From NCBI GenBank assembly GCA_021793215.1, contig JAJYTE010000003.1, positions 57,920-121,919 on the forward strand: 64,000 nt of DNA, read 5' to 3'. The position numbers and the translations under genes were made by a program. Positions 1 to 64,000 of this stretch are shown in pieces. Below the pieces are notes generated by a model that saw nothing but the letters and a program-made list of their open reading frames with translations, was not told where the DNA came from and ran no database searches. Source of the DNA: Bacillota bacterium (GTDB lineage: Bacteria; Bacillota; Sulfobacillia; JAJZYS01; JAJYTV01). Each line of letters starts with the position of its first letter. The first letter of the stretch is position 1.

Positions 1-744
<744 letters not shown>

Positions 745-906
745 ATTTCCGGCGACCCCATGAAACCGGAAGCGACTGTCGAACGTTGTAGATGGATAGG
801 GAGACCACGGCGTGCGGCCCCACGCCGGGGGCCTTCCGTCCCACCCCCCAGACACAGCGCTGGCGGCGCGGGGAACGCTCCCCGGGCCGCCGGTCGCTGG
901 AAAAAT

Positions 907-939
907 CCTGCATACGCAGAGCGGGGGCTAAGTATACTA
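907..939 (+). promoter_or_regulatory. Candidate sigma-G-type promoter upstream of spoVT
   Basis: TGCATA (909-914) - 18 nt - TATACTA (933-939), close to sigma-G consensus TGAATA / CATACTA. Confidence 0.4.
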
Positions 940-974
940 CGGTTGGCAAAACTACCGGCCGAGGGGGGAATAGC

Positions 975-1532
975 GTGAAGGCAACCGGAATTGTTCGCCG
1001 CATCGACGATCTCGGCCGGGTGGTTATCCCCAAGGAGATCCGGCGGACACTGCGCATCCGGGAAGGCGACCCGCTGGAGATCTTCGTCGATCGCGACGGA
1101 GAGGTAATCCTCAAGAAGTACTCGCCGATCGGAGAACTGGGCGAGTTCGCCAAGGAGTATGCGGACTCCCTGAGCGAGGCGGTAGGACACATCGCCGTCA
1201 TCGCGGACCGCGACGCAGTCATCGCCGTCGCCGGAGCACCGAAGAAGGAGCTCTTGAACAAGGCCGTGGGCTCACTCGTTGAGCGGTGCATGGAGGAGCG
1301 ACAGCTCTACATCGGACCGCGCAATGGGGAGAAGCCCAAGGGCGCGCTGATCGGTGACGAGGAGGAGGAAACCCGTTTCACGTCGATGGTGGTGGCGCCG
1401 ATCATCTCGGAAGGCGACCCGATCGGCGCGGTGATCCTCTGCACGAAGGAACCCGGAGTCCACATGGGCGACATCGAGCGCAAGCTCGCGGAGACCGCAG
1501 CGGGCTTCCTGGCGAAGCAGATGGAGCAGTAG
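975..1532 (+). CDS. spoVT: Stage V sporulation protein T
   Basis: GTG start; AbrB-like N-terminus 'MKATGIVRRIDDLGRVVIPKEIRRTLRIREGDPLEIF' plus GAF-like C-terminal domain. Confidence 0.96.
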   Translation: MKATGIVRRIDDLGRVVIPKEIRRTLRIREGDPLEIFVDRDGEVILKKYSPIGELGEFAKEYADSLSEAVGHIAVIADRDAVIAVAGAPKKELLNKAVGSLVERCMEERQLYIGPRNGEKPKGALIGDEEEETRFTSMVVAPIISEGDPIGAVILCTKEPGVHMGDIERKLAETAAGFLAKQMEQ

Positions 1533-1548
1533 CGCAGGAGTGCAAGAA

Positions 1549-1583
1549 AAGGGAGCCGCGCCGCAAGGCGGGGCTCCCTTTGA
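1549..1583 (+). terminator. Rho-independent terminator after spoVT
   Basis: GGGAGCC..GGCTCCC hairpin followed by short T run. Confidence 0.75.
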
Positions 1584-1632
1584 CTCTCTGCCGAGACAGA
1601 CGTGAACAGGAGCCACAGCCGACGGCGCATGG

Positions 1633-3120
1633 GTGCCAGGGCTCTGCCGCACCCTAAGCCGGCGGGAGGGGAGTGGCACGGACATCGGTTCCATCGAACG
1701 TCAGGGGCGACGCATCCAGGGTCTGATCTCCCGAATGCAGCATCGACTCGACCCCGCCGGCATCCGGCTGATGCGCCCCGGCGTGCTGGAACTCTCCGTG
1801 TCGCGACCGGACGGGGATCAGGTGAAGATCCTACAGTTGCCGGACCTCGTGGACGGTCAGCGCCTACAAACCGAGCTCGTATCCGCGCTCGCAGGATCGA
1901 CGACTCCTGTCCCAGCACTGCTCGCGCGAGCTGCGCGGGTGTATACGCCCGATGACGCGGATACACAGCTTCTGGCTGGCTCCGTCCTCGTGTTCCACGG
2001 CCGCCACGTCTACGCGCTGCAGCTGGGGAAGCTTCCGACGCGCTCGGTGCAGGAGCCGTCGACGGAGCGGGCGGTATTCGGTCCGAAAGACGCGTTCGTA
2101 GAGCCGATCGAGCAGAACATCGCCCTCGTGCGCAGCCACCTTCAGGCACCGAACCTTCACGTGAAGAGGCTCACCCTCGGATCCGTTGCCCCGACGCAGG
2201 TCGCGGTGCTCTTCGTGGAAGGCAGCACAGACTCCAGGGAGCTTGACGACCTCGTCACGCGCCTAGAGAGCTACCATCCACCCCGCGTCGGCTTCGTGAG
2301 CTCGCTCCTGCGGCCGATCTTCGGAGCGCTCTGGTCACCGTTCCTGCCGGCGGACTTCACCGAGCGTCCGTACCGGGCCGCGGACTTCCTCTTCCGCGGC
2401 CGCTTCGTCATCCTGGTCGACGGCTCGCCGTACGCACTGATGGTCCCGGTCACCTTCATGGAACTCTTCATGGATGAGGAGGAATACCTGCAGTCCACCT
2501 CAACGCGCTACTTCGTGCGCGCACTGCGCCTCCTCGCCTTCGCCATCGCGCTCCTTGGCCCCGGACTCTACATCGCGATCCTCACCGTGAATACGACGGT
2601 GATGCCGGGCCTTCTCGCGATCGCCGTCGCTTCGAACCGGCAATCCCTCGCGTTCCCGATCCTCACGGAGACCACCCTCATGTTGATCATCCTCGACATC
2701 ATGGCGGAGGCGACGACGGCGATGAAGGGCGTGCTGGGTCCCGCCATCTCGATCGTCGGCAGTCTGATCGTCGGCCAGGCCGCCGTGCGCGCGAACCTCG
2801 CAAGCAACCTCGGCGTGATCCTGCTGGCGCTGACGGCCCTCGCGACGTTCATCACGCCGCGCTACCAGGTCACGTACGCAGTGCGGGTGTGGAAGTACAT
2901 CTTCCTCCTCGTGAGCGGCGTCTTGGGTCTTGTGGGGTGGTCTGCAGGCATCATCTGGCTGACGGTCAACCTCTCGTCGAAACGAGAGCTCGGGGTCTCC
3001 TACCTCGCGCCGCTCGCGCCGTTCTTGCCGGGAGCATGGGACACCACCTCACCGGAGCAGCAGCGCGGCCTTGCCGGCGTTCCGTCCTACGTGCGGCGGC
3101 TCCCGCCGCGGCGTCGATGA
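1633..3120 (+). CDS. GerA-family spore germination protein (A subunit)
   Basis: ~490 aa GerA family; followed by overlapping GerB and GerC family genes; exact start uncertain. Confidence 0.92.
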   Translation: MPGLCRTLSRREGSGTDIGSIERQGRRIQGLISRMQHRLDPAGIRLMRPGVLELSVSRPDGDQVKILQLPDLVDGQRLQTELVSALAGSTTPVPALLARAARVYTPDDADTQLLAGSVLVFHGRHVYALQLGKLPTRSVQEPSTERAVFGPKDAFVEPIEQNIALVRSHLQAPNLHVKRLTLGSVAPTQVAVLFVEGSTDSRELDDLVTRLESYHPPRVGFVSSLLRPIFGALWSPFLPADFTERPYRAADFLFRGRFVILVDGSPYALMVPVTFMELFMDEEEYLQSTSTRYFVRALRLLAFAIALLGPGLYIAILTVNTTVMPGLLAIAVASNRQSLAFPILTETTLMLIILDIMAEATTAMKGVLGPAISIVGSLIVGQAAVRANLASNLGVILLALTALATFITPRYQVTYAVRVWKYIFLLVSGVLGLVGWSAGIIWLTVNLSSKRELGVSYLAPLAPFLPGAWDTTSPEQQRGLAGVPSYVRRLPPRRR

Positions 3121-4181
3121 GCCGCTGGCGCCCCGCGATCGCCCCGTGGTCGATCGGCGGCATCTGTTTCATCGTCAGCGTCTGCATGACGCCCGTAAGC
3201 CTGGGGCGTCTGTTCCTCGAGTACGCGGGCTACGGGACGCTCCTCTGGATGCTCCTCTCGTACGCGACCTCGTTCCTCGGGACGTACATCACCCTCACGT
3301 TCATCTCCGTCCCGCTCGCTCCCTGGGCGGACGCGGCGCGGTCGTGGCTCAACTACCTGCGGGCGCCTTTCTTCCTCACGGGCGCTGCGGCGATGCTGCA
3401 CACCTGGGTCAACATCCTCGGCAGGACAGAACTTCCGAGCACGCCGCGCATCGTCGTCGCAGCGCTAACCGCCGCTCTCGCGCTCTACGCGATCCGTCTC
3501 GGGATCGAGAACGTCGGGCGGACGATCGGGGTGCTCGCCCTGCTCTCCATCGTACCGCTCTTCATCTTGATCATCGGCGCGTGGCAAAGCGTGGAACTGC
3601 GGCGGCTGATGCCGTACCCCTTCGGGACCGGGATCATCCCCTGGTTCTGGCCGACGATGCTCTTCGCACCGCGCGGATACGACATCCTGCCGATCTTCGC
3701 CCCACTTGCCAAGGGGGACGTGCGCAGGCCGGTCTACTGGGGCATGGCGCTCGCCGGGCTCTACCTCGTCGTGTCGATGGTCGAGCCGCAGCTCGTGTTC
3801 GGCCTCACGGTCGCAAGCCAGCTGCCAAGCCCATTCCTCAGCGTGGTGGAGACGATCACGTCCCTCTTCCTCCCCTTCCAGCGCATCGCCTTCCTCTCGA
3901 TCATCATCTGGCAGATGGTCGTCTTCTCGATCGTGACGGCCTACTCGACGGCCGGCATCGCAAGCCTCGGCATCCGCGTCTTCCCTCTGACCCCGTGGGC
4001 AGCGACCGTGCCCTGGCTCGTCGGGGTGGTGGCGATTTCGGTCGTCATCCTGCCGGAGGACATCTTCAGCGTCATCAAGAACGCCTGGTCCCTCTACGGG
4101 CTCTTCCTCTACTTCCTCGTACCGGCTGTGCTGCTCGCGCTCGGCCGCAGGCGCGCCGTGCGGCAGGCGGCGACGGCGTGA
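3117..4181 (+). CDS. GerB-family endospore germination permease
   Basis: ATG overlaps upstream TGA (ATGA); multi-TM GerAB/APC-type protein. Confidence 0.92.
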   Translation: MSRWRPAIAPWSIGGICFIVSVCMTPVSLGRLFLEYAGYGTLLWMLLSYATSFLGTYITLTFISVPLAPWADAARSWLNYLRAPFFLTGAAAMLHTWVNILGRTELPSTPRIVVAALTAALALYAIRLGIENVGRTIGVLALLSIVPLFILIIGAWQSVELRRLMPYPFGTGIIPWFWPTMLFAPRGYDILPIFAPLAKGDVRRPVYWGMALAGLYLVVSMVEPQLVFGLTVASQLPSPFLSVVETITSLFLPFQRIAFLSIIIWQMVVFSIVTAYSTAGIASLGIRVFPLTPWAATVPWLVGVVAISVVILPEDIFSVIKNAWSLYGLFLYFLVPAVLLALGRRRAVRQAATA

Positions 4182-5248
4182 GGGCGCGCAGGGCGGCGCT
4201 CTTGTCGCTGCTGCTCGGCTGCGGGGTCCTGCTCTCCGGCTGCTGGGACGTGAAGGACATCAGCGATCGCACCCCGATCATGGCGATGGGCTTCGACTAC
4301 CTGCCGACCGGCAGGTGGCGTACAACCCTCTCCGAAGCTGTGCTCGCGCAGGGGGGATCGGCGTCCTACAGCGGCGCGATCCACTACGGCGACGGCCCAA
4401 CGCTCACCGAGGCGATCGAGGACCTGCGCACCCACCTCTCGCGCCGCTTCTACCTCGGCTCGACGAAAGTCTACGTGTTGGGAATGGGCGTGCTAAGAAG
4501 CCACTCCACGGAGGCCTTGCGCATGCTCCTGCAGCGCAAGGAGGTGGACCAGACGGGGTTCGTGCTCGGGACCCGCGGAACGGCGCAGGCGCTTCTCTCA
4601 CACCCTGACGGCGTGATGGGCCTCACGGGCGTGCGACTCCTGAAGGAGTTCGAGTCCGAGCAGGAGTCTCGCGACGGGCACATCAAGGAGCCGATCTGGA
4701 AGGCGGTCTGGGGAGTGCTCGACACGAGCGACACGCTGCGCATCTCGACGTTCGACGAACTCCCGGAGACGAGCGTCAAGGCGACGGGCACTGCGCTCAT
4801 CTACAATGGCACGCTTCGGACGATCCTCGACCGCGAGGAGAGCGTGACGCTGCGCTGGCTCCTCAACCTCCGCGGCCGCAATGTCCTTCCCCTGGACCGT
4901 CCGTTCGGCGGGTACGAACTCAAGACGACGACCGTGCACTCCTCCACGCGCTACGACGGGAAGGCAAGGCACGTCTCGGTCCACATCGCGGCGAACCTCG
5001 AAGTGTACACCGCGCCCTCCATGATGTTGCCGGCTGACCTCGACCAGCAGCTCTCGCAGGCAGCCGCCGAGACGATGGTCCGCCGCATCACCGCCCTCAC
5101 CGAGAAGATGAAGGCGGCGGACGCGGACGGTGCGCTCTGGCGCAGCGTCGCCATGGAGGCGGGCTACTTCGACTTCGACCTCAAGCGGACCTCGGTCTCC
5201 GTGACGGTCACGACGCGCGTCTCTCCCCAATTCTCACCGAGCGTATAG
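4178..5248 (+). CDS. GerC-family spore germination lipoprotein
   Basis: GTGA overlap with upstream stop; lipobox 'LLSGCWD' followed by 'KDISDRTPIMAMGFD'. Confidence 0.93.
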   Translation: MRARRAALLSLLLGCGVLLSGCWDVKDISDRTPIMAMGFDYLPTGRWRTTLSEAVLAQGGSASYSGAIHYGDGPTLTEAIEDLRTHLSRRFYLGSTKVYVLGMGVLRSHSTEALRMLLQRKEVDQTGFVLGTRGTAQALLSHPDGVMGLTGVRLLKEFESEQESRDGHIKEPIWKAVWGVLDTSDTLRISTFDELPETSVKATGTALIYNGTLRTILDREESVTLRWLLNLRGRNVLPLDRPFGGYELKTTTVHSSTRYDGKARHVSVHIAANLEVYTAPSMMLPADLDQQLSQAAAETMVRRITALTEKMKAADADGALWRSVAMEAGYFDFDLKRTSVSVTVTTRVSPQFSPSV

Positions 5249-5310
5249 TGCGCAATTGCCTAAGGAACGGGAGCGGCAGCCCAGGCGGGCGGCCGCTCCG
5301 CGCTTGCCGT

Positions 5311-6918
5311 CTACGCGTCCTTCTTGGCCCACTCCATCTGCCGCAGCTCGACGCGGCGGATCTTGCCGCTCGTCGTCTTCGGCAGAGACTCCACGAACTC
5401 GATCTCGCGCGGGTACTTGTAGGGTGCCGTCACCCGCTTGCAGTGGTCCTGCAGATCCTTCGCAAGCTCTTTGCTCGGCGCGATCCCCGGGCGCAGGGTG
5501 ATGAACGCCTTGACGATCTCGCCGCGGTCCGGGTCCGGCGACGCGACGACCGCCGCCTCGAGCACGGCCGGGTGCTCGACGAGCGCGCTCTCCACTTCGA
5601 ACGGCCCGATGCGGTAGCCCGACGAGATGATGATGTCGTCGGCGCGCCCGACGAACCAGAAGTAGCCGGCGTCGTCCCGGTAGGCGCGGTCACCGGTGAC
5701 GTAGTAGGCGCCGCGGCGCGTCTTTCGGGTCGCCTCCTCCGCCCCCCAGTAGCCGGCGAAGATCGAGGGGGCGTCATCCCGCACGGCCACGTCGCCCACC
5801 TCGCCCGGCGGCTGCTCCGTGCCGTCCTCTCCGAGGACGCGGACGTCGTGCCCCGGTGTCGGGAGACCCATGGATCCCGGTCGCACCGGGAGCTCTGGAT
5901 GGTTCGCCACGATGCAGACGGTCTCGGTCTGCCCGTAGCCGTCGCGGACCGTGATGCCGGTCGCCTCCTGGAAGAGGCGGATCACCTCCGGGTTCAGCGG
6001 CTCCCCGGCGGCGACGGCGGTGCGCAGGTTGGGCATCGGGTAGCGCGAGAGGTCCTCCTTGACCATCAGGCGGAACTCCGTCGGCGGGGCGCAGAGCGCC
6101 GTGATCGGCTGGCTTTTGAGGATCTCCAGGTGGCGCTGCGCCTCGAAGCGGCCGCCGTACATGAACGTAGGCACGCCGAGTTCCCATGGTCCGAATAGGA
6201 CTGACCAAGCCGCCTTGGCCCAGCCGGTTGCGGAGGTCGACCAGAAGAGGTCGCTCTCGTCGAGCCCGATCCAGTAGCGCGCCGTGACGCGGTGGCCGAT
6301 CGGGTAGCGATGCAGGTGCATCACTGCCTTCGGCTCGCCCGTGGTGCCGGAGGTGTAGTAGCAGAGCGCCGGCTCGTCGCTGCGCGTTTGCACGGCGGGC
6401 GAACCGCCCGGCGCCGCCGCCATCGCCGCGGAGAGGTCCATGAAGCCCTCGCGCGCGGACGTCGCGAAGAGGTGCCTTAGGTGCGGGGCGCGCTCCACGA
6501 TCGCCAGGGCGACCGCGGAGAGTTCTGGCGTCGTGATGATCGCGGTGGCTTTCGAGTGGTTCGCGCGGTAGAGGAGATCGCGCTCGCGCAGCATCTCGGA
6601 GCAGGGGATGGCGATCGCGCCGATCTTCAGAACGCCGACCATCGCCTGGTGCCAGATCGGGAGCTTCGGCAGCACCAGGAGAACGCTGTCCCCCCGGCGC
6701 ACGCCGGCTGCGAGCAGCGCGTGCCCCAAGCGATCCGACGCCTCGGCCATCTCGCGGAACGTGTAGTCGCGCACGTCGCCATCCTGGGACATGTAGCGCA
6801 GCGCGAGCCGACCGGGGTCCTCGGCGAGTCGGTCGACGACATCGGTGCCGAAGTTGTAGAATTCGGGGATTTCCCATCGGAACGAAGTGAAGTCCTGCGC
6901 GTAGTCTGCCACGGCCAT
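5311..6918 (-). CDS. AMP-dependent acyl-CoA synthetase (benzoate/medium-chain acyl-CoA ligase type)
   Basis: Signature 'YYTSGTTGEPKAVMH', 'YYVTGDRAYRDDAGYFWFVGRADDIIISSGYRIGPFEVE'; start chosen at MAVADYAQ (ORF open to 7026). Confidence 0.9.
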   Translation of the reverse strand: MAVADYAQDFTSFRWEIPEFYNFGTDVVDRLAEDPGRLALRYMSQDGDVRDYTFREMAEASDRLGHALLAAGVRRGDSVLLVLPKLPIWHQAMVGVLKIGAIAIPCSEMLRERDLLYRANHSKATAIITTPELSAVALAIVERAPHLRHLFATSAREGFMDLSAAMAAAPGGSPAVQTRSDEPALCYYTSGTTGEPKAVMHLHRYPIGHRVTARYWIGLDESDLFWSTSATGWAKAAWSVLFGPWELGVPTFMYGGRFEAQRHLEILKSQPITALCAPPTEFRLMVKEDLSRYPMPNLRTAVAAGEPLNPEVIRLFQEATGITVRDGYGQTETVCIVANHPELPVRPGSMGLPTPGHDVRVLGEDGTEQPPGEVGDVAVRDDAPSIFAGYWGAEEATRKTRRGAYYVTGDRAYRDDAGYFWFVGRADDIIISSGYRIGPFEVESALVEHPAVLEAAVVASPDPDRGEIVKAFITLRPGIAPSKELAKDLQDHCKRVTAPYKYPREIEFVESLPKTTSGKIRRVELRQMEWAKKDA

Positions 6919-7069
6919 TTCCCTCCCAGTTTCAGGATGCAAGATGGGGAGGGATTCAAGGCGCAACGGACGATCCCTGCGGGCCCGCGGGCCCATTCGT
7001 TGACATGGTTCGCCCGGCCCGCGCAAGATGAGTCTGGTACCGTGGTGGTACTTTGAAAGGGGTGGAGCA

Positions 7070-8377
7070 GTGGTACTCTCCCCACAGGAACAGCTGGATC
7101 GGCCTACCCTGCAGGCCTTGCAGAGGGAGCGCCTCGGTTGGACGGTACGCCATGCCTACGACCACGTCCCGTTCTACCGCGGGCTCTTGGACGGGGCCGG
7201 CGTGGACCCGCTTGCCGAGACTCTTCCCGAGGACCTCGCGTCGCTGCCGTTTACGCGCAAGGGGGATCTCCGCGACCAGTACCCCTTTGGGCTGTTCGCC
7301 GTCCCGAGGTCGGATGTGCTGCGGGTCCACGCATCCTCCGGCACGCGCGGCAAGCCGACGGTCGTTGGCTACACGCGCGGCGACCTCGAGGTCTGGGCGG
7401 AGTGCTGCGCGCGCTCCCTGGCGCTCGCGGGTGCGCAGCCGGGGGACCTTTTGCACAACGCCTACGGCTACGGCCTCTTCACCGGAGGCCTCGGCCTGCA
7501 CCAGGGGGCGGAGCGACTCGGACTCACCGTCGTTCCCGCATCGGGCGGCGCGACGCAGCGCCAGGTGCAGCTTCTCGCGGATTTCCAGGCCGACGGCATC
7601 GCCTGCACGCCGAGCTACCTGCTGAACATCGCCGACGCGATCGACGCGTCGGGATTGCCGCGCTCTGCGTTCAGGCTGCGCTACGCCGTGCTGGGCGCCG
7701 AGCCCTGGACCGAGTCGATGCGCCGGCAGATCGAGCAGCGCCTCGGCGTCGACGCGATCGACATCTACGGTCTCTCCGAGGTGATCGGGCCAGGCGTGGG
7801 GTGCGAGTGCCGCGAGGAGAAGGACGGTCTGCACCTGATGGAGGACCACTTCCTCGTAGAGGTCGTCGATCCGGAGACGGGGGAGGTCCTTGAGGACGGG
7901 ACGGTCGGCGAGCTCGTGTTCACGAGCCTCACCAAGGAGGCGTTCCCGATCCTGCGCTACCGCTCGGGCGACCTCGCGTCGATCGACCGCAGGCCGTGCT
8001 CGTGCGGCCGTACGACGGCCCGCATGTCGCGGATCAAGGGACGAACGGACGACATGCTGATCATTCGCGGCGTCAACGTCTTCCCGTCGGAGATCGAGGC
8101 GGTGCTCCTGCGTCAGCCAGACATCGCGCCGCACTACGAGGTCGTTATCTATCGCGCCCGCAACCTCGACGTGCTGGAGGTGCGGGCGGAGCTGACGACG
8201 GAGTTCGTGCAGCGCCACCGCGTCGACTCCGAGTTCGCGAGGCTGCTCGCGTCCCGGGCGGCCGAGGCGATCCGGGGCGAGATCGGCGTCGCGGTGGAGG
8301 TGCAGCTGATGGCACCCCACAGCGTGCCGCGCAGCGAGGGCAAGGCGAGGCGGGTGCAGGATCTGCGCAACGCGTGA
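7070..8377 (+). CDS. paaK: Phenylacetate--CoA ligase
   Basis: 'HASSGTRGKPTVVGYTRGDLEVWAE' and PaaK-type C-terminus; ORF open from 7028, GTG at 7070 has better SD. Confidence 0.92.
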   Translation: MVLSPQEQLDRPTLQALQRERLGWTVRHAYDHVPFYRGLLDGAGVDPLAETLPEDLASLPFTRKGDLRDQYPFGLFAVPRSDVLRVHASSGTRGKPTVVGYTRGDLEVWAECCARSLALAGAQPGDLLHNAYGYGLFTGGLGLHQGAERLGLTVVPASGGATQRQVQLLADFQADGIACTPSYLLNIADAIDASGLPRSAFRLRYAVLGAEPWTESMRRQIEQRLGVDAIDIYGLSEVIGPGVGCECREEKDGLHLMEDHFLVEVVDPETGEVLEDGTVGELVFTSLTKEAFPILRYRSGDLASIDRRPCSCGRTTARMSRIKGRTDDMLIIRGVNVFPSEIEAVLLRQPDIAPHYEVVIYRARNLDVLEVRAELTTEFVQRHRVDSEFARLLASRAAEAIRGEIGVAVEVQLMAPHSVPRSEGKARRVQDLRNA

Positions 8378-8393
8378 GACGGGAGGCGCCGAC

Positions 8394-8693
8394 ATGGTCC
8401 AGTTGATCGCGCTCTACCGGAAGCCGCCGGATCCAGAGGACTTCCTGCGGCGGTACCGCGGCGAGCATCTGCCGCTCGCGCGCCAGATGCCCGGGCTTCT
8501 GAAGATCGAAGCCGGTCTCCTCGAGGGGGTCGGCTCGGATGCGCCCTACTGGTACATGGCGACCCTTTCGTTCGCGGATCGCGCGAGCCTGGAGGAGAGC
8601 CAGCGCGCTGACGTCAGCCGCCAGGCGGCGAGGGTACTCTTCTCGTTCGCCAAGGGTCTCGTGGACTTCACCGTGCGGGAAGTGGAGGAGTGA
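8394..8693 (+). CDS. EthD-domain protein
   Basis: 'MVQLIALYRKPPDPEDFLRRYRGEHLPLARQMPGL' typical EthD fold. Confidence 0.85.
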   Translation: MVQLIALYRKPPDPEDFLRRYRGEHLPLARQMPGLLKIEAGLLEGVGSDAPYWYMATLSFADRASLEESQRADVSRQAARVLFSFAKGLVDFTVREVEE

Positions 8694-9478
8694 CGACTAC
8701 GCAAGATCCAGAGCAGCAGGTGCTGGTACACCGCGCGCCGCCCGTCGCGACGGTGACGCTGAACCGGCCGGACGTGCTGAACGCCCTCTCCCGGCCGTTG
8801 ATGGACGAACTGGCGCAGCGGGTCGCGGAGCTCGACGCGGATGATGATGTTCTGGCGATCGTCGTCACGGGCAGCGGGCGGGCGTTCGCAGCCGGTGCCG
8901 ACATCGCCGAGATGGCCGGCGCGGGCGCGGCCGAGATGCTGGAGGGTGACCGGTTCGCAGCCTGGCAGCGCCTGCGTGGGACCAAAAAGCCCCTGATCGC
9001 CGCGGTTTCGGGCTACGCGCTCGGCGGCGGCTGCGAACTCGCGATGCTCTGCGACATGATCATCGCGGGGGAGGATGCGCGCTTCGGACAGCCCGAGGTG
9101 CGCATCGGCGTGATGCCCGGTGCGGGCGGGACGCAGCTTCTGACCCGCGCACTCGGGAAGTGGCAGGCGATGGAACTCGTCCTGACGGGGCGGATGCTCT
9201 CGGCTCGCGAGATGTACGAGCGCGGGCTCGTCACGCGCGTCGTGCCGCAGGGGCTGCACCTGCACGAAGCGCTGCGGCTCGCGGCGGAGATCGCGAAGCA
9301 GCCGCCTGTCGCCGTACGCCTGGCGAAGGAGGCAGTGCAGAAGGCATTTCTTGGTACGCTCGAGGAGGGACTGCCGCTCGAGCGCAAGAACTTCTACCTG
9401 CTGTTCGCGACGGAGGATCAGACTGAGGGCATGCGCGCCTTCCTGGAAAAGCGCGCGCCCGTGTGGCGGGGGAAGTGA
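8690..9478 (+). CDS. Enoyl-CoA hydratase/isomerase family protein
   Basis: Crotonase motifs 'AFAAGADIAEM', 'ALGGGCELAMLCDMIIA'. Confidence 0.93.
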   Translation: MTTTQDPEQQVLVHRAPPVATVTLNRPDVLNALSRPLMDELAQRVAELDADDDVLAIVVTGSGRAFAAGADIAEMAGAGAAEMLEGDRFAAWQRLRGTKKPLIAAVSGYALGGGCELAMLCDMIIAGEDARFGQPEVRIGVMPGAGGTQLLTRALGKWQAMELVLTGRMLSAREMYERGLVTRVVPQGLHLHEALRLAAEIAKQPPVAVRLAKEAVQKAFLGTLEEGLPLERKNFYLLFATEDQTEGMRAFLEKRAPVWRGK

Positions 9479-9482
9479 CGAG

Positions 9483-10295
9483 GTGAGCTACGAGACCATC
9501 CAGACGGCGGTCGAAGGCGGCGTGATGGAGATCCGGCTCAGCCGGCCCGAGACGCTGAACGCCTTGAACCGCAAAATGAAGCAGGAGATCCTGGCCGCCT
9601 TCAGGGAGGCCGCGCGCCTTCGGGAGGCGAGGGTCGTGCTGCTCTCGGCGGAGGGGCGCGGGTTCTGCTCCGGCGCCGACCTCAAGAGCGGCGAGGAGGA
9701 CGACGCAAGGTCGTTCGGGGAATCCTTGCGTACACTCTACAATCCGATGGTGCAGGCGATCATGGCGCTGCCAAAGCCGGTCGTTGCCGCTGTGCAGGGG
9801 GTGGCGGCCGGGGCGGGGATGAGCCTCGCGCTCGCCTGCGACATGCGCCTTTGCGGCGAGTCCGCCCAGTTCATCTGCGCCTTCTCGCGCATCGGACTCG
9901 TGCCGGACTCCGGCCTCTCCTACTTCCTGCCGCGGCTCGTCGGGCTCGGCAGGGCGATGGAGCTCGCGATGCTCGCAGAGCCCGTCCCGGCAACCGATGC
10001 CGTGCGGCTCGGGCTCGCGAACCGGCTCTTCCCGGACGCGGACCTTCCCAACGCGGCGAGGGACTTCTGCCGGCGGCTCGCCGACGGGCCCGCCTACGCC
10101 CTCGGGCTGACGAAGCAGGCCCTGCAGCGTGGATCCGAGCTGACCGTCGGCGAGACGCTCGAGTACGAGGCGGGCCTGCAGGAGCTCGCCGGCCGATCTG
10201 GAGAGTACCGTGAAGGCGTGATGGCCTTCCGTGAGAAGCGCAAGACGAACTACCGCGTGACGTCCGCTGATGCAAGCGGCGGAGGAGGTTTCTGA
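9483..10295 (+). CDS. Enoyl-CoA hydratase/isomerase family protein (PaaG-like)
   Basis: Crotonase motifs 'GFCSGADLKSG', 'GAGMSLALACDMRL'; GTG start inferred. Confidence 0.9.
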   Translation: MSYETIQTAVEGGVMEIRLSRPETLNALNRKMKQEILAAFREAARLREARVVLLSAEGRGFCSGADLKSGEEDDARSFGESLRTLYNPMVQAIMALPKPVVAAVQGVAAGAGMSLALACDMRLCGESAQFICAFSRIGLVPDSGLSYFLPRLVGLGRAMELAMLAEPVPATDAVRLGLANRLFPDADLPNAARDFCRRLADGPAYALGLTKQALQRGSELTVGETLEYEAGLQELAGRSGEYREGVMAFREKRKTNYRVTSADASGGGGF

Positions 10296-10297
10296 CG

Positions 10298-11164
10298 TTG
10301 GTGCTTCAGAACCCAAGCTTCAAGTCGGTGGGGATCGTCGGGGCGGGCACGATGGGCCAGGGGATCGCCCAGGCCGTTGCGCAGGCCGGTGGCGACGTGC
10401 GCATCTACGACAAGGGCGCAGGGCGAGCCCAGGAGGGCGTGCAGCAGGCGCGCGCCTCGATCGAGCGCCAGGTGCAGCGCGGCCGCCTCTCGGAGGAGGA
10501 CGGGGACTTCGCCCGGCGGGCGCTGCATCCCGTCGAGTCGCTCGCGGAACTGAAGGACTCCGAGATCGTCATCGAGGCGATCTTCGAGAACATGGTCGCC
10601 AAGCAACAGCTCTTCCGCGAACTGAGCGCGATCACCCAGGGGGTGCTCGCCAGCAACACGAGCTCCCTCTCGATCACAGCGCTCGCGGCCGCGTCCGGCG
10701 CCCGTGAGCGAACACTGGGCGTCCACTTCTTCAACCCGGTCGCGAGGATGCGACTCGTCGAGGTGATCCGTCACGAGGACCTCGATGAGAAGGTGCTGCG
10801 CCGCGTGCTGGGGTTCGTCGGTGAACTCGGCAAGGAGGCGGCGCTCTGCGAGGACATCCCCGGGTTCATCGTCAACCGCGTGGCGCGCCCGTTCTACGGT
10901 GAGGCGCTGCGCCTCCTGGGAGAGCGCCTGGAGGAGCCGGAGACGCTCGACCGCGCGATCCGCGACGGCGGGTTCCGCATGGGGCCGTGCGAGCTGATCG
11001 ACCTGATCGGCGTCGACGTCAACCTGAGCGTCACGGAGGCCATGTTCCAGTCCTACTACGGCGAGCCTCGCTACCGCCCGCACCCACTGCAGGCTCGGAT
11101 GGTGGCGGCCGGCAGGCTGGGCCGCAAGACCGGCAGGGGGTTTTACACGTATGAGCAGCCCTGA
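10298..11164 (+). CDS. 3-hydroxyacyl-CoA dehydrogenase
   Basis: 'VGIVGAGTMGQGIAQAVAQAGGDVRIYD', 'HFFNPVARMRLVEVI'. Confidence 0.95.
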   Translation: MVLQNPSFKSVGIVGAGTMGQGIAQAVAQAGGDVRIYDKGAGRAQEGVQQARASIERQVQRGRLSEEDGDFARRALHPVESLAELKDSEIVIEAIFENMVAKQQLFRELSAITQGVLASNTSSLSITALAAASGARERTLGVHFFNPVARMRLVEVIRHEDLDEKVLRRVLGFVGELGKEAALCEDIPGFIVNRVARPFYGEALRLLGERLEEPETLDRAIRDGGFRMGPCELIDLIGVDVNLSVTEAMFQSYYGEPRYRPHPLQARMVAAGRLGRKTGRGFYTYEQP

Positions 11165-11942
11165 CCTCGTCATCGGCGGCGAGTCGGTGCTCGGGCTGGA
11201 ACTCGCGCAGCGCGCGGCGGAGCGCGGCCTGCAGGTCTCCTACCTGCGTCCTGGACGCATCCAGCCCTTCCTGCCGCCGGGCCTGACGGTCGTGCGGGAG
11301 CCGACGTCGCTGTCGCGGGCCGAGACGTTCGTCGTCACGGCGGTCCACCCGCGCCGCTCCTTCATCGCCGGGCTGCAGTTCCTTGAGACGCAGATCCCGC
11401 CGGACGCCACGATCCTCGTCTCGGGGTTCGGGGCGGGTCCGACGGCGCTCGGCGCGTACCTGAACCACCCCGGCCGCCTCTTCGCGATCGGGGCGGTGCC
11501 GCCGCTCGACCGCCTGAAGGGCATCGCGGTCGCGAAGGGCCTGCTCGGACAGGAGCTCGCGTACGAGCGGGCGCTCGGCCTGATGGAGCAGATCTTTGGC
11601 GCGAGCTACCCTGGGCCCGACGCGCCGGGCATGACCCTGCCGCGCGTCGTCGCGACGCTGGTGAACGAGGCGGCCTTCGCCCTCGGCCAGGGTGTCGCCC
11701 AGGCGCCGGACATCGATCGGGCCATGCTGCTCGGGGTCAACTACCCCGAGGGTCCGCTCGCTTGGGGAGACCGGATCGGGCTCGACGAGGTGCTCGGCTG
11801 CCTTCTGGCCCTCTACGACCACTACGGCGAGAACCGCTACCGCCCGGCGCCGCTCCTGCGGCGCCTCGTGCAGGCGCACTTCGACGGACGGCTGCAGGGC
11901 AGGGGCTTCTACACGTACGAGGGGGCGCAGCTCCATGGCTGA
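11151..11942 (+). CDS. 3-hydroxyacyl-CoA dehydrogenase-family protein with atypical N-terminal Rossmann region
   Basis: C-terminal 3HCDH-like '[51 protein letters not shown]'; N-terminus '[21 protein letters not shown]' lacks canonical GxGxxG. Confidence 0.85.
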
Positions 11943-13140
11943 GGCGTACATCGTCGACGCGCTGCGCACGCCGGTCGGGCGCTACGGCGGCAAGCTCGCC
12001 GGAGTGCGCCCGGACGACCTGATGGCCGGTGTGCTGCGCGCGCTGCTCCAGCGCACGCCCCAGGTGCCCCCCGCGGAGATCGACGACGTGATCATCGGGG
12101 CGGCGAACCAGGCCGGCGAGGACAACCGCAATGCGGCCCGCATGGCGCTGCTGCTCGCCGGGCTGCCCGACTCCGTTCCCGGCATGACGGTGAACCGGCT
12201 CTGCGCCAGCGGCCTCTCGGCGGTGATCGCCGCGGCGCGCAGCGTGCGTGCCGGCGAGGGGGACCTCTTCCTCGCCGGGGGCGCGGAGTCGATGTCGCGG
12301 GCGCCGCTCGTGACCGTGAAGCCGGACGCCGCCTTTCCCCGCGGGGATCGCACGCTCCATGACACGACGCTCGGTTGGCGGTTCGGCAATCCGCGACTCG
12401 CGGAGCGCTTCCCCCTGGAGAGCATGGCCGAGACGGCCGAGAACGTCGCGCAGCACTACGGCGTCTCGCGCGAAGCCCAGGACGCCTTTGCCCTCGAGAG
12501 CCAGCTCCGCTGGGCGCGGGCGGCCGCAGCCGGTCGCTTCGACGACGAGATCGTCGCGGTGGATGCGCCGCAGGGCAGGAAGAAGGTAGAGCGCGTCTCG
12601 GTGGACGAGCATCCGCGCCCGGACACGACCGCCGACGCGCTCGCGGAGCTGCGCCCGATCGTGCGTGAGGGTGGGACGGTCACTGCTGGCAACGCGTCCG
12701 GCATCAACGACGGTGCAGCGGCGCTCCTGATCGCGTCGGAGCGCGCGGTGGAGCGTTTCGGCCTTCGGCCGCTCGCGCGCTTCGTCGCCGCCGCCGAGGT
12801 CGGCGTCGACCCGCGCTACATGGGCATGGGGCCGGTACCGGCGATGCGCAAGGCGCTCAAGCGCGCCTCGCTGCAGATCTCGGATCTCGGCCTCGTGGAG
12901 CTGAACGAGGCCTTCGCCTCCCAGAGCGTAGCCTGCATCCGCGCGCTGGGGCTCGACCCTGCGATCGTCAACCCGAACGGGGGTGCGATCGCGATCGGCC
13001 ACCCGCTCGGCATGACCGGTGCGCGGCTTTGCACCACGCTCACCCATGAGCTGCGCCGCGGCCCGGTCCGCTACGCGGCGGCCACTCTCTGCGTCGGCGT
13101 CGGGCAGGGCGTCGCCGCGATCTTCGAGAACGCTCGGTGA
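11935..13140 (+). CDS. Acetyl-CoA C-acyltransferase (thiolase)
   Basis: '[22 protein letters not shown]', '[20 protein letters not shown]'. Confidence 0.95.
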
Positions 13141-13189
13141 AGGCGGCGCCCTCGCGCGGACACGCGCCGAGCGGCGGAGGAGGAAGGAC

Positions 13190-14278
13190 ATGGACATCTT
13201 CCGCGCCATGGCAGAGAACGGGCACGAGCAGATGATCTTCAACTACGACGCGGCGTCGGGACTGCGCATGATCATCGCGCTGCACGACACCACGCTGGGA
13301 CCAGGCCTCGGAGGGATGCGCAACTGGCGCTACCAGAGCGAGGATGAGGCGATCGCGGACGCGCTGCGCCTCTCGCGCGGCATGACCTACAAGAACGCCT
13401 TCGCCGGCATCGACTTCGGCGGGTCGAAATGCGTGATCTTCAACGACCCGGAGCAGAAGTCGGATCTCCTTCTGCGCGCCGCGGGGCGCTTCGTCGAGAT
13501 GCTCGGCGGGCGCATCTACACCGGAGAGGACGTGGGCCTCACGCCGGGCGACGTCGAGGTGATGGCGCGTGAGACGCACTACCTCGTCGGTCGGCCGCAC
13601 AAGAGCGGGGATCCCTCGAAGGCCGCGGCGCTAGGGACCTACTCGTCGATCCGCGCCAGCCTGCAGCACGTCTACGGCTCGCCCGACCCGAAGGGCCGGC
13701 ATGTCGCGATCCAGGGTGCGGGCAACGTCGGGTCGGAACTCGCGCGCCTACTGGCCGCGGACGGCGCCCGGCTGACGATCTGCGACCTGCGCGACGATCG
13801 GGCGCATGCGGCGGCATCCGAGACGGGCGCGCAGGTCGTGCCGAGCGAGGCGATCCACGACGTCGCCTGCGACGTCTTCTCCCCCTGCGCCCTCGGCCTC
13901 GTGCTGAACGCGAAGACCCTGCCGCGGCTGCGCACCCGGATCGTCTGCGGTTCTGCGAACAACCAGCTCGCTACGCCAGACATCGCGGAGGAGCTTCGTC
14001 GCCTGGGCATCCTCTACGCGCCGGATTTCATCGTGAACGGCGGCGGAATCGTCAACATCGCGGACGAGTTCGAGGATGGCGGCTACCGGCGAGAGCGCGC
14101 CTTCGAACGCGTCGCGCAGATCGGCCGGCGTTTGCTGGCCGTCTTCGAACGGGCGCAGGCGGACGGCGTGACGACGGAAGTCGCGGCCGAGCGCATCGCA
14201 GAAGAGCGGATCGCCGCCGTCGCGCGCCAGCAGCGCCACTTCGTTCCGCAGCCGCAGCCGCACGCCCTGAACGCGTAG
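13190..14278 (+). CDS. Glu/Leu/Phe/Val dehydrogenase family (leucine/phenylalanine dehydrogenase-like)
   Basis: 'HDTTLGPGLGGMRNWRY', 'GMTYKNAFAGIDFGGSK', 'VAIQGAGNVGSELARLL'. Confidence 0.92.
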   Translation: MDIFRAMAENGHEQMIFNYDAASGLRMIIALHDTTLGPGLGGMRNWRYQSEDEAIADALRLSRGMTYKNAFAGIDFGGSKCVIFNDPEQKSDLLLRAAGRFVEMLGGRIYTGEDVGLTPGDVEVMARETHYLVGRPHKSGDPSKAAALGTYSSIRASLQHVYGSPDPKGRHVAIQGAGNVGSELARLLAADGARLTICDLRDDRAHAAASETGAQVVPSEAIHDVACDVFSPCALGLVLNAKTLPRLRTRIVCGSANNQLATPDIAEELRRLGILYAPDFIVNGGGIVNIADEFEDGGYRRERAFERVAQIGRRLLAVFERAQADGVTTEVAAERIAEERIAAVARQQRHFVPQPQPHALNA

Positions 14279-14297
14279 AAGCGCCGGCGCCGACAGG

Positions 14298-14341
14298 AAG
14301 AGCCGCCCCGCGGCAGGAAGGCCTGCGGCGAGGCGGCTCTG
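14298..14341. terminator. Strong convergent hairpin between dehydrogenase and response regulator genes
   Basis: AGAGCCGCC..CGGCAGG-aagg-CCTGCGG..GGCGGCTCT inverted repeat. Confidence 0.65.
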
Positions 14342-14350
14342 CGATGACCG

Positions 14351-15022
14351 CTACTGCGACTCTTCGCCGCTGCCGTGCGCTGCCTCGAAGCGGGCGATGA
14401 ACGCCGCAGCTTCCGAGCGCCGCGCGAGTCCGAGCTTCTGCAGGATGTTGGACACGTAGTGCTTGACCGTTTTGTCGCTCAGGAAGACTTCCTTCGCGAT
14501 CTCCTTGTTCGTCTTGCCGTCGGCGATCAGGTGCAGGATGCGACGTTCCTGCGGGGTCAGCGTCGAGATGGGGTCGTCGGGCCGCGCGGTCGTCTGACCG
14601 CGCAGGCGCTCCAGCACGCGACCGGCAACCAGCGGATCGAACAGCGATCCGCCGCGGGCGACCGTCGTTACGGCTTCGACCACGACGCGGCCGCGGGTCT
14701 GCTTGAGGATGTACCCGGAGGCGCCAGCCATGATCGATGCGAAGAGTGCTTCGTCGTCGGAGTACGAGGTGAGCATGATCACGCGGGTGTCCGGGAGTTC
14801 GGAGCGGATCTCCCGGCACGCCTCGACGCCGCTGCCGTCGCCGAGGCGCACGTCCATCACGACGACGTCCGGCTTCTCTGTGCGCACGACGTCGTACGCC
14901 TCCTGGACACTGCCGGCCTGACCCACGACCGTCACGTCGCCGTGGCCCTCGAAGAGAGAAGTGAGCCCCATGCGCACGACTTCGTGGTCGTCGACGATCA
15001 CGAGACGAATCTCATTGGCCAT
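14351..15022 (-). CDS. NarL/LuxR-family response regulator (DevR-like)
   Basis: REC domain 'IRLVIVDDHEVVRMGL...DVVVMDVRLGDGSG', LuxR HTH 'TPQERRILHLIADGKTNKEIAKEVFLSDKTVKHYVSNIL'. Confidence 0.93.
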   Translation of the reverse strand: MANEIRLVIVDDHEVVRMGLTSLFEGHGDVTVVGQAGSVQEAYDVVRTEKPDVVVMDVRLGDGSGVEACREIRSELPDTRVIMLTSYSDDEALFASIMAGASGYILKQTRGRVVVEAVTTVARGGSLFDPLVAGRVLERLRGQTTARPDDPISTLTPQERRILHLIADGKTNKEIAKEVFLSDKTVKHYVSNILQKLGLARRSEAAAFIARFEAAHGSGEESQ

Positions 15023-16269
15023 CTACTCTGCGTCCTCCTCTGATGCAGGATTCTCCTCGGGTCGGAAACGCACCTGCACGGTTGTACCGGAGCCCCGCTC
15101 GGAAAGAACCTCCACCTCGCCCTGGTGCTCGCGCGACCGCAGCACCATGTTGCGCAGCCCGTGATGCGACTCGTCGAACGTCTGCCCCGTATCGAAGCCG
15201 CTGCCGTCATCGTGGAAGGTGATCCGCACCTCGCCGCTCGCGTCGCCTCCGATCGAGATGACGATGTGGTCGGGATGACCGTGACGCGAGGCGTTGCTTA
15301 GGATTTCCCGGGCGATGTGCCAGAGCGCGGTCGTCTGCTCGCGCGACAGGTGGGACCATGCGTCCGACTCCACCTCCATCCTGGTGATGTCCGCAACGCC
15401 GAGCTGCGAAGAGATCTGCATGAGTGCCTCGGGCACGGTCAGGCTGGAGGAGTCGGTGCTGAGGTCGAAGACGTAGTGGCGGATGTTCGCGATCGTCTGA
15501 TTGAGCTGGTCGGCGAGGCGGTCCAGCCGCGCCCTCGCCGCCGCGTCCTCCGGGTTGAGCATGTCGATCACCGATTCGAGGGTGAGGCCGATCGCGTAGA
15601 GCTGCTGGATCGTGCCATCGTGCAGGTCCATGCCGATCCGCTGCCGCTCCTCCACCACGGCGAGCCGCTGCACCTGTGAGTAGAGGCGAGCGTTTGCGAT
15701 CGCCACGGCCGCGTGCGCCGCGAAGAGGACGGCCATCTCGTGGTCGGAGTCGGTGAAGAGATCGCCGGACTCCTTGTCCGTCAGGTAAAGGTGGCCGATC
15801 GCCTGGCCCTGGTAGGTGACCGGCACGCCGAGGAAGGTTCCCTGGGGCCGCTGGAAGGGCGGGTTGCCGTTGAACTGATCCGGGCGGTCCGAACTGTAGA
15901 TGAAGCGCTGTGTCTCCCCGTCCTCGCCGAATACGCCCAAGGCGGCGTAGCGAGCTCCGATGATGCTGCGCGAGAGGTCGACGACCCGCTGCAGCAAGCG
16001 GTCGAGGGCGAGGTCGGAGGCGAGGGCGACGCCGGCCGTCTGCACCGCGGCGAGGCGGTCACGTCCCGCCGCAGCGTCCGCGTAGAGCTTGGCGAGGTCG
16101 TTCTGCAGTCGCTCGAACACGTTGACGATCACCAGGGAGAAGATGATGGCGAGTACGACGAGGATACCGGTTTCCACGACCCAGCGGTACGGTGCCGCTA
16201 CGGACGTATCGATGACGAAGTGCCGGAACAGGCCGAGCAGAATGAGCCCGGTCACCGGGACGAACATCG
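15023..16269 (-). CDS. GAF-domain sensor histidine kinase (DevS/NarX type)
   Basis: HisKA_3 'EERQRIGMDLHDGTIQQLYAIGLTLESV', ATPase 'FHDDGSGFD..HHGLRNM'; GAF domain; ORF extends to 16444 but start likely near MFVPVTG. Confidence 0.9.
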
Positions 16270-16423
16270 CCAAGAACCGTACGCGCCGCACGAGCCCGCA
16301 CCTCCCGCAGAAAGCATAGCGTATGCCCGCAAAGAGCGCATCGAATCGTGTCGATTGGTCGAAAGCAAGTTCACGAAGAAACAAGGAAGGAGACCCCAAG
16401 GACATGGGCGAATACGGCTTGGC

Positions 16424-16478
16424 ACGCAAGATCTTGGTTCCCATCTCCGCTCTACCACTAGATGTAGTGGTAGAGCGG
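16424..16478. promoter_or_regulatory. Tandem NrdR-box-like sites upstream of nrdJ; the second lies in a perfect 14-bp palindrome
   Basis: Boxes acgcaagatcttggtt (16424-16439) and ccactagatgtagtgg (16455-16470), starts 31 bp apart; palindrome ccgctctaccacta-gatg-tagtggtagagcgg (16447-16478). Confidence 0.6.
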
Positions 16479-16545
16479 GGTGCGGGCGATTCTCGCGAAC
16501 CGTGTCGAACCCATAGCCGCAGGACGTTTCGAAGGGGGCACCGCG

Positions 16546-19500
16546 TTGCAGACCGAGAGCGACGTGCGGAAGACAGGACTGACGATCCGCCGCGTCTTCA
16601 CGCGCGAGAACGAGGACCCGTACGAGACCGTCGTATGGGCGAAGCGCACATCCAGGATCACCGACCCCAACGGCAAGGTGATCTTCGAGCTTAAGGATGC
16701 GGAGATCCCCGCGGACTGGTCGCAGGTCGCGGTGGACATCATGGTCTCGAAGTACTTCCGCAAGGCTGGCGTGCCGCAGATGGCGCCGGACGGCGCACCC
16801 CTCCTGGACGAGCAGGGCGAGCCGGTCTTGGCCGGGGAGACGAGCGCGCGCCAGGTCGTGCACCGCCTCGCCGGGACGTGGCGGGAGTGGGGGGAGCGTC
16901 ACGGCTACTTCCGCTCCGCCGCGGACGCGCAGGCGTTCTACGACGAGCTCGCGTACATGCTGTTGCACCAGATGGCCGCGCCGAACTCGCCGCAGTGGTT
17001 CAACACCGGGCTGAACTGGGCGTACGGCGTCACCGGACCTGCGCAGGGACACTTCTACGTCGACCCGGGCGACGGCGTCCTCAAGGAGTCCCAGGACGCC
17101 TACTCGCGTCCCCAGACCTCCGCCTGCTTCATCCAGTCCGTGCGCGATGACCTCGTCGGCACCGGCGGCATCATGGACCTTTGGATGCGCGAGAGCCGCA
17201 TCTTCAAGTATGGCTCCGGTACCGGCACGAACTTCTCGAACATCCGCGGCGAAGGTGAGCGGCTCTCCGGCGGCGGGACGTCCTCCGGACTCATGTCCTT
17301 CCTTCGCATCGGCGACCGCGCCGCAGGCGCGATCAAGTCCGGCGGGACGACGCGGCGCGCCGCCAAGATGGTGGTCGTCAACGTCGACCACCCCGACATC
17401 GAGCAGTTCATCGACTGGAAGGTCGGGGAGGAGCGCAAGGTCGCGGCGCTGATCGCGGCCGACTACTCGAGCGACTTCAACGGTGAAGCGTACGCCACGG
17501 TCTCGGGCCAGAACTCCAACAACTCCGTGCGCGTCGACAACGAGTTCCTGCGCGCCGTCTCGGAGGACAGGGACTGGCAGCTCACCTGGCGCACCGACGG
17601 ATCGGTGAAGAAGACACTCAAGGCGCGCGGGCTGTGGGAGAAGATCGCCCAGGCGGCATGGGCCTGCGCTGACCCCGGCGTCCAGTTCGACACGACCACG
17701 AACGAGTGGCATACCTCTCCGCAGTCGGGGCGGATCAACGCGTCCAACCCCTGCGTCACCGGAGACACCCTGATCGCCACGGCGTTCGGCTGGCGGCGCA
17801 TCGACGACCTCGTCGGAGAGCACCCGTTGCTGCGCGTCGGCGGAGGCCAGACGGTCGCGAAGGCCGTGTTCCCGACGGGCGTCAAGGATGTCTTCCAGCT
17901 CACCACCAAGTCCGGGTATAGCTTCAAGCTGACGGCGGATCACCCGGTGTTCACGGTGAACCGCGGCGACGTTCCCGCCTCCGAGCTGCAGCCGGGTGAC
18001 ACGCTCGTGCTGCAGGGGGCCGGCTTCGGCCGCGAGAGCGTCGACGCGGAGGTCGGGGAGCTGATCGGCCTCTCGCTCGGCGGGGGCTGCGTCACCGACG
18101 TGAACGGGCAGCGCCGCGTCTACGTCTCGGTGCCGCGCAGCGAGCCCCAGCTCCTGGAGCCGTACCTCGCCTACCTGAACTCCCGCAAGCCGGAGGGACA
18201 CCTGCGAGGCGTCGTCGCGACCGCGACGGCGAGCCGCCTCGGGACGAGCATGCCGCAGGTGCTGGCGGAGGTCGAGCGCTACGCGGTGCTCGACCGTGGC
18301 GCGACGGAGTACGCCCTGACCGAGGAAGTCTTCACCCTCGACCAGCCGTCCGTCCTCGCGATCCTGCGGGGCCTCTTCACGGCGAGCGGCGAGGTGTCGC
18401 GGCCGTCCGAGAAGGGCCACCACGTCTCGCTCGACTCCGCGTCGCTCGAGCTCTTGCGGCGCGTGCAGCTCCTGCTCCTGAACTTCGGCATCAAGTCGCG
18501 GATCGTCCAGGGCAAAGGGGCCCAGCACAGCCTACGCGTCGCGAGGACGTCGCGGATCGGCTTCGAGCAGCGGATCGGGTTCCTCGCGGGATCCGCGAAG
18601 GCGGCGAAGCTGAGTGCGCTGAACTCGGGCGTCTCGACGCTCGTGGAGACGACGACCCAGATGTACGGCGGCGCCTTCACCGACGAGTTCGCTGCGCTCC
18701 GCCCAGCGGGAGAGGCGGAGGTCTACGACCTCACGGAACCGGTCACCGAGCACTTCGTCGCCTCGGGCGTCCTCGTGCACAACTGCTCGGAGTACCTGTT
18801 CCTCGACAACTCCGCCTGCAACCTCGCGTCGCTCAACCTGATGAAGTTCTTCGACGTCCAGGAGGCCGCACTGCGTCTGCCCGAGTACAGCCACGCCGTG
18901 CGCCTGTGGACGATCGTGCTCGAGATCTCGGTGCTGATGAGCCAGTTCCCGAGCCCGGAGATCGCCCAGATCAGCCACGACTTCCGCACGCTTGGTCTCG
19001 GGTACGCCAACCTCGGTGCGGTGCTCATGGTGTCGGGACTGCCGTACGACTCCGACGCCGGGCGCGCGGTCGCGGCCGCCATCACCGCGGTGATGACGGG
19101 CGAGGCCTACGCGACATCTGCCGAGATGGCGGGAGAGCTTGGGCCGTTCCCGCGCTTCGCCGAGAACCGGGACGACATGCTGCGGGTGATCCGCAACCAC
19201 CGCCGTGCGGCCTACGACGCGGAGGTGTCCGAGTACGAGTCGCTCGAAGTTGCCCCGCAGGGAATCGACGCGGGCGTCTGCCCGCAGCCGATCCTCGCGG
19301 CGGCGCGCGAAGCTTGGGACCGTGCCCTCGCGCTCGGTGAGGAGAACGGCTACCGCAACGCGCAGGTTTCGCTGCTCGCACCGACCGGTACGATCGGCCT
19401 GTTGATGGACTGCGACACGACTGGTGTCGAGCCGGACTTCGCGCTCGTCAAGTTCAAGAAGCTGGCGGGCGGCGGCTACTTCAAGATCGTCAACCAGTCG

Positions 19501-20856
19501 GTGAAGCCCGCGCTCGGGCACCTCGGATACGCGGTCTCGGAGATCGAGGAGATCCTGCGCTACGCCGTCGGCAGCATGTCACTCAAGGATGCTCCGAGCA
19601 TCAACCGTGAGTCGCTGAAGGCGAAGGGCTTGACCGACGAGGACGTCGACCGGATCGAGGACGCACTGCCGGGTGTCTTCGAGATCGGCTTCGCCGCCGC
19701 CCCCTGGGTGATCGGGGAGGATGGCCTGCGCCGGCTCGGCGTGACCCCGGAGGAGGCGCACCGCCCCGGCTTCGACCTCCTGCGGCGTCTGGGATTCACT
19801 CCAGAGGAGATCCAGCGCTGCTCGGACTACACCTGCGGGGTGCAGACGGTTGAGGAAGCCCCGCACCTCAAGGACGAGCATCTGCCGGTCTTCGACTGCG
19901 CGAACCAGTGCGGACGCATCGGCAAGCGCTACATCCACTACCTCGGCCACATCCGGATGATGGGGGCGGTGCAGCCGTTCCTGTCCGGCGGCATCTCGAA
20001 GACGATCAACATGCCGCGGGATGCGGGCATCGAGGACGTCAAGCAGGCCTACTGGGAGAGCTGGCAGCTCGGGCTCAAGGCGATCGCGATCTACCGCGAC
20101 GGATCAAAGCTCTCGCAGCCTCTCTCCACCTCCGCGGAGGACAAGGAGACCAAGGAGGAGCCGAAGGCGTCGGCCGCACCCGTCCCCGCCATGGCGGCTT
20201 CCGCGCAGGCCCCGGCGGTGCGCCGGCGGCGCCCGCTGCCCGCGAAGCGCTTCGGTTTCACCCAGGAGGCCCGCATCACCGGCCACAAGCTCTACCTGCG
20301 CACCGGCGAGTACGAGGACGGTACGCTCGGCGAGATCTTCATCGACATGCACAAGGAGGGCGCCTCCTTCCGCAGCCTCATCAACATGTTCGCGATCGCG
20401 GTCTCGAAGGGTCTGCAGTACGGCGTGCCGCTCGACGAGTTCGTGGACACCTTCACCTTCACGCGCTTCGAGCCGCAGGGCATCGTCGAGGGTCACCCCA
20501 ACATCAAGCTCGCGACATCGGTAATCGACTTCGTCTTCCGGGTCATCGGCATGGAGTACCTCGGGCGCACCGACTTCGTTCAGGTCAAGCCGATCGACGA
20601 CACGGGTTCCGACGGCGGCGAGAGCTCCTCGCATGTCCACGTACCCGCAGCGAACGCCGCTGTCGTGGAACGGGCTGCGACCCCTACCCCGAAGATCGAC
20701 GCGGCCTTCGAGCTAAGGCCCCGCGACGCGATGGACGAGCAACTCTCGCAGATGATGGGCGATGCACCGATCTGCGAGAGTTGCGGCCACATCACCGTGC
20801 GCAACGGCTCATGCTACAAGTGCCTGAACTGCGGCAACTCGATCGGCTGCTCCTGA
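16546..20856 (+). CDS. nrdJ: Adenosylcobalamin-dependent (class II) ribonucleoside-diphosphate reductase with intein
   Basis: RNR motifs '[15 protein letters not shown]', '[22 protein letters not shown]', '[22 protein letters not shown]', C-terminal Zn ribbon '[27 protein letters not shown]'; ORF open from 16480, TTG at 16546 has SD aaggggg. Confidence 0.95.
17752..18783 (+). mobile_element. Intein (344 aa) in NrdJ at NASNP^C..HN^CSEY, with degenerate LAGLIDADG region
   Basis: Block A '[17 protein letters not shown]', block B '[14 protein letters not shown]', block F/G '[22 protein letters not shown]' + Cys; removal restores '[18 protein letters not shown]'. Confidence 0.93.
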
Positions 20857-20951
20857 GCCGGACTCCGTCCGTCGACACTGGTCGGAGCGTGAGGGTCGCA
20901 GCGAGCGACCGTGCCGGCGTGCGACCTCCACGGGTCAGGAGGGGCGAGAGC

Positions 20952-21264
20952 ATGGCGACGCAGTTCGATGAGATCCAACCCCGGCACGAGGAGTTCATCC
21001 AAAGCCAGAGGGTGTTCTTCGTCGGATCGGCGCCACTCTCCGGCGGACACGTCAACGTGTCGCCGAAAGGATACGACGCGCTTCGCGTGCCCTCGCCGTC
21101 GGAGGTCGTCTACCGTGATCTGACGGGGAGCGGCAACGAGACGAGTGGCCACATCCGGGAGAACGGCCGCATCACTCATGTTCTGCGCGTTCGAGGCCCC
21201 GCCGCTGATCCTGCGCACCTATGGCAGCGGTGTCGTCTTGCCGACCGCACTCGAATGGGACTAG
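20952..21264 (+). pseudogene. Pyridoxamine 5'-phosphate oxidase-family protein remnant
   Basis: 'FFVGSAPLSGGHVNVSPKGYDALRVPSPSEVVYRDLTGSGNETSGHIRENGRIT' then frame change to 'MFCAFEAPPLILRTYGSGVVLPTALEWD' ending in TAG. Confidence 0.75.
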
Positions 21265-21324
21265 CTCGCATCGCACGTCGGCTCACGCGGCGTCGCGGTC
21301 GACCCGTCGCTGAAAGACTACGCC

Positions 21325-21873
21325 ATGGAGGGAGGTGACGGCGTCGTGCGCGAGGACGAAGCGCAGTGGCTTGAGGAGCGACTGCTCGCGGCGAACCGCC
21401 GCTACCTTCGGGGACGCCCCGCCATCCCAGAGGACCCCGCGCCGAGCCTGCGCATCGCCGTGCTGACCTGCATGGATGTCCGCATCGACCCGTTGCCGCT
21501 TCTCGGCCTACAGCTCGGCGAGGCGCATGTGCTCCGCAACGCCGGCGCCCGCGTCACGGAGGACGTCCTCCGCTCGCTCGTGATCTCCCAGCAGGCGCTT
21601 GGCACGAACGCCGTCGTGCTGATGCCGCACACCCGATGCGGCGTCCTCGGACTCGACGCGGCCGCGCTGCAGCCGCCGCGCAGTGCCAGCTTCGGTACCC
21701 CGGAGCCTCTCGACTTCCACGCGATGGAGGATCTCAGAGCGGCATTGTCGGAGGATCTAGAGAAGCTGAGGGAGAGTCCTTGGATGCCGCAGGATGTGCA
21801 TCTCCTGGGACTCATCCTGGATATCGACAGCGGGGCGCTCGCGGCACTGCGAAAACCCGCGCGCGAGAACTGA
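21325..21873 (+). CDS. Beta-carbonic anhydrase family protein
   Basis: 'AVLTCMDVRIDP...HVLRNAGARVTEDVLRSLVISQQALGTNAVVLMPHTRCG'. Confidence 0.88.
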   Translation: MEGGDGVVREDEAQWLEERLLAANRRYLRGRPAIPEDPAPSLRIAVLTCMDVRIDPLPLLGLQLGEAHVLRNAGARVTEDVLRSLVISQQALGTNAVVLMPHTRCGVLGLDAAALQPPRSASFGTPEPLDFHAMEDLRAALSEDLEKLRESPWMPQDVHLLGLILDIDSGALAALRKPAREN

Positions 21874-21953
21874 CCCAAAGCTGCCGGGCGGCGCGGGCCG
21901 CCCCGCGTTCCGCGACTCATCCTCACGCCCTTCGAACTAGACCGCTACGGGAG

Positions 21954-24407
21954 ATGTGTACCTGGATGCATGAGTTCTCCTCGGATCTCAGCTGGAAGAT
22001 ATTCCTCGACAGATATGCGCTGAAGGATCTCGAACGTCGCTTTGCGCCGGGAGATCTTGCCCTCGTCGTGATCGAGTCGGACCCCAGATGGCCGAAGAAG
22101 GACATCGGCCGCGTGGAGGAGATCCTCGACGACGGCAGCTACCGAATCAGGATGCTCACAGGCCCGCTTTCGGGCGAAGAGCTCGAGCGCAAGGCGGTGG
22201 AGTGCGATCGGCCGCTCGAGACGACGCTCGCGCAGGCGGCGCGACGCATCGCGGGCGGCGTGGCATCGGTCGAGCCGGAGGCGCAGCGCGATGCCGTCAC
22301 CGAGGCGTTCGCCGAGGAGATGACCTCGCTCCGCTTCGTGCCGGCGGGCCGTATCTGGACCGGCGCGGGCACCGACCATGGCGTCACGTTCTTCAACTGC
22401 TTCGTGATCCCGTCGCCGAAGGACAGCCGCGAGGGCATCATCACCACCCTCGGCCAGATGATCGAGATCATGGCGCGCGGGGGTGGCGTCGGCATCAACA
22501 TCTCGTCTCTGCGGCCGACGCGCGCGCCGGTGCGCGGCGTCAACGGCCGCTCCTCCGGTGCCGTCTCCTGGATGGACCTCTACAGCCGGGCGACCGGCCT
22601 CGTCGAGCAGGGTGGCAGCCGCCGCGGCGCGCTGATGCTGCAGATCGACGACTGGCACCCCGACGTCCTGCGCTTCATCAACGCGAAGCGCACGCCTGGC
22701 ATGGTCGAGAACGCCAACATCTCCGTGCGCGTGAGCGACCGACTGATGCAGGCGGTAAAGGACGACGCCGCGTGGGATCTCGTCTTTCCGGACACGGCGA
22801 GCGACGGCTACGACGCCGATTGGGACGGAGACCTAGAGCGCTGGGTCGAGGCTGGCCGGCCGGTCGTCCGGCACGAGACCGTGAGGGCCCGCGAGATCTG
22901 GGACGCCATCGTCGAGAGCGCCTGGGCGTCGGCGGAGCCGGGCATCGTCTTCTCCGACCGCGCTGAGGAGCAGTCCAACAGCTGGTACTTCAACCGCCTG
23001 ATCTGCACGAACCCGTGCGCAGAGCAGCCACTGCCGGCCTGGGGCGTATGCACGCTCGGACACATCAACGTCGCGAACTTCTACCGCCCCGGCGACATCG
23101 TCGACCGTGCGCAGCTCGCCTCCTCCGTGCGCACCGCCGTCCGCTTCCTCGACGACGTCGTGGACGCGACGCCCTACTTCTTCGACGCGAACCGCCAGAA
23201 CCAGGTGCGCGAGCGGCGCATCGGCCTCGGCACGATGGGGCTCGGCGAACTCCTGATCAAGGCCGGCTTGCGCTACGGCTCGCCGGAGGCCGTCGCCTTC
23301 GCCGAGGAGCTCTACCGCTTCATCGCCGAGGAAGCCTACAAAGCCTCGAGCGCCCTCGCGCAGGAGAAGGGTCCGTTCCCGGCGTTCGACGCGGAGAAGT
23401 TCCTGCGCTCGGGATTCATGCGCGGAATGCCCGACGAGGTGCGGAGCGCGGTCTCCTCGTACGGCATCCGCAACGTCACCCTGCTGACGCAGGCTCCGAC
23501 CGGAACAGTCGGGACGATGGTCGGCACCTCCACAGGCATCGAGCCGTTCTACGCGTTCAAGTACGTGCGCCAGTCGCGCCTCGGGCTGGACGAGCAGTAC
23601 GTGCCGATCGCCCAGGAGTGGCTCGACGCCCACCCCGGCGAGGCCCTCCCCGACTACTTCGTCGGCGCGATGGACCTGAGCCCCGAGGAGCACATCCGCA
23701 TCCAGGCCGCCGTGCAGCGCTGGACCGACAGCTCGATCTCCAAGACGGCGAACGCGCCGGAGTCCTACACGGCGGAGGAGACGAAAGAGCTCTACGAGCT
23801 CGCCTACGATCTCGGCTGCAAGGGCGTGACGATCTACCGAGACAAGAGCCGGCACGAGCAGGTGCTGCACATCGAGCAGGTCGCGGACGTGCCTGCGACG
23901 GCTGTCGGACCCGAGGTCAATCCCGTTCCGGCGGTGATCCAAGGGCACACCTATCGGGTGGACACGCCCGCTGGCACGACGCGCATCGTGATCAACGAGT
24001 CGGCCGGGGAGCCGTTCGAGGTCTTCCTTCTGCTGGGCCGGGCCGGCTCTGAGGTGCAGAGCTTCATGGAGGCCCTCGGCCGGATCATGAGCGTCTTCCT
24101 GCGCACCGACAGCCGCGTCGCGCCCCGCCGTCGCCTGAGGCTGCTCGCCGATCAGCTGCAGGGGATCGGGGGAGCCAACCAGATGGGTCTCGGACCAGGT
24201 CGCGTCCTCTCGGTCGTCGACGCACTGGGCCAGGTGCTCTTGCGCCACCTGAACGGGCAGGCGGCCCCGCAGCAAGGGCAGGTCGATTCGTCAGGCGTGG
24301 CGGCCGCAGCGGACGGCGCGGACCTCTGCCCGCAGTGCGGGTCGCCGAGCTTCATCCACGAGGAGGGCTGCGCCCACTGCACCTCCTGCGGCTACTCGAG
24401 GTGCTAG
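21954..24407 (+). CDS. Second adenosylcobalamin-dependent ribonucleotide reductase, with TSCPD and Zn-ribbon C-terminus
   Basis: 'RGGGVGINISSLRP', 'SGAVSWMDLYSRATGLVEQGGSRRGALM', 'CTNPCAEQPLPAWGVCTLG', 'TQAPTGTVGTMVGTSTGIEPFYAF', C-terminal 'CPQCGSPSFIHEEGCAHCTSCGYSRC'. Confidence 0.94.
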   Translation: MCTWMHEFSSDLSWKIFLDRYALKDLERRFAPGDLALVVIESDPRWPKKDIGRVEEILDDGSYRIRMLTGPLSGEELERKAVECDRPLETTLAQAARRIAGGVASVEPEAQRDAVTEAFAEEMTSLRFVPAGRIWTGAGTDHGVTFFNCFVIPSPKDSREGIITTLGQMIEIMARGGGVGINISSLRPTRAPVRGVNGRSSGAVSWMDLYSRATGLVEQGGSRRGALMLQIDDWHPDVLRFINAKRTPGMVENANISVRVSDRLMQAVKDDAAWDLVFPDTASDGYDADWDGDLERWVEAGRPVVRHETVRAREIWDAIVESAWASAEPGIVFSDRAEEQSNSWYFNRLICTNPCAEQPLPAWGVCTLGHINVANFYRPGDIVDRAQLASSVRTAVRFLDDVVDATPYFFDANRQNQVRERRIGLGTMGLGELLIKAGLRYGSPEAVAFAEELYRFIAEEAYKASSALAQEKGPFPAFDAEKFLRSGFMRGMPDEVRSAVSSYGIRNVTLLTQAPTGTVGTMVGTSTGIEPFYAFKYVRQSRLGLDEQYVPIAQEWLDAHPGEALPDYFVGAMDLSPEEHIRIQAAVQRWTDSSISKTANAPESYTAEETKELYELAYDLGCKGVTIYRDKSRHEQVLHIEQVADVPATAVGPEVNPVPAVIQGHTYRVDTPAGTTRIVINESAGEPFEVFLLLGRAGSEVQSFMEALGRIMSVFLRTDSRVAPRRRLRLLADQLQGIGGANQMGLGPGRVLSVVDALGQVLLRHLNGQAAPQQGQVDSSGVAAAADGADLCPQCGSPSFIHEEGCAHCTSCGYSRC

Positions 24408-24497
24408 GATCTAAACTGAGCGATGGACCGCCGCCCCGTCGTTCGTCGGATCGGACAAGGCGCAAACGGACGCACGAACCCAGATCGGATCACGCAA

Positions 24498-24700
24498 CTA
24501 CCTGGCAAGTCTCCGGAGCACATCCTTGTTCACCCTCATGATGGTTTCGGCGCGGTCCATCTGCTCTGCTGTTTCAGCATTGTACGGCGTCAGTAGAATC
24601 CCGTCAGGGGCCTCGCTCACGTACAAGTCTGTCCCCCTTGTCCACCCGGAGCCTTGCGAGGATCTCCTTTGGAAGGACGACCCCAACTGACGACCGCCAC
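24498..24700 (-). pseudogene. AbrB/VapB-type antitoxin remnant (frameshifted)
   Basis: 'VVLPKEILARLRVDKGDRL' in one frame and 'LYVSEAPDGILLTPYNAETAEQMDRAETIMRVNKDVLRRLAR' in another. Confidence 0.65.
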
Positions 24701-25015
24701 CCTTACAACGGAATTGTAACCAAACCTTGGTGGGGTCAGCAGGCGCGCTGGAGCGCGCAGACAGGAAGGAATTCAGCTACCATTACCCAGCGAAGCCACA
24801 ATTGTACTGCCGAAGATTGGTCAACACGACCATGTCCTTCGTCATTAGGACATAATCGCTGACCATTTAACCCGGACAGATTCGAAGAGCAACAACGCCT
24901 GTCGGAATTGCTCTTGTCTGCGGTCGAGGAATGGTAAGTTGGGGCGTTACCGGACGGGAGGTGGATCAGCCTGGGCGACGACGCCAGTCTCCTGTTCCAG
25001 ATCCGTGTCACTGGC

Positions 25016-25429
25016 GTGCTCGTAGAGGATGGCCGCCTGCTCATCGTGCAGCAGCAGGTTGCGCCGCAGAGGGCCTGGTCTCTGCCCGGTGGAAGGGTGG
25101 AGCTAGGCGAAACCCTGGAAGCGGCGATGATCCGGGAGATGGGCGAGGAGACAGGGCTAGCGACGCGCGTCTTGAGACTGCTCTACGTCTGCGACACGAA
25201 CGCCGCAAACCCACCCCTGCTCCACGTGACGTTCCTTCTGGAGAGAGCCGGCGGCAGGTTGCGGTTGCCCACGAACGAGTTCGATCACAATCCGATTCGC
25301 GATGTGAAGATGGTCGAGATCGGTGTGCTGACGGAGTATGGCTTCTCGGACAGGTTCATGGAGTTGGCGCGGGCGGGCTTCCCGGATGCCGGCAGGTACG
25401 CGGGGCTCAAGTCGGCGATCGGCCTCTAG
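25016..25429 (+). CDS. NUDIX hydrolase
   Basis: Nudix box 'GGRVELGETLEAAMIREMGEETGL'; true start may be slightly upstream. Confidence 0.9.
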   Translation: MLVEDGRLLIVQQQVAPQRAWSLPGGRVELGETLEAAMIREMGEETGLATRVLRLLYVCDTNAANPPLLHVTFLLERAGGRLRLPTNEFDHNPIRDVKMVEIGVLTEYGFSDRFMELARAGFPDAGRYAGLKSAIGL

Positions 25430-25489
25430 GAGGCCCGCCGCCCGCCGAACGAGACGCTGCTCGACGTCTCGGGTGGGGATAAGCCACAC

Positions 25490-25793
25490 AACCCGGGTGA
25501 TCGAGCAGAACGTAGTGGGGAATGCCGCTCTCCAAGATCTCGAAAGACCGCTTCATCCCGTGTCGTTCGGTCACCCGGATGGACGGGCTACTGTTCAAAT
25601 TGATGAGAGACACGAGCCGCGCTACGCCGAGGTGCTCGGCTCCCCAGTCGCGGCATGCCCTCGCTGCCTCCGTGGCGTATCCCTTGTCCCCGAGACCTTT
25701 GGAGCAGGTCGGGATCGTTACGGTGCCCTCGCTGGTGAGATGTTCTTCGAAGGAGAACCCGGCGCCGTGCCCGGCGCGGTCCGCGTTCGCCAT
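25490..25793 (-). pseudogene. GNAT-family acetyltransferase, probably a C-terminal remnant
   Basis: 'DKGYATEAARACRDWGAEHLGVARLVSLINLNSSPSIRVTERHGMKRSFEI' is GNAT-like; N-terminal half not recognisable. Confidence 0.5.
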
Positions 25794-25935
25794 GCTGTTT
25801 GACAGACGCGGTACAGGTTGAAACGCCTCTCTGTATCAGAGAATCCGATAAGGGGTGACGTGGGTGACAGAGGACCCCTACAGGCTGAGGCGGTGGGCTC
25901 CGTGGACCGCCTGCAGCGCGTTCGACCCCTTACGC

Positions 25936-25964
25936 TTGACGTGTAGAACGAGGCGTTCTACACT
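25936..25964 (+). promoter_or_regulatory. vapBC-type promoter with overlapping palindromic operator
   Basis: TTGACG (25936-41), 17-bp spacer, TACACT (25959-64); palindrome GTGTAGAACG-AGG-CGTTCTACAC at 25941-25963. Confidence 0.6.
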
Positions 25965-25970
25965 GGAGGC

Positions 25971-26249
25971 ATGGAACAGCAGATTCCCGTTCGGGAGCTA
26001 AACCAAAACACCAGCAGTGTTTTGCAGAAGGTCGCTCAAGGAGCGGCTGTGATCATCACGCGAGATGGGAAGCCGATCGCCCGTCTCGTCCCCGTGGCCG
26101 GGACGTCGGAAGGGCTCGACCGCTTTGTTGCCAGCGGCCAGGCCATCGCCCCGACTGTTCCTGGTCCAGTTGTGCTGCCGCCAAAGTATGGACATGATCC
26201 GGATGTTGCGAAGCGGCTTGCCTCTGACAGAGAAGAGGAGCGCACGTGA
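25971..26249 (+). CDS. Phd/YefM-family antitoxin (VapB-like)
   Basis: 'IPVRELNQNTSSVLQKVAQGAAVIITRDGKPIARLVPV'. Confidence 0.9.
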   Translation: MEQQIPVRELNQNTSSVLQKVAQGAAVIITRDGKPIARLVPVAGTSEGLDRFVASGQAIAPTVPGPVVLPPKYGHDPDVAKRLASDREEERT

Positions 26250-26665
26250 TCTACCTCGACTCGTCGGCCGTTGTGAAGTTGGTTCGATGGGAGACGCACA
26301 CGGAAGACCTCGTGGCTTGGCTCGAAGAGCGGAGGAACTCCGCACTGGTGTCATCTTGCCTTGTGGAAATAGAAGTACCCCGTGCCATACGCCGCTACGA
26401 TCCGTCAGCCTTGCCTTCGGTTTCCCCGACGATTCGTCGGCTGTACCGTGTAGAAATCAATGCAGAGGTTCGAGAGCGGGCGGCGTCCTATGAAGACCCG
26501 CAGCTTCGCAGCCTAGACGCAATCCACCTTGCCACGGCGGAGATGCTTGCGGGTCAATTAAACGAACTCGAAGCGGTCGTCGCTTATGATGAACGGCTCC
26601 TAACAGCGGCGGCTGCTCGGGGTTTGACGGCATTGGGTCCTGGTTTTTGGAATGAACGGACGTAA
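26246..26665 (+). CDS. PIN-domain toxin (VapC-like)
   Basis: 'MIYLDSSAVVKLV', 'LRSLDAIHLATAEML', 'VVAYDERLLTAAAARGL'; ATGA-type overlap with antitoxin. Confidence 0.92.
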   Translation: MIYLDSSAVVKLVRWETHTEDLVAWLEERRNSALVSSCLVEIEVPRAIRRYDPSALPSVSPTIRRLYRVEINAEVRERAASYEDPQLRSLDAIHLATAEMLAGQLNELEAVVAYDERLLTAAAARGLTALGPGFWNERT

Positions 26666-26901
26666 GGTAGCAAGCCCCCTCGGCCGCGCTGGAGCGTGCC
26701 GACACCGAATCAATCGGGAATGTACCCACCTTACCAGTCACCTGACCAGCAGAGAAGAGCCTCCCTCCCGTCTCTCCTCTCTAGCCGCAGTTCGGGTAGG
26801 GCAACAGCCGATTGACAGAGCTTTTGCTCCTACCATCGCTTCTGCCAGTACCTGTCCTCCGCAACCCATGCTGGAAGTGGAAGACTAGGAGGCTTTGTTG
26901 A

Positions 26902-26936
26902 ACAGGTGCGCATTGGCTATTCCCATGCGCACCTGT
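26902..26936. repeat. 12-bp inverted repeat
   Basis: ACAGGTGCGCAT - 11 nt - ATGCGCACCTGT. Confidence 0.7.
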
Positions 26937-27035
26937 CAGATACGACGACGGGGGTTGAAGTGAGGTACGGCGTCGGTGTACTCCGGTCCCACGAAAAAAG
27001 GCCCCGGACCTCCTGCGGCTGCCATGGGCGCCGAG

Positions 27036-27899
27036 TCAGTTCACCGATACAGGGTTCGAGTGGATGAACGGCCACGGGTTCACGGGGATTCCGCGGTACT
27101 CGATCCCAAAGTAGACGTGGGGACCGGTGGAGCGGCCCGTTTCGCCGGAGAGCGCGAGCACCTGCCCGCGGTGGACTGTCTCGCCGACGTGCACGATCAC
27201 GCTTGAGTTGTGCGCGAAGTAGCTTTGGATGCCGTAGCCATTGTTCACCTGGACGTAGTAGCCGTAGCCGCCCGCTTTCCAGCCGGCGTAGTCCACCACG
27301 CCCGCACCGACCGAGAGGACCGGCGTGTCCATGGGCACGGCGATGTCGAGCCCCGGGTGGAACTCCCGTCCCGTGCCGGTGAAGGGGTTTGGCCGCCAGC
27401 CGAACCACGAGGTGATCGGTCCGCTCACGGGCAGTTCGTCGGGCTTGTGCGCCAAGTACGTCGCGCGCTGCTCGGCAGCTGTCAACACGACGGGAAGGTC
27501 CTTCTTGATCGACTTCAGGCGTGACAGCAGGTTCGGGAGCGCGGTGCCGGTGCTGGCCAGTTGCAGGTTCAGGACTCCGGTGACGTGTTGGAGGTCGGTC
27601 GAGATCGCCTGCACCTGGGTCAGCGTCTGCTCTTTCGCCAGTTGGTCCGCCGCCAGGCGCCGTTTCAGGAGCCGGTTGTGCACTTTCGTCTGCAGGGTTG
27701 CGCTGAGGTCATGCCGCAGCTTGGAGACGGCTGCGACGTCCTGGAACGAGATGATCAGAATGTAGATGAAACTCGCGATGACAAACGCAGCCGCCACGCC
27801 GCCCAAACTGAGCCAAACGCGGTGGTGTCGCGCAAATCGCCACTCTTTGGCACTTCCACCATGCTCCGGGAAGACCACAATGCGCATATCAGACGCCAA
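27036..27899 (-). CDS. M23-family metallopeptidase, membrane-anchored
   Basis: 'GREFHPGLDIAVPMDTPVLSVGAGVVDYAG', 'HRGQVLALSGETGRSTGPHVYFGIEYRG'; N-terminal TM. Confidence 0.92.
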   Translation of the reverse strand: MASDMRIVVFPEHGGSAKEWRFARHHRVWLSLGGVAAAFVIASFIYILIISFQDVAAVSKLRHDLSATLQTKVHNRLLKRRLAADQLAKEQTLTQVQAISTDLQHVTGVLNLQLASTGTALPNLLSRLKSIKKDLPVVLTAAEQRATYLAHKPDELPVSGPITSWFGWRPNPFTGTGREFHPGLDIAVPMDTPVLSVGAGVVDYAGWKAGGYGYYVQVNNGYGIQSYFAHNSSVIVHVGETVHRGQVLALSGETGRSTGPHVYFGIEYRGIPVNPWPFIHSNPVSVN

Positions 27900-28059
27900 C
27901 GGCCGCCGCCACCCCCACGAATAATCCCATGATATTCCGCGGCGCGCCCGCCAGCAACTTCAGCACGTGAGGAAGTCGTGAGCCTTGCGATCCAAAGACC
28001 ATCCCGCTCCGGGCATGGGGAGCGCACCGCCGGGGGACGTTTGCATCAGGTGGTGCTAG

Positions 28060-29160
28060 ATGCGGGGACCCGTGGGCAGATTGGTCGCGGCTGCTGCGCT
28101 GGCAGTCATGGCTTGCGGCTGCAGTGCGTCCGGTGCAGAGCAGCCGCCGCCGTCGGTACCGCTGCCTTCACTCTCGGCGAAGATGAAGGGCATGACCGAG
28201 GCGGGCTACACGCCGACCGTCTTCGACCAGAAGGCGGTGACCGGCGAACTTGCGCGGCTTCGCGGCGACGGGGTCACCTGGCTCGCGATTCAGGTCGCGT
28301 GGTTCCAGGAGAAGAACACGTCCGTGAGCATTGCGCCGAGCGCCAAGAAGACACCGACCGATGCCAGCGTGACGCGCTTGATGACGCTCGCGCACCGGTC
28401 AGGGCTGCGGGTGTTCCTGAACCCCTTCGTCAACTCCCTGGAGGGCAGCGGGTGGCAGGCGAACTTCCACCCTTCCTCCGCCAAGGCGTGGTTCGCGAGC
28501 TTCGACCGCTACCTTGCGCACTACGCCAGCCTTGCGCAGGCGAACCACGTGGACCTATTCGCGATCGGTGACGAGTTCGACTCTCTGGATGCCGTGGCCC
28601 AGTACAAGCCGTACTGGCTGCAGGCGATCGCCACCGTGCGGCGCTACTACTCTGGGCCGATCGTCTACGGGGTGGACTACCCGCACTACCAGCAGGTCAC
28701 GTTCTGGAGCGCGCTGGACGACGTCGGCATCGACGCCTACTTCCCGCTCACGACTGTCGCGAACCCGAGCCTGGCGCAACTCGAGGCCAGCTGGCGCTCG
28801 CTCGACGCCGAGATCGACGCGTGGCGGCAGCGGGCCGGCCTCACGGGCAAGGGCTTCGTCGTCACGGAACTCGGCTACCCCTCCGAGGACGGCGCAGCCG
28901 CCACGCCGGGAACCTGGTTCCCGCACCAGCCAGTGAACCTCGCCCTGCAGCAGAAGTGCTACATCGCGACGCTGCAGACCCTCTACCAGGAGCCTTGGGT
29001 CCGGGGCATCTTCTTCTTCTGGTGGGCGAACCCGTCAAACCCCGACTGGCAGGGCGGCCCAAGCGACAACGGCTACACGCTGCGGGGCAAACCCGCGGAG
29101 GTCACGCTGCGTCGCTTCTTCAAAGGTTCTACCGGCACCGTGCTGAAGCGTCAGGGCTGA
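28060..29160 (+). CDS. GH113-like glycoside hydrolase lipoprotein
   Basis: Lipoprotein signal 'LAVMACGCSA'; 'GDGVTWLAIQVAWFQ', 'IGDEFDSLD', 'VTELGYPS', 'IFFFWWANPSNP'. Confidence 0.7.
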   Translation: MRGPVGRLVAAAALAVMACGCSASGAEQPPPSVPLPSLSAKMKGMTEAGYTPTVFDQKAVTGELARLRGDGVTWLAIQVAWFQEKNTSVSIAPSAKKTPTDASVTRLMTLAHRSGLRVFLNPFVNSLEGSGWQANFHPSSAKAWFASFDRYLAHYASLAQANHVDLFAIGDEFDSLDAVAQYKPYWLQAIATVRRYYSGPIVYGVDYPHYQQVTFWSALDDVGIDAYFPLTTVANPSLAQLEASWRSLDAEIDAWRQRAGLTGKGFVVTELGYPSEDGAAATPGTWFPHQPVNLALQQKCYIATLQTLYQEPWVRGIFFFWWANPSNPDWQGGPSDNGYTLRGKPAEVTLRRFFKGSTGTVLKRQG

Positions 29161-30512
29161 GCGGCTGGCGCCACGCTCTCAGGTGCTCCGCCTGCCGGCA
29201 CTGTCTTGCCGCGCACGTGGCCCTTTCCGCGGACGACGTACTTGTAGCTCGTCAGTTCCCGAAGGCCCATCGGTCCGCGGGCGTGCAGCTTCTGCGTCGA
29301 GATGCCGATCTCAACCCCGAATCCGAACTCGAAGCCGTCGGTGAAGCGGGTCGAGGCGTTGTGGTAGACGGCGGCCGCGTCCACCCGGGCGAGGAAGGCC
29401 TCGGCCGCTGCGCCGTCCTCGGTGACAATCGCCTCCGAGTGGCGCGTGCCGTAGACCGCAATGTGCTCGAGCGCGGCCTCCAGACCGTCGACGACGCGCA
29501 CGGCGAGCACCGGGGCGAGGTACTCCGTCTCCCAGTCCTCCTCGGTCGCCCGCAGGACCTCTTGGGGGCGCTCCCCTCCCAGGATCTCAAGGCCGTGCTC
29601 GCAGACGCGCAGGGCGACGCCGCGCTGCGTGAGCTCCGTCGCGATCCGGGGGAGCCACCGCGTCGCGACGTCCTCGTGCACGAGCAGCGTCTCCATCGCG
29701 TTGCAGACGGATGGGCGCTGCGTCTTCGCGTTGATCACGATCTCCTCGGCCATATCGAGGTCGGCCGCCCGGTCGACGAAGACGTGGCAGTTGCCGACGC
29801 CCGTCTCGATCACCGGCACCAGCGCGCGCTCGCCGACGTAGGAGATGAGGCCAGTCCCGCCGCGCGGGATCGCGAGGTCGACGACGCCCTTCGCCCGGAT
29901 CATCAGGTCGACGCTCTCGCGCTCGACGCGGTCGATGAACTGGACCGCCTGCACTGGCGCGCCCGCCGCCGCGAGTCCAACGTGGATGGCCGCTACGAGC
30001 GCCGCGTTCGAGTGCAGCGCCTCGCGTCCGCCGCGCAGGACGACGGCGTTGCCGGTCTTGAAGGCGATCGCTGCGGCGTCGACGGTGACGTTCGGCCGTG
30101 ACTCGTAGATGATCGCGACGACGCCGATCGGCACACAGACCTTGTCGATGCGCAGGCCGTCAGGCCGCTCGATCCGATCGAGCAGCGCGCCGATCGGGTC
30201 CTCGAGCTGCACCAGCACCTCCAGGCCCTCCTGCATCTGCCGGATACGCTGCTCGCTCAGCATCAGGCGGTCGATCCGCGTCGGGTCCATGCCCTGGCTG
30301 CGTGCGGCAGCGAGATCGGCGGCGTTCGCCGCGAGGATCCGGCCGCGCTCCTGCCAAAGCGCCTCAGCCACCGCGCGCAGCGCGGCGTTCTTCGCCTGGG
30401 GCGACATGCCAATCAGCGAGGGCAGTGCAGCGCGCGCCGCAAGAAGTCGCGCTCCGACGAACTCCTCAAGACCCTGGACCGACGACTCCGATGCCTGCGT
30501 CGACTGCTGCAT
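29151..30512 (-). CDS. proA: Glutamate-5-semialdehyde dehydrogenase (gamma-glutamyl phosphate reductase)
   Basis: 'VCVPIGVVAIIYESRPNVTVDAAAIAFKTGNAVVLRGG', 'HASTRFTDGFEFGFGVEIGISTQKLHARGPMGL' (reads YHNASTRFTDG). Confidence 0.95.
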   Translation of the reverse strand: MQQSTQASESSVQGLEEFVGARLLAARAALPSLIGMSPQAKNAALRAVAEALWQERGRILAANAADLAAARSQGMDPTRIDRLMLSEQRIRQMQEGLEVLVQLEDPIGALLDRIERPDGLRIDKVCVPIGVVAIIYESRPNVTVDAAAIAFKTGNAVVLRGGREALHSNAALVAAIHVGLAAAGAPVQAVQFIDRVERESVDLMIRAKGVVDLAIPRGGTGLISYVGERALVPVIETGVGNCHVFVDRAADLDMAEEIVINAKTQRPSVCNAMETLLVHEDVATRWLPRIATELTQRGVALRVCEHGLEILGGERPQEVLRATEEDWETEYLAPVLAVRVVDGLEAALEHIAVYGTRHSEAIVTEDGAAAEAFLARVDAAAVYHNASTRFTDGFEFGFGVEIGISTQKLHARGPMGLRELTSYKYVVRGKGHVRGKTVPAGGAPESVAPAAQP

Positions 30513-31635
30513 CGCGTGAAACCTCCCTCTCGACCGACATCTCACGGTGGTGCACGACCCGCAACTCGCGCGCCCGCCCACCGGCGGAGCGCTGCGCGAG
30601 CCATCCCTGCAGCTCCCAGGAGGAGTGGTTGACGATGCCCTTCGCGATCACCCGCCCGGACGGTGCGGCGAGTTCCACGACGTCGCCGGCCTGGAATGCG
30701 CCCGCCACCTCGACGACTCCGGGCAGCAGGAGACTCGCGGACCGCGAGAGCACCGCGTCGACGGCCCCTTCATCCAGAACCACCCTCCCCGCCGCGCGGG
30801 AGCCATGGATCATCCAGAGTTTCTTGCGCGGCGGCGGGTCCTGCCGCGCGTGGAAGGTGGTGCCGAGCTGCTCTCCCGCGATCGCCCGCTCCAGCACCCG
30901 CGGCTCAGCCGACGACACCACGAGCGTGTCGATGCCGGCGTCCATCGCGATGCGCGCGGCGGCGAGCTTCGTTCGCATGCCGCCAGTACCCATCTGCGAG
31001 CCGGAGCGCCCGGCCATCTCCGCCAGCGAATCCGTCACGTCCCACACGTCCGGGATCCTGTGGGCTTCGGGGACACGCTTCGGGTCCGCGTCGTAGAAGC
31101 CATCCGTATCGGTCAGCAGCACCAGAAGGCCCGCGTCCGCAACCATCGCCACGAGGCCAGCCAGGGTGTCGTTGTCGCCGAAGCGCAACTCCTCGACGGC
31201 CACCGTGTCGTTCTCATTGACGATCGGCAGTACGCCATGGCGCAAGAGCGTTCCAAGCGTGTTCCTGACGTGCACGTAGCGCCGGCGGTCCTCGAGGTCC
31301 GAACGCACCAGGAGGATCTGGGCGACCTCGATGGCCTGCGGGGCGAAGAGGTCCCGGTACGTTTCGATCAGAAGCCCTTGACCTACCGCCGCGGCGGACT
31401 GGCGCTCTCGCAGCGTCACCTCGCTGTGGCGCCATCCAAGCCGCGCGAGGCCTGCCGCAACCGCCCCCGACGAGACGAGAATCACCTCGGCGCCACCACT
31501 CCGCAGCGCGGCGACCTGCTGCGCCAGCGCGCGCATGCGTGGGCGCGAGAGCAGTCCGTCCGTTCCGGTGAGGCTGCTGGATCCTACCTTGACCACGATG
31601 CGCCGTGCCTTCACCAGAGGAACCTCCGATCTCAA
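30466..31635 (-). CDS. proB: Glutamate 5-kinase
   Basis: 'RRIVVKVGSSSLT', 'SSGAVAAGLARLGW', 'VNENDTVAVEELRFGDNDTLAG', C-terminal PUA domain. Confidence 0.95.
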   Translation of the reverse strand: MRSEVPLVKARRIVVKVGSSSLTGTDGLLSRPRMRALAQQVAALRSGGAEVILVSSGAVAAGLARLGWRHSEVTLRERQSAAAVGQGLLIETYRDLFAPQAIEVAQILLVRSDLEDRRRYVHVRNTLGTLLRHGVLPIVNENDTVAVEELRFGDNDTLAGLVAMVADAGLLVLLTDTDGFYDADPKRVPEAHRIPDVWDVTDSLAEMAGRSGSQMGTGGMRTKLAAARIAMDAGIDTLVVSSAEPRVLERAIAGEQLGTTFHARQDPPPRKKLWMIHGSRAAGRVVLDEGAVDAVLSRSASLLLPGVVEVAGAFQAGDVVELAAPSGRVIAKGIVNHSSWELQGWLAQRSAGGRARELRVVHHREMSVEREVSRDAAVDAGIGVVGPGS

Positions 31636-31647
31636 CCGCAGAAGGAA

Positions 31648-31691
31648 TGCATATTATGCAGAATTATACACGGATGCCGCTCTGCCGTCAA
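31648..31691 (-). promoter_or_regulatory. Sigma-A-type promoter for proBA with TGCATA-palindrome near TSS
   Basis: Minus strand TTGACG - 17 bp - TATAAT; TGCATA-t-TATGCA at 31648-31660. Confidence 0.7.
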
Positions 31692-31935
31692 CGTCCACCC
31701 ATGCACGAGAGTGCGTTTGGGATAGCGCGCCGAGCAGCATCTTGGCGGGTGCAATGCAAGGTTATGCGTAGGATCGGAAGCGGCAGAGGAGCGCTCCAAG
31801 GGCGGAGCGGCGTGGATGTGCAACCACGCCGCGCAATGTTATGGTATGGGAAACCGGGCGGGGGGAAACGGTAGTCCGCTTCCCCGGCCGCCTACGCAGC
31901 CACAGGTGGCGCGCGGTGTGATGGAGGAGAGCGCA

Positions 31936-33018
31936 ATGCAGACGATTCTGCTGATCGGTACCGCGAAGGGACTCTTCGTGTTCCAATCCGAGGACCGCGC
32001 TTCCTGGCGGCGCAGAGGGCCGGAGTTCGCCGAGACGCCAGTCTACGCAGCCGTGTTGGATGAGCGCAGCGGCACCATGTACGCCGGTGTCAACTCCGAG
32101 TTCTACGGTGCCTCGATCCGGCGTTCCAAGGATCTCGGGCAGACCTGGGACACCGGCGGGGAGGGCCTCGAGTACTCCGCGCAGGACCCTGAGAAGGTGC
32201 GTCGCGTCTGGTCCATCGTCCCGTCGGGAGCGAAGGAGCCGAACGTCGTCTACGCAGGTGTCGAGGCGAGCGGCCTCTTCCGATCCAACGACGGCGGCGA
32301 CACCTGGTCCGAGGTCGGGGCGCTGCGCGAGCACCCGACCCATGAACTCTGGGGACCCGGTGCCGGCGGCAAGTGCCTGCATACGATCGCAGTAGACCCC
32401 GCCGACTCCTCGCGCCTCTACATCGCCTGCTCCGCCGGCGGCTTCTACCGGAGCGACGACCAGGGCGCTTCCTGGACGCCGCGCAACGTCGGCCTCGAGG
32501 CCGAGTTCATGCCAGAGGACCAGCGCTTCCCCGTGGCGGGGCAGTGCGTGCATAAGTTCTCACTGAGCCCGACGCGGCCCGGACGAATCTGGCTGCAGAA
32601 CCACGGTGGGGTCTACCGCTCGGACGACGCCGGGGAGACGTGGATCGACGTCGGGGCGGGACTGCCCGCCGACTTCGGCTTCCCGGTGGTTGCGAATCCC
32701 AGGAACGAAGACGCGGCGTTCGTCATCCCGCTGCAGGGAGGCGACCACCGCTGGGCTCCCGGCGCACGGCTCGCGGTGTATGCGACGGAGGATGCGGGCG
32801 AGACGTGGCAGGCGCGCTCAGAGGGACTGCCGGCGGAGGCCTACACCAGCGCCTTGCGCGACGCGTTCCGCGCGGACGGCGCGGACCCGCTCGGCCTCTA
32901 CCTCGGGACCACTTCGGGCAGCCTCTTCGCCTCGAGAGACGCCGGGGCGCACTGGACCGAGATCGCACACCATCTGCCGCGCATCCACTCGGTGACCGCA
33001 TGGAGCCTTCCCGCGTGA
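31936..33018 (+). CDS. WD40/YVTN/BNR-repeat (sialidase-like propeller) protein
   Basis: Repeated 'S.DGG.TW'-type motifs: 'RSNDGGDTWSEV', 'RSDDQGASWTP', 'RSDDAGETWIDV', 'ATEDAGETWQ'. Confidence 0.88.
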   Translation: MQTILLIGTAKGLFVFQSEDRASWRRRGPEFAETPVYAAVLDERSGTMYAGVNSEFYGASIRRSKDLGQTWDTGGEGLEYSAQDPEKVRRVWSIVPSGAKEPNVVYAGVEASGLFRSNDGGDTWSEVGALREHPTHELWGPGAGGKCLHTIAVDPADSSRLYIACSAGGFYRSDDQGASWTPRNVGLEAEFMPEDQRFPVAGQCVHKFSLSPTRPGRIWLQNHGGVYRSDDAGETWIDVGAGLPADFGFPVVANPRNEDAAFVIPLQGGDHRWAPGARLAVYATEDAGETWQARSEGLPAEAYTSALRDAFRADGADPLGLYLGTTSGSLFASRDAGAHWTEIAHHLPRIHSVTAWSLPA

Positions 33019-33290
33019 TCGAGGTGCACCTGCCGCGGGATCTTGCCCGCGAGGTCGGTGCCGAGGCGGTGATCGCGGCGCCGCCTCAGGCGACGCTGGG
33101 GGAACTCCTGCGGGCGCTTGAGCAGAGCCATCCAGGACTCTTGCGGCGGATCACGGAACCGGGCGGCAGCCTGCGCCCACACATCAACGTGTTCATCGGC
33201 GAGCGCCTAGCGCGCGGCGCCGAGGGACCCGCGCTACCACTCGCCGACAGGGACGAGGTCTGGGTGATCCGGGCCATCTCCGGCGGCTGA
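33000..33290 (+). CDS. MoaD/ThiS-family protein
   Basis: Ubiquitin-like small protein 'TLGELLRALEQSHPGL..HINVFIGE...DEVWVIRAISGG' ending in GG; overlaps upstream stop. Confidence 0.85.
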   Translation: MEPSRVIEVHLPRDLAREVGAEAVIAAPPQATLGELLRALEQSHPGLLRRITEPGGSLRPHINVFIGERLARGAEGPALPLADRDEVWVIRAISGG

Positions 33291-33347
33291 TGAACGTTCC
33301 CCACTGACGCCAAGGAGGGCCCCGCGCTGCGAAGTCCCCGCTACGCC

Positions 33348-34238
33348 GTGATCTTTCTTGTGCTTGCGAACCTCTTCTGGTCGGGCAACTACGTCGCGGG
33401 GCGCTTCCTCTCGACCGCCATGCCGCCGCTCCTGCTCAACGGGATCCGCTGGACGGTCTCCGCCGCGATCCTGCTACTGCTCGTTCGCGCGCGGGGGGGT
33501 CGCACGCCGCTCGTACGGCATGCGCCGCTGCTCGGGCTCCTCGGGCTTGTGGGCATGTTCCTCTTCTCTGCGCTGACCTATCTCGGGCTGCAGCAGGTCC
33601 CCGCCGCCCAGGCCGGCATGATCTCCGGCCTGATACCCATCTTCATCATGCTGTTCGGTGCCGCGCTCACCGGAGAACGGCCAACGGCGCAGGGCGTCGT
33701 GGGCACCCTTCTGGCCGTCGTCGGCGTACTGGTGCTGATGGCAGGAAAGCTCGGTCATGGCGCGATATCCGGAACCGGCGCCCTCGAGCTTCTCGTCGCC
33801 GCGATCTGTTGGGGAGCCTACACCGCCCTCGGACGACGGTTCAAGGACCGGATGGGACCGCTCGAGATGACGGCCGGTGCGGCGGTCTTCGGCGCGATAC
33901 CGAGCATCGCGGCGGGTGCCCTGTCGCTGCAAGGCGCAACCTTGCACATGACGCCCGTCGCGTGGCTCGCGGTCGCCTACGTCAGCACTGTTGCGTCGGT
34001 CGTCGCGTACCTCGCGTGGAACAGCGGCGTGGCGGCGGTGGGCACCGTCCGCTCCGCGCCCTTTAGCAACCTACTGCCTGTGTTCACCGTGGTGCTCGGC
34101 ATCCTTCTGCTGGGAGAGCGGGTGACGCTGCTCGAGGCACTGGGCGGCGCCCTGACGGTCGTGGGTGCGCTCCTCTCGCAGACAAGGAGGAGCGCTGCCG
34201 GTCCGCCGGTGGCGCCGAAAGAGCAGGTCGCACCGTGA
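33348..34238 (+). CDS. EamA/DMT-family transporter
   Basis: 10-TM EamA pattern; 'FWSGNYVAGRFL', 'LLGERVTLLEALGGALTVVGALL'. Confidence 0.9.
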   Translation: MIFLVLANLFWSGNYVAGRFLSTAMPPLLLNGIRWTVSAAILLLLVRARGGRTPLVRHAPLLGLLGLVGMFLFSALTYLGLQQVPAAQAGMISGLIPIFIMLFGAALTGERPTAQGVVGTLLAVVGVLVLMAGKLGHGAISGTGALELLVAAICWGAYTALGRRFKDRMGPLEMTAGAAVFGAIPSIAAGALSLQGATLHMTPVAWLAVAYVSTVASVVAYLAWNSGVAAVGTVRSAPFSNLLPVFTVVLGILLLGERVTLLEALGGALTVVGALLSQTRRSAAGPPVAPKEQVAP

Positions 34239-34252
34239 CGTCCTACGCCGCG

Positions 34253-34500
34253 CGCAGTCTTCGGGTCGCGCGGGCGTTGTCTTCGGCGTGCTGGTCACAA
34301 GTGGCCTGTTCAGCTCTGGCGACGCCATGGAAATCTCGCAGTATTGGCTCGCCCAGTGGTGTCTACCAGTCTTACACTGCACCAGCAAAAGGCCGGACGG
34401 CATCGGGTCTTTCCCGTCGTCGCCCGCCTCCTCGGTCGTCTGGGTCGTGAAACCCATCGCGCGCAGGAGGTGGGCGCACTTCTGCTCGAAGGCGATCCCC
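34253..34500 (-). pseudogene. Possible remnant of an Mrr-type restriction endonuclease domain
   Basis: 'GIAFEQKCAHLLRAMGFTTQTTEEAGDDGKD......LLLVQCKTG' resembles Mrr_cat core; no intact gene. Confidence 0.35.
34261..34304 (+). repeat. 44-bp imperfect direct repeat, copy A
   Basis: 40/44 identity with 35938-35981. Confidence 0.8.
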
Positions 34501-34642
34501 TGCTGCGGTGGAGGCGTCGAGGCGGGGAATGATCTGTCCCCGGTTCGGAACACCCGGAACCGAGCCAGGACTCGCAGGTTCATAGATCGATTGCAACCCA
34601 CTCGCAGGTCGCTTTCACGTACCTCCCATCCCGTGGATGGGT

Positions 34643-35500
34643 CTAGCCCCCGGCCATCTTGGCGTCGCCTCCGGACATTCGCTCGAACGCGCGGCGGAGT
34701 GCCCTTGCCCCTTCGACCATCTCTTCAGGGGTGATGCCAGCAAACCCGAGTACAAGCGCACCTTCATCCTGCGGCAGCTCAGCCATCTGGGAAAGTGGGA
34801 GGGTACATACGCCGCAATCCATGGCCGATTTCGCAAAATCTACGTCGGAAACGCCTTTTGCCAGCCGCCCTACGAGGTGCAGGCCAGCGTCCGGGGACGC
34901 GACTCGAAACAGGTTGCCCGTTTCGGATGGGAGTATCAGCACGAGTGCGTCCCGTCGCTCGGCGTAGAGGGATCGCAGTCGCCGGATGTGCTTTTGGTAG
35001 CGTCCCTCGCGCATGAACAAGGACAAGGCTGACTGTAGGAGCACGGGCGACCCACGATCGTGGAAGCCTCGCAGCGTTCGGAACGCCCCCACGAGTCCCC
35101 GCGGAACGACCATGTACCCGAGCCTCATCCCGGAGAAGAGCACCTTGCTGAACGTGCCGACGTGGATCACGCGCCCCGAGTCCGTCAATGTGTAGAGTGG
35201 CCCGAGAGGGCGCCCGGTATAGCGGAACTCGCTGTCGTAGTCGTCTTCGAGAATCCATGCTCCTTGACTCTCGGCCCACGCTACGAGCGCGAGCCTTGTG
35301 CTAGGCTCATCTTCACTCCGAGTGGGTATTGATGGGACGGCGTGACGTGTAGAAGCCGCGCGTGCGGGTGGGGCTGCCGGTTGGTCGAGCGCGCTCATAA
35401 CGGTCGGGCGAGACACCCCGAGCGTTGCCGTGAGCGTCCGAGAGGAAGGGATGCGGAGATTGGGTCCCCGGCGACATCGGATCGGAAGTCGTTTCGCCAA
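34643..35500 (-). pseudogene. MocR-type (GntR-HTH/aminotransferase) regulator, internally deleted and frameshifted
   Basis: HTH piece 'IPSSRTLTATLGVSRPTV' next to aminotransferase half 'LALVAWAESQGAWILEDDYDSEFRYTGRPLGPL'; 'TPSHQYPLGVKM' readable in another frame. Confidence 0.75.
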
Positions 35501-35800
35501 GGAATTGTCGTCGGCGTCTCAAACCCGAAGACGGTGGTGTTCATGGCGGCCATCCTGCCGCAGTTCGTCACGCCTGCCGCAGGGGATGTGGCCGCCCAGA
35601 TCCTCCTTCTAGGACTCGTGTTCTCCGTGGTCGCCATCATGATAGACACGGCTTGGGCGTTGGCGGCCGGCGCATTCAGGACTTGGTTTGAGCGCTCTCC
35701 TCGGCGACTTGAGACCATCGGAGGGGCTGGCGGGGTCGCTATTGCCGCGGTGGGGGCAGTCCTTCTTGCACCGGGGCGCCACCATGGACGCTCGTTGAAG
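35480..35800 (+). pseudogene. LysE-family transporter, C-terminal fragment
   Basis: 'FRQGIVVGVSNPKTVVFMAAILPQFVTPAAGDVAAQILLLGLVFSVVAIMIDTAWALAAG'; N-terminal half missing. Confidence 0.7.
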
Positions 35801-35937
35801 GTTCGGCAAATCCGCCGATGGATGACGCCAGGCACTGTCCCCAAGGGTCGTCGAGCGCTATCGCAGGGAGGTCCCGATCTACGACACAGGGCCACGACCG
35901 CGAGTGCAACGTATCGTGCTGATCGATGTGCTGGGTA

Positions 35938-35981
35938 TCGGGTCGCGCTGGCGTGGTCTTCGGCGTGCTGCGCACAAGTGG
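35938..35981 (+). repeat. 44-bp imperfect direct repeat, copy B
   Basis: 40/44 identity with 34261-34304. Confidence 0.8.
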
Positions 35982-35985
35982 TGCA

Positions 35986-36807
35986 TCAGTAGTCCTGCGC
36001 GAGATGCCGCCGAATCCACGGGACGGCGAAGTCGACGAGCGCCGGCATCTCGAGCAGTAGGCATGTCGCCGAGCCGACCGGTCCGGCGCGGTACGGGTTC
36101 TCGGCCTCGTAGTCCGTGCCAAGTGCCGGGAACACCTCATCCGTATCGAGATGCTCCAAGTCGGAGTAGGTCACCCAGCGGCGCAGGCCATCGACCATGA
36201 CGGACGCGCCCTGCGTGCAGCGCGACGCGACTGGTGCGCGGTACTCCGCGAGGTGCAAGGACGTGTTGGACTCATGCCCGACGCCCAGCAGAAGGATCCG
36301 CGCACCCATGGTGTACAGGCGCGCGAGCGGCGAGTGCTCCCCCAGGCCGTCGTCCAGCGCGTGGGGGGAGATGATCGCCTCGGCGCCCGGCCCGAGCGCG
36401 GCGAAGGAGTGCGCCGGGTGGGCGCTGCGCAGGACGCCCGGCCAGGTGCGGAAGAGTTCCGGGATGCTGCCCATCCCGCGGGTCGGGGTGCGGGCGGGAT
36501 CGTAGGCCGGCATCTCCTGACGGATGACCGGCCACCAGCTCGCGGGGACTGGCGGGTCGATCCAGTCTGCGGGATCGGTGTTGCCCGCGGACTGGGTTGG
36601 CATCACGAGGTTGCCGCGTTCGCCGAGCACGTCACAGAGCGCCTGGATCACCGCGACGGGCCCGCCAGCGACCCAGCCGATCGCGCTCAGAGAGGAATGC
36701 ACGATCACTGTGTCGCCGGTGTGCAGGCCCAGGGCAAGCAGATCGGCCGCGAGGCTCCTACGCGTGCGCGGCGCTGCGATCCCTTCGACCGTTTCCCCTT
36801 CCGACAT
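35986..36807 (-). CDS. AAC(3)-family aminoglycoside N-acetyltransferase-like protein
   Basis: 'GDTVIVHSSLSAIGWVAGGPVAVIQALCDVLGERGNLVMPTQS', 'HPAHSFAALGPGAEAII'. Confidence 0.85.
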   Translation of the reverse strand: MSEGETVEGIAAPRTRRSLAADLLALGLHTGDTVIVHSSLSAIGWVAGGPVAVIQALCDVLGERGNLVMPTQSAGNTDPADWIDPPVPASWWPVIRQEMPAYDPARTPTRGMGSIPELFRTWPGVLRSAHPAHSFAALGPGAEAIISPHALDDGLGEHSPLARLYTMGARILLLGVGHESNTSLHLAEYRAPVASRCTQGASVMVDGLRRWVTYSDLEHLDTDEVFPALGTDYEAENPYRAGPVGSATCLLLEMPALVDFAVPWIRRHLAQDY

Positions 36808-36840
36808 GGGCTCCTCCTTTTGCCAAGGGCCTAGCCACCC

Positions 36841-37728
36841 TTAGCGTAGCTGCAGGCGCCGGCTGGCCTCGCGCGTCATCTCCGGGAGCTGTGGCGTGAG
36901 GGCTGGAAACTCAAAGCCGATCTCCCGAGCGCGCGCCGCCGAGGTGCGCAGCGTCGCTCCCATCGCGTAGGGTGAGCGGCTCGCATCGTCCGGAGCCACC
37001 ACGGCGAAGCGGGGAGTGGCGTCCAGCGTCGATCCGATCTCCGCGCAGATCGAGTGCACGCTGTGGGTGTCCTCACTCGCGCAGTTGATCGGGCCGACGA
37101 ACGGCGTCTCGCTGAGGAAGTGAAGGAAATCTGCCGCATCCCAGGCCGTCACGAAACTGATCTCGTGTTCCTCCGCGTCGACGCCGATCTCCTCCCCGCG
37201 CGCGATGCGCGAGACGTGGAAGTCGAATCGGCCGGTGTAGTCGTCCGTTCCGGAGACCACCATCGAGACCCGAGCGGCGACCACCGGACAGCGCGCATGG
37301 CGGAAGAAGTAGGCCTCCGCCTGCCGTTTGCCCTCGGCGTACGTGAACTGGGCCGCGTCCAGGTCGTAGGGGTAGGCGTCGGGCGCGAACGCCTCCTCCT
37401 CCAGCGGTGCGTCCTGCGGCGTGTAGACCGCCATTGTCGAGGTGAAGACGTAGCGACCGACCCGGTCGCCGAGTGCGTCGAGCGCCGCCTTCGCCTCCCT
37501 TGGCGTGTAGCAGATCTGGTCGTACACGAGATCGAAGCGGCGACCCTCGAGCGCCGCGGCGAGCGCCGCGGCGTCGGAGCGGTCAGCGCGGATCCGCTCT
37601 GGGGCGTCCCCGAGATCGTCCCGCACCCGGCCACGCGTCAGGACCGTCAGGCGGTGCCCGTCCCGGAGGAGGCGACGCGCGAGACGAAGGCCGAAGAACC
37701 GGGTCCCACCGAACATCAGAACATCCAC
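36841..37728 (-). CDS. NAD-dependent epimerase/dehydratase family protein
   Basis: 'VLMFGGTRFFGLRLARRLLRDGHRLTVLTRG' Rossmann; start GTG inferred. Confidence 0.9.
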   Translation of the reverse strand: MDVLMFGGTRFFGLRLARRLLRDGHRLTVLTRGRVRDDLGDAPERIRADRSDAAALAAALEGRRFDLVYDQICYTPREAKAALDALGDRVGRYVFTSTMAVYTPQDAPLEEEAFAPDAYPYDLDAAQFTYAEGKRQAEAYFFRHARCPVVAARVSMVVSGTDDYTGRFDFHVSRIARGEEIGVDAEEHEISFVTAWDAADFLHFLSETPFVGPINCASEDTHSVHSICAEIGSTLDATPRFAVVAPDDASRSPYAMGATLRTSAARAREIGFEFPALTPQLPEMTREASRRLQLR

Positions 37729-37751
37729 GTCCTGCCCCTCCTTTGGAACGG

Positions 37752-38357
37752 TCAGTCCACGACGGCGCCGAGCGAGCGCGCGAGTGCGATGGCTCCCTCG
37801 AGGTCGAGTTTGACGTCGGTCACCTGCACGGCACCCAGGTCGACACCGCCGAGCTGCGCGCCTCGGAGGTCGGCACCGCGCAGCCTCGCGCCGTGCAGGA
37901 GCGCCTGGCTGAGGTCGGCGCCGCGCAGGTCGACTCCTTGCAGGTTGCAGCCCTGCAGGTCCGCCTCGCGCAGACGCACTCCCGCGAGGCGCAGCCGGCG
38001 CAGGTCCAGTCCGCGCAGGGAGCAAAGCGACCAGTCGCCGCCCTCCACCTCGAGCCCGCCGAGGTTCGCCTCGTCGAAGCGGCTGCCCATCATCCTGCAC
38101 TCGGTGAGCACGGCGGCGAGCGGAGCGGACGCGCCGCGGAAGTCGCAGGTCAGGAAGCTGCAGCCGCGCGCTGAGATCCCGTTGAGATCGCAGCCAAGGA
38201 ACCGGCACTCGGAGAACGTGCAGTCCTTCAGTACCGCCTGCGAGAAGCGGGCTGCGCCGAAGTCGCACCGCTCGAAGGTGCAGGCGCGCAGGTTCGCCCC
38301 TTCGAAGTCGCGGCGCGCGAACGACTGGTCGACGAAGTGCTGGCCGTCAAGATCCAC
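37752..38357 (-). CDS. Pentapeptide-repeat protein
   Basis: Tandem A(D/N)LxG-type pentapeptides e.g. 'LREADLQGCNLQGVDLRGADLSQALLHGARLRGADLRGAQLGGVDLG'. Confidence 0.93.
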   Translation of the reverse strand: MDLDGQHFVDQSFARRDFEGANLRACTFERCDFGAARFSQAVLKDCTFSECRFLGCDLNGISARGCSFLTCDFRGASAPLAAVLTECRMMGSRFDEANLGGLEVEGGDWSLCSLRGLDLRRLRLAGVRLREADLQGCNLQGVDLRGADLSQALLHGARLRGADLRGAQLGGVDLGAVQVTDVKLDLEGAIALARSLGAVVD

Positions 38358-38486
38358 GCCGCATCGCCTCCATCCATGGGAGTGTTCCACGGCGAAGGCC
38401 GCGTTCCTACGGCGAGCTCGCGCAGGCGATCGGCCACCGCTAGGGAAACTTTGGGGTAGAGGGAAGGTTACTACGGAGGCGAGACC

Positions 38487-39191
38487 ATGCAGATCGCTGC
38501 ACTCTACGACATCCACGGGAACGTGCCGGCGATGGAGGCCGCGCTGCACGCTTGCCGCGCCGCGGGGCCCTCGGCAGTCGTGATCGGTGGCGACATCGCG
38601 GCTGGCCCAATGCCGTCCGACACGCTCGACATCCTGATGGCCCTCGGCGCGTGGGCGGTGCCGATCCAGGGGCCGACCGACCGGGCGATCGTCGAGGCGT
38701 ACGACCTCCGGTCGGCCGGGAAGACGAAGGAACTGGCGGCGTGCGACCCGGTCGTCGCCTGGGCAGCGAAGGAGATCACCGGCCGACACCGCGACTTCCT
38801 GGCGAACCTGCCCGCCTTCGTCGTGCTGCCTGCCGACGGTCTTGGCGACGTGCGGTTCTGCCGCGCGGACGTGGACCCGAAAGCGGGGATCCAGGAGCAG
38901 GTCGATGCGCCGGGCCTCGCCGAGCGGTTTGACGGCGTCCGGGAGCGCGTCGTCGTGGTCGGCGGCAGTCATCGCGCGTCCTCGCGTACCGCAGGCGGCA
39001 GGCGCTTCGTCGACCCTGGCAGCGTCGGCCTCCCGTCGGAGGACCTGCCCGGCGCCTACTGGGCCCTCTTTGGCGATGAGGTGGAGCTTCAGCGCACGGA
39101 GTACAACGTCAAGGCGGCCACCCGGCGCATCGCACGATCGGGCATGCCGGGCGCACGCGCCTACGCCAGCTCCTTCGCGAGCCCTCAGTAG
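38487..39191 (+). CDS. Metallophosphoesterase-family protein with degenerate metal-binding motifs
   Basis: 'MQIAALYDIHGNVPAMEAAL', 'VIGGDIAAGP'; later motifs diverged. Confidence 0.85.
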   Translation: MQIAALYDIHGNVPAMEAALHACRAAGPSAVVIGGDIAAGPMPSDTLDILMALGAWAVPIQGPTDRAIVEAYDLRSAGKTKELAACDPVVAWAAKEITGRHRDFLANLPAFVVLPADGLGDVRFCRADVDPKAGIQEQVDAPGLAERFDGVRERVVVVGGSHRASSRTAGGRRFVDPGSVGLPSEDLPGAYWALFGDEVELQRTEYNVKAATRRIARSGMPGARAYASSFASPQ

Positions 39192-41092
39192 GTCACCGAG
39201 CCGGAGATCTCTCGCCATGTTCGCCCGCCGTTCGTCGTCGAGTACACATTCCGGCCGGCTAGCAGCCAGCCGTGCAGAGCGTCCGTGAAGCTCACGTCCG
39301 AGATCGCCAGTCGGTCCCCGAACGAGAACGTCTGCCAGCTTGCGCCATCGTTGGTGCTGAGCCAGAGCGTCGTTTGCGACCACATCCAGACGAGCCCGTT
39401 CGGGCCGGTCACGAGGCCCACGGGCGTCGGCTGGCCCTTCTTCCAGTGCGGGACGCGCACTGGCCACCAGCCGGTGCCTGCGGCGAACCACAGGTACGGG
39501 GTCCCGGGCGTCAGGGAGATCTCCTGCAGCTTGCCGTCCCAGCCGCGCTGCCAGATGGCGCGTTGGGCCGCGGTGCCCACCGCGATCGTCCTGCCGCCGG
39601 TATCGACCCCGACGGCGGACGGCGAGAACGGCGTTGGCACAGCGATCCAGCTGCTGCCGCCATCGGCGGTGGAGAACAGGCTGCGCCCCCTTCCGGGCTT
39701 GTACGCCACGAGGTAGCCGACATCGGCGTTGCGCATGCCGAGCGCGGCCGGGTAGTAGCCTGACGGCGGAAGGGCGGCGGCCCAGGTCGCGCCGCCGTCC
39801 TCCGTCCGGTAGAGGGCGTCTTGACCCAGCACGACGTAGCTACCTGGGGCGACGACCGCGAGCCCGGAGATCTGAACGGGCGCACGGGCGGCCATGGTCC
39901 AGTGCACGCCGGCATCGCTCGTCGACAGGATGAGCGTTCCGTCGTAGACCCAGCCCGCCCCGATGCCCGTGCTCGAGCTGCCGAAGCTGAGCGCCGCGGA
40001 GGGGCTGAGGGGTGGATAGACGACGGTCCAGGTCCGGCCGCCATCAGAGGTCGTGGAGAGCGGCGGCCCCTCGCCGTAGAGCAGCCAGCCGTGGCTTGGG
40101 TCGGTGAACCCGACAGAGAAGGCGTCATCCGCTCCTGGCGCGAAGGGCGGCTGCCATACCGCGTGCCAGCTGCTGCCCGCGTCGGTTGTCTCGAAGACGC
40201 CGCCGCGGTCGAGCCCGATCCAGCCCTGCTGGCCGCTGCGGAAGTACATGCTGCGCACAAGGCCCGAAAGAGGCAAGGAGTTGCTGCCTGCGATCGAGGA
40301 TGGCGACGGGCCCTGGGGCAGGGAAACGGCGGTCACGAGCGACCAGTGCGCGCCTCCGTCGAGCGTGCGGTACAGCGATTTCGCCTGCATGTCCGTTCCA
40401 GTCGGGCCGCCGCAGAGTAGCCATCCGTCTGCGGCCGATTGGAAGGAGAGCGCCATGGACCCCGTGTCGCAGGGCAGCGCGTAGTCCGTCCAGACCTGCC
40501 CGCCATCGCCAGTGACCAGGAGGTCGCCGCGCTGTGCGCCTGACGTCGAGACGACCGTCCCTCCGACGTACCCGATCGACGAGGTGACGAAGCTGAGCGC
40601 CGCTCCGTTGAAACCCTGACCGCTGTAGGCGATGCTCCAGGTAACTCCGCCGTCATGGGTGACAGCGAGCTCTGTGGCGGAACAGCTCTGGTTCGCGCAC
40701 GACGAGAGCATCACGTAGACAGTCGCCATGTTGGCAGCGCTCAGCGCGGTTGCGGGCGCCGGCGTGACGTAGACCGTCGTCCAGTTCCGGCCTCCGTCCG
40801 ACGTGCGGGCGACGGCCGTACCGTGCAGCAGCTGCTCGATCGCCCAGCCGCTGCTCGGGCTGACCATCTGCACATCGGTCAGCAGGGGGTGCTCGACGAG
40901 CGCGGCCCGCACCACGTCCGGCGCGAGGGTAGGCGACGCGGCGACTGTGGCTGGCTGGGGCGGCGCCTTCGTCGCCACCTTCACCGCGGCGGGTGGCTGG
41001 GTCCGGCGGAGGCTCGCGTGGTTCGTGTAGCCGGCGAGTGCGATGGCCGCAAGCGCCAGCACCGCCGTCAGCCGCCTCGCCGAATGCTTCAC
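39185..41092 (-). CDS. Secreted/anchored BNR (YCF48-like) repeat protein
   Basis: N-terminal signal/TM; many 'DGG.TW' motifs, e.g. 'RTSDGGRNWTTV', 'VTHDGGVTWSI', 'RTLDGGAHWSLV', 'TTSDGGRTWTVV', 'STNDGASWQT'. Confidence 0.9.
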   Translation of the reverse strand: MKHSARRLTAVLALAAIALAGYTNHASLRRTQPPAAVKVATKAPPQPATVAASPTLAPDVVRAALVEHPLLTDVQMVSPSSGWAIEQLLHGTAVARTSDGGRNWTTVYVTPAPATALSAANMATVYVMLSSCANQSCSATELAVTHDGGVTWSIAYSGQGFNGAALSFVTSSIGYVGGTVVSTSGAQRGDLLVTGDGGQVWTDYALPCDTGSMALSFQSAADGWLLCGGPTGTDMQAKSLYRTLDGGAHWSLVTAVSLPQGPSPSSIAGSNSLPLSGLVRSMYFRSGQQGWIGLDRGGVFETTDAGSSWHAVWQPPFAPGADDAFSVGFTDPSHGWLLYGEGPPLSTTSDGGRTWTVVYPPLSPSAALSFGSSSTGIGAGWVYDGTLILSTSDAGVHWTMAARAPVQISGLAVVAPGSYVVLGQDALYRTEDGGATWAAALPPSGYYPAALGMRNADVGYLVAYKPGRGRSLFSTADGGSSWIAVPTPFSPSAVGVDTGGRTIAVGTAAQRAIWQRGWDGKLQEISLTPGTPYLWFAAGTGWWPVRVPHWKKGQPTPVGLVTGPNGLVWMWSQTTLWLSTNDGASWQTFSFGDRLAISDVSFTDALHGWLLAGRNVYSTTNGGRTWREISGSVTY

Positions 41093-41141
41093 GCCGCTCC
41101 CCCCGATGTCCGAAGTCTACCCGAGACGCGGGCGCCCTGCG

Positions 41142-42332
41142 TTAGGCGGGCCGTAGCCACGCAGTGATCAGCAGTCCAATCAGGACGAACGCTCCTGCGA
41201 GCCCGGCCGCCGCAGCAAACCCGCCGAGGTGGCCGATCAGGTAGCCGCTCACGGCGGGTGCCACGACCGAGGCCAGCATGCCGACGAAGTTCAGCACACC
41301 GAACGCCTGCCCGTAACCAGCCTCCGGCAGGCTCGCCGTCACCTCGCTGAGGATCAGGGGATCCATCACCAGCTTGCCCGTTAGGCCGTAGACGGTGAGC
41401 AGAGCCAGGACGAGGACAGGGCTGTGGACCGCACCGAGCGACACGAGCGAGAGGCCGGCGGCGAGCAGGAGGTAGCGCATGCGGCGTAGGCGAGACGCCC
41501 CCTGCGCGCTGCGTGCGCTCCAGATGATCGTGGCGGGCAGTCCGACCATCGTCGGCAGGGCCGCTGCGAGCCCGAGTTCGAGTCCATGCCAGGCGACGAC
41601 GCCGGCAAGCGCGTAGGGTAGCCAAGCGAGCAGGAAGAAGAAGGCGTAGAGCGAGCAGAAGTTGAGGGCGAGCAGCAGCGCGAAGCGCGTTCTCGAGGCC
41701 TTGGCGGGCGGAGGCGCTGTACTCCCTGCGGTCGCCGCTGCGCCGGGACGCTGCACGTCCCGCGGGGTGATGGCGTAGAGCAGCGCCCCGACGCCGATGG
41801 TGAGGACGCCGAGCACGAGCACCGGCGTTTGCCACGAAGATTGCCCGAGGCCCGCCGCCAACAGGTAGCCGAGCACGATGCCGGCAGCCATGCCGGACGT
41901 GATCACCGCGTTGGCCAGCGTGAGTACGCGCTGGGGGATCCTCCTGGCGGTGACGGCGAACTGCGTCGGGTAGTAGACGCCCTGGAAGAGCCCGGCCAGC
42001 GCCGAGAACGCCAGGATGCCGTAGTAGCCGGGCGAAAACGCCTCAAGAGCGATGAACACTCCGAAGCCGATGTACCCGATGCCGAGGAGCGTGCGCGGTG
42101 AGACGCGGTCCGCAAGGCGGCCCGCAGGGATCTGGACGGCGGTGTAGGTGATGAAGAAGGAGGCGGAGAGCAGCCCGAGTGCGGCCGGGCCGACGTGGAA
42201 GAGGCGGCCGAAGTCTCGCAGCAGCGGGCTGAGGACCGCACGGTCCGCGTAGACGAACAGCCAGCCGAGTGCACCGAGCAGGGCCCATGGTAGCCAGCGA
42301 GTGTCACGGTCGCGCGTTGGCAAGAGCGGCAC
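41142..42332 (-). CDS. MFS transporter
   Basis: 12-TM MFS pattern; 'GRLADRVSPRTLLGIGYIGFG'. Confidence 0.9.
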   Translation of the reverse strand: MPLLPTRDRDTRWLPWALLGALGWLFVYADRAVLSPLLRDFGRLFHVGPAALGLLSASFFITYTAVQIPAGRLADRVSPRTLLGIGYIGFGVFIALEAFSPGYYGILAFSALAGLFQGVYYPTQFAVTARRIPQRVLTLANAVITSGMAAGIVLGYLLAAGLGQSSWQTPVLVLGVLTIGVGALLYAITPRDVQRPGAAATAGSTAPPPAKASRTRFALLLALNFCSLYAFFFLLAWLPYALAGVVAWHGLELGLAAALPTMVGLPATIIWSARSAQGASRLRRMRYLLLAAGLSLVSLGAVHSPVLVLALLTVYGLTGKLVMDPLILSEVTASLPEAGYGQAFGVLNFVGMLASVVAPAVSGYLIGHLGGFAAAAGLAGAFVLIGLLITAWLRPA

Positions 42333-42376
42333 CTCGCACCATGTTTCCCGTTGACGGCGGCGATGTCCTCCAACGC

Positions 42377-42407
42377 GTCAGGCGCCGCCCTGTGGGCGGC
42401 GCCTGAC
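42377..42407 (-). terminator. Perfect 14-bp stem hairpin after symporter gene
   Basis: GTCAGGCGCCGCCC-tgt-GGGCGGCGCCTGAC. Confidence 0.6.
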
Positions 42408-42422
42408 TGTCAGCGGGTGACC

Positions 42423-43961
42423 TCAGCCGAGGGTGACCTCCGTGTCACCCTCCTCGTACGCGTAGTCGTGTGGAGCCGTGGCGTCCTGCCCGTTGTGCAC
42501 CTTCGCCGCGTTGAAGACGAGGGTGAGGACGACGACCACGATGATGTTGGCGATGAGCGCCCAGATGCCCGCGTAGCCAGCCACGCCGCCCAGGGAGTAG
42601 AACGAGGACTTGAACCCGACGGAAGCGGTCATCGCCGTTCCAAGGATCATGCCCACGGCCCATCCGAGCAGGAGCGCGGTGCGGTGGAACCAGCGGGTGT
42701 ACAGTCCTCCGACGATCATGATGATCGTCTGCAGGATCCAGATGCCTCCAAGCGTCTGGAGGTAGAGGGAGTACTGCACCGGGATGCCGAGCGCGAAGAC
42801 GAGTGCGAGCACGGTGACGACCACGGACACGATCTTCGCGGTGGTGCCCACCTGCTGCGGCGTGGCGCCCTTCGCGAAGTACTCCTTGTAGATGTTGCGC
42901 GAGAAAAGGCTGCCGGCAGCGATCGACATGATCGCCGCGGGCACGAGGGCCCCGACGAAGATCGCCGCGAAGGAGAAGCCGACGAACCACTGCGGGAACA
43001 TCTTCTCGAACAGCAGCGGCACGGCGAGGTTGTTGTTGCCGTTGACGTTGACGCCAGCTGTCAGGGCCATGAAGCCCAAGAGAGCGATCGCGCCGAGCAG
43101 GAGCGAGTAGAGCGGCAGGAACGCCGCGTTGCGCCGGATCACCTGGCGGGACTTGGTGGCGAACATGGCCGTGATTGCGTGGGGGTAGAAGAAGAGGGCA
43201 AGCGCGGAGCCTAAAGCAAGGGTGGCGTACGCGGTGTAGAGGCTCGGCGAGAGGTTGACGGAGTGCGGGATCGCCGCCGCCATCAACTTGGTGTTCGCGA
43301 CGTGGAAGATGTGGCCGAAGCCGCCGAGCGCGATCGGGATCGCGATCACCGCGACGATCACGGTGATGTAGATGAGCGTGTCCTTCGCGATGGCGACCAT
43401 CATCGGTGCCCTGAGGCCGGCCGTGTACGTGTAGAGGGCAACGACCGCAAACGCGATGACCAACGCGACGTCCTGCCCTGCCTGGCCCGCGCCGCCAAAC
43501 CCGAGCGTCTGCAGCACGGCCTGCATGCCGACGAGCTGCAAGGCGATGTACGGCATGGTCGCGAGGATGCCGGTGAAGGCGACGGCCAGCGCCATCCCCC
43601 GCGAGTCGAAGCGACCCTTGACGTAGTCCGACGCCGTGATGTAACCCTTCGCCTTGGCCACCGACCAGAAGCGGGGGAAGACGACGAAGATGAACGGGTA
43701 GATCACGATGGTGTAGGGCACCGCGAAGAACGCGAGTGCGCCTGCGCCGAACGCCAGCGCCGGAACGGCGATGAACGTGTAGGCGGTGTAGAGGTCTCCG
43801 CCGATTAGAAACCAGGAGAGCAGCGTGCCGAGCCTGCGCCCCGCAAGGCCCCACTCCTCGATCACCGACATGTCAGCCTTGTGCCACCTCGACGAGTAGA
43901 ACCCGATCAGGGTGACGATGACGAAGAGAATCAGGAAGACGATGACAGCCGTCGCGTTCAA
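42423..43961 (-). CDS. Sodium:solute symporter (SSS family; MctP-like)
   Basis: ~13 TM SSS protein, followed upstream by DUF3311 partner. Confidence 0.9.
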   Translation of the reverse strand: MNATAVIVFLILFVIVTLIGFYSSRWHKADMSVIEEWGLAGRRLGTLLSWFLIGGDLYTAYTFIAVPALAFGAGALAFFAVPYTIVIYPFIFVVFPRFWSVAKAKGYITASDYVKGRFDSRGMALAVAFTGILATMPYIALQLVGMQAVLQTLGFGGAGQAGQDVALVIAFAVVALYTYTAGLRAPMMVAIAKDTLIYITVIVAVIAIPIALGGFGHIFHVANTKLMAAAIPHSVNLSPSLYTAYATLALGSALALFFYPHAITAMFATKSRQVIRRNAAFLPLYSLLLGAIALLGFMALTAGVNVNGNNNLAVPLLFEKMFPQWFVGFSFAAIFVGALVPAAIMSIAAGSLFSRNIYKEYFAKGATPQQVGTTAKIVSVVVTVLALVFALGIPVQYSLYLQTLGGIWILQTIIMIVGGLYTRWFHRTALLLGWAVGMILGTAMTASVGFKSSFYSLGGVAGYAGIWALIANIIVVVVLTLVFNAAKVHNGQDATAPHDYAYEEGDTEVTLG

Positions 43962-44001
43962 AGAAGCGTCGCCTCCTTCACGTCGTGAGCTTCGTCGGCC
44001 G

Positions 44002-44211
44002 TCATACCGTCAGGTAGTGAACGAGAATCGTGAGAACGCCGGTGATCAAAACCCAAAGGAGCTGGTACCAGTAGAAGTACGGGATCCCCCCAAGCGTTGG
44101 GGTTGGGGACGCGTAGATCTGCGGGAAGAGGGTGAAGATAAATGGAATGACCAGGACGAGGTACCACCAGCGCCTACTGGCGCGACGGTTGGAATTCGGC
44201 TCACTTTGCAA
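44002..44211 (-). CDS. DUF3311-family small membrane protein
   Basis: 'RWWYLVLVIPFIFTLFPQIYASPTPTLGGIPYFYWYQLLWVLITGVLTILVHYLT'. Confidence 0.8.
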   Translation of the reverse strand: MQSEPNSNRRASRRWWYLVLVIPFIFTLFPQIYASPTPTLGGIPYFYWYQLLWVLITGVLTILVHYLTV

Positions 44212-44407
44212 GCCGCCCACTCCTTTCCTCACGCGCGTTGACGTCCATCTGGACCGCGTGATGTGATCTACTTGGCCGCGGCGCAGGAAATTCCTCCTTG
44301 ATGTTGGACGCACAACGCACGGCGAGGAACTGCCCTCGCGAGGTGCATATGCCGCGGACCGAAGCGGCAGTCTGCAAGTGTCAAGTGGGCGAGAAGGGGT
44401 TTTCGCA

Positions 44408-44737
44408 TTGGACCTGCGTGAGCAGCTGGCCTCGGAGCGGACGTTCCTCGCCTGGGTCCGCACGTGCATCTCGATCATGGCGTTCGGCTTCGTCGTGGCG
44501 CGTTTCGACTGGGTTCTGCACCGCAGCACCTCGACGACGGGCACCTGGATCGGCGCCCTGCTCACGGCCACGGGGGGACTCTTCGCGCTGCTCGCGGCGC
44601 TGCGCCATTGGCGGCACGCGCACCATCCCGTCGCGCCGCGGTCGCAGACCGGTCTCGCGGTGACAGCCGGGGGACTCGTCGCCCTGAGTGCGGTGCTGCT
44701 GACCGCATATCTGCTCGCGCACCGCCTAAACGTATAG
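44408..44737 (+). CDS. DUF202-family membrane protein
   Basis: 'LREQLASERTFLAWVRTCISIMAFGFVVARFD' is the DUF202/YidH signature. Confidence 0.85.
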   Translation: MDLREQLASERTFLAWVRTCISIMAFGFVVARFDWVLHRSTSTTGTWIGALLTATGGLFALLAALRHWRHAHHPVAPRSQTGLAVTAGGLVALSAVLLTAYLLAHRLNV

Positions 44738-44778
44738 GGAGAGTTTGCATGCAGAGGAAGACAACGGACCAATGTTGT

Positions 44779-44808
44779 GGTAAAGTAACTCGACGATACG
44801 GTAAAGTA
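44779..44808 (+). repeat. Two GGTAAAGTA direct repeats, 21 bp apart, upstream of abrB-like gene
   Basis: GGTAAAGTA at 44779-44787 and 44800-44808. Confidence 0.7.
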
Positions 44809-44821
44809 GAGGTGAACCGGA

Positions 44822-45082
44822 ATGTTAAAGTCCACGGGGATCGTCCGCAAGGTGGACGACCTTGGCCGCGTGGTGCTCCCGATCGAGTTGCGGCGCACCC
44901 TTGGCATCTCGGACAAGGACTCCTTGGAGATCTACGTCGACGGTGAGCAGGTCATCCTTAAGAAGTACGAACCCGCATGCATCTTCTGCGGCAACGCGTC
45001 CAACATGACGCACTTCCACGGCAAGAACGTCTGCGTAACGTGCGCAGCCGAACTCCACTCGATGAGCGAGCGTGCCGGCTGA
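44822..45082 (+). CDS. AbrB-family transition-state regulator with CxxC...CxxC C-terminus
   Basis: 'MLKSTGIVRKVDDLGRVVLPIELRRTLGISDKDSLEIYVDGEQVILKKYEPACIFCGNA...CVTCAAEL'. Confidence 0.92.
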   Translation: MLKSTGIVRKVDDLGRVVLPIELRRTLGISDKDSLEIYVDGEQVILKKYEPACIFCGNASNMTHFHGKNVCVTCAAELHSMSERAG

Positions 45083-45097
45083 AAGGACCAGCGCAGT

Positions 45098-45127
45098 AGA
45101 ACGCCCCGGCGCAAGCCGGGGCGTTCT
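45098..45127 (+). terminator. Rho-independent-like hairpin after abrB-like gene
   Basis: AGAACGCCCCGGC-gcaa-GCCGGGGCGTTCT. Confidence 0.75.
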
Positions 45128-45209
45128 CGCGTAGTTCGGCCGACCGGCCGGGACCCGACTATACAGACGAAGTATCATGTGAGGAGACGGGAGAGACGGG
45201 GGGACGTTC

Positions 45210-45650
45210 ATGCAAACGCTGCCGCCGCTCGCGGGGATCTCGATGAAGGGAACCCTTGGCGTCGTGCATATGCCGCGCATGTGGTCGAAGGCGCTCCTGC
45301 ACGCCAAGGGACAGCTCGCGGACGGGTACCGCCCCGGCTGATTCTTCGACCGCACGGTGATGTCCGGTCTGGGCATCGATCCCGAGAAGGCACTCGACTA
45401 CCTGATGCGGGAGCTCCCGAGCTACCAGGCGTTCGAGGAGTGGGTCCTGCGGGAGGCGGGCGGCCGCCTCGATCCCGAGGCGGTGGAGGCTGTCAACCGC
45501 ACCATCCTCACCCACGAACTCGATGCCAAGAGCATGCGCGAGTTCCAGGAGGAGCTCGGTCTGCCGCCGGATACCAACATCCGTTCCACCGCGAGGCTCG
45601 ACGAGCTCGACGACCTCGTGCAGTTCCACCGCATCCTCACGTCCGAGTAG
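45210..45650 (+). CDS. Small uncharacterised protein with in-frame TGA at codon 44 (candidate selenoprotein, or nonsense-disrupted gene)
   Basis: 'MQTLPPLAGISMKGTLGVVHMPRMWSKALLHAKGQLADGYRPG[TGA]FFDRTVMSGLGIDPEKALDYLMRELPSYQAFEEWV...' continuous on both sides; hairpin with GGTCT loop 24 nt after TGA. Confidence 0.55.
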
Positions 45651-45742
45651 CGGAGCCATCCGCGGCGCCGGCCTCCATGCAGTGGTGGAGCACGGCGCGC
45701 GCGGCGCGGCAACCTCTTTGGACGCAGGGAGGCGGCGGTCGG

Positions 45743-46187
45743 ATGGCTCCGCGGCACCTCTTCGTGAGCGACATCCACGGGCTACGCTCCCGGGCGCGAC
45801 CGCCTGCTGCTGCTCCGGGACTACGTCGGGCAGGATGGTCGATCCGCCGAGTGCCATCGCCTGGTCCGGGGCGACTGTGCGCGGAGGATGGCGCGATCGC
45901 CCTGCAGGGGAACCACGATCGCGCCCTTGACTGGCGCCAGACGACCCCGGAGGAGTGCACGACCATCCGCTCCCCCTTCTTCGAGCGCCGCCTGCGCGCC
46001 GCGCGTCGTCTTGTTCGGACACACGCCCTGCCAGCTGCTGCACGGTTCGCCCGCGGCCTGGTACGGCCCAGGGACGGTGGGCATCGATGGCGGCGCAGGC
46101 CGCGGGCAGCAGATCAACTGCCTGATCGACGACGGGCAGACCTTTCGGATGCACGCGGTACCCGTGCCACAGCCCGGGGCACTCTAG
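45743..46187 (+). pseudogene. Metallophosphoesterase remnant with several frameshifts
   Basis: 'MAPRHLFVSDIHG' / 'GYAPGRDRLLLLRDYVG' / 'GAIALQGNHDRALDW' / 'VVLFGHTPCQLLHGSPAAWYGPGTVGIDGGAG' lie in different frames. Confidence 0.8.
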
Positions 46188-46275
46188 TGCCACCGCAATA
46201 AACGTTCGGCCTGGGCACGAACGGGCTACGGGCCGCGGGCGATGGCCACCCCCGTCGGACGTACGAATGAAGAAC

Positions 46276-46310
46276 GAGAGCAGCGCGGGCAACACGGCCC
46301 GCCTGCTCTC
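46276..46310 (-). terminator. Hairpin terminator at end of rib operon
   Basis: GAGAGCAG.GCGGGC..GCCCGC.CTGCTCTC. Confidence 0.65.
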
Positions 46311-46389
46311 GTTTCAATCCGCGACGCGCGGATCGGTTCGCGTTCTTCGATCCGCCGCCTGACCGTGCGGTCACGCTTCGCCGCGGAAT

Positions 46390-46491
46390 TCAGCGCCACC
46401 AGAGGTCCCGCGCAGAGATCTCGCCCTTGGCGAACTTGGCCCCGCATTCCGCGAGCTGCGCCAGCCGCCGGCGTGCCTCGGCATCAATCAT
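46390..46491 (-). CDS. Possible 33-aa small protein downstream of ribH
   Basis: ATG ORF 'MIDAEARRRLAQLAECGAKFAKGEISARDLWWR' starting 9 nt after ribH stop. Confidence 0.35.
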   Translation of the reverse strand: MIDAEARRRLAQLAECGAKFAKGEISARDLWWR

Positions 46492-46500
46492 GCCAACATT

Positions 46501-46959
46501 TCAGATCACCGTCAGAAGACGCGCCATCTCAAGGGCGGTCCTCGCCGCCTCCTCGCCCTTGTTCTCCTTCAGTCCCACCCGCGCTAGGCCCTGCTCCACC
46601 GTGTCGACGGTGAGCACACCGAAGCCGACGCCGACCTTCGCGCCGAGCGCCACATGCTGCATGCCCTGGGCAGCGGCCTGGGCGACGACCTCGAAATGGT
46701 ACGTCTCGCCACGAAGCACAACGCCCAGCGCGACGATCGCGTTCAACTGGCCCGTTTCCGCCAGCCGCTTGGCAGCCGCGGGCAGTTCGAACGCCCCAGG
46801 CACGCGAACGAGGACGATGTCCTCCTCCTTCACCCCGGCGTCGATCAGGACGTCGTGGGCACCGTCGATCATCTGCCGCACGAGCATCTCGTTGTAGCGG
46901 GCGGCGACGATTGCTACGCGAAAGCCTGTCCCCTGCGGTTTGCCGCGCAGTTCTCGCAA
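46501..46959 (-). CDS. ribH: 6,7-dimethyl-8-ribityllumazine synthase
   Basis: 'VAIVAARYNEMLVRQMIDGA', 'VPGAFELPAAAKRLA', 'ALGVVLRGETYHFEVVAQ'. Confidence 0.96.
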   Translation of the reverse strand: MRELRGKPQGTGFRVAIVAARYNEMLVRQMIDGAHDVLIDAGVKEEDIVLVRVPGAFELPAAAKRLAETGQLNAIVALGVVLRGETYHFEVVAQAAAQGMQHVALGAKVGVGFGVLTVDTVEQGLARVGLKENKGEEAARTALEMARLLTVI

Positions 46960-46984
46960 AGCCCTCTCTCCCTTGCCCGTCGTT

Positions 46985-48181
46985 CTACTCGGTCAGAAGG
47001 TGGCCGAGCTTGCTCCGCTTCGTCTCAAGGTAGCGGTGGTTCTCCGGCCGGTGTGCGATCTCGATGGGCACGCGTTCGACGATCTCGATGCCGTACCCTT
47101 CGAGACCCGCAACCTTGCGCGGGTTGTTCGTCAGAAGTCGCAGTTTGCGCACGCCGAGGTCCACGAGGATCTGGGCGCCAATCCCGTAGTCCCTGAGGTC
47201 CGGGGGGTAGCCCAGGCGCAGGTTCGCCTCGACCGTATCGAGGCCGCTGTCCTGCAGCGCGTAGGCTTGGATCTTCGGTGCGAGGCCGATGCCGCGTCCC
47301 TCGTGGCCGCGCAGGTAGATGAGCACGCCGCGCCCCTCGCGATCGATCAGCTCCATCGCCTCCGCCAGCTGGTCACCGCAGTCGCAGCGAAGCGACCCGA
47401 GCACGTCACCCGTGAGGCACTCGGAGTGCATGCGGCAGAGCACCGGCTCCCCGTCGCCGATCTCTCCCTTGCAGACCGCGAGGTGGGAGTTCCCGCGCAG
47501 GGCGTCCTCGTACGCGACGGCCCGGAACTGCCCGTAGCGCGTCGGCAGATCCGCCTCGCCGACGCGCTGGATCAGCCGTTCGTTCTGGTGACGGTAGCGG
47601 ATGATGTCCGCGATCGTCACGACCTTCAGTCCATGGCGCTGCGCGAAGACCAGGAGGTCTGGGGTGCGAGCCATGGTCCCGTCGTCGTTCATCACTTCGC
47701 AGATCACGCCCGCAGGCGCGAGCCCCGCCATCCTGGCGAGGTCGACCGCCGCCTCGGTGTGGCCGGCCCGCTTCAGGACGCCGCCCGGCTGCGCCTCCAG
47801 CGGGAAGATGTGGCCTGGCTGCAAGAACCCTTCGGGTCCGACCTTGGCGTCCGCGGCGAGGCGCGCCGTGAGCGCGCGGTCGGCCGCTGAGATGCCGGTC
47901 GAGACGCCGCGCGCGTCGATCGAAACCGTGAACGCCGTCTCCCAGTGTTCAGTGTTCTGCAGCACCATCGGTTGCAGATGCAGCTGGCGCACGCGTTCGG
48001 GCGACAGCGGCAGGCAGATCAGCCCGCGCGCCTGCGTGGCCATGAACGTGATGATCTCCGGCGTCACCAGTTCTGCGGCAGCGACGACGTCTCCCTCGTT
48101 CTCACGGTCCGCGTCATCGACCACGATCACCATGCGGCCTGCCCGGATGTCGGCAACCGCGTCCTGCACACTCGCGAACAT
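46985..48181 (-). CDS. ribBA: Bifunctional 3,4-DHBP synthase / GTP cyclohydrolase II
   Basis: '[23 protein letters not shown]', '[23 protein letters not shown]', '[12 protein letters not shown]'. Confidence 0.96.
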
Positions 48182-48183
48182 CG

Positions 48184-48777
48184 TTACGCCTCCTCGGGCC
48201 GGTGCAAGGATTCGAGGTAGCGGGCGACCACGTCGACTTCGATGTGCACCGAGTCGCCGGGGCTACGCGCCGCGAGGTCGGTGCTGCGGAAGGTGTGGGG
48301 GATGATCGCGAACGCCGCGACGCCCTCTGCGTAGTGCGCCACCGTGAGGCTGATGCCATTGAGCGTCAGAGCGCCCTGCGGCGCGACGTACCGCCGAAGG
48401 CCCTTGGGCACCGCGACCTGCAGGCGATACCCGTCGCCGTCAGGGGCGATCGACACGAGCTCACCGACCCCGTCGACGTGGCCCTGGACGATGTGGCCGC
48501 CCAGGCGATCGTGCGCCCGCAGTGCGCGCTCAAGGTTGACGGGAGCGCCGACGCCCCACGCGCCGAACGCTGTGCGGCGAAGGGTCTCCAGGCTGAGATC
48601 CGCCGCGAAGCCGACCCCGTCGCGCTCGACCGCCGTGAGGCAGCACCCCGAGACCGCGATGGACTCGCCGATCCCAAGGTCACTGCCAAAGGATGCTGCG
48701 ACGAGGAGGTGTGCGCCTCCGGGCGTCAGATCGAGGGCACGGATCGCGCCCACTTCCTCCACCAGTCCGGTGAACAA
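48184..48777 (-). CDS. ribE: Riboflavin synthase alpha chain
   Basis: '[12 protein letters not shown]...[13 protein letters not shown]', '[15 protein letters not shown]'; TTG start. Confidence 0.95.
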
Positions 48778-48782
48778 GTCGA

Positions 48783-49874
48783 TCAACCTCTTTCCACAGT
48801 GCCGCTGCAGTAGATGTCCTGCCCCAGTTGGCGCCACAGAACGTCCTTCAGGCGCACGCCCTCTGTGGGGCGCGCGGCCCCGATGCCCCCGACGGCCCCG
48901 GGCGCCTGCGCCCCGCCCAGCACGAGCGGTGCGAAGAAAGCGGCGACGCGATCCACGAGGCCGTCGTCGAACATGCGGCCGAGCACGGTTGGGCCGCCTT
49001 CGACCAGCACGGAGAGGATGCCGCGGCGGCCGAGTTCGCTCAGAACATCGGAGAGTGGGAGCTCCTGTGCCGCCGGCAGGAAGGCGAGCTCCGCGCGCTT
49101 CCCAAGATCCGCCCTGCGCCCCTCGGGCGCGTCCGCGGCCGCAAAGATCAGCGTGTCGCCCGGCGCTCTAAGGAGTCTCGCATCGGGAGGTGTGCGCAGG
49201 GTTCGGTCCAGGACGACGCGCAGCGGATGCTCACCCGGCGCGTCGCGTACCGTGAGCTGCGGATCGTCGGCGAGTACGGTCCCGATGCCGACCAGCACCG
49301 CGTCGTGCGAGGCGCGCAACGAATGGACCGCGCTGCGCGCCTCGGGGCCGGTGATGTACAGGCTCTCTCCGGTACGCGCTGCCGCGTGACCGCAGAGCGC
49401 GGCCGCCCACTTGGCCGTCACAAGCGGCCTGCCGGTCCTGCGCCAGGTGAAGTACGGCAGGTTCAGTTGCTCGGCGGCTTCAGCCTCCGCCCCGACGACC
49501 GTCTCGACGCCGGCCGCGCGCAGGTCGGCGATGCCCTTGCCCTGCTCAGCGGGGTTCGGATCCTCGATGGCGGCGACGACGCGAGAGACGCCGGCCGCGA
49601 TCAGCGCGGCGGTGCAGGGCGGTGTGCGCCCGAAGTGCCGGCACGGTTCCAGCGTGACGTAGAGTGTCGCCCCGCGGGCGCGCTCGCCTGCCTCGCGAAG
49701 CGCTTCGATCTCGGCATGCGGCGTTCCCGGACCGCGATGCCAGCCCCGCCCGACGACCTCGCCACCGCGCACCAGCACAGCCCCGACCCGCGGGTTGGGC
49801 GACAAGCGGCCCCCTGCTGCGCGCGCGAGTTCCAGCGCCGTGCGCATGTGCTGTTGGTCGTCGGGCGAGAACAT
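48783..49874 (-). CDS. ribD: Bifunctional diaminohydroxyphosphoribosylaminopyrimidine deaminase/reductase
   Basis: 'HAEIEALREAGERARGATLYVTLEPCRHFGRTPPC', RibD_C reductase domain. Confidence 0.95.
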   Translation of the reverse strand: MFSPDDQQHMRTALELARAAGGRLSPNPRVGAVLVRGGEVVGRGWHRGPGTPHAEIEALREAGERARGATLYVTLEPCRHFGRTPPCTAALIAAGVSRVVAAIEDPNPAEQGKGIADLRAAGVETVVGAEAEAAEQLNLPYFTWRRTGRPLVTAKWAAALCGHAAARTGESLYITGPEARSAVHSLRASHDAVLVGIGTVLADDPQLTVRDAPGEHPLRVVLDRTLRTPPDARLLRAPGDTLIFAAADAPEGRRADLGKRAELAFLPAAQELPLSDVLSELGRRGILSVLVEGGPTVLGRMFDDGLVDRVAAFFAPLVLGGAQAPGAVGGIGAARPTEGVRLKDVLWRQLGQDIYCSGTVERG

Positions 49875-49904
49875 CCGATCACCCCTCCGAAGCAAAAAGT
49901 GAAA

Positions 49905-49936
49905 ACCCAAGGGAGGCAATCCTTCCTTGGGTCATA
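49905..49936 (-). terminator. Riboswitch expression-platform terminator
   Basis: Minus strand CCCAAGGAAGG..CCTCCCTTGGG followed by TTTTCACTTTTT. Confidence 0.8.
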
Positions 49937-49955
49937 GGGCATGACGTTCTACAGC

Positions 49956-50082
49956 CCCTTCTTCCATCCCGACTCTAACGGTCGGCCCCGGAATTTCACC
50001 GGATCGGCCCCAGTTGCCTGGGGTTCGCGGGCTCGGCCTTTCGGCCATCACCGCCGGTACGGAATTTCACCGGACCCTGAAG
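49956..50082 (-). ncRNA. FMN riboswitch (RFN element) upstream of ribD
   Basis: Minus strand contains GGGTCCGGTGAAATTCCGTACCGGCGGT...AGCCCGCGA...GATCCGGTGAAATTCCGGGGCCGACCGTTAGAGTCGGGATGGAAGAAGG. Confidence 0.96.
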
Positions 50083-50167
50083 GAGGACGAGAAACTATGC
50101 AGTTGGTGCCTGCATCCTACCACCTCTGCGCGGCCGACGGCAAGCACCGCCGACCCCTCTGCCGGCT

Positions 50168-50662
50168 CTAGTAGCCCAGCGTCCGGAGAATCGCGCCCAG
50201 TCGGTGTAGTCGCTCTCCGATGAGCTCGTCGTCCCGGCTGAGCGCCTCCCTGAACAGTTCGACATCCTCGGCGACCCGATCGTTCTCCACGGCCAGGGCG
50301 ATGTCCAAGGCTCCCCCCTGCAGCGGGATGCGATCGATCCCGGGCTTGGTGGGGCCTTCGGCCGGCTGCCGGTACGAGTCGGCGAAGTACTGCCTGGCGC
50401 GGCAGACGAGGATCGCAAGGTCCAGAACCCGGTGCAGGGGCAGCTCCTCGGACTGGCGAGACCACTTGGCGCCTGTGTGGCGCCACACCTTCGCCGAGAT
50501 GTCGACCCTACCCCGGTCGTTCCACTGCGCGAGGCCCAAGGACAATCCTTTCGCGTCGCTGAGCGGGGAGAAACGACCGTCGACGCGATCGTAGTCCTGG
50601 GCGACGACCACCGGCTTGTGGCGCAAGGTCGTGGGGATCTTCATACGTGGCACCCCTGCCAT
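50168..50662 (-). CDS. Uncharacterised protein, likely DUF6530 family
   Basis: 'MKIPTTLRHKPVVVAQDYDRVDG...DISAKVWRHTGAKWSRQSEELPLHRVLDLAILV'. Confidence 0.65.
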   Translation of the reverse strand: MAGVPRMKIPTTLRHKPVVVAQDYDRVDGRFSPLSDAKGLSLGLAQWNDRGRVDISAKVWRHTGAKWSRQSEELPLHRVLDLAILVCRARQYFADSYRQPAEGPTKPGIDRIPLQGGALDIALAVENDRVAEDVELFREALSRDDELIGERLHRLGAILRTLGY

Positions 50663-50749
50663 CTACTAAATCAGTACGCTAGAGTCGCCGACCACCGACG
50701 ATTTGTCAATCAGCCTTCGGCGTCGCCACGAAGTGCAGGCCGCCCAACC

Positions 50750-51376
50750 TCAGTGGGCCACGGGGGCGAGCGAGAGCTGTCTTGCCACCTCCGCGACCCG
50801 CCGCCCGAGAAAGATCGCGGCCTGCTCCTCGTTTGGTCCCATGTCGCGGTCGGAGTCTGGACCGCTCCATTGGGTCGCGCCGTACGGGGACGCAGCCTTG
50901 AAGTAGCTCGGATCGCCGTAGCCGGGTGGGCAGATCAGCATGCCATGGTGCATCATCGGTAGAAGAAGAGACCAGATCGTCATCTCCTGGCCGCCGTGCG
51001 GTGTCGAGGTGCTGCAGAACGCCGATCCGACCTTGCCGTAGAGCGCCTTCCTCTGCCACAGCTCGCCCGTCGCGTCCCAAAGTGCCTTCATGCCGTGCGT
51101 CATCACGCCGAAGCGCGTCGGCGACCCGGTGACGATGGCCTCTGCGGCCTCAAGGTCAGCGAGGCTGCACGCCTCGATCGGCTCGAACTGCGCGCGCACC
51201 CGCTCGTAGTCCTCGTCGCGTGGGATGATCGACTCGGGCTCTTGGGCCACAACGCGCCGCGTCACGGCCTCGCAGCCTTCGACCATCTTCACGCCGTGCG
51301 CGACCTGAAACGCCAGGTTCATCGTGTGTCCGAGGCGCGTGTCGAAGACGATCAGGACCTGCACAGGCTTTGCCAT
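50750..51376 (-). CDS. Flavodoxin-like NAD(P)H:quinone oxidoreductase (WrbA-like)
   Basis: 'AEAIVTGSPTRFGVMTHGMKALWDATGELW', 'AFCSTSTPHGGQEMT'. Confidence 0.9.
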   Translation of the reverse strand: MAKPVQVLIVFDTRLGHTMNLAFQVAHGVKMVEGCEAVTRRVVAQEPESIIPRDEDYERVRAQFEPIEACSLADLEAAEAIVTGSPTRFGVMTHGMKALWDATGELWQRKALYGKVGSAFCSTSTPHGGQEMTIWSLLLPMMHHGMLICPPGYGDPSYFKAASPYGATQWSGPDSDRDMGPNEEQAAIFLGRRVAEVARQLSLAPVAH

Positions 51377-51418
51377 GCGCCCACCTCCCAAGGCGAGCGT
51401 CCCTCCGGGGGGTGGCCT

Positions 51419-53797
51419 TCATGCGAGACGCTGGCCGCGCTCCTGCCCACCGCCGCGGACGGCCTGCGCGTACTCGGAAAGGCGCTGAGCCGCGCGGGCG
51501 AAGACGGAGTTCGGTGCGTAGCCTCCCTCCTTGTCGTCTCCGGCGGCGACGCCTGTCAGGAGTTCAATCCCCTCCTCGATCGTGTCGATCGCGTAGACGT
51601 GGAACTTGCCCTCGCGCACCGCCTGCACGACCTCGCCCGAGAGCATCAGGTCGGGCACGTTCTGGCGCGGGATCATGCAGCCCTGCGTACCACTGAGACC
51701 CAGCGCGGAACAGACGGCGAAGAACCCCTCGATCTTTTCGTTCACGCCGCCGATCGGCTGGATCAGGCCGTTCTGGTCCACGGAGCCCGTGACCGCGATG
51801 TCCTGGCGGATCGGCAGGTCGGCGAGATCGGACAGGATGGCGTAGAGCTCTGTGGATGAGGCGGAGTCGCCCTCGATGCCGCCGTAGTTCTGTTCGATCG
51901 TCAGGCTTGCGGACAGGGAGAGCGGCTGCGAGCGGCCGAAGCGCCAGCCGAGGTAGCCCGAGAGCGTCAGGACGCCCTTCGAGTGGATCGGCCCAGACAG
52001 CTGGACCTCGCGCTCGATGTCCACGACGCCGGCGCCACCGGCGTAGGTCCGCGCTGTGATGCGCGCCGGAAGCCCGAACTCCTGTCCGCCTTGGGTCAGC
52101 ACGGTGAGGGCGTTGACCTGTCCGGTCCGCGCGCCTCGCGTCTCGATCCGTATCGTTCCGAGCGCGATCATCTCGAGCATGCGCTCCTGGTAGAGGCCGC
52201 CGCGCCGGCGGCGCCCCTCCAGCGTCTCCTCGATGTGGATCGCGTCGATCGCGCTCGCGTTCCGCCTTGCCGCCACCGCGTCAGCCTCCACGGCGAGCTC
52301 GATGATCACGGCCATGCGCGTGGAGAGCAGCCGACGGCCGCCGGCGAGGCGCGCCGCTTCCTCGATCATCCGCGCCGCGCCGCCGGCCGTGAAGGGCCGC
52401 AGGCCATGCGATCGGCCGAGTCCGGTTAGGAACCGCGCGAGCGACGTCCGGTTCTCTGGGATGTTGGGCATGTCGGGCGCGAAGTCGACGCGCACCTTGA
52501 AGAGCTTGCGGAACTGCTCGTCCATCTGGCGCAGTTCGTGGTAGGCAGCCTCCGGCCCCACCAACACGACCTGGAGGTCGAGCGGGATCGGCTCGGGATC
52601 GAGCCCGAGCGTCGGCGTCGGCCGATCCTCCTGGCCGATGTTCTCGACGCGCGCGCTGCGCTGCGAGAGCGCCCGTTTCAGCCCCTGATACGCCAGGGGG
52701 TTCGTCAGCAACTCGCGGGCGGGCAGTAGAAGGAAGCCCCCGTTCGCCCGGTGGACGGCGCCCGGGCGGATGAGCGTGAACCCGGTGCGCAGACCGCCGC
52801 CGGCGGACGCCTCGTAGGCGATGTTTCCGAGCAGATTGTAGTAGGAGGGGTTCGGCTCGTACACGACCGGCGCGGCGTCGCCGTCGCGGGAGACGAACGC
52901 GTTCACCGCGAACCAGCCCGGGTCCTCCACCGTCTCCTGGCCGCTCGGCACGAGTAGCGGGAGCCACTCGGGGATCCGGCGGTAGAGATCCTGCAGGTGC
53001 CGAAGCAGCGGAGTCACTTCATACTCCTGCTCGAGCCGCTCGAAGAGTGGCCGGCAGGCGTAGCGGGCGACCTCGTGGGTGAGATCTCGCACCTTCTGCT
53101 CCGAAGCCCGCTGGAGCTCGTGGGCACGGCGCACGAACGCCTCTCCCAGCCGCTGCACCTGCTGCGCCGCGCGCTCGAGCGCCTCCCTGCGCTCCGGGGG
53201 GAGGGCGGCGATCGCCTCGGCTGAGAGCGCATGGCCATCCGCGATCGGCGTCGTCGTCAGTCCGGTCGGTCCGGGCTGCACGGAGAAGCCGAGTTCCTGC
53301 GCCTCGCGCTGGAACTGGGCGAACTCCGCGTCGGCCTGCGCGGAGAATTCCTGCGTCGCCTCATCCCGCGCCGCGCCGAACTCATCGGACGAGAAGGCCT
53401 GCGGCAGCAGGATCGCGCACTCGCGCTGCAGCTCGCGCAGCGCTTGCTGGAAGCGGGGCCCCATGCCCGCAGGCACCGCGACCGCCAGCGGCGAAGAGGG
53501 CTCACGGAAGTTCGGCAGGTAGAGCCAGTCGCTGGCAGGCGGCAGAGCGTCTGCTGCCTCGCTGAGCCGCCGGCGAGCGTACGTGGTTCTCCCGGTTCCG
53601 GTCGGTCCGGAGAGGTAGATATGGTAGCCGTGCGGGCGCAGCGAGAGCGCCAGCGCCATTGCTTCCTCCGCGCGGGGCTGGCCGACGAGCGACTCGGGGA
53701 CGTCGAGTTCTGTCGTGTTGTCGAACGCGAGCTGGGACGGGTCGAGGGTCCAGCGCAGGACATCCGTCGCAAGCGTCTTCGGCGCCACTCGGACCAC
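51419..53797 (-). CDS. LonB/LonH-like AAA+ S16 protease
   Basis: Walker A 'LSGPTGTGRTTYARR', Lon S16 'EGDSASSTELYAILSDLADLPIRQDIAVTGSVDQNGLIQPIGGVNEKIEGFF'. Confidence 0.93.
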   Translation of the reverse strand: MVRVAPKTLATDVLRWTLDPSQLAFDNTTELDVPESLVGQPRAEEAMALALSLRPHGYHIYLSGPTGTGRTTYARRRLSEAADALPPASDWLYLPNFREPSSPLAVAVPAGMGPRFQQALRELQRECAILLPQAFSSDEFGAARDEATQEFSAQADAEFAQFQREAQELGFSVQPGPTGLTTTPIADGHALSAEAIAALPPERREALERAAQQVQRLGEAFVRRAHELQRASEQKVRDLTHEVARYACRPLFERLEQEYEVTPLLRHLQDLYRRIPEWLPLLVPSGQETVEDPGWFAVNAFVSRDGDAAPVVYEPNPSYYNLLGNIAYEASAGGGLRTGFTLIRPGAVHRANGGFLLLPARELLTNPLAYQGLKRALSQRSARVENIGQEDRPTPTLGLDPEPIPLDLQVVLVGPEAAYHELRQMDEQFRKLFKVRVDFAPDMPNIPENRTSLARFLTGLGRSHGLRPFTAGGAARMIEEAARLAGGRRLLSTRMAVIIELAVEADAVAARRNASAIDAIHIEETLEGRRRRGGLYQERMLEMIALGTIRIETRGARTGQVNALTVLTQGGQEFGLPARITARTYAGGAGVVDIEREVQLSGPIHSKGVLTLSGYLGWRFGRSQPLSLSASLTIEQNYGGIEGDSASSTELYAILSDLADLPIRQDIAVTGSVDQNGLIQPIGGVNEKIEGFFAVCSALGLSGTQGCMIPRQNVPDLMLSGEVVQAVREGKFHVYAIDTIEEGIELLTGVAAGDDKEGGYAPNSVFARAAQRLSEYAQAVRGGGQERGQRLA

Positions 53798-53822
53798 CTC
53801 GGCTCAAGGTTCGGAGATTGTA

Positions 53823-54497
53823 ATGCTACTCCTGCACGCAAAGGGAGCGGAGCTGAGGACTATGGAAGCACAGATGCGGCGCGAGCTGCGTCAGATGGTG
53901 CGGCGCGGGGCGCGGGAAGGCCTGCTGCGAGGGACCTTCGGCAACGTCTCGGTGCGCCTCGGAGAGGAACTGCTGATCACCCCGACGGGCAGGGACTACC
54001 TGAAGCTGCAGGCCGAGGACTTCGCGGCGGTCGACGTGGTGAGCGGGAAGGTGCGCGCTGGCGATCCCTCGAGCGAACTGCCGCTGCACCTGGCCGTGTA
54101 CCGCTTGCTGCCCCAGGTCCAGGCGATCTGGCACGACCACAGCCCCTTCGCGGTGGCCGCGGGCCTCGTGACCGATGAGGTTCCCGTCTACACAGGAGAA
54201 GGGCATGGGCTGATCGGCCTCGCCCTGCCCGTCGCGCCCTACCTGCCCTCGGGCAGCCGCTCGCTCGCCGATGCGGTCGCGGACGTCTTCGAGCGGACGG
54301 GCGCCGGCGCATGCCTGATGCGCAACCACGGCGCCGTCGCGGTTGGCGCGAGCCTGTTCTCGGCGTACTGCGGGGCGATCGCCCTAGAGGAAGCCTCCAT
54401 GCACTACCTCGTGACCAGCGGACTCTCGCCTGCCGCGCTCCCTCCGGAGGAGGCGAAGGCGATCCGCGCAGCGTTCGCCTCCTACCGCATGCGTTAG
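53823..54497 (+). CDS. Class II aldolase/adducin family protein
   Basis: 'GTFGNVSVRLGEELLITPTGRDYLKL', 'HDHSPFAVAAGL', 'LMRNHGAVAVG'; alternative ATG at 53862. Confidence 0.9.
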   Translation: MLLLHAKGAELRTMEAQMRRELRQMVRRGAREGLLRGTFGNVSVRLGEELLITPTGRDYLKLQAEDFAAVDVVSGKVRAGDPSSELPLHLAVYRLLPQVQAIWHDHSPFAVAAGLVTDEVPVYTGEGHGLIGLALPVAPYLPSGSRSLADAVADVFERTGAGACLMRNHGAVAVGASLFSAYCGAIALEEASMHYLVTSGLSPAALPPEEAKAIRAAFASYRMR

Positions 54498-54596
54498 CCG
54501 CCGCGGCGGCCGGAGGGCGCGGTATCTCTGCCTCTCACACCGGCATAGGATGCAGCGGGCATACCTGTGGCCGAGTTGCGGGAGGCGAGTGGACGG

Positions 54597-55352
54597 ATGT
54601 TGGATCTGACGGGCCGCGTCGCGCTCGTCACCGGATCGAGTCGCGGCATCGGGAGGGCGATCGCCGAGCGCTACGCAGCCGCCGGCGCCCGCGTCGTCGT
54701 GCACTGCGCTCGCTCCGGGGAGGAGGCAGCGGCCGTGGCGCGCGGCATCGCCGGGCGCGGTGGAGAGGCCGTCTCCCTGCTCGCCGACGTCGCGGACCGC
54801 GGGCAGGTCGCAAGGCTCTTCGAGGAGATCGACGACACCTTCGGCCGGCTGGACGTGTTGGTGCACTGCGCTGGGCGCAACCGCGACCGACCGTTCCTTG
54901 AGATGACCGACGAGGACTTCCGCGTGACGTACGACAGCCAGCTGCGCGGCACGATCACGTGCAGCCAGGAGGCCGGACGGCGCATGCTCGCGCAGGGCGG
55001 TGGGAGCATCATCACGATCGGGGCGGCGACCGGCGTCAAGGGGCGCCGCAACGGCGCGAACTACTGCGTCGCGAAGGCGGGCGTGATGGTGCTGACGAAG
55101 GTGATGGCGCTCGAGCTCGCCCCGACCGTCCGGGTGAACTGCCTCGTCCCCGGCTACACCGAGACCGACGAGGTGCTCGAGCGCTTCGGTTTGCGCGACC
55201 CCCAGCGGCTCGCTGCGCACATCTCGGGCATCCCGCTCGGGAGGCTCGCAGACCCGCGGGACATCGCGGAGTGGGCACTCTGGCTGGCTGCCGATGCTCC
55301 CCACGCGACGGGGCAGTACTGGTTCGTCAACGGGGGGGCGTACATGGGGTGA
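54597..55352 (+). CDS. SDR-family oxidoreductase
   Basis: 'ALVTGSSRGIGRAIAERYAAAGARV', 'NYCVAKAGVMVLTKVMALELA'. Confidence 0.93.
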   Translation: MLDLTGRVALVTGSSRGIGRAIAERYAAAGARVVVHCARSGEEAAAVARGIAGRGGEAVSLLADVADRGQVARLFEEIDDTFGRLDVLVHCAGRNRDRPFLEMTDEDFRVTYDSQLRGTITCSQEAGRRMLAQGGGSIITIGAATGVKGRRNGANYCVAKAGVMVLTKVMALELAPTVRVNCLVPGYTETDEVLERFGLRDPQRLAAHISGIPLGRLADPRDIAEWALWLAADAPHATGQYWFVNGGAYMG

Positions 55353-56492
55353 TCAGTCGAGCGTGAAGCCGCCGCGGATGGGGAAGTCGGCGGCGGGGAG
55401 CCGCAGGGGGGAGAGATCCCCCTCCTGCGCGGCGCCGAGGGCGACCTGGGCCGCGAGCTCGCCGATCGCCGGGCCGCGCATCACGCCGATGCCCTGGTCA
55501 CCGCACGCGCAGAAGAGGGACGGGCCGACGGCGCCGACGAGCGGCCGCCGGTCGGGCGTCGCGCCGCACAGGCCGGCCCACGCCGAGCGCAGTCCGGCCG
55601 CATCCCCGAGCCGCGTCAGGGCGATCAGCCGCTCGGCGACGCTCTCGACGAAGAACGGGTCTCCCTCGCGTCGGAACGCGTCGGGATCGGACTCCTTGTA
55701 CTCCGTCCCGTCTCCGGCGAGGATGTCCTGCGCACCCTCCGGCACGAGGTAGATGTCGGTCGGCAGGTGCCAGACGACGGGCAGTTCGCGGTGCACCGAA
55801 CCGAGCCGCAGCGACGAGAGCTGCGTGCGGTAGGGGCGCAGTGGGATCTCCACTCCGCTCGGCGCGAGCAGCTTGCGCGTCCAGCAGCCCGCGCTGACGA
55901 GCACCCGCGCCCCCTGATGTACGCTTCCGTCCTGGAGTCGCACCTCGGCGCTCCCCACACGCGCCGAGATCCCAACGACCCGCGCACCCGTCCGCAGCGT
56001 GAGTCCGAGCCGCCTCGCCTCGCCGAGCGCCGCCTGGGCGTAGGCGGTCGGGTTGACGTGCCAGTCGTCGGGCGTGAAGAGCCCGATCGCGTCGTCCCCC
56101 AGCCGGTCGAGATCCGGGAAGCGTCGGCGCACCTCGCCCCCGTCCAAAAGTTCCGCCGTTGCTCCCTCGCGCTCAGCCTGCGCCGCCCGTCCCTCGAGCA
56201 GATCCCGCTCCTTCGGCCCACCGAGAGTCAGCATGCCGGTCCTTCGCCAGACCGACCCGTCGCCGCCCAGCTCGGCAGCCTCGCGGTAGAGCTCGCGGCT
56301 ACGCTCGACGAACGCCCGGTCCTGCGCGTTCCAGAGGAGCGCGGTGACGATGCCGCCGGATTTCGCGCTGCTCTCCTCCGCCGCCCCGAAATTCGCCTCC
56401 AGGAGCAGAACGTCCCGCGCCCCCTGCCGCAGCGCCGCTAGTGCTGCCGACGTCCCCCAGACGCCGGCGCCCACCACGATGAGGTCGTACAT
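55353..56492 (-). CDS. FAD-dependent oxidoreductase (DAO family)
   Basis: 'MYDLIVVGAGVWGTSAALAALRQGARDVLLLEAN'. Confidence 0.92.
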   Translation of the reverse strand: MYDLIVVGAGVWGTSAALAALRQGARDVLLLEANFGAAEESSAKSGGIVTALLWNAQDRAFVERSRELYREAAELGGDGSVWRRTGMLTLGGPKERDLLEGRAAQAEREGATAELLDGGEVRRRFPDLDRLGDDAIGLFTPDDWHVNPTAYAQAALGEARRLGLTLRTGARVVGISARVGSAEVRLQDGSVHQGARVLVSAGCWTRKLLAPSGVEIPLRPYRTQLSSLRLGSVHRELPVVWHLPTDIYLVPEGAQDILAGDGTEYKESDPDAFRREGDPFFVESVAERLIALTRLGDAAGLRSAWAGLCGATPDRRPLVGAVGPSLFCACGDQGIGVMRGPAIGELAAQVALGAAQEGDLSPLRLPAADFPIRGGFTLD

Positions 56493-56583
56493 CTTGCTCG
56501 CGCCTCCTTGCTGCCCGCGCTTCCTGTCGACTCGGCCCCGGCGGGAACCACCACGCGACGCCCGGCTTCGCGCCTTCGCGAAG

Positions 56584-57960
56584 CTAGGCGAACTGCGGCA
56601 GGTACTGCCGGTGCGCCTCGATCAGTTCGTCGATGCAAGCCTGCGCTGCGCTGCGATCGCCGATCAAAGGATGCACCTGCGCCGCCTGCAGGAGCATTTC
56701 GCGCGAACCGCTGACGGCCGCCTGCGCGCAGAGGACCTCGTAATCCTTCACGCTGCGCGCGAGTCCCCGTGGACCTGGCGGCAGCGGTGCAGTCGGGAGC
56801 GGGTGGGCCCCATCACTGTCGATGCGGCAGCTGAGTTCGCCCACTTCGTCCGGTGCGAGAAAGTCCGAGGCGCCTTGGCTCGCAACGTTCAGGACGAGCT
56901 CCGTGGGCGGGCCGCCTGCAAGCGCCGACATCGCCTTCAGCGCGAGCCCCTCGTAGCCTTCCTCGCGGAAGATCGTGTCGGAGGTGATGCCGCGGTCATG
57001 GCGCGTGTCGGTCACGTCCGACATGTAGCTGTTGCGCCGCTCCGCGAGCACCGCGCGGTAGCGCGCGATCGCCTCGTCCTCGCCGCCTTGGCCCAGCGCC
57101 TCGCCGACCTCGCGGTAGATCCGGTTGTTCCAGACCTTCACCTGTTCGCCGCGCGTGCGCTGCGCCGCAATCTCGCGGGCGAGGCCGGCGCGGCGGAAGT
57201 AGTAGTAGTAAAGGTACTCGTTCGGCAGGAGACCGAGCCCCTGCAGGAGATCCGCTCCGAAAAACCCCAGGGATCGCACCTCGGCGCAGAGGCGCGCCGC
57301 GTCCGAGAGCAACGCGCCCATGCGCTCACGCCCATCCACCGCGACCGACTGCACCCACCCCAGGTGGTTGAGCCCCTGGTAGCGCAGGGAGCAGCGCTCC
57401 TCCGGAACGTCGAGGAAGCGGCAAACCTCCGTCTTGAGGCCCGAAGGCGCGTCGCACAGCCCGATCGTACGGCGGTGTCCGCCGCGGTGCAGCGCCTCGA
57501 CGATCAGCCCGGAGGGGTTCGTGAAGTTCAGAAACCAGGCGCCTGGCGCGAGCGCCTCGACGCGCTCCGCGAGGTGCAGGGCGAAGGGAATCGTGCGCAG
57601 CGCCATCGACATGCCGCCGATGCCTGTCGTCTCCTGTCCCAGGAGCCCGTGTTGCAGGGGGATGCGCTCGTCCTTGATGCGCCCGTCCGCGCCGCCGATC
57701 CGGACCGCGGAGAAGACGAAGGAGACGCCCGAAACCGTCGCGTCGAGCTCCTCGGTCGCCACGATCCGGACGGAGGCTCCGTGCCGCCTGCGCAGGGCCT
57801 CCCCGAGCCCTTGCATCAGAGAGACGCGAGAGGTGTCGACGTCGTGGAGCCGGATCTCCTCGAGGTCGATCTCCGCCGCGCGCCGCAGGAGTCCATTCAG
57901 GAGCAAGGGCACCCGAATCCCGCCACCGCCGATCACGGCCACGCGCCTTCCAGCAGACAA
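56584..57960 (-). CDS. Family 4 glycoside hydrolase (GH4)
   Basis: 'VAVIGGGGIRVPLLLNGLL', 'NFTNPSGLIVEALHR', 'GLCDAPSG', 'GLNHLGWV'. Confidence 0.9.
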   Translation of the reverse strand: MSAGRRVAVIGGGGIRVPLLLNGLLRRAAEIDLEEIRLHDVDTSRVSLMQGLGEALRRRHGASVRIVATEELDATVSGVSFVFSAVRIGGADGRIKDERIPLQHGLLGQETTGIGGMSMALRTIPFALHLAERVEALAPGAWFLNFTNPSGLIVEALHRGGHRRTIGLCDAPSGLKTEVCRFLDVPEERCSLRYQGLNHLGWVQSVAVDGRERMGALLSDAARLCAEVRSLGFFGADLLQGLGLLPNEYLYYYYFRRAGLAREIAAQRTRGEQVKVWNNRIYREVGEALGQGGEDEAIARYRAVLAERRNSYMSDVTDTRHDRGITSDTIFREEGYEGLALKAMSALAGGPPTELVLNVASQGASDFLAPDEVGELSCRIDSDGAHPLPTAPLPPGPRGLARSVKDYEVLCAQAAVSGSREMLLQAAQVHPLIGDRSAAQACIDELIEAHRQYLPQFA

Positions 57961-57972
57961 ACCCGTCGCCTC

Positions 57973-58881
57973 CTATGTGCCGCTCCAGCAAAGGTCCGGG
58001 AGGGCGGTCCGCGCCGCCGCGAGGGTCGGCGCGGCGCTCGCGCCGCCAAGCGCGCCCACCGCGCAGCCCGCCGCGTACTGGCCGAGCCGGATTGCGCCCG
58101 CCTCTCCGAGGCCATGCACCCTCCCCGCCAGGTAGCCTGCGTCGAACACGTCTCCCGCTCCCGTGGCATCTATCGCCTCGCGTGGCGTCGTGGGGTGGAT
58201 CTCCACGCCGTTTGGCCCGACGGACAGCACGCCCTCCGGTCCCAGCTTGACGAGTGCGCGCGGCACCACGTCAAGGAGCGCCGCCGCCGCGTCGCGTACC
58301 CCGTCCCTCCCCGTCACGAGCACCGCCTCCCGGGCGCTCGGCAGGTAGAGGTCCGCCAGCGAGAGCACGCGGCGCAGGGAAGCGCTCCTCAGCCACGCGG
58401 GGTCGGTGCCGCAGTCCATCGACACGAATCGTCCCTCGGCGCGGGCCATGCGCGCCAGATCCTCCGCGAACGGCCCGCGGCAGGAGAGATGCACCGCCTC
58501 GCAGTCGGGGTGGCTCTCCAGCGCGCTGCGGCCCGCCAAAAGGAGCTCCTCGTCCGTCGGGAACCCGGCGGTCAGAAAGCCTCGGTCGCCGCGAAGGTTC
58601 AGGGCGATCGTCACCGGCGTTCTTTTAGACCCGGAGCGCACAAGCGGTACGCCCTCGGCCTCCAGCGAGAGCGCGAGGAAGCGGCCCGCAGAGTCATCGC
58701 CGATCGGCGATGCGAGCGCCGCCTCCACCCCGAGGCGGCAGAGCGCGGTCGCTGCGATCGCGAACCCGCCGGGAGCGAGCGCGACCGCATCCGTGCGCAG
58801 CTCCTCGCCCGGCCCTGGCAGGCGTCCGACCGGTGCGGCGACCACGTCGAGAAACGCCGGGCCGATGACGAGGACTTGCAC
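57973..58881 (-). CDS. PfkB-family carbohydrate kinase
   Basis: C-terminal 'DATGAGDVFDAGYLAGRV' PfkB signature. Confidence 0.92.
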   Translation of the reverse strand: MQVLVIGPAFLDVVAAPVGRLPGPGEELRTDAVALAPGGFAIAATALCRLGVEAALASPIGDDSAGRFLALSLEAEGVPLVRSGSKRTPVTIALNLRGDRGFLTAGFPTDEELLLAGRSALESHPDCEAVHLSCRGPFAEDLARMARAEGRFVSMDCGTDPAWLRSASLRRVLSLADLYLPSAREAVLVTGRDGVRDAAAALLDVVPRALVKLGPEGVLSVGPNGVEIHPTTPREAIDATGAGDVFDAGYLAGRVHGLGEAGAIRLGQYAAGCAVGALGGASAAPTLAAARTALPDLCWSGT

Positions 58882-58895
58882 CCGATCGCCTCCAG

Positions 58896-60167
58896 CTAGA
58901 TGCCGACCTCGAAGCGCAGCCAGTCTGCGAGGGAGTCGCGGCGCGTGGCCGGCCTTGCCACCCCATTGCGCACGAACACGATCGGCGCCACCGGAACTCG
59001 GTTGTAGTGCGACGCCATGCTGTGGTTATACGCGCCGGTGTCGAGCGCGACGAGCAGGTCGCCCGTCTCAAGGCGCGGCAGCGTGACGCCGCGCGCCAGA
59101 ACGTCGCCCGTCTCGCAGTGCAGACCTGCGACGTCGACCACCTCGGCCTCGGCGTTGGAGTTGTGCGCGGCGCGCATCGCGGGGTGGGCGCCGTAGAGCG
59201 CCGGCCGCGGGTTGTCGGACATGCCGCCGTCGACCAAGAGGTAGGTGCGGCCGTCCCCGACGCGCTTGCGCCCGACGACGCGGTAGACCGTCACGCCGCA
59301 TGGTCCGACCAGGTAGCGTCCGGGTTCGAAGATCAGCCGCGGCACGGGGCGATGCGCATCCTCCGCGAAGGGCGTGAGTCCCAGGCGGGCCTGCTCCGCC
59401 ACCTCGCTCGGAGTCGGTGCGCCTTCCTCGATGCCAAGGCCGCCGCCCAGGTCGAGCTCCTCCGGCCACCAGCCGGTCTCGGCGAGCACTGTGAGGGCGA
59501 AGGCGCCGAGCGCCTCCGCCGCCTGGCGGAAGGGCGGCAGTTCGGTGATCGCGGAGCCGATGTGGGAGTGCAGGCCGCGCAGGGCGAGGTGTTCGTCCGC
59601 CAGTGCCTGCCGGATCGCCGCGAGCGCCTGGCCGTCGTCGAGCGAGATGCCGAACTGGCTGCGCGGCACGCTGGTGGAGAGCGACGGATGCGTATGGGGA
59701 TCGACCCCGAGCTGCAGGCGGATCAGAACATCCTGCGCGCGGCCGGCCGTGCGCGCCGCCTTTGCGATGGCTGGGAGCTCGTCAAGCGAGTCCACCACTA
59801 CCCTCCCGACGCCTTCCTTGGCCGCCAGGGCGAGCGCCTGCGGCGACTTGTAGACGCCGTGGAGTAGGATTCGCTCGGCGGGGAAGCCGACGCGCAGCGC
59901 GAACTCGAGCTCGCCCTGGCCGACGACGTCGAGCATCATGCCCTCTTCCGCGATCAGCTTGACGAGCTTTCCGACGAGCAGCGCCTTCGAAGCGTAGGCG
60001 ACGTTCTCCGCACCGGCCGCTTCCTTGTACAAGGCGATGCGCCGAAGGAGTTCGTCCTCGTCCATGAGGTAGAGTGGCGTTCCGAACGCGGATGCAAGGT
60101 CCGAGATGCGGGCACCGGCGATCTGCGCGTTCCCATCCTGGTCGTAGGTAAAGCTTTGCGGTGGCAA
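58896..60167 (-). CDS. lysA: Diaminopimelate decarboxylase
   Basis: 'GTPLYLMDEDELLRRI', 'YASKALLVGKLVKLIAEEGMMLDVVGQGEL', 'GLHSHIGSAI', 'EPGRYLVGPCG'; TTG start after GGAGG. Confidence 0.95.
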   Translation of the reverse strand: MPPQSFTYDQDGNAQIAGARISDLASAFGTPLYLMDEDELLRRIALYKEAAGAENVAYASKALLVGKLVKLIAEEGMMLDVVGQGELEFALRVGFPAERILLHGVYKSPQALALAAKEGVGRVVVDSLDELPAIAKAARTAGRAQDVLIRLQLGVDPHTHPSLSTSVPRSQFGISLDDGQALAAIRQALADEHLALRGLHSHIGSAITELPPFRQAAEALGAFALTVLAETGWWPEELDLGGGLGIEEGAPTPSEVAEQARLGLTPFAEDAHRPVPRLIFEPGRYLVGPCGVTVYRVVGRKRVGDGRTYLLVDGGMSDNPRPALYGAHPAMRAAHNSNAEAEVVDVAGLHCETGDVLARGVTLPRLETGDLLVALDTGAYNHSMASHYNRVPVAPIVFVRNGVARPATRRDSLADWLRFEVGI

Positions 60168-60199
60168 TGGGTCAACCTCCCTGGGGTTTCGGGCGATGC

Positions 60200-61429
60200 T
60201 CAGGTACCCTTCGGGAGTCGCCCGCTCCGCGCGATCTCCCCATATCGTCGCCCGCTTGGGCGCACCGTCCGGTGCTGCGTCGCGCGGTCGACTCCGATGA
60301 TTCCGAACTGCGGCCGGTAGCCCTCCGCCCACTCGAAGTTGTCGAGCAGCGACCAGTACTGGTAGCCGATCACGGGCACACCCTGATGAAGCGCCTTCGA
60401 GACGGCCGCGAGGTGGTCGACGATGTACGCGAGGCGCTGATCGTCCTGGGCCGCCGCGATGCCGTTCTCGGTGATCATGATAGGTCTATCGTACGCCCGG
60501 AGGGCAAGGAGCGCTCGGTACAGACCCTGGGGCGAGATGGACCAACCCATCTCGGTGCGGGGCTCGTCCTCGGAAGCGAGCGGCACGCCCCGCAGCGGCC
60601 CGGTGACGTAGCGCGTGCTGTAGTAGTTGAGTCCGATGAAATCCTGCGCCTGACGCACTGCCCCGAGGTACCAGCGATTGAGCAGGTAGCTCTGAAGGCG
60701 GCTCCCGCCGCGGTGCAACGCGCGGTGCCCGTCGAGCGGCTGGAAGTCGATCCAGTGCTTCGCGACGCCGAGCAGCATGTCCGGATGGCGGGCGCGGATC
60801 CGGCCGTACGCGGCGAGGTGCCAGGAGACGAGTCGGCGCGCGGCGGCTAGGGCCGCAGTGGGGGAGCGTTTGCCGGGCGGCCAGACGCCGTCGACGTAGC
60901 CCATCAAAACGAGGATCATCGGTTCATTGATCGTGAGCACGTAGCGAGCAGCGCCCTCGAGGGCGTCGGCGGCGACGGCGCAGTAGGCGGCGAACCGCTC
61001 GGTGCTGCCCGGTGAGAGTACTCCCCCGTTCGCACTCAGCCATCGCGGCAGCGTGAAGTGGTGGAGTGAGACGATCGGCTCGACGCCGAATTCCCGGCAG
61101 CGGAGCGCCATGTCGCGGTAGTGCGCGAGTTCGCGCTCGTCGAAGCGGCCCGGCTCCGGCTCGATCCGGCTCCACTCCAGCGAGAAGCGGTACGAGTTGA
61201 GACCGAGGTCACGCGCCATGGCGATGTCCTCGGGGTACCTTTGGTAGTGCTCGCAAGCGCTGCCGGAGAGGTCCCTCGAGCCCTTGGCGAGTTCCCAGTC
61301 CCACCAGTCGCAATTGTCGTTGCCGCCTTCGACCTGGTGCGAAGACGTCGCCGCGCCGAAGAGAAACTCATCGGGGAAGTCGCGAACGGGCAAAGCGCTG
61401 CATCCTTCCGGGCGAAGACTAGGGGACAC
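60200..61429 (-). CDS. Family 1 glycoside hydrolase (beta-glucosidase-like)
   Basis: 'FPDEFLFGAATSSHQVEGGN', 'TINEPMI', 'IMITENGIA'. Confidence 0.95.
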   Translation of the reverse strand: MSPSLRPEGCSALPVRDFPDEFLFGAATSSHQVEGGNDNCDWWDWELAKGSRDLSGSACEHYQRYPEDIAMARDLGLNSYRFSLEWSRIEPEPGRFDERELAHYRDMALRCREFGVEPIVSLHHFTLPRWLSANGGVLSPGSTERFAAYCAVAADALEGAARYVLTINEPMILVLMGYVDGVWPPGKRSPTAALAAARRLVSWHLAAYGRIRARHPDMLLGVAKHWIDFQPLDGHRALHRGGSRLQSYLLNRWYLGAVRQAQDFIGLNYYSTRYVTGPLRGVPLASEDEPRTEMGWSISPQGLYRALLALRAYDRPIMITENGIAAAQDDQRLAYIVDHLAAVSKALHQGVPVIGYQYWSLLDNFEWAEGYRPQFGIIGVDRATQHRTVRPSGRRYGEIARSGRLPKGT

Positions 61430-61462
61430 ATTCCACGCCTTGGCGTCGGCACCTGCGCCCGC

Positions 61463-62218
61463 TCAGCCCTGGGTCTGGTACCCGCCATCGACGACCAGGG
61501 TGGAGCCGGTGACCATCGCCGAGAGGTCCGACGCGAGGAAGAGTACGGTCTGGGCCACGTCGAGCGGGGTGACCATGCGGCCCAGTGGGGTGCGGGTCAT
61601 GGCGCCCTCGATCAGCTCGTCCCGGTTGGGGAAATGCTGCAGCACGTCGGTCAGCACGACGCCTGGCTGCAGCGCGTTGACGCGGATCCCCTGCGGTCCG
61701 AGCTCCACGGCAAGGTGGCGGCAAAGCGACTCGATGGCCGCCTTCGACGCACCCACTGCAGTGTAGTAGGGCATGGCCCGGGTCGCCCCGATGCTCGAGA
61801 TCGCGACGATCGACCCGCCCCTGGGCATGAGCGGCGCCGCGAGCTGCGTGGAGTGCAGGAGGCCCCAGGCATTGATGTCCATCGTCCACTGGAAGTGGCG
61901 GCGGGTCAGATCCATCGCGCTCCGCTCCACACCGGACGCGGCGTTCGCAACCAGCAGGTCGATCGTGCCGAACCGCTCGCGCACCTCGTCGAACATGGCG
62001 GTGAGCGCGGGCGGGTCGGCCATGTTCGCCTTGATCGCGAACGCCTCGACGCCGCGGCTGCGCAGCTCCGAGAGCGTCGCGCCGGCCGCCCGGCGGTTGC
62101 GCAGGTAGTTGAAGGCAACGTCGACGCCTGCGTCGGCGAGCGCGATGGCGATCGCCTGTCCGATGCCGCGCCCGCCGCCTGTGACGACGGCGCGGCGGCC
62201 CTTGAGTTCCAGATCCAT
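61463..62218 (-). CDS. SDR-family oxidoreductase
   Basis: 'AVVTGGGRGIGQAIAIALADAGVDVAFNY', 'YYTAVGASKAAIESLCRHLAVEL'. Confidence 0.92.
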   Translation of the reverse strand: MDLELKGRRAVVTGGGRGIGQAIAIALADAGVDVAFNYLRNRRAAGATLSELRSRGVEAFAIKANMADPPALTAMFDEVRERFGTIDLLVANAASGVERSAMDLTRRHFQWTMDINAWGLLHSTQLAAPLMPRGGSIVAISSIGATRAMPYYTAVGASKAAIESLCRHLAVELGPQGIRVNALQPGVVLTDVLQHFPNRDELIEGAMTRTPLGRMVTPLDVAQTVLFLASDLSAMVTGSTLVVDGGYQTQG

Positions 62219-62401
62219 CGCATCGCCTCCGTTCCGTTGTACCCGGGCACTCGTTTCGCGCCGGGCCCCAAGGAACCCTCCGGGGGGAAGGCTACGGGTG
62301 CCGCGGCCGCCCGCCGGACCGACCAAGGCACGGCTGCGGCAGGATCCGGCGCCCTGCGGCCGAAGAGGTCAGGGGTCTAGTGCTCCTCTTGGAGGTGTGA
62401 G

Positions 62402-62779
62402 ATGCGTATCCTTCACACAAGAATCCGCGTCCGTGATCTTGAGCGGTCCGTAGCCTTCTACCGGGACGTCCTCGGCCTCGAGGAGTCCGGCCGCAGCGAC
62501 TCGCCGATGGGCAATCGGCTCGCCTACATGCGCGATCGCGCGTCCGGGCACGAGATCGAGCTCTGCTACCAGCCTGAGGGCCGCCCCTTCGCGTTTCCGG
62601 AGGACATCTTCCACGTCGCCTTCGAAGTGAGCGACCTCTCTGCCGTCGGCGAGGACCTCGCCCGCCGCGGGATCCCGTTCACCGACGGGCCCCACGTCTC
62701 GCGCAGCGGTTCGGCGCTCGCCTTCATCGACGATCCCGACGGCTACGAGATCGAGCTCCTGCAGCGCGCGAAGCCATGA
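62402..62779 (+). CDS. VOC-family protein (glyoxalase I-like)
   Basis: 'MRILHTRIRVRDLERSVAFYRDVLGL...DDPDGYEIELLQ'. Confidence 0.9.
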   Translation: MRILHTRIRVRDLERSVAFYRDVLGLEESGRSDSPMGNRLAYMRDRASGHEIELCYQPEGRPFAFPEDIFHVAFEVSDLSAVGEDLARRGIPFTDGPHVSRSGSALAFIDDPDGYEIELLQRAKP

Positions 62780-63552
62780 CCGGCCTCGAGGACGACGCCT
62801 GCGACGTCCTGCGCAAGGCGCGCTTCGGCCTCGGCCGCTCCGTCGACGAGGTTGCGCGCTCCGCCGGCATGGAGAGCGGACGCCTTCAGGAGATCGAGGC
62901 GGGAGCCGAGGCGAGCGTGGGGGAGCTCGAGCGCTTGGCGCGTGTCCTCTCGCTGCGCGTGGCGCCGCTCCTGGCGATCGCGACGGGTCGGTACCAGCCG
63001 CCGCCGGCCTCGCAGCGCTTCGGCGCGTGGACCGTCACGCCCGTCTTCGCCGAGGACGTAGGCGCGTACTGCTACGCGGTCACATCCGGGGTCGCGCGGT
63101 TCGCGGTCGACGCTGGCGGCGGTGCCGGGCGCATCCGCGACGCCTTGGGCGGTCCGCCCGAGGCCGTGCTGCTGACCCATGGCCACCGCGACCACATCGC
63201 GGCGCTCGGGGAGTTCTCGGCACCCGCGCTCGCCCACCCGGACCTCGCGCGGGAGGTGGGCGGACGCCCGCTCGCAGACGGCGAGGATGCGCTCTCGCTG
63301 CGCGCCCTGTACTGCCCGGGCCACAGTGCCGACATGCTCACCTTCGCGGGGCCCGGGTTCGCGTTCGTGGGCGACACGCTCTTCGCGGGATCGCTCGGGC
63401 GCGCCGTGTCGCCGGGCCGGTACGCGGCACTGATCGGGAGTGCGAAGCGGATCCTCGCCCTCCCGAAGGAGACGGTGCTCTTCTGCGGGCACGGCCCCGC
63501 GACGACGGTCGCGTCGGAACTGGAGCACAACGCGTTCCCGATCGATTCCTAG
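62776..63552 (+). CDS. XRE-type HTH domain fused to metallo-beta-lactamase-fold hydrolase
   Basis: N-terminal HTH 'RKARFGLGRSVDEVARSAGMESGRLQEIEAGAEASVGELERLARVL'; MBL 'LLTHGHRDHIAALG...YCPGHSADML..FVGDTLF'. Confidence 0.88.
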   Translation: MTGLEDDACDVLRKARFGLGRSVDEVARSAGMESGRLQEIEAGAEASVGELERLARVLSLRVAPLLAIATGRYQPPPASQRFGAWTVTPVFAEDVGAYCYAVTSGVARFAVDAGGGAGRIRDALGGPPEAVLLTHGHRDHIAALGEFSAPALAHPDLAREVGGRPLADGEDALSLRALYCPGHSADMLTFAGPGFAFVGDTLFAGSLGRAVSPGRYAALIGSAKRILALPKETVLFCGHGPATTVASELEHNAFPIDS

Positions 63553-63576
63553 CTGTGGCACGTTGGAGGGAAGAGC

Positions 63577-64000
63577 GTGGAGGTCTGGCGCGGCGCGGCG
63601 GTGCGCGAAGCGGTCGGGCGGAGCCTCGGTCCCGAGGCGATCGTCGTCGGTCGCCCCGGCCGGCCCAGCCCGAGCTGGCTGGCGGGACTGCCGTTCGGTC
63701 CGGACCAGTTCTTCCTCGGGGGCACGTTCGGTCCGTGGGCCGGCCGCGACCTCCCGCAGCTCCTCGAGGCGATGCTCGGTGCGCTGCCGCCGGGCGTCAA
63801 GCGCGTGTACCACTACGATTCCACCTGGCTCGACGCGGCGAAGGAAGCGTTCGAAGGCGCGGGGTTCCTGGAGTTCGTGCATCGCTACACGATGGTGCGC
63901 GCACTGCCGGCGCCGGGCCTTCTGGACGCGCCGCGCCTACACTTCGAGGCGCTTCGCCCGGGCAACGAGGCGGACTTCGCTCGAGCCTACGCCTCCTGCC
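63577..64000 (+). CDS. Uncharacterised protein, N-terminal part; possibly GNAT-related (truncated by window end)
   Basis: Uninterrupted frame from GTG 63577 to end of window; 'LHFEALRPGNEADFARAYASC' resembles start of a GNAT domain. Confidence 0.5.
   Translation, partial: MEVWRGAAVREAVGRSLGPEAIVVGRPGRPSPSWLAGLPFGPDQFFLGGTFGPWAGRDLPQLLEAMLGALPPGVKRVYHYDSTWLDAAKEAFEGAGFLEFVHRYTMVRALPAPGLLDAPRLHFEALRPGNEADFARAYASC

What the first reader, a model, noticed from the sequence alone, without database searches (positions are those of the whole stretch)
45210..45650. Candidate selenoprotein: in-frame TGA with a SECIS-like hairpin just downstream
Seen: frame 45210-45650 reads without interruption on both sides of one TGA (45339-45341): ...AKGQLADGYRPG-TGA-FFDRTVMSGLGIDPEKALDYLMREL.... 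24 nt after the TGA is GATGTCC-GGTCT-GGGCATC (45359-45377; 7-bp stem with one T-G pair and a 5-nt GGTCT loop), extendable by GGT/ATCC across one bulged G. Established: bacterial SECIS elements sit a few tens of nt after UGA and carry a G-rich apical loop; the E. coli fdhF element has a GGUCU loop. Inference: UGA here may encode Sec in a small uncharacterised family. A plain nonsense mutation is a real alternative because the next gene (45743-46187) is a clear pseudogene and the G bulge is not the classical bulged U. An automatic caller would report only the downstream ORF (45357-45650) and hide this.
Basis: partly seen in the sequence, partly recalled or inferred. Interest (0 to 1): 0.82.

Follow-up and report, generated by a model that had tools for sequence, protein, structure and literature searches.

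The report
Selenocysteine form of a DUF5069 protein
A small bacterial gene of unknown function carries a stop codon exactly where its relatives carry their conserved cysteine, in a genome with the full machinery to read that codon as selenocysteine, so it is very probably an unlisted selenoprotein and not a broken gene.

Summary
The read-through of 45210-45650 is a DUF5069 (PF16798) protein. The TGA (45339-45341, residue 44) lies at the family's conserved cysteine. The two congeneric orthologs (72% and 70% identical) have TGC there, four family-level orthologs have TGT/TGC, and more distant DUF5069 proteins, including PDB 3omd, also have Cys. The genome encodes tRNA-Sec(UCA), SelA, SelB and two SelD; both selD genes and a formate dehydrogenase gene carry in-frame TGA. 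The hairpin meets every constraint of the published bacterial SECIS model. Its GGUCU loop matches the element of this genome's own fdhA (GGUCU) and one selD (GGUCC). Among 1,941 TGA triplets in about 100 kb of this genome, it is the only one followed by such a hairpin. The Cys orthologs lack the hairpin. Constraint downstream of the TGA is as strong as in the intact orthologs, and a random nonsense mutation would hit the single Cys codon about 1 time in 39. DUF5069 is absent from the 2026 inventory of 119 prokaryotic selenoprotein families. Only one species shows the Sec form, and no read or protein data were available. The biochemical role remains inference.

The parts
45210..45650 (+). Candidate selenoprotein gene, DUF5069 (PF16798), 146 residues with Sec at residue 44; no Cys elsewhere in the chain
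   Evidence: (E 4.6e-8 over residues 17-135)
45339..45341 (+). In-frame TGA read as selenocysteine, at the conserved Cys column of DUF5069
   Evidence: alignment with 6 orthologs, distant DUF5069, PDB 3omd
45356..45382 (+). Candidate bacterial SECIS element (core 45359-45377, apical loop GGUCU 45366-45370, 24 nt after the TGA)
   Evidence: bSECIS model in PMC13188914
45198..45203 (+). Probable ribosome-binding site GGGGGG, 6 nt before the ATG at 45210
   Evidence: sequence; inference
45100..45125 (.). Inverted repeat AACGCCCCGGC-GCAA-GCCGGGGCGTT between the upstream AbrB-like gene (44822-45082) and the DUF5069 gene; suggests a separate transcription unit
   Evidence: read by eye; not reported by the terminator scan, which asks for a T-rich tail

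Best explanation
45210-45650 encodes a full-length DUF5069 protein in which UGA at codon 44 is decoded as selenocysteine by SelB and tRNA-Sec, directed by the GGUCU-loop hairpin 24 nt downstream. It arose by a Cys (TGC) to Sec (TGA) change in a lineage that already decoded Sec. The Sec replaces the family's conserved Cys at the start of a predicted helix. It is the only selenol or thiol in the chain, so it most likely acts as a one-residue (1-Cys-type) nucleophile or ligand, as a redox catalyst or a binder of a metal or electrophile, with any resolving thiol coming from another molecule. Shown: position, conserved Cys, machinery, hairpin and purifying selection. Inferred: actual decoding and biochemical role.
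For: DUF5069 hit across the TGA. Cys opposite the TGA in the two congeneric orthologs (TGC) and in four family-level orthologs, in 11 DUF5069 proteins of another order, and in 3omd. tRNA-Sec at 69 bits, called SeC(tca) by ARAGORN; selB, selA, two selD each with an in-frame TGA, fdhA with TGA. Hairpin meets all four bSECIS constraints. Same GGUCU loop as this genome's fdhA SECIS, GGUCC in one selD, and GGTCT in E. coli fdhF. One in 1,941 TGAs has such a hairpin; absent from Cys orthologs, best -1.7 to -4.7 kcal/mol or none against -9.6. Downstream dN 0.25/dS 0.76 against G342, similar to dN 0.23 between the two intact orthologs; lineage-specific residue changes downstream 13 against 9 and 11. 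One of 39 single-base routes to a stop falls on the Cys codon. Relatives in the order carry selA.
Against: Only one genome with TGA was found; the congeners have Cys. Cys TGC to TGA is also a one-base nonsense change, and a very recent nonsense mutation or a sequencing error in this assembly could not yet show in selection statistics. The hairpin's energy alone is not exceptional. A degraded frame lies directly downstream. The genome has further DUF5069 copies that could relieve constraint.
Confidence: 0.92

Rival explanations
1. Ordinary nonsense mutation: the Cys codon mutated to a stop and the gene is a young pseudogene, like its downstream neighbour.
For: TGC to TGA is a single change; the next reading frame (45743-46187) looks broken; paralogs exist in the genome.
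Against: It would have to hit the single Cys codon (1 of 39 routes), in a Sec-decoding genome, with a GGUCU-loop hairpin like that of the genome's own fdhA downstream by chance, and with no other lesion and no relaxed constraint after the stop.
Confidence: 0.05
2. Sequencing or assembly error: the true codon is TGC or TGT and the protein is an ordinary Cys DUF5069.
For: The source is a fragmented assembly (87 contigs) and no reads could be examined.
Against: A single error at the codon would not create the hairpin, which the Cys relatives lack, and would have to fall on the one Cys codon.
Confidence: 0.02
3. UGA is read here by another route: general reassignment of UGA, or near-cognate read-through unrelated to selenium.
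For: The frame is open on both sides of the TGA.
Against: Neighbouring genes terminate in TGA (AbrB-like gene at 45080-45082) and selA and selB contain no in-frame TGA, so the code is standard; the position at Cys and the SECIS-like hairpin are specific to Sec.
Confidence: 0.01

Closest known systems
DUF5069 family (PF16798), including PDB 3omd of Leptospirillum rubarum
   Same: Sequence family (E 4.6e-8), predicted all-helical fold matching 3omd (Foldseek E 1.3e-4, TM 0.71), conserved D three residues after the Cys/Sec.
   Different: Members examined have Cys where this one has TGA; a paralogous group in the same order has its Cys one column earlier, and one paralog of this genome has none there.
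Bacterial selenoproteins predicted from Sec/Cys pairs (119 families and subfamilies in PMC13188914)
   Same: In-frame UGA at a conserved Cys column, bSECIS directly downstream, Sec machinery in the genome, Cys homologs.
   Different: DUF5069 is not in that table; no CxxU, UxxC or similar motif.
fdhF-type bacterial SECIS element
   Same: Stem with GGUCU apical loop; the E. coli fdhF element has TGA, 18 nt, GGTCT; this genome's fdhA has the same loop at 18 nt.

Membership tests
Bacterial selenoprotein gene | In-frame UGA with coding sequence on both sides | tested here: met
Bacterial selenoprotein gene | Cys (or Sec) opposite the UGA in homologs | tested here: met
Bacterial selenoprotein gene | Genome encodes SelA, SelB, tRNA-Sec and SelD | tested here: met
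Bacterial selenoprotein gene | bSECIS: loop 3-9 nt, stem 4-16 bp, G in first two loop positions, 16-37 nt from UGA, MFE at most -7.5 kcal/mol | tested here: met
   loop 5 nt, stem 7-8 bp, GG, 24 nt, about -10 kcal/mol
Bacterial selenoprotein gene | Further Sec-containing homologs in other species (supporting, not required) | tested here: not met
   none in 154 genomes of the class, nor in phylum samples of 300 and 399; three of the deep-Sep families also lack them (PMC12013277)
Bacterial selenoprotein gene | Sec found in the protein product | not testable with these tools
   needs 75Se labelling or mass spectrometry
DUF5069 (PF16798) | Score over Pfam gathering threshold | tested here: met
   33.7 bits against 27
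DUF5069 (PF16798) | Fold of the solved member 3omd | tested here: met
   model mean pLDDT 91.8; Foldseek rank 1, probability 1.00

The most novel reading that the evidence does not exclude
DUF5069, a family without any described function, is a selenol/thiol-dependent enzyme family whose catalytic residue is the conserved Cys replaced by Sec here; this would be the first selenoprotein of the family and would mark its active site.
Probability: 0.6. Interest if true: 0.65.

Novelty: new member of a known kind. Interest (0 to 1): 0.58.

Why it matters
It adds a family to the prokaryotic selenoproteome and points to the functionally decisive residue of an uncharacterised protein family, since Sec mostly replaces a catalytic or ligand Cys. 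Standard annotation loses the gene's first half. It also catches what looks like a recent Cys-to-Sec conversion: congeners keep Cys and lack the hairpin, so the birth of a SECIS element inside a conserved coding sequence can be compared directly.

Tried and rejected
Rfam SECIS_1 search of the genome found nothing, but its controls also failed. Rfam on the hairpin gave only chance microRNA matches; the genome's fdhA element itself reaches only 26.6 bits for SECIS_3 against a cut-off of 63, so Rfam says nothing here. Folding energy of the downstream 52 nt is uninformative. The profile found no PDB match by sequence; single sequences find 3omd. NCBIfam has no model for it. Gene neighbourhoods of the orthologs differ and gave no functional hint. 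A reassigned code was rejected because neighbouring genes stop at TGA. The first alignment had half of the loci in the wrong orientation and was redone. Haft and Tolstoy 2025 is not held in the library; its families were read through the 2026 review.

Full report
OBSERVATION. The frame 45210-45650 is open except for one TGA at 45339-45341. The ATG at 45210 follows a GGGGGG stretch by 6 nt and aligns with the starts of homologs. The hairpin GATGTCC-GGTCT-GGGCATC is at 45359-45377, with its loop 24 nt after the TGA.

IDENTITY. With X at the TGA, the 146-residue product matches DUF5069 (PF16798) at E 4.6e-8 over residues 17-135, across the TGA. A search of all 154 held genomes of the class found orthologs in two congeners (72% and 70% identity) and in four genomes of the sister genus (46-49%), plus a second, paralogous group. 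Residue 44, the TGA, is opposite TGC in both congeners and opposite TGT/TGC in the four others, within the block YxxG-C/U-xxDR. In 11 shorter DUF5069 proteins of a different order the Cys sits at the same place, three residues before the conserved D (mostly YPCPxDQ). PDB 3omd, a DUF5069-like protein from Leptospirillum, has YNCPLDQ, and HMMER aligns its Cys with that of the sister-genus ortholog. The paralogous group has its Cys one column earlier (YxxCGxGFD), and one paralog of this genome has none there. The read-through protein contains no Cys at all.

MACHINERY. The genome (2.74 Mb, 97.7% complete) has a tRNA-Sec (69 bits; ARAGORN SeC, anticodon TCA), selB, selA and two selD genes, each with one in-frame TGA in the SGU(A/G)CK motif. 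One formate dehydrogenase alpha gene also has an in-frame TGA before His. selA is found over its cut-off in 12 of 14 relatives of the order, so Sec decoding is older than this TGA.

HAIRPIN. The published bSECIS model asks for a 3-9 nt loop, 4-16 bp stem, a G in the first two loop positions, 16-37 nt from the UGA, and MFE of -7.5 kcal/mol or less (PMC13188914); this hairpin meets all four. By that broad model alone it is weak evidence: 13% of random positions pass it and 5% of synonymous recodings equal this one. The specific loop is stronger. The fdhA element of this genome is CGTCGCA-GGTCT-TGCGACG and one selD element is GGCGCA-GGTCC-TGCGCC. A GGTCN five-base loop on at least 6 bp at SECIS spacing follows 1 of 1,941 TGAs in about 100 kb of this genome, the present one, and 0.8% of synonymous recodings produce it with a stem of at least 7. 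The E. coli fdhF element has TGA, 18 nt, GGTCT. The Cys orthologs have no such hairpin (best -1.7 to -4.7 kcal/mol, or none).

SELECTION. If the TGA ended the protein, the 101 compared codons after it would be free to drift. Downstream dN against the two congeners is 0.25 and 0.24, the same as the 0.23 between the two intact congeners. Residues unique to one lineage downstream number 13 (window), 9 and 11. There is no second stop or frameshift. Only 1 of 39 single-base routes to a stop in the congeneric ORF hits its one Cys codon.

MECHANISM. Decoding by SelB and tRNA-Sec at a bSECIS is inferred from established knowledge of bacterial selenoproteins. An AlphaFold2 model (mean pLDDT 91.8) is all helical, with residue 44 directly before helix 45-53. 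Its only confident structural match is 3omd. A lone Cys or Sec at a helix start, without a partner Cys in the chain, fits a 1-Cys-type nucleophile or a ligand. This step is inference, with perhaps 60% confidence that the residue is catalytic or redox active.

NOVELTY. No held paper mentions DUF5069. The 2026 inventory of 119 families and subfamilies does not list it. It is a new selenoprotein family candidate, hence a new member of a known kind. The main limit is that it rests on a single genome, with no reads or protein data.

Noticed in passing
G000:C69:9179-10102 (L022) and G000:C79:50489-51406 (L021): Two Sec-type selD genes in one genome, one directly after selA with a GGA-loop hairpin, the other followed by a NifS-like cysteine desulfurase frame and carrying a GGUCC-loop element.
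   Followed up: partly
G000:C32:9669-11540 (L079): Formate dehydrogenase alpha with in-frame TGA and a GGUCU-loop SECIS; a second fdhA-like gene (C68:33614) has no TGA.
   Followed up: partly
G000:C70:1454-2329 (L076) and G000:C87:21843-22277 (L075): DUF5069 paralogs: a tandem double-domain protein of 292 residues, and a copy whose neighbourhood resembles that of the paralog in G347:C7 (L077).
   Followed up: partly
window 45743-46187: Broken frame with calcineurin-type phosphoesterase motifs (SDIHG, GNHD, FGHTP) spread over more than one frame; Pfam finds nothing in the pieces tested.
   Followed up: partly
window 44822-45082: AbrB/MazE-type DNA-binding domain protein with a C-terminal Cys-rich, zinc-finger-like tail.
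   Followed up: no
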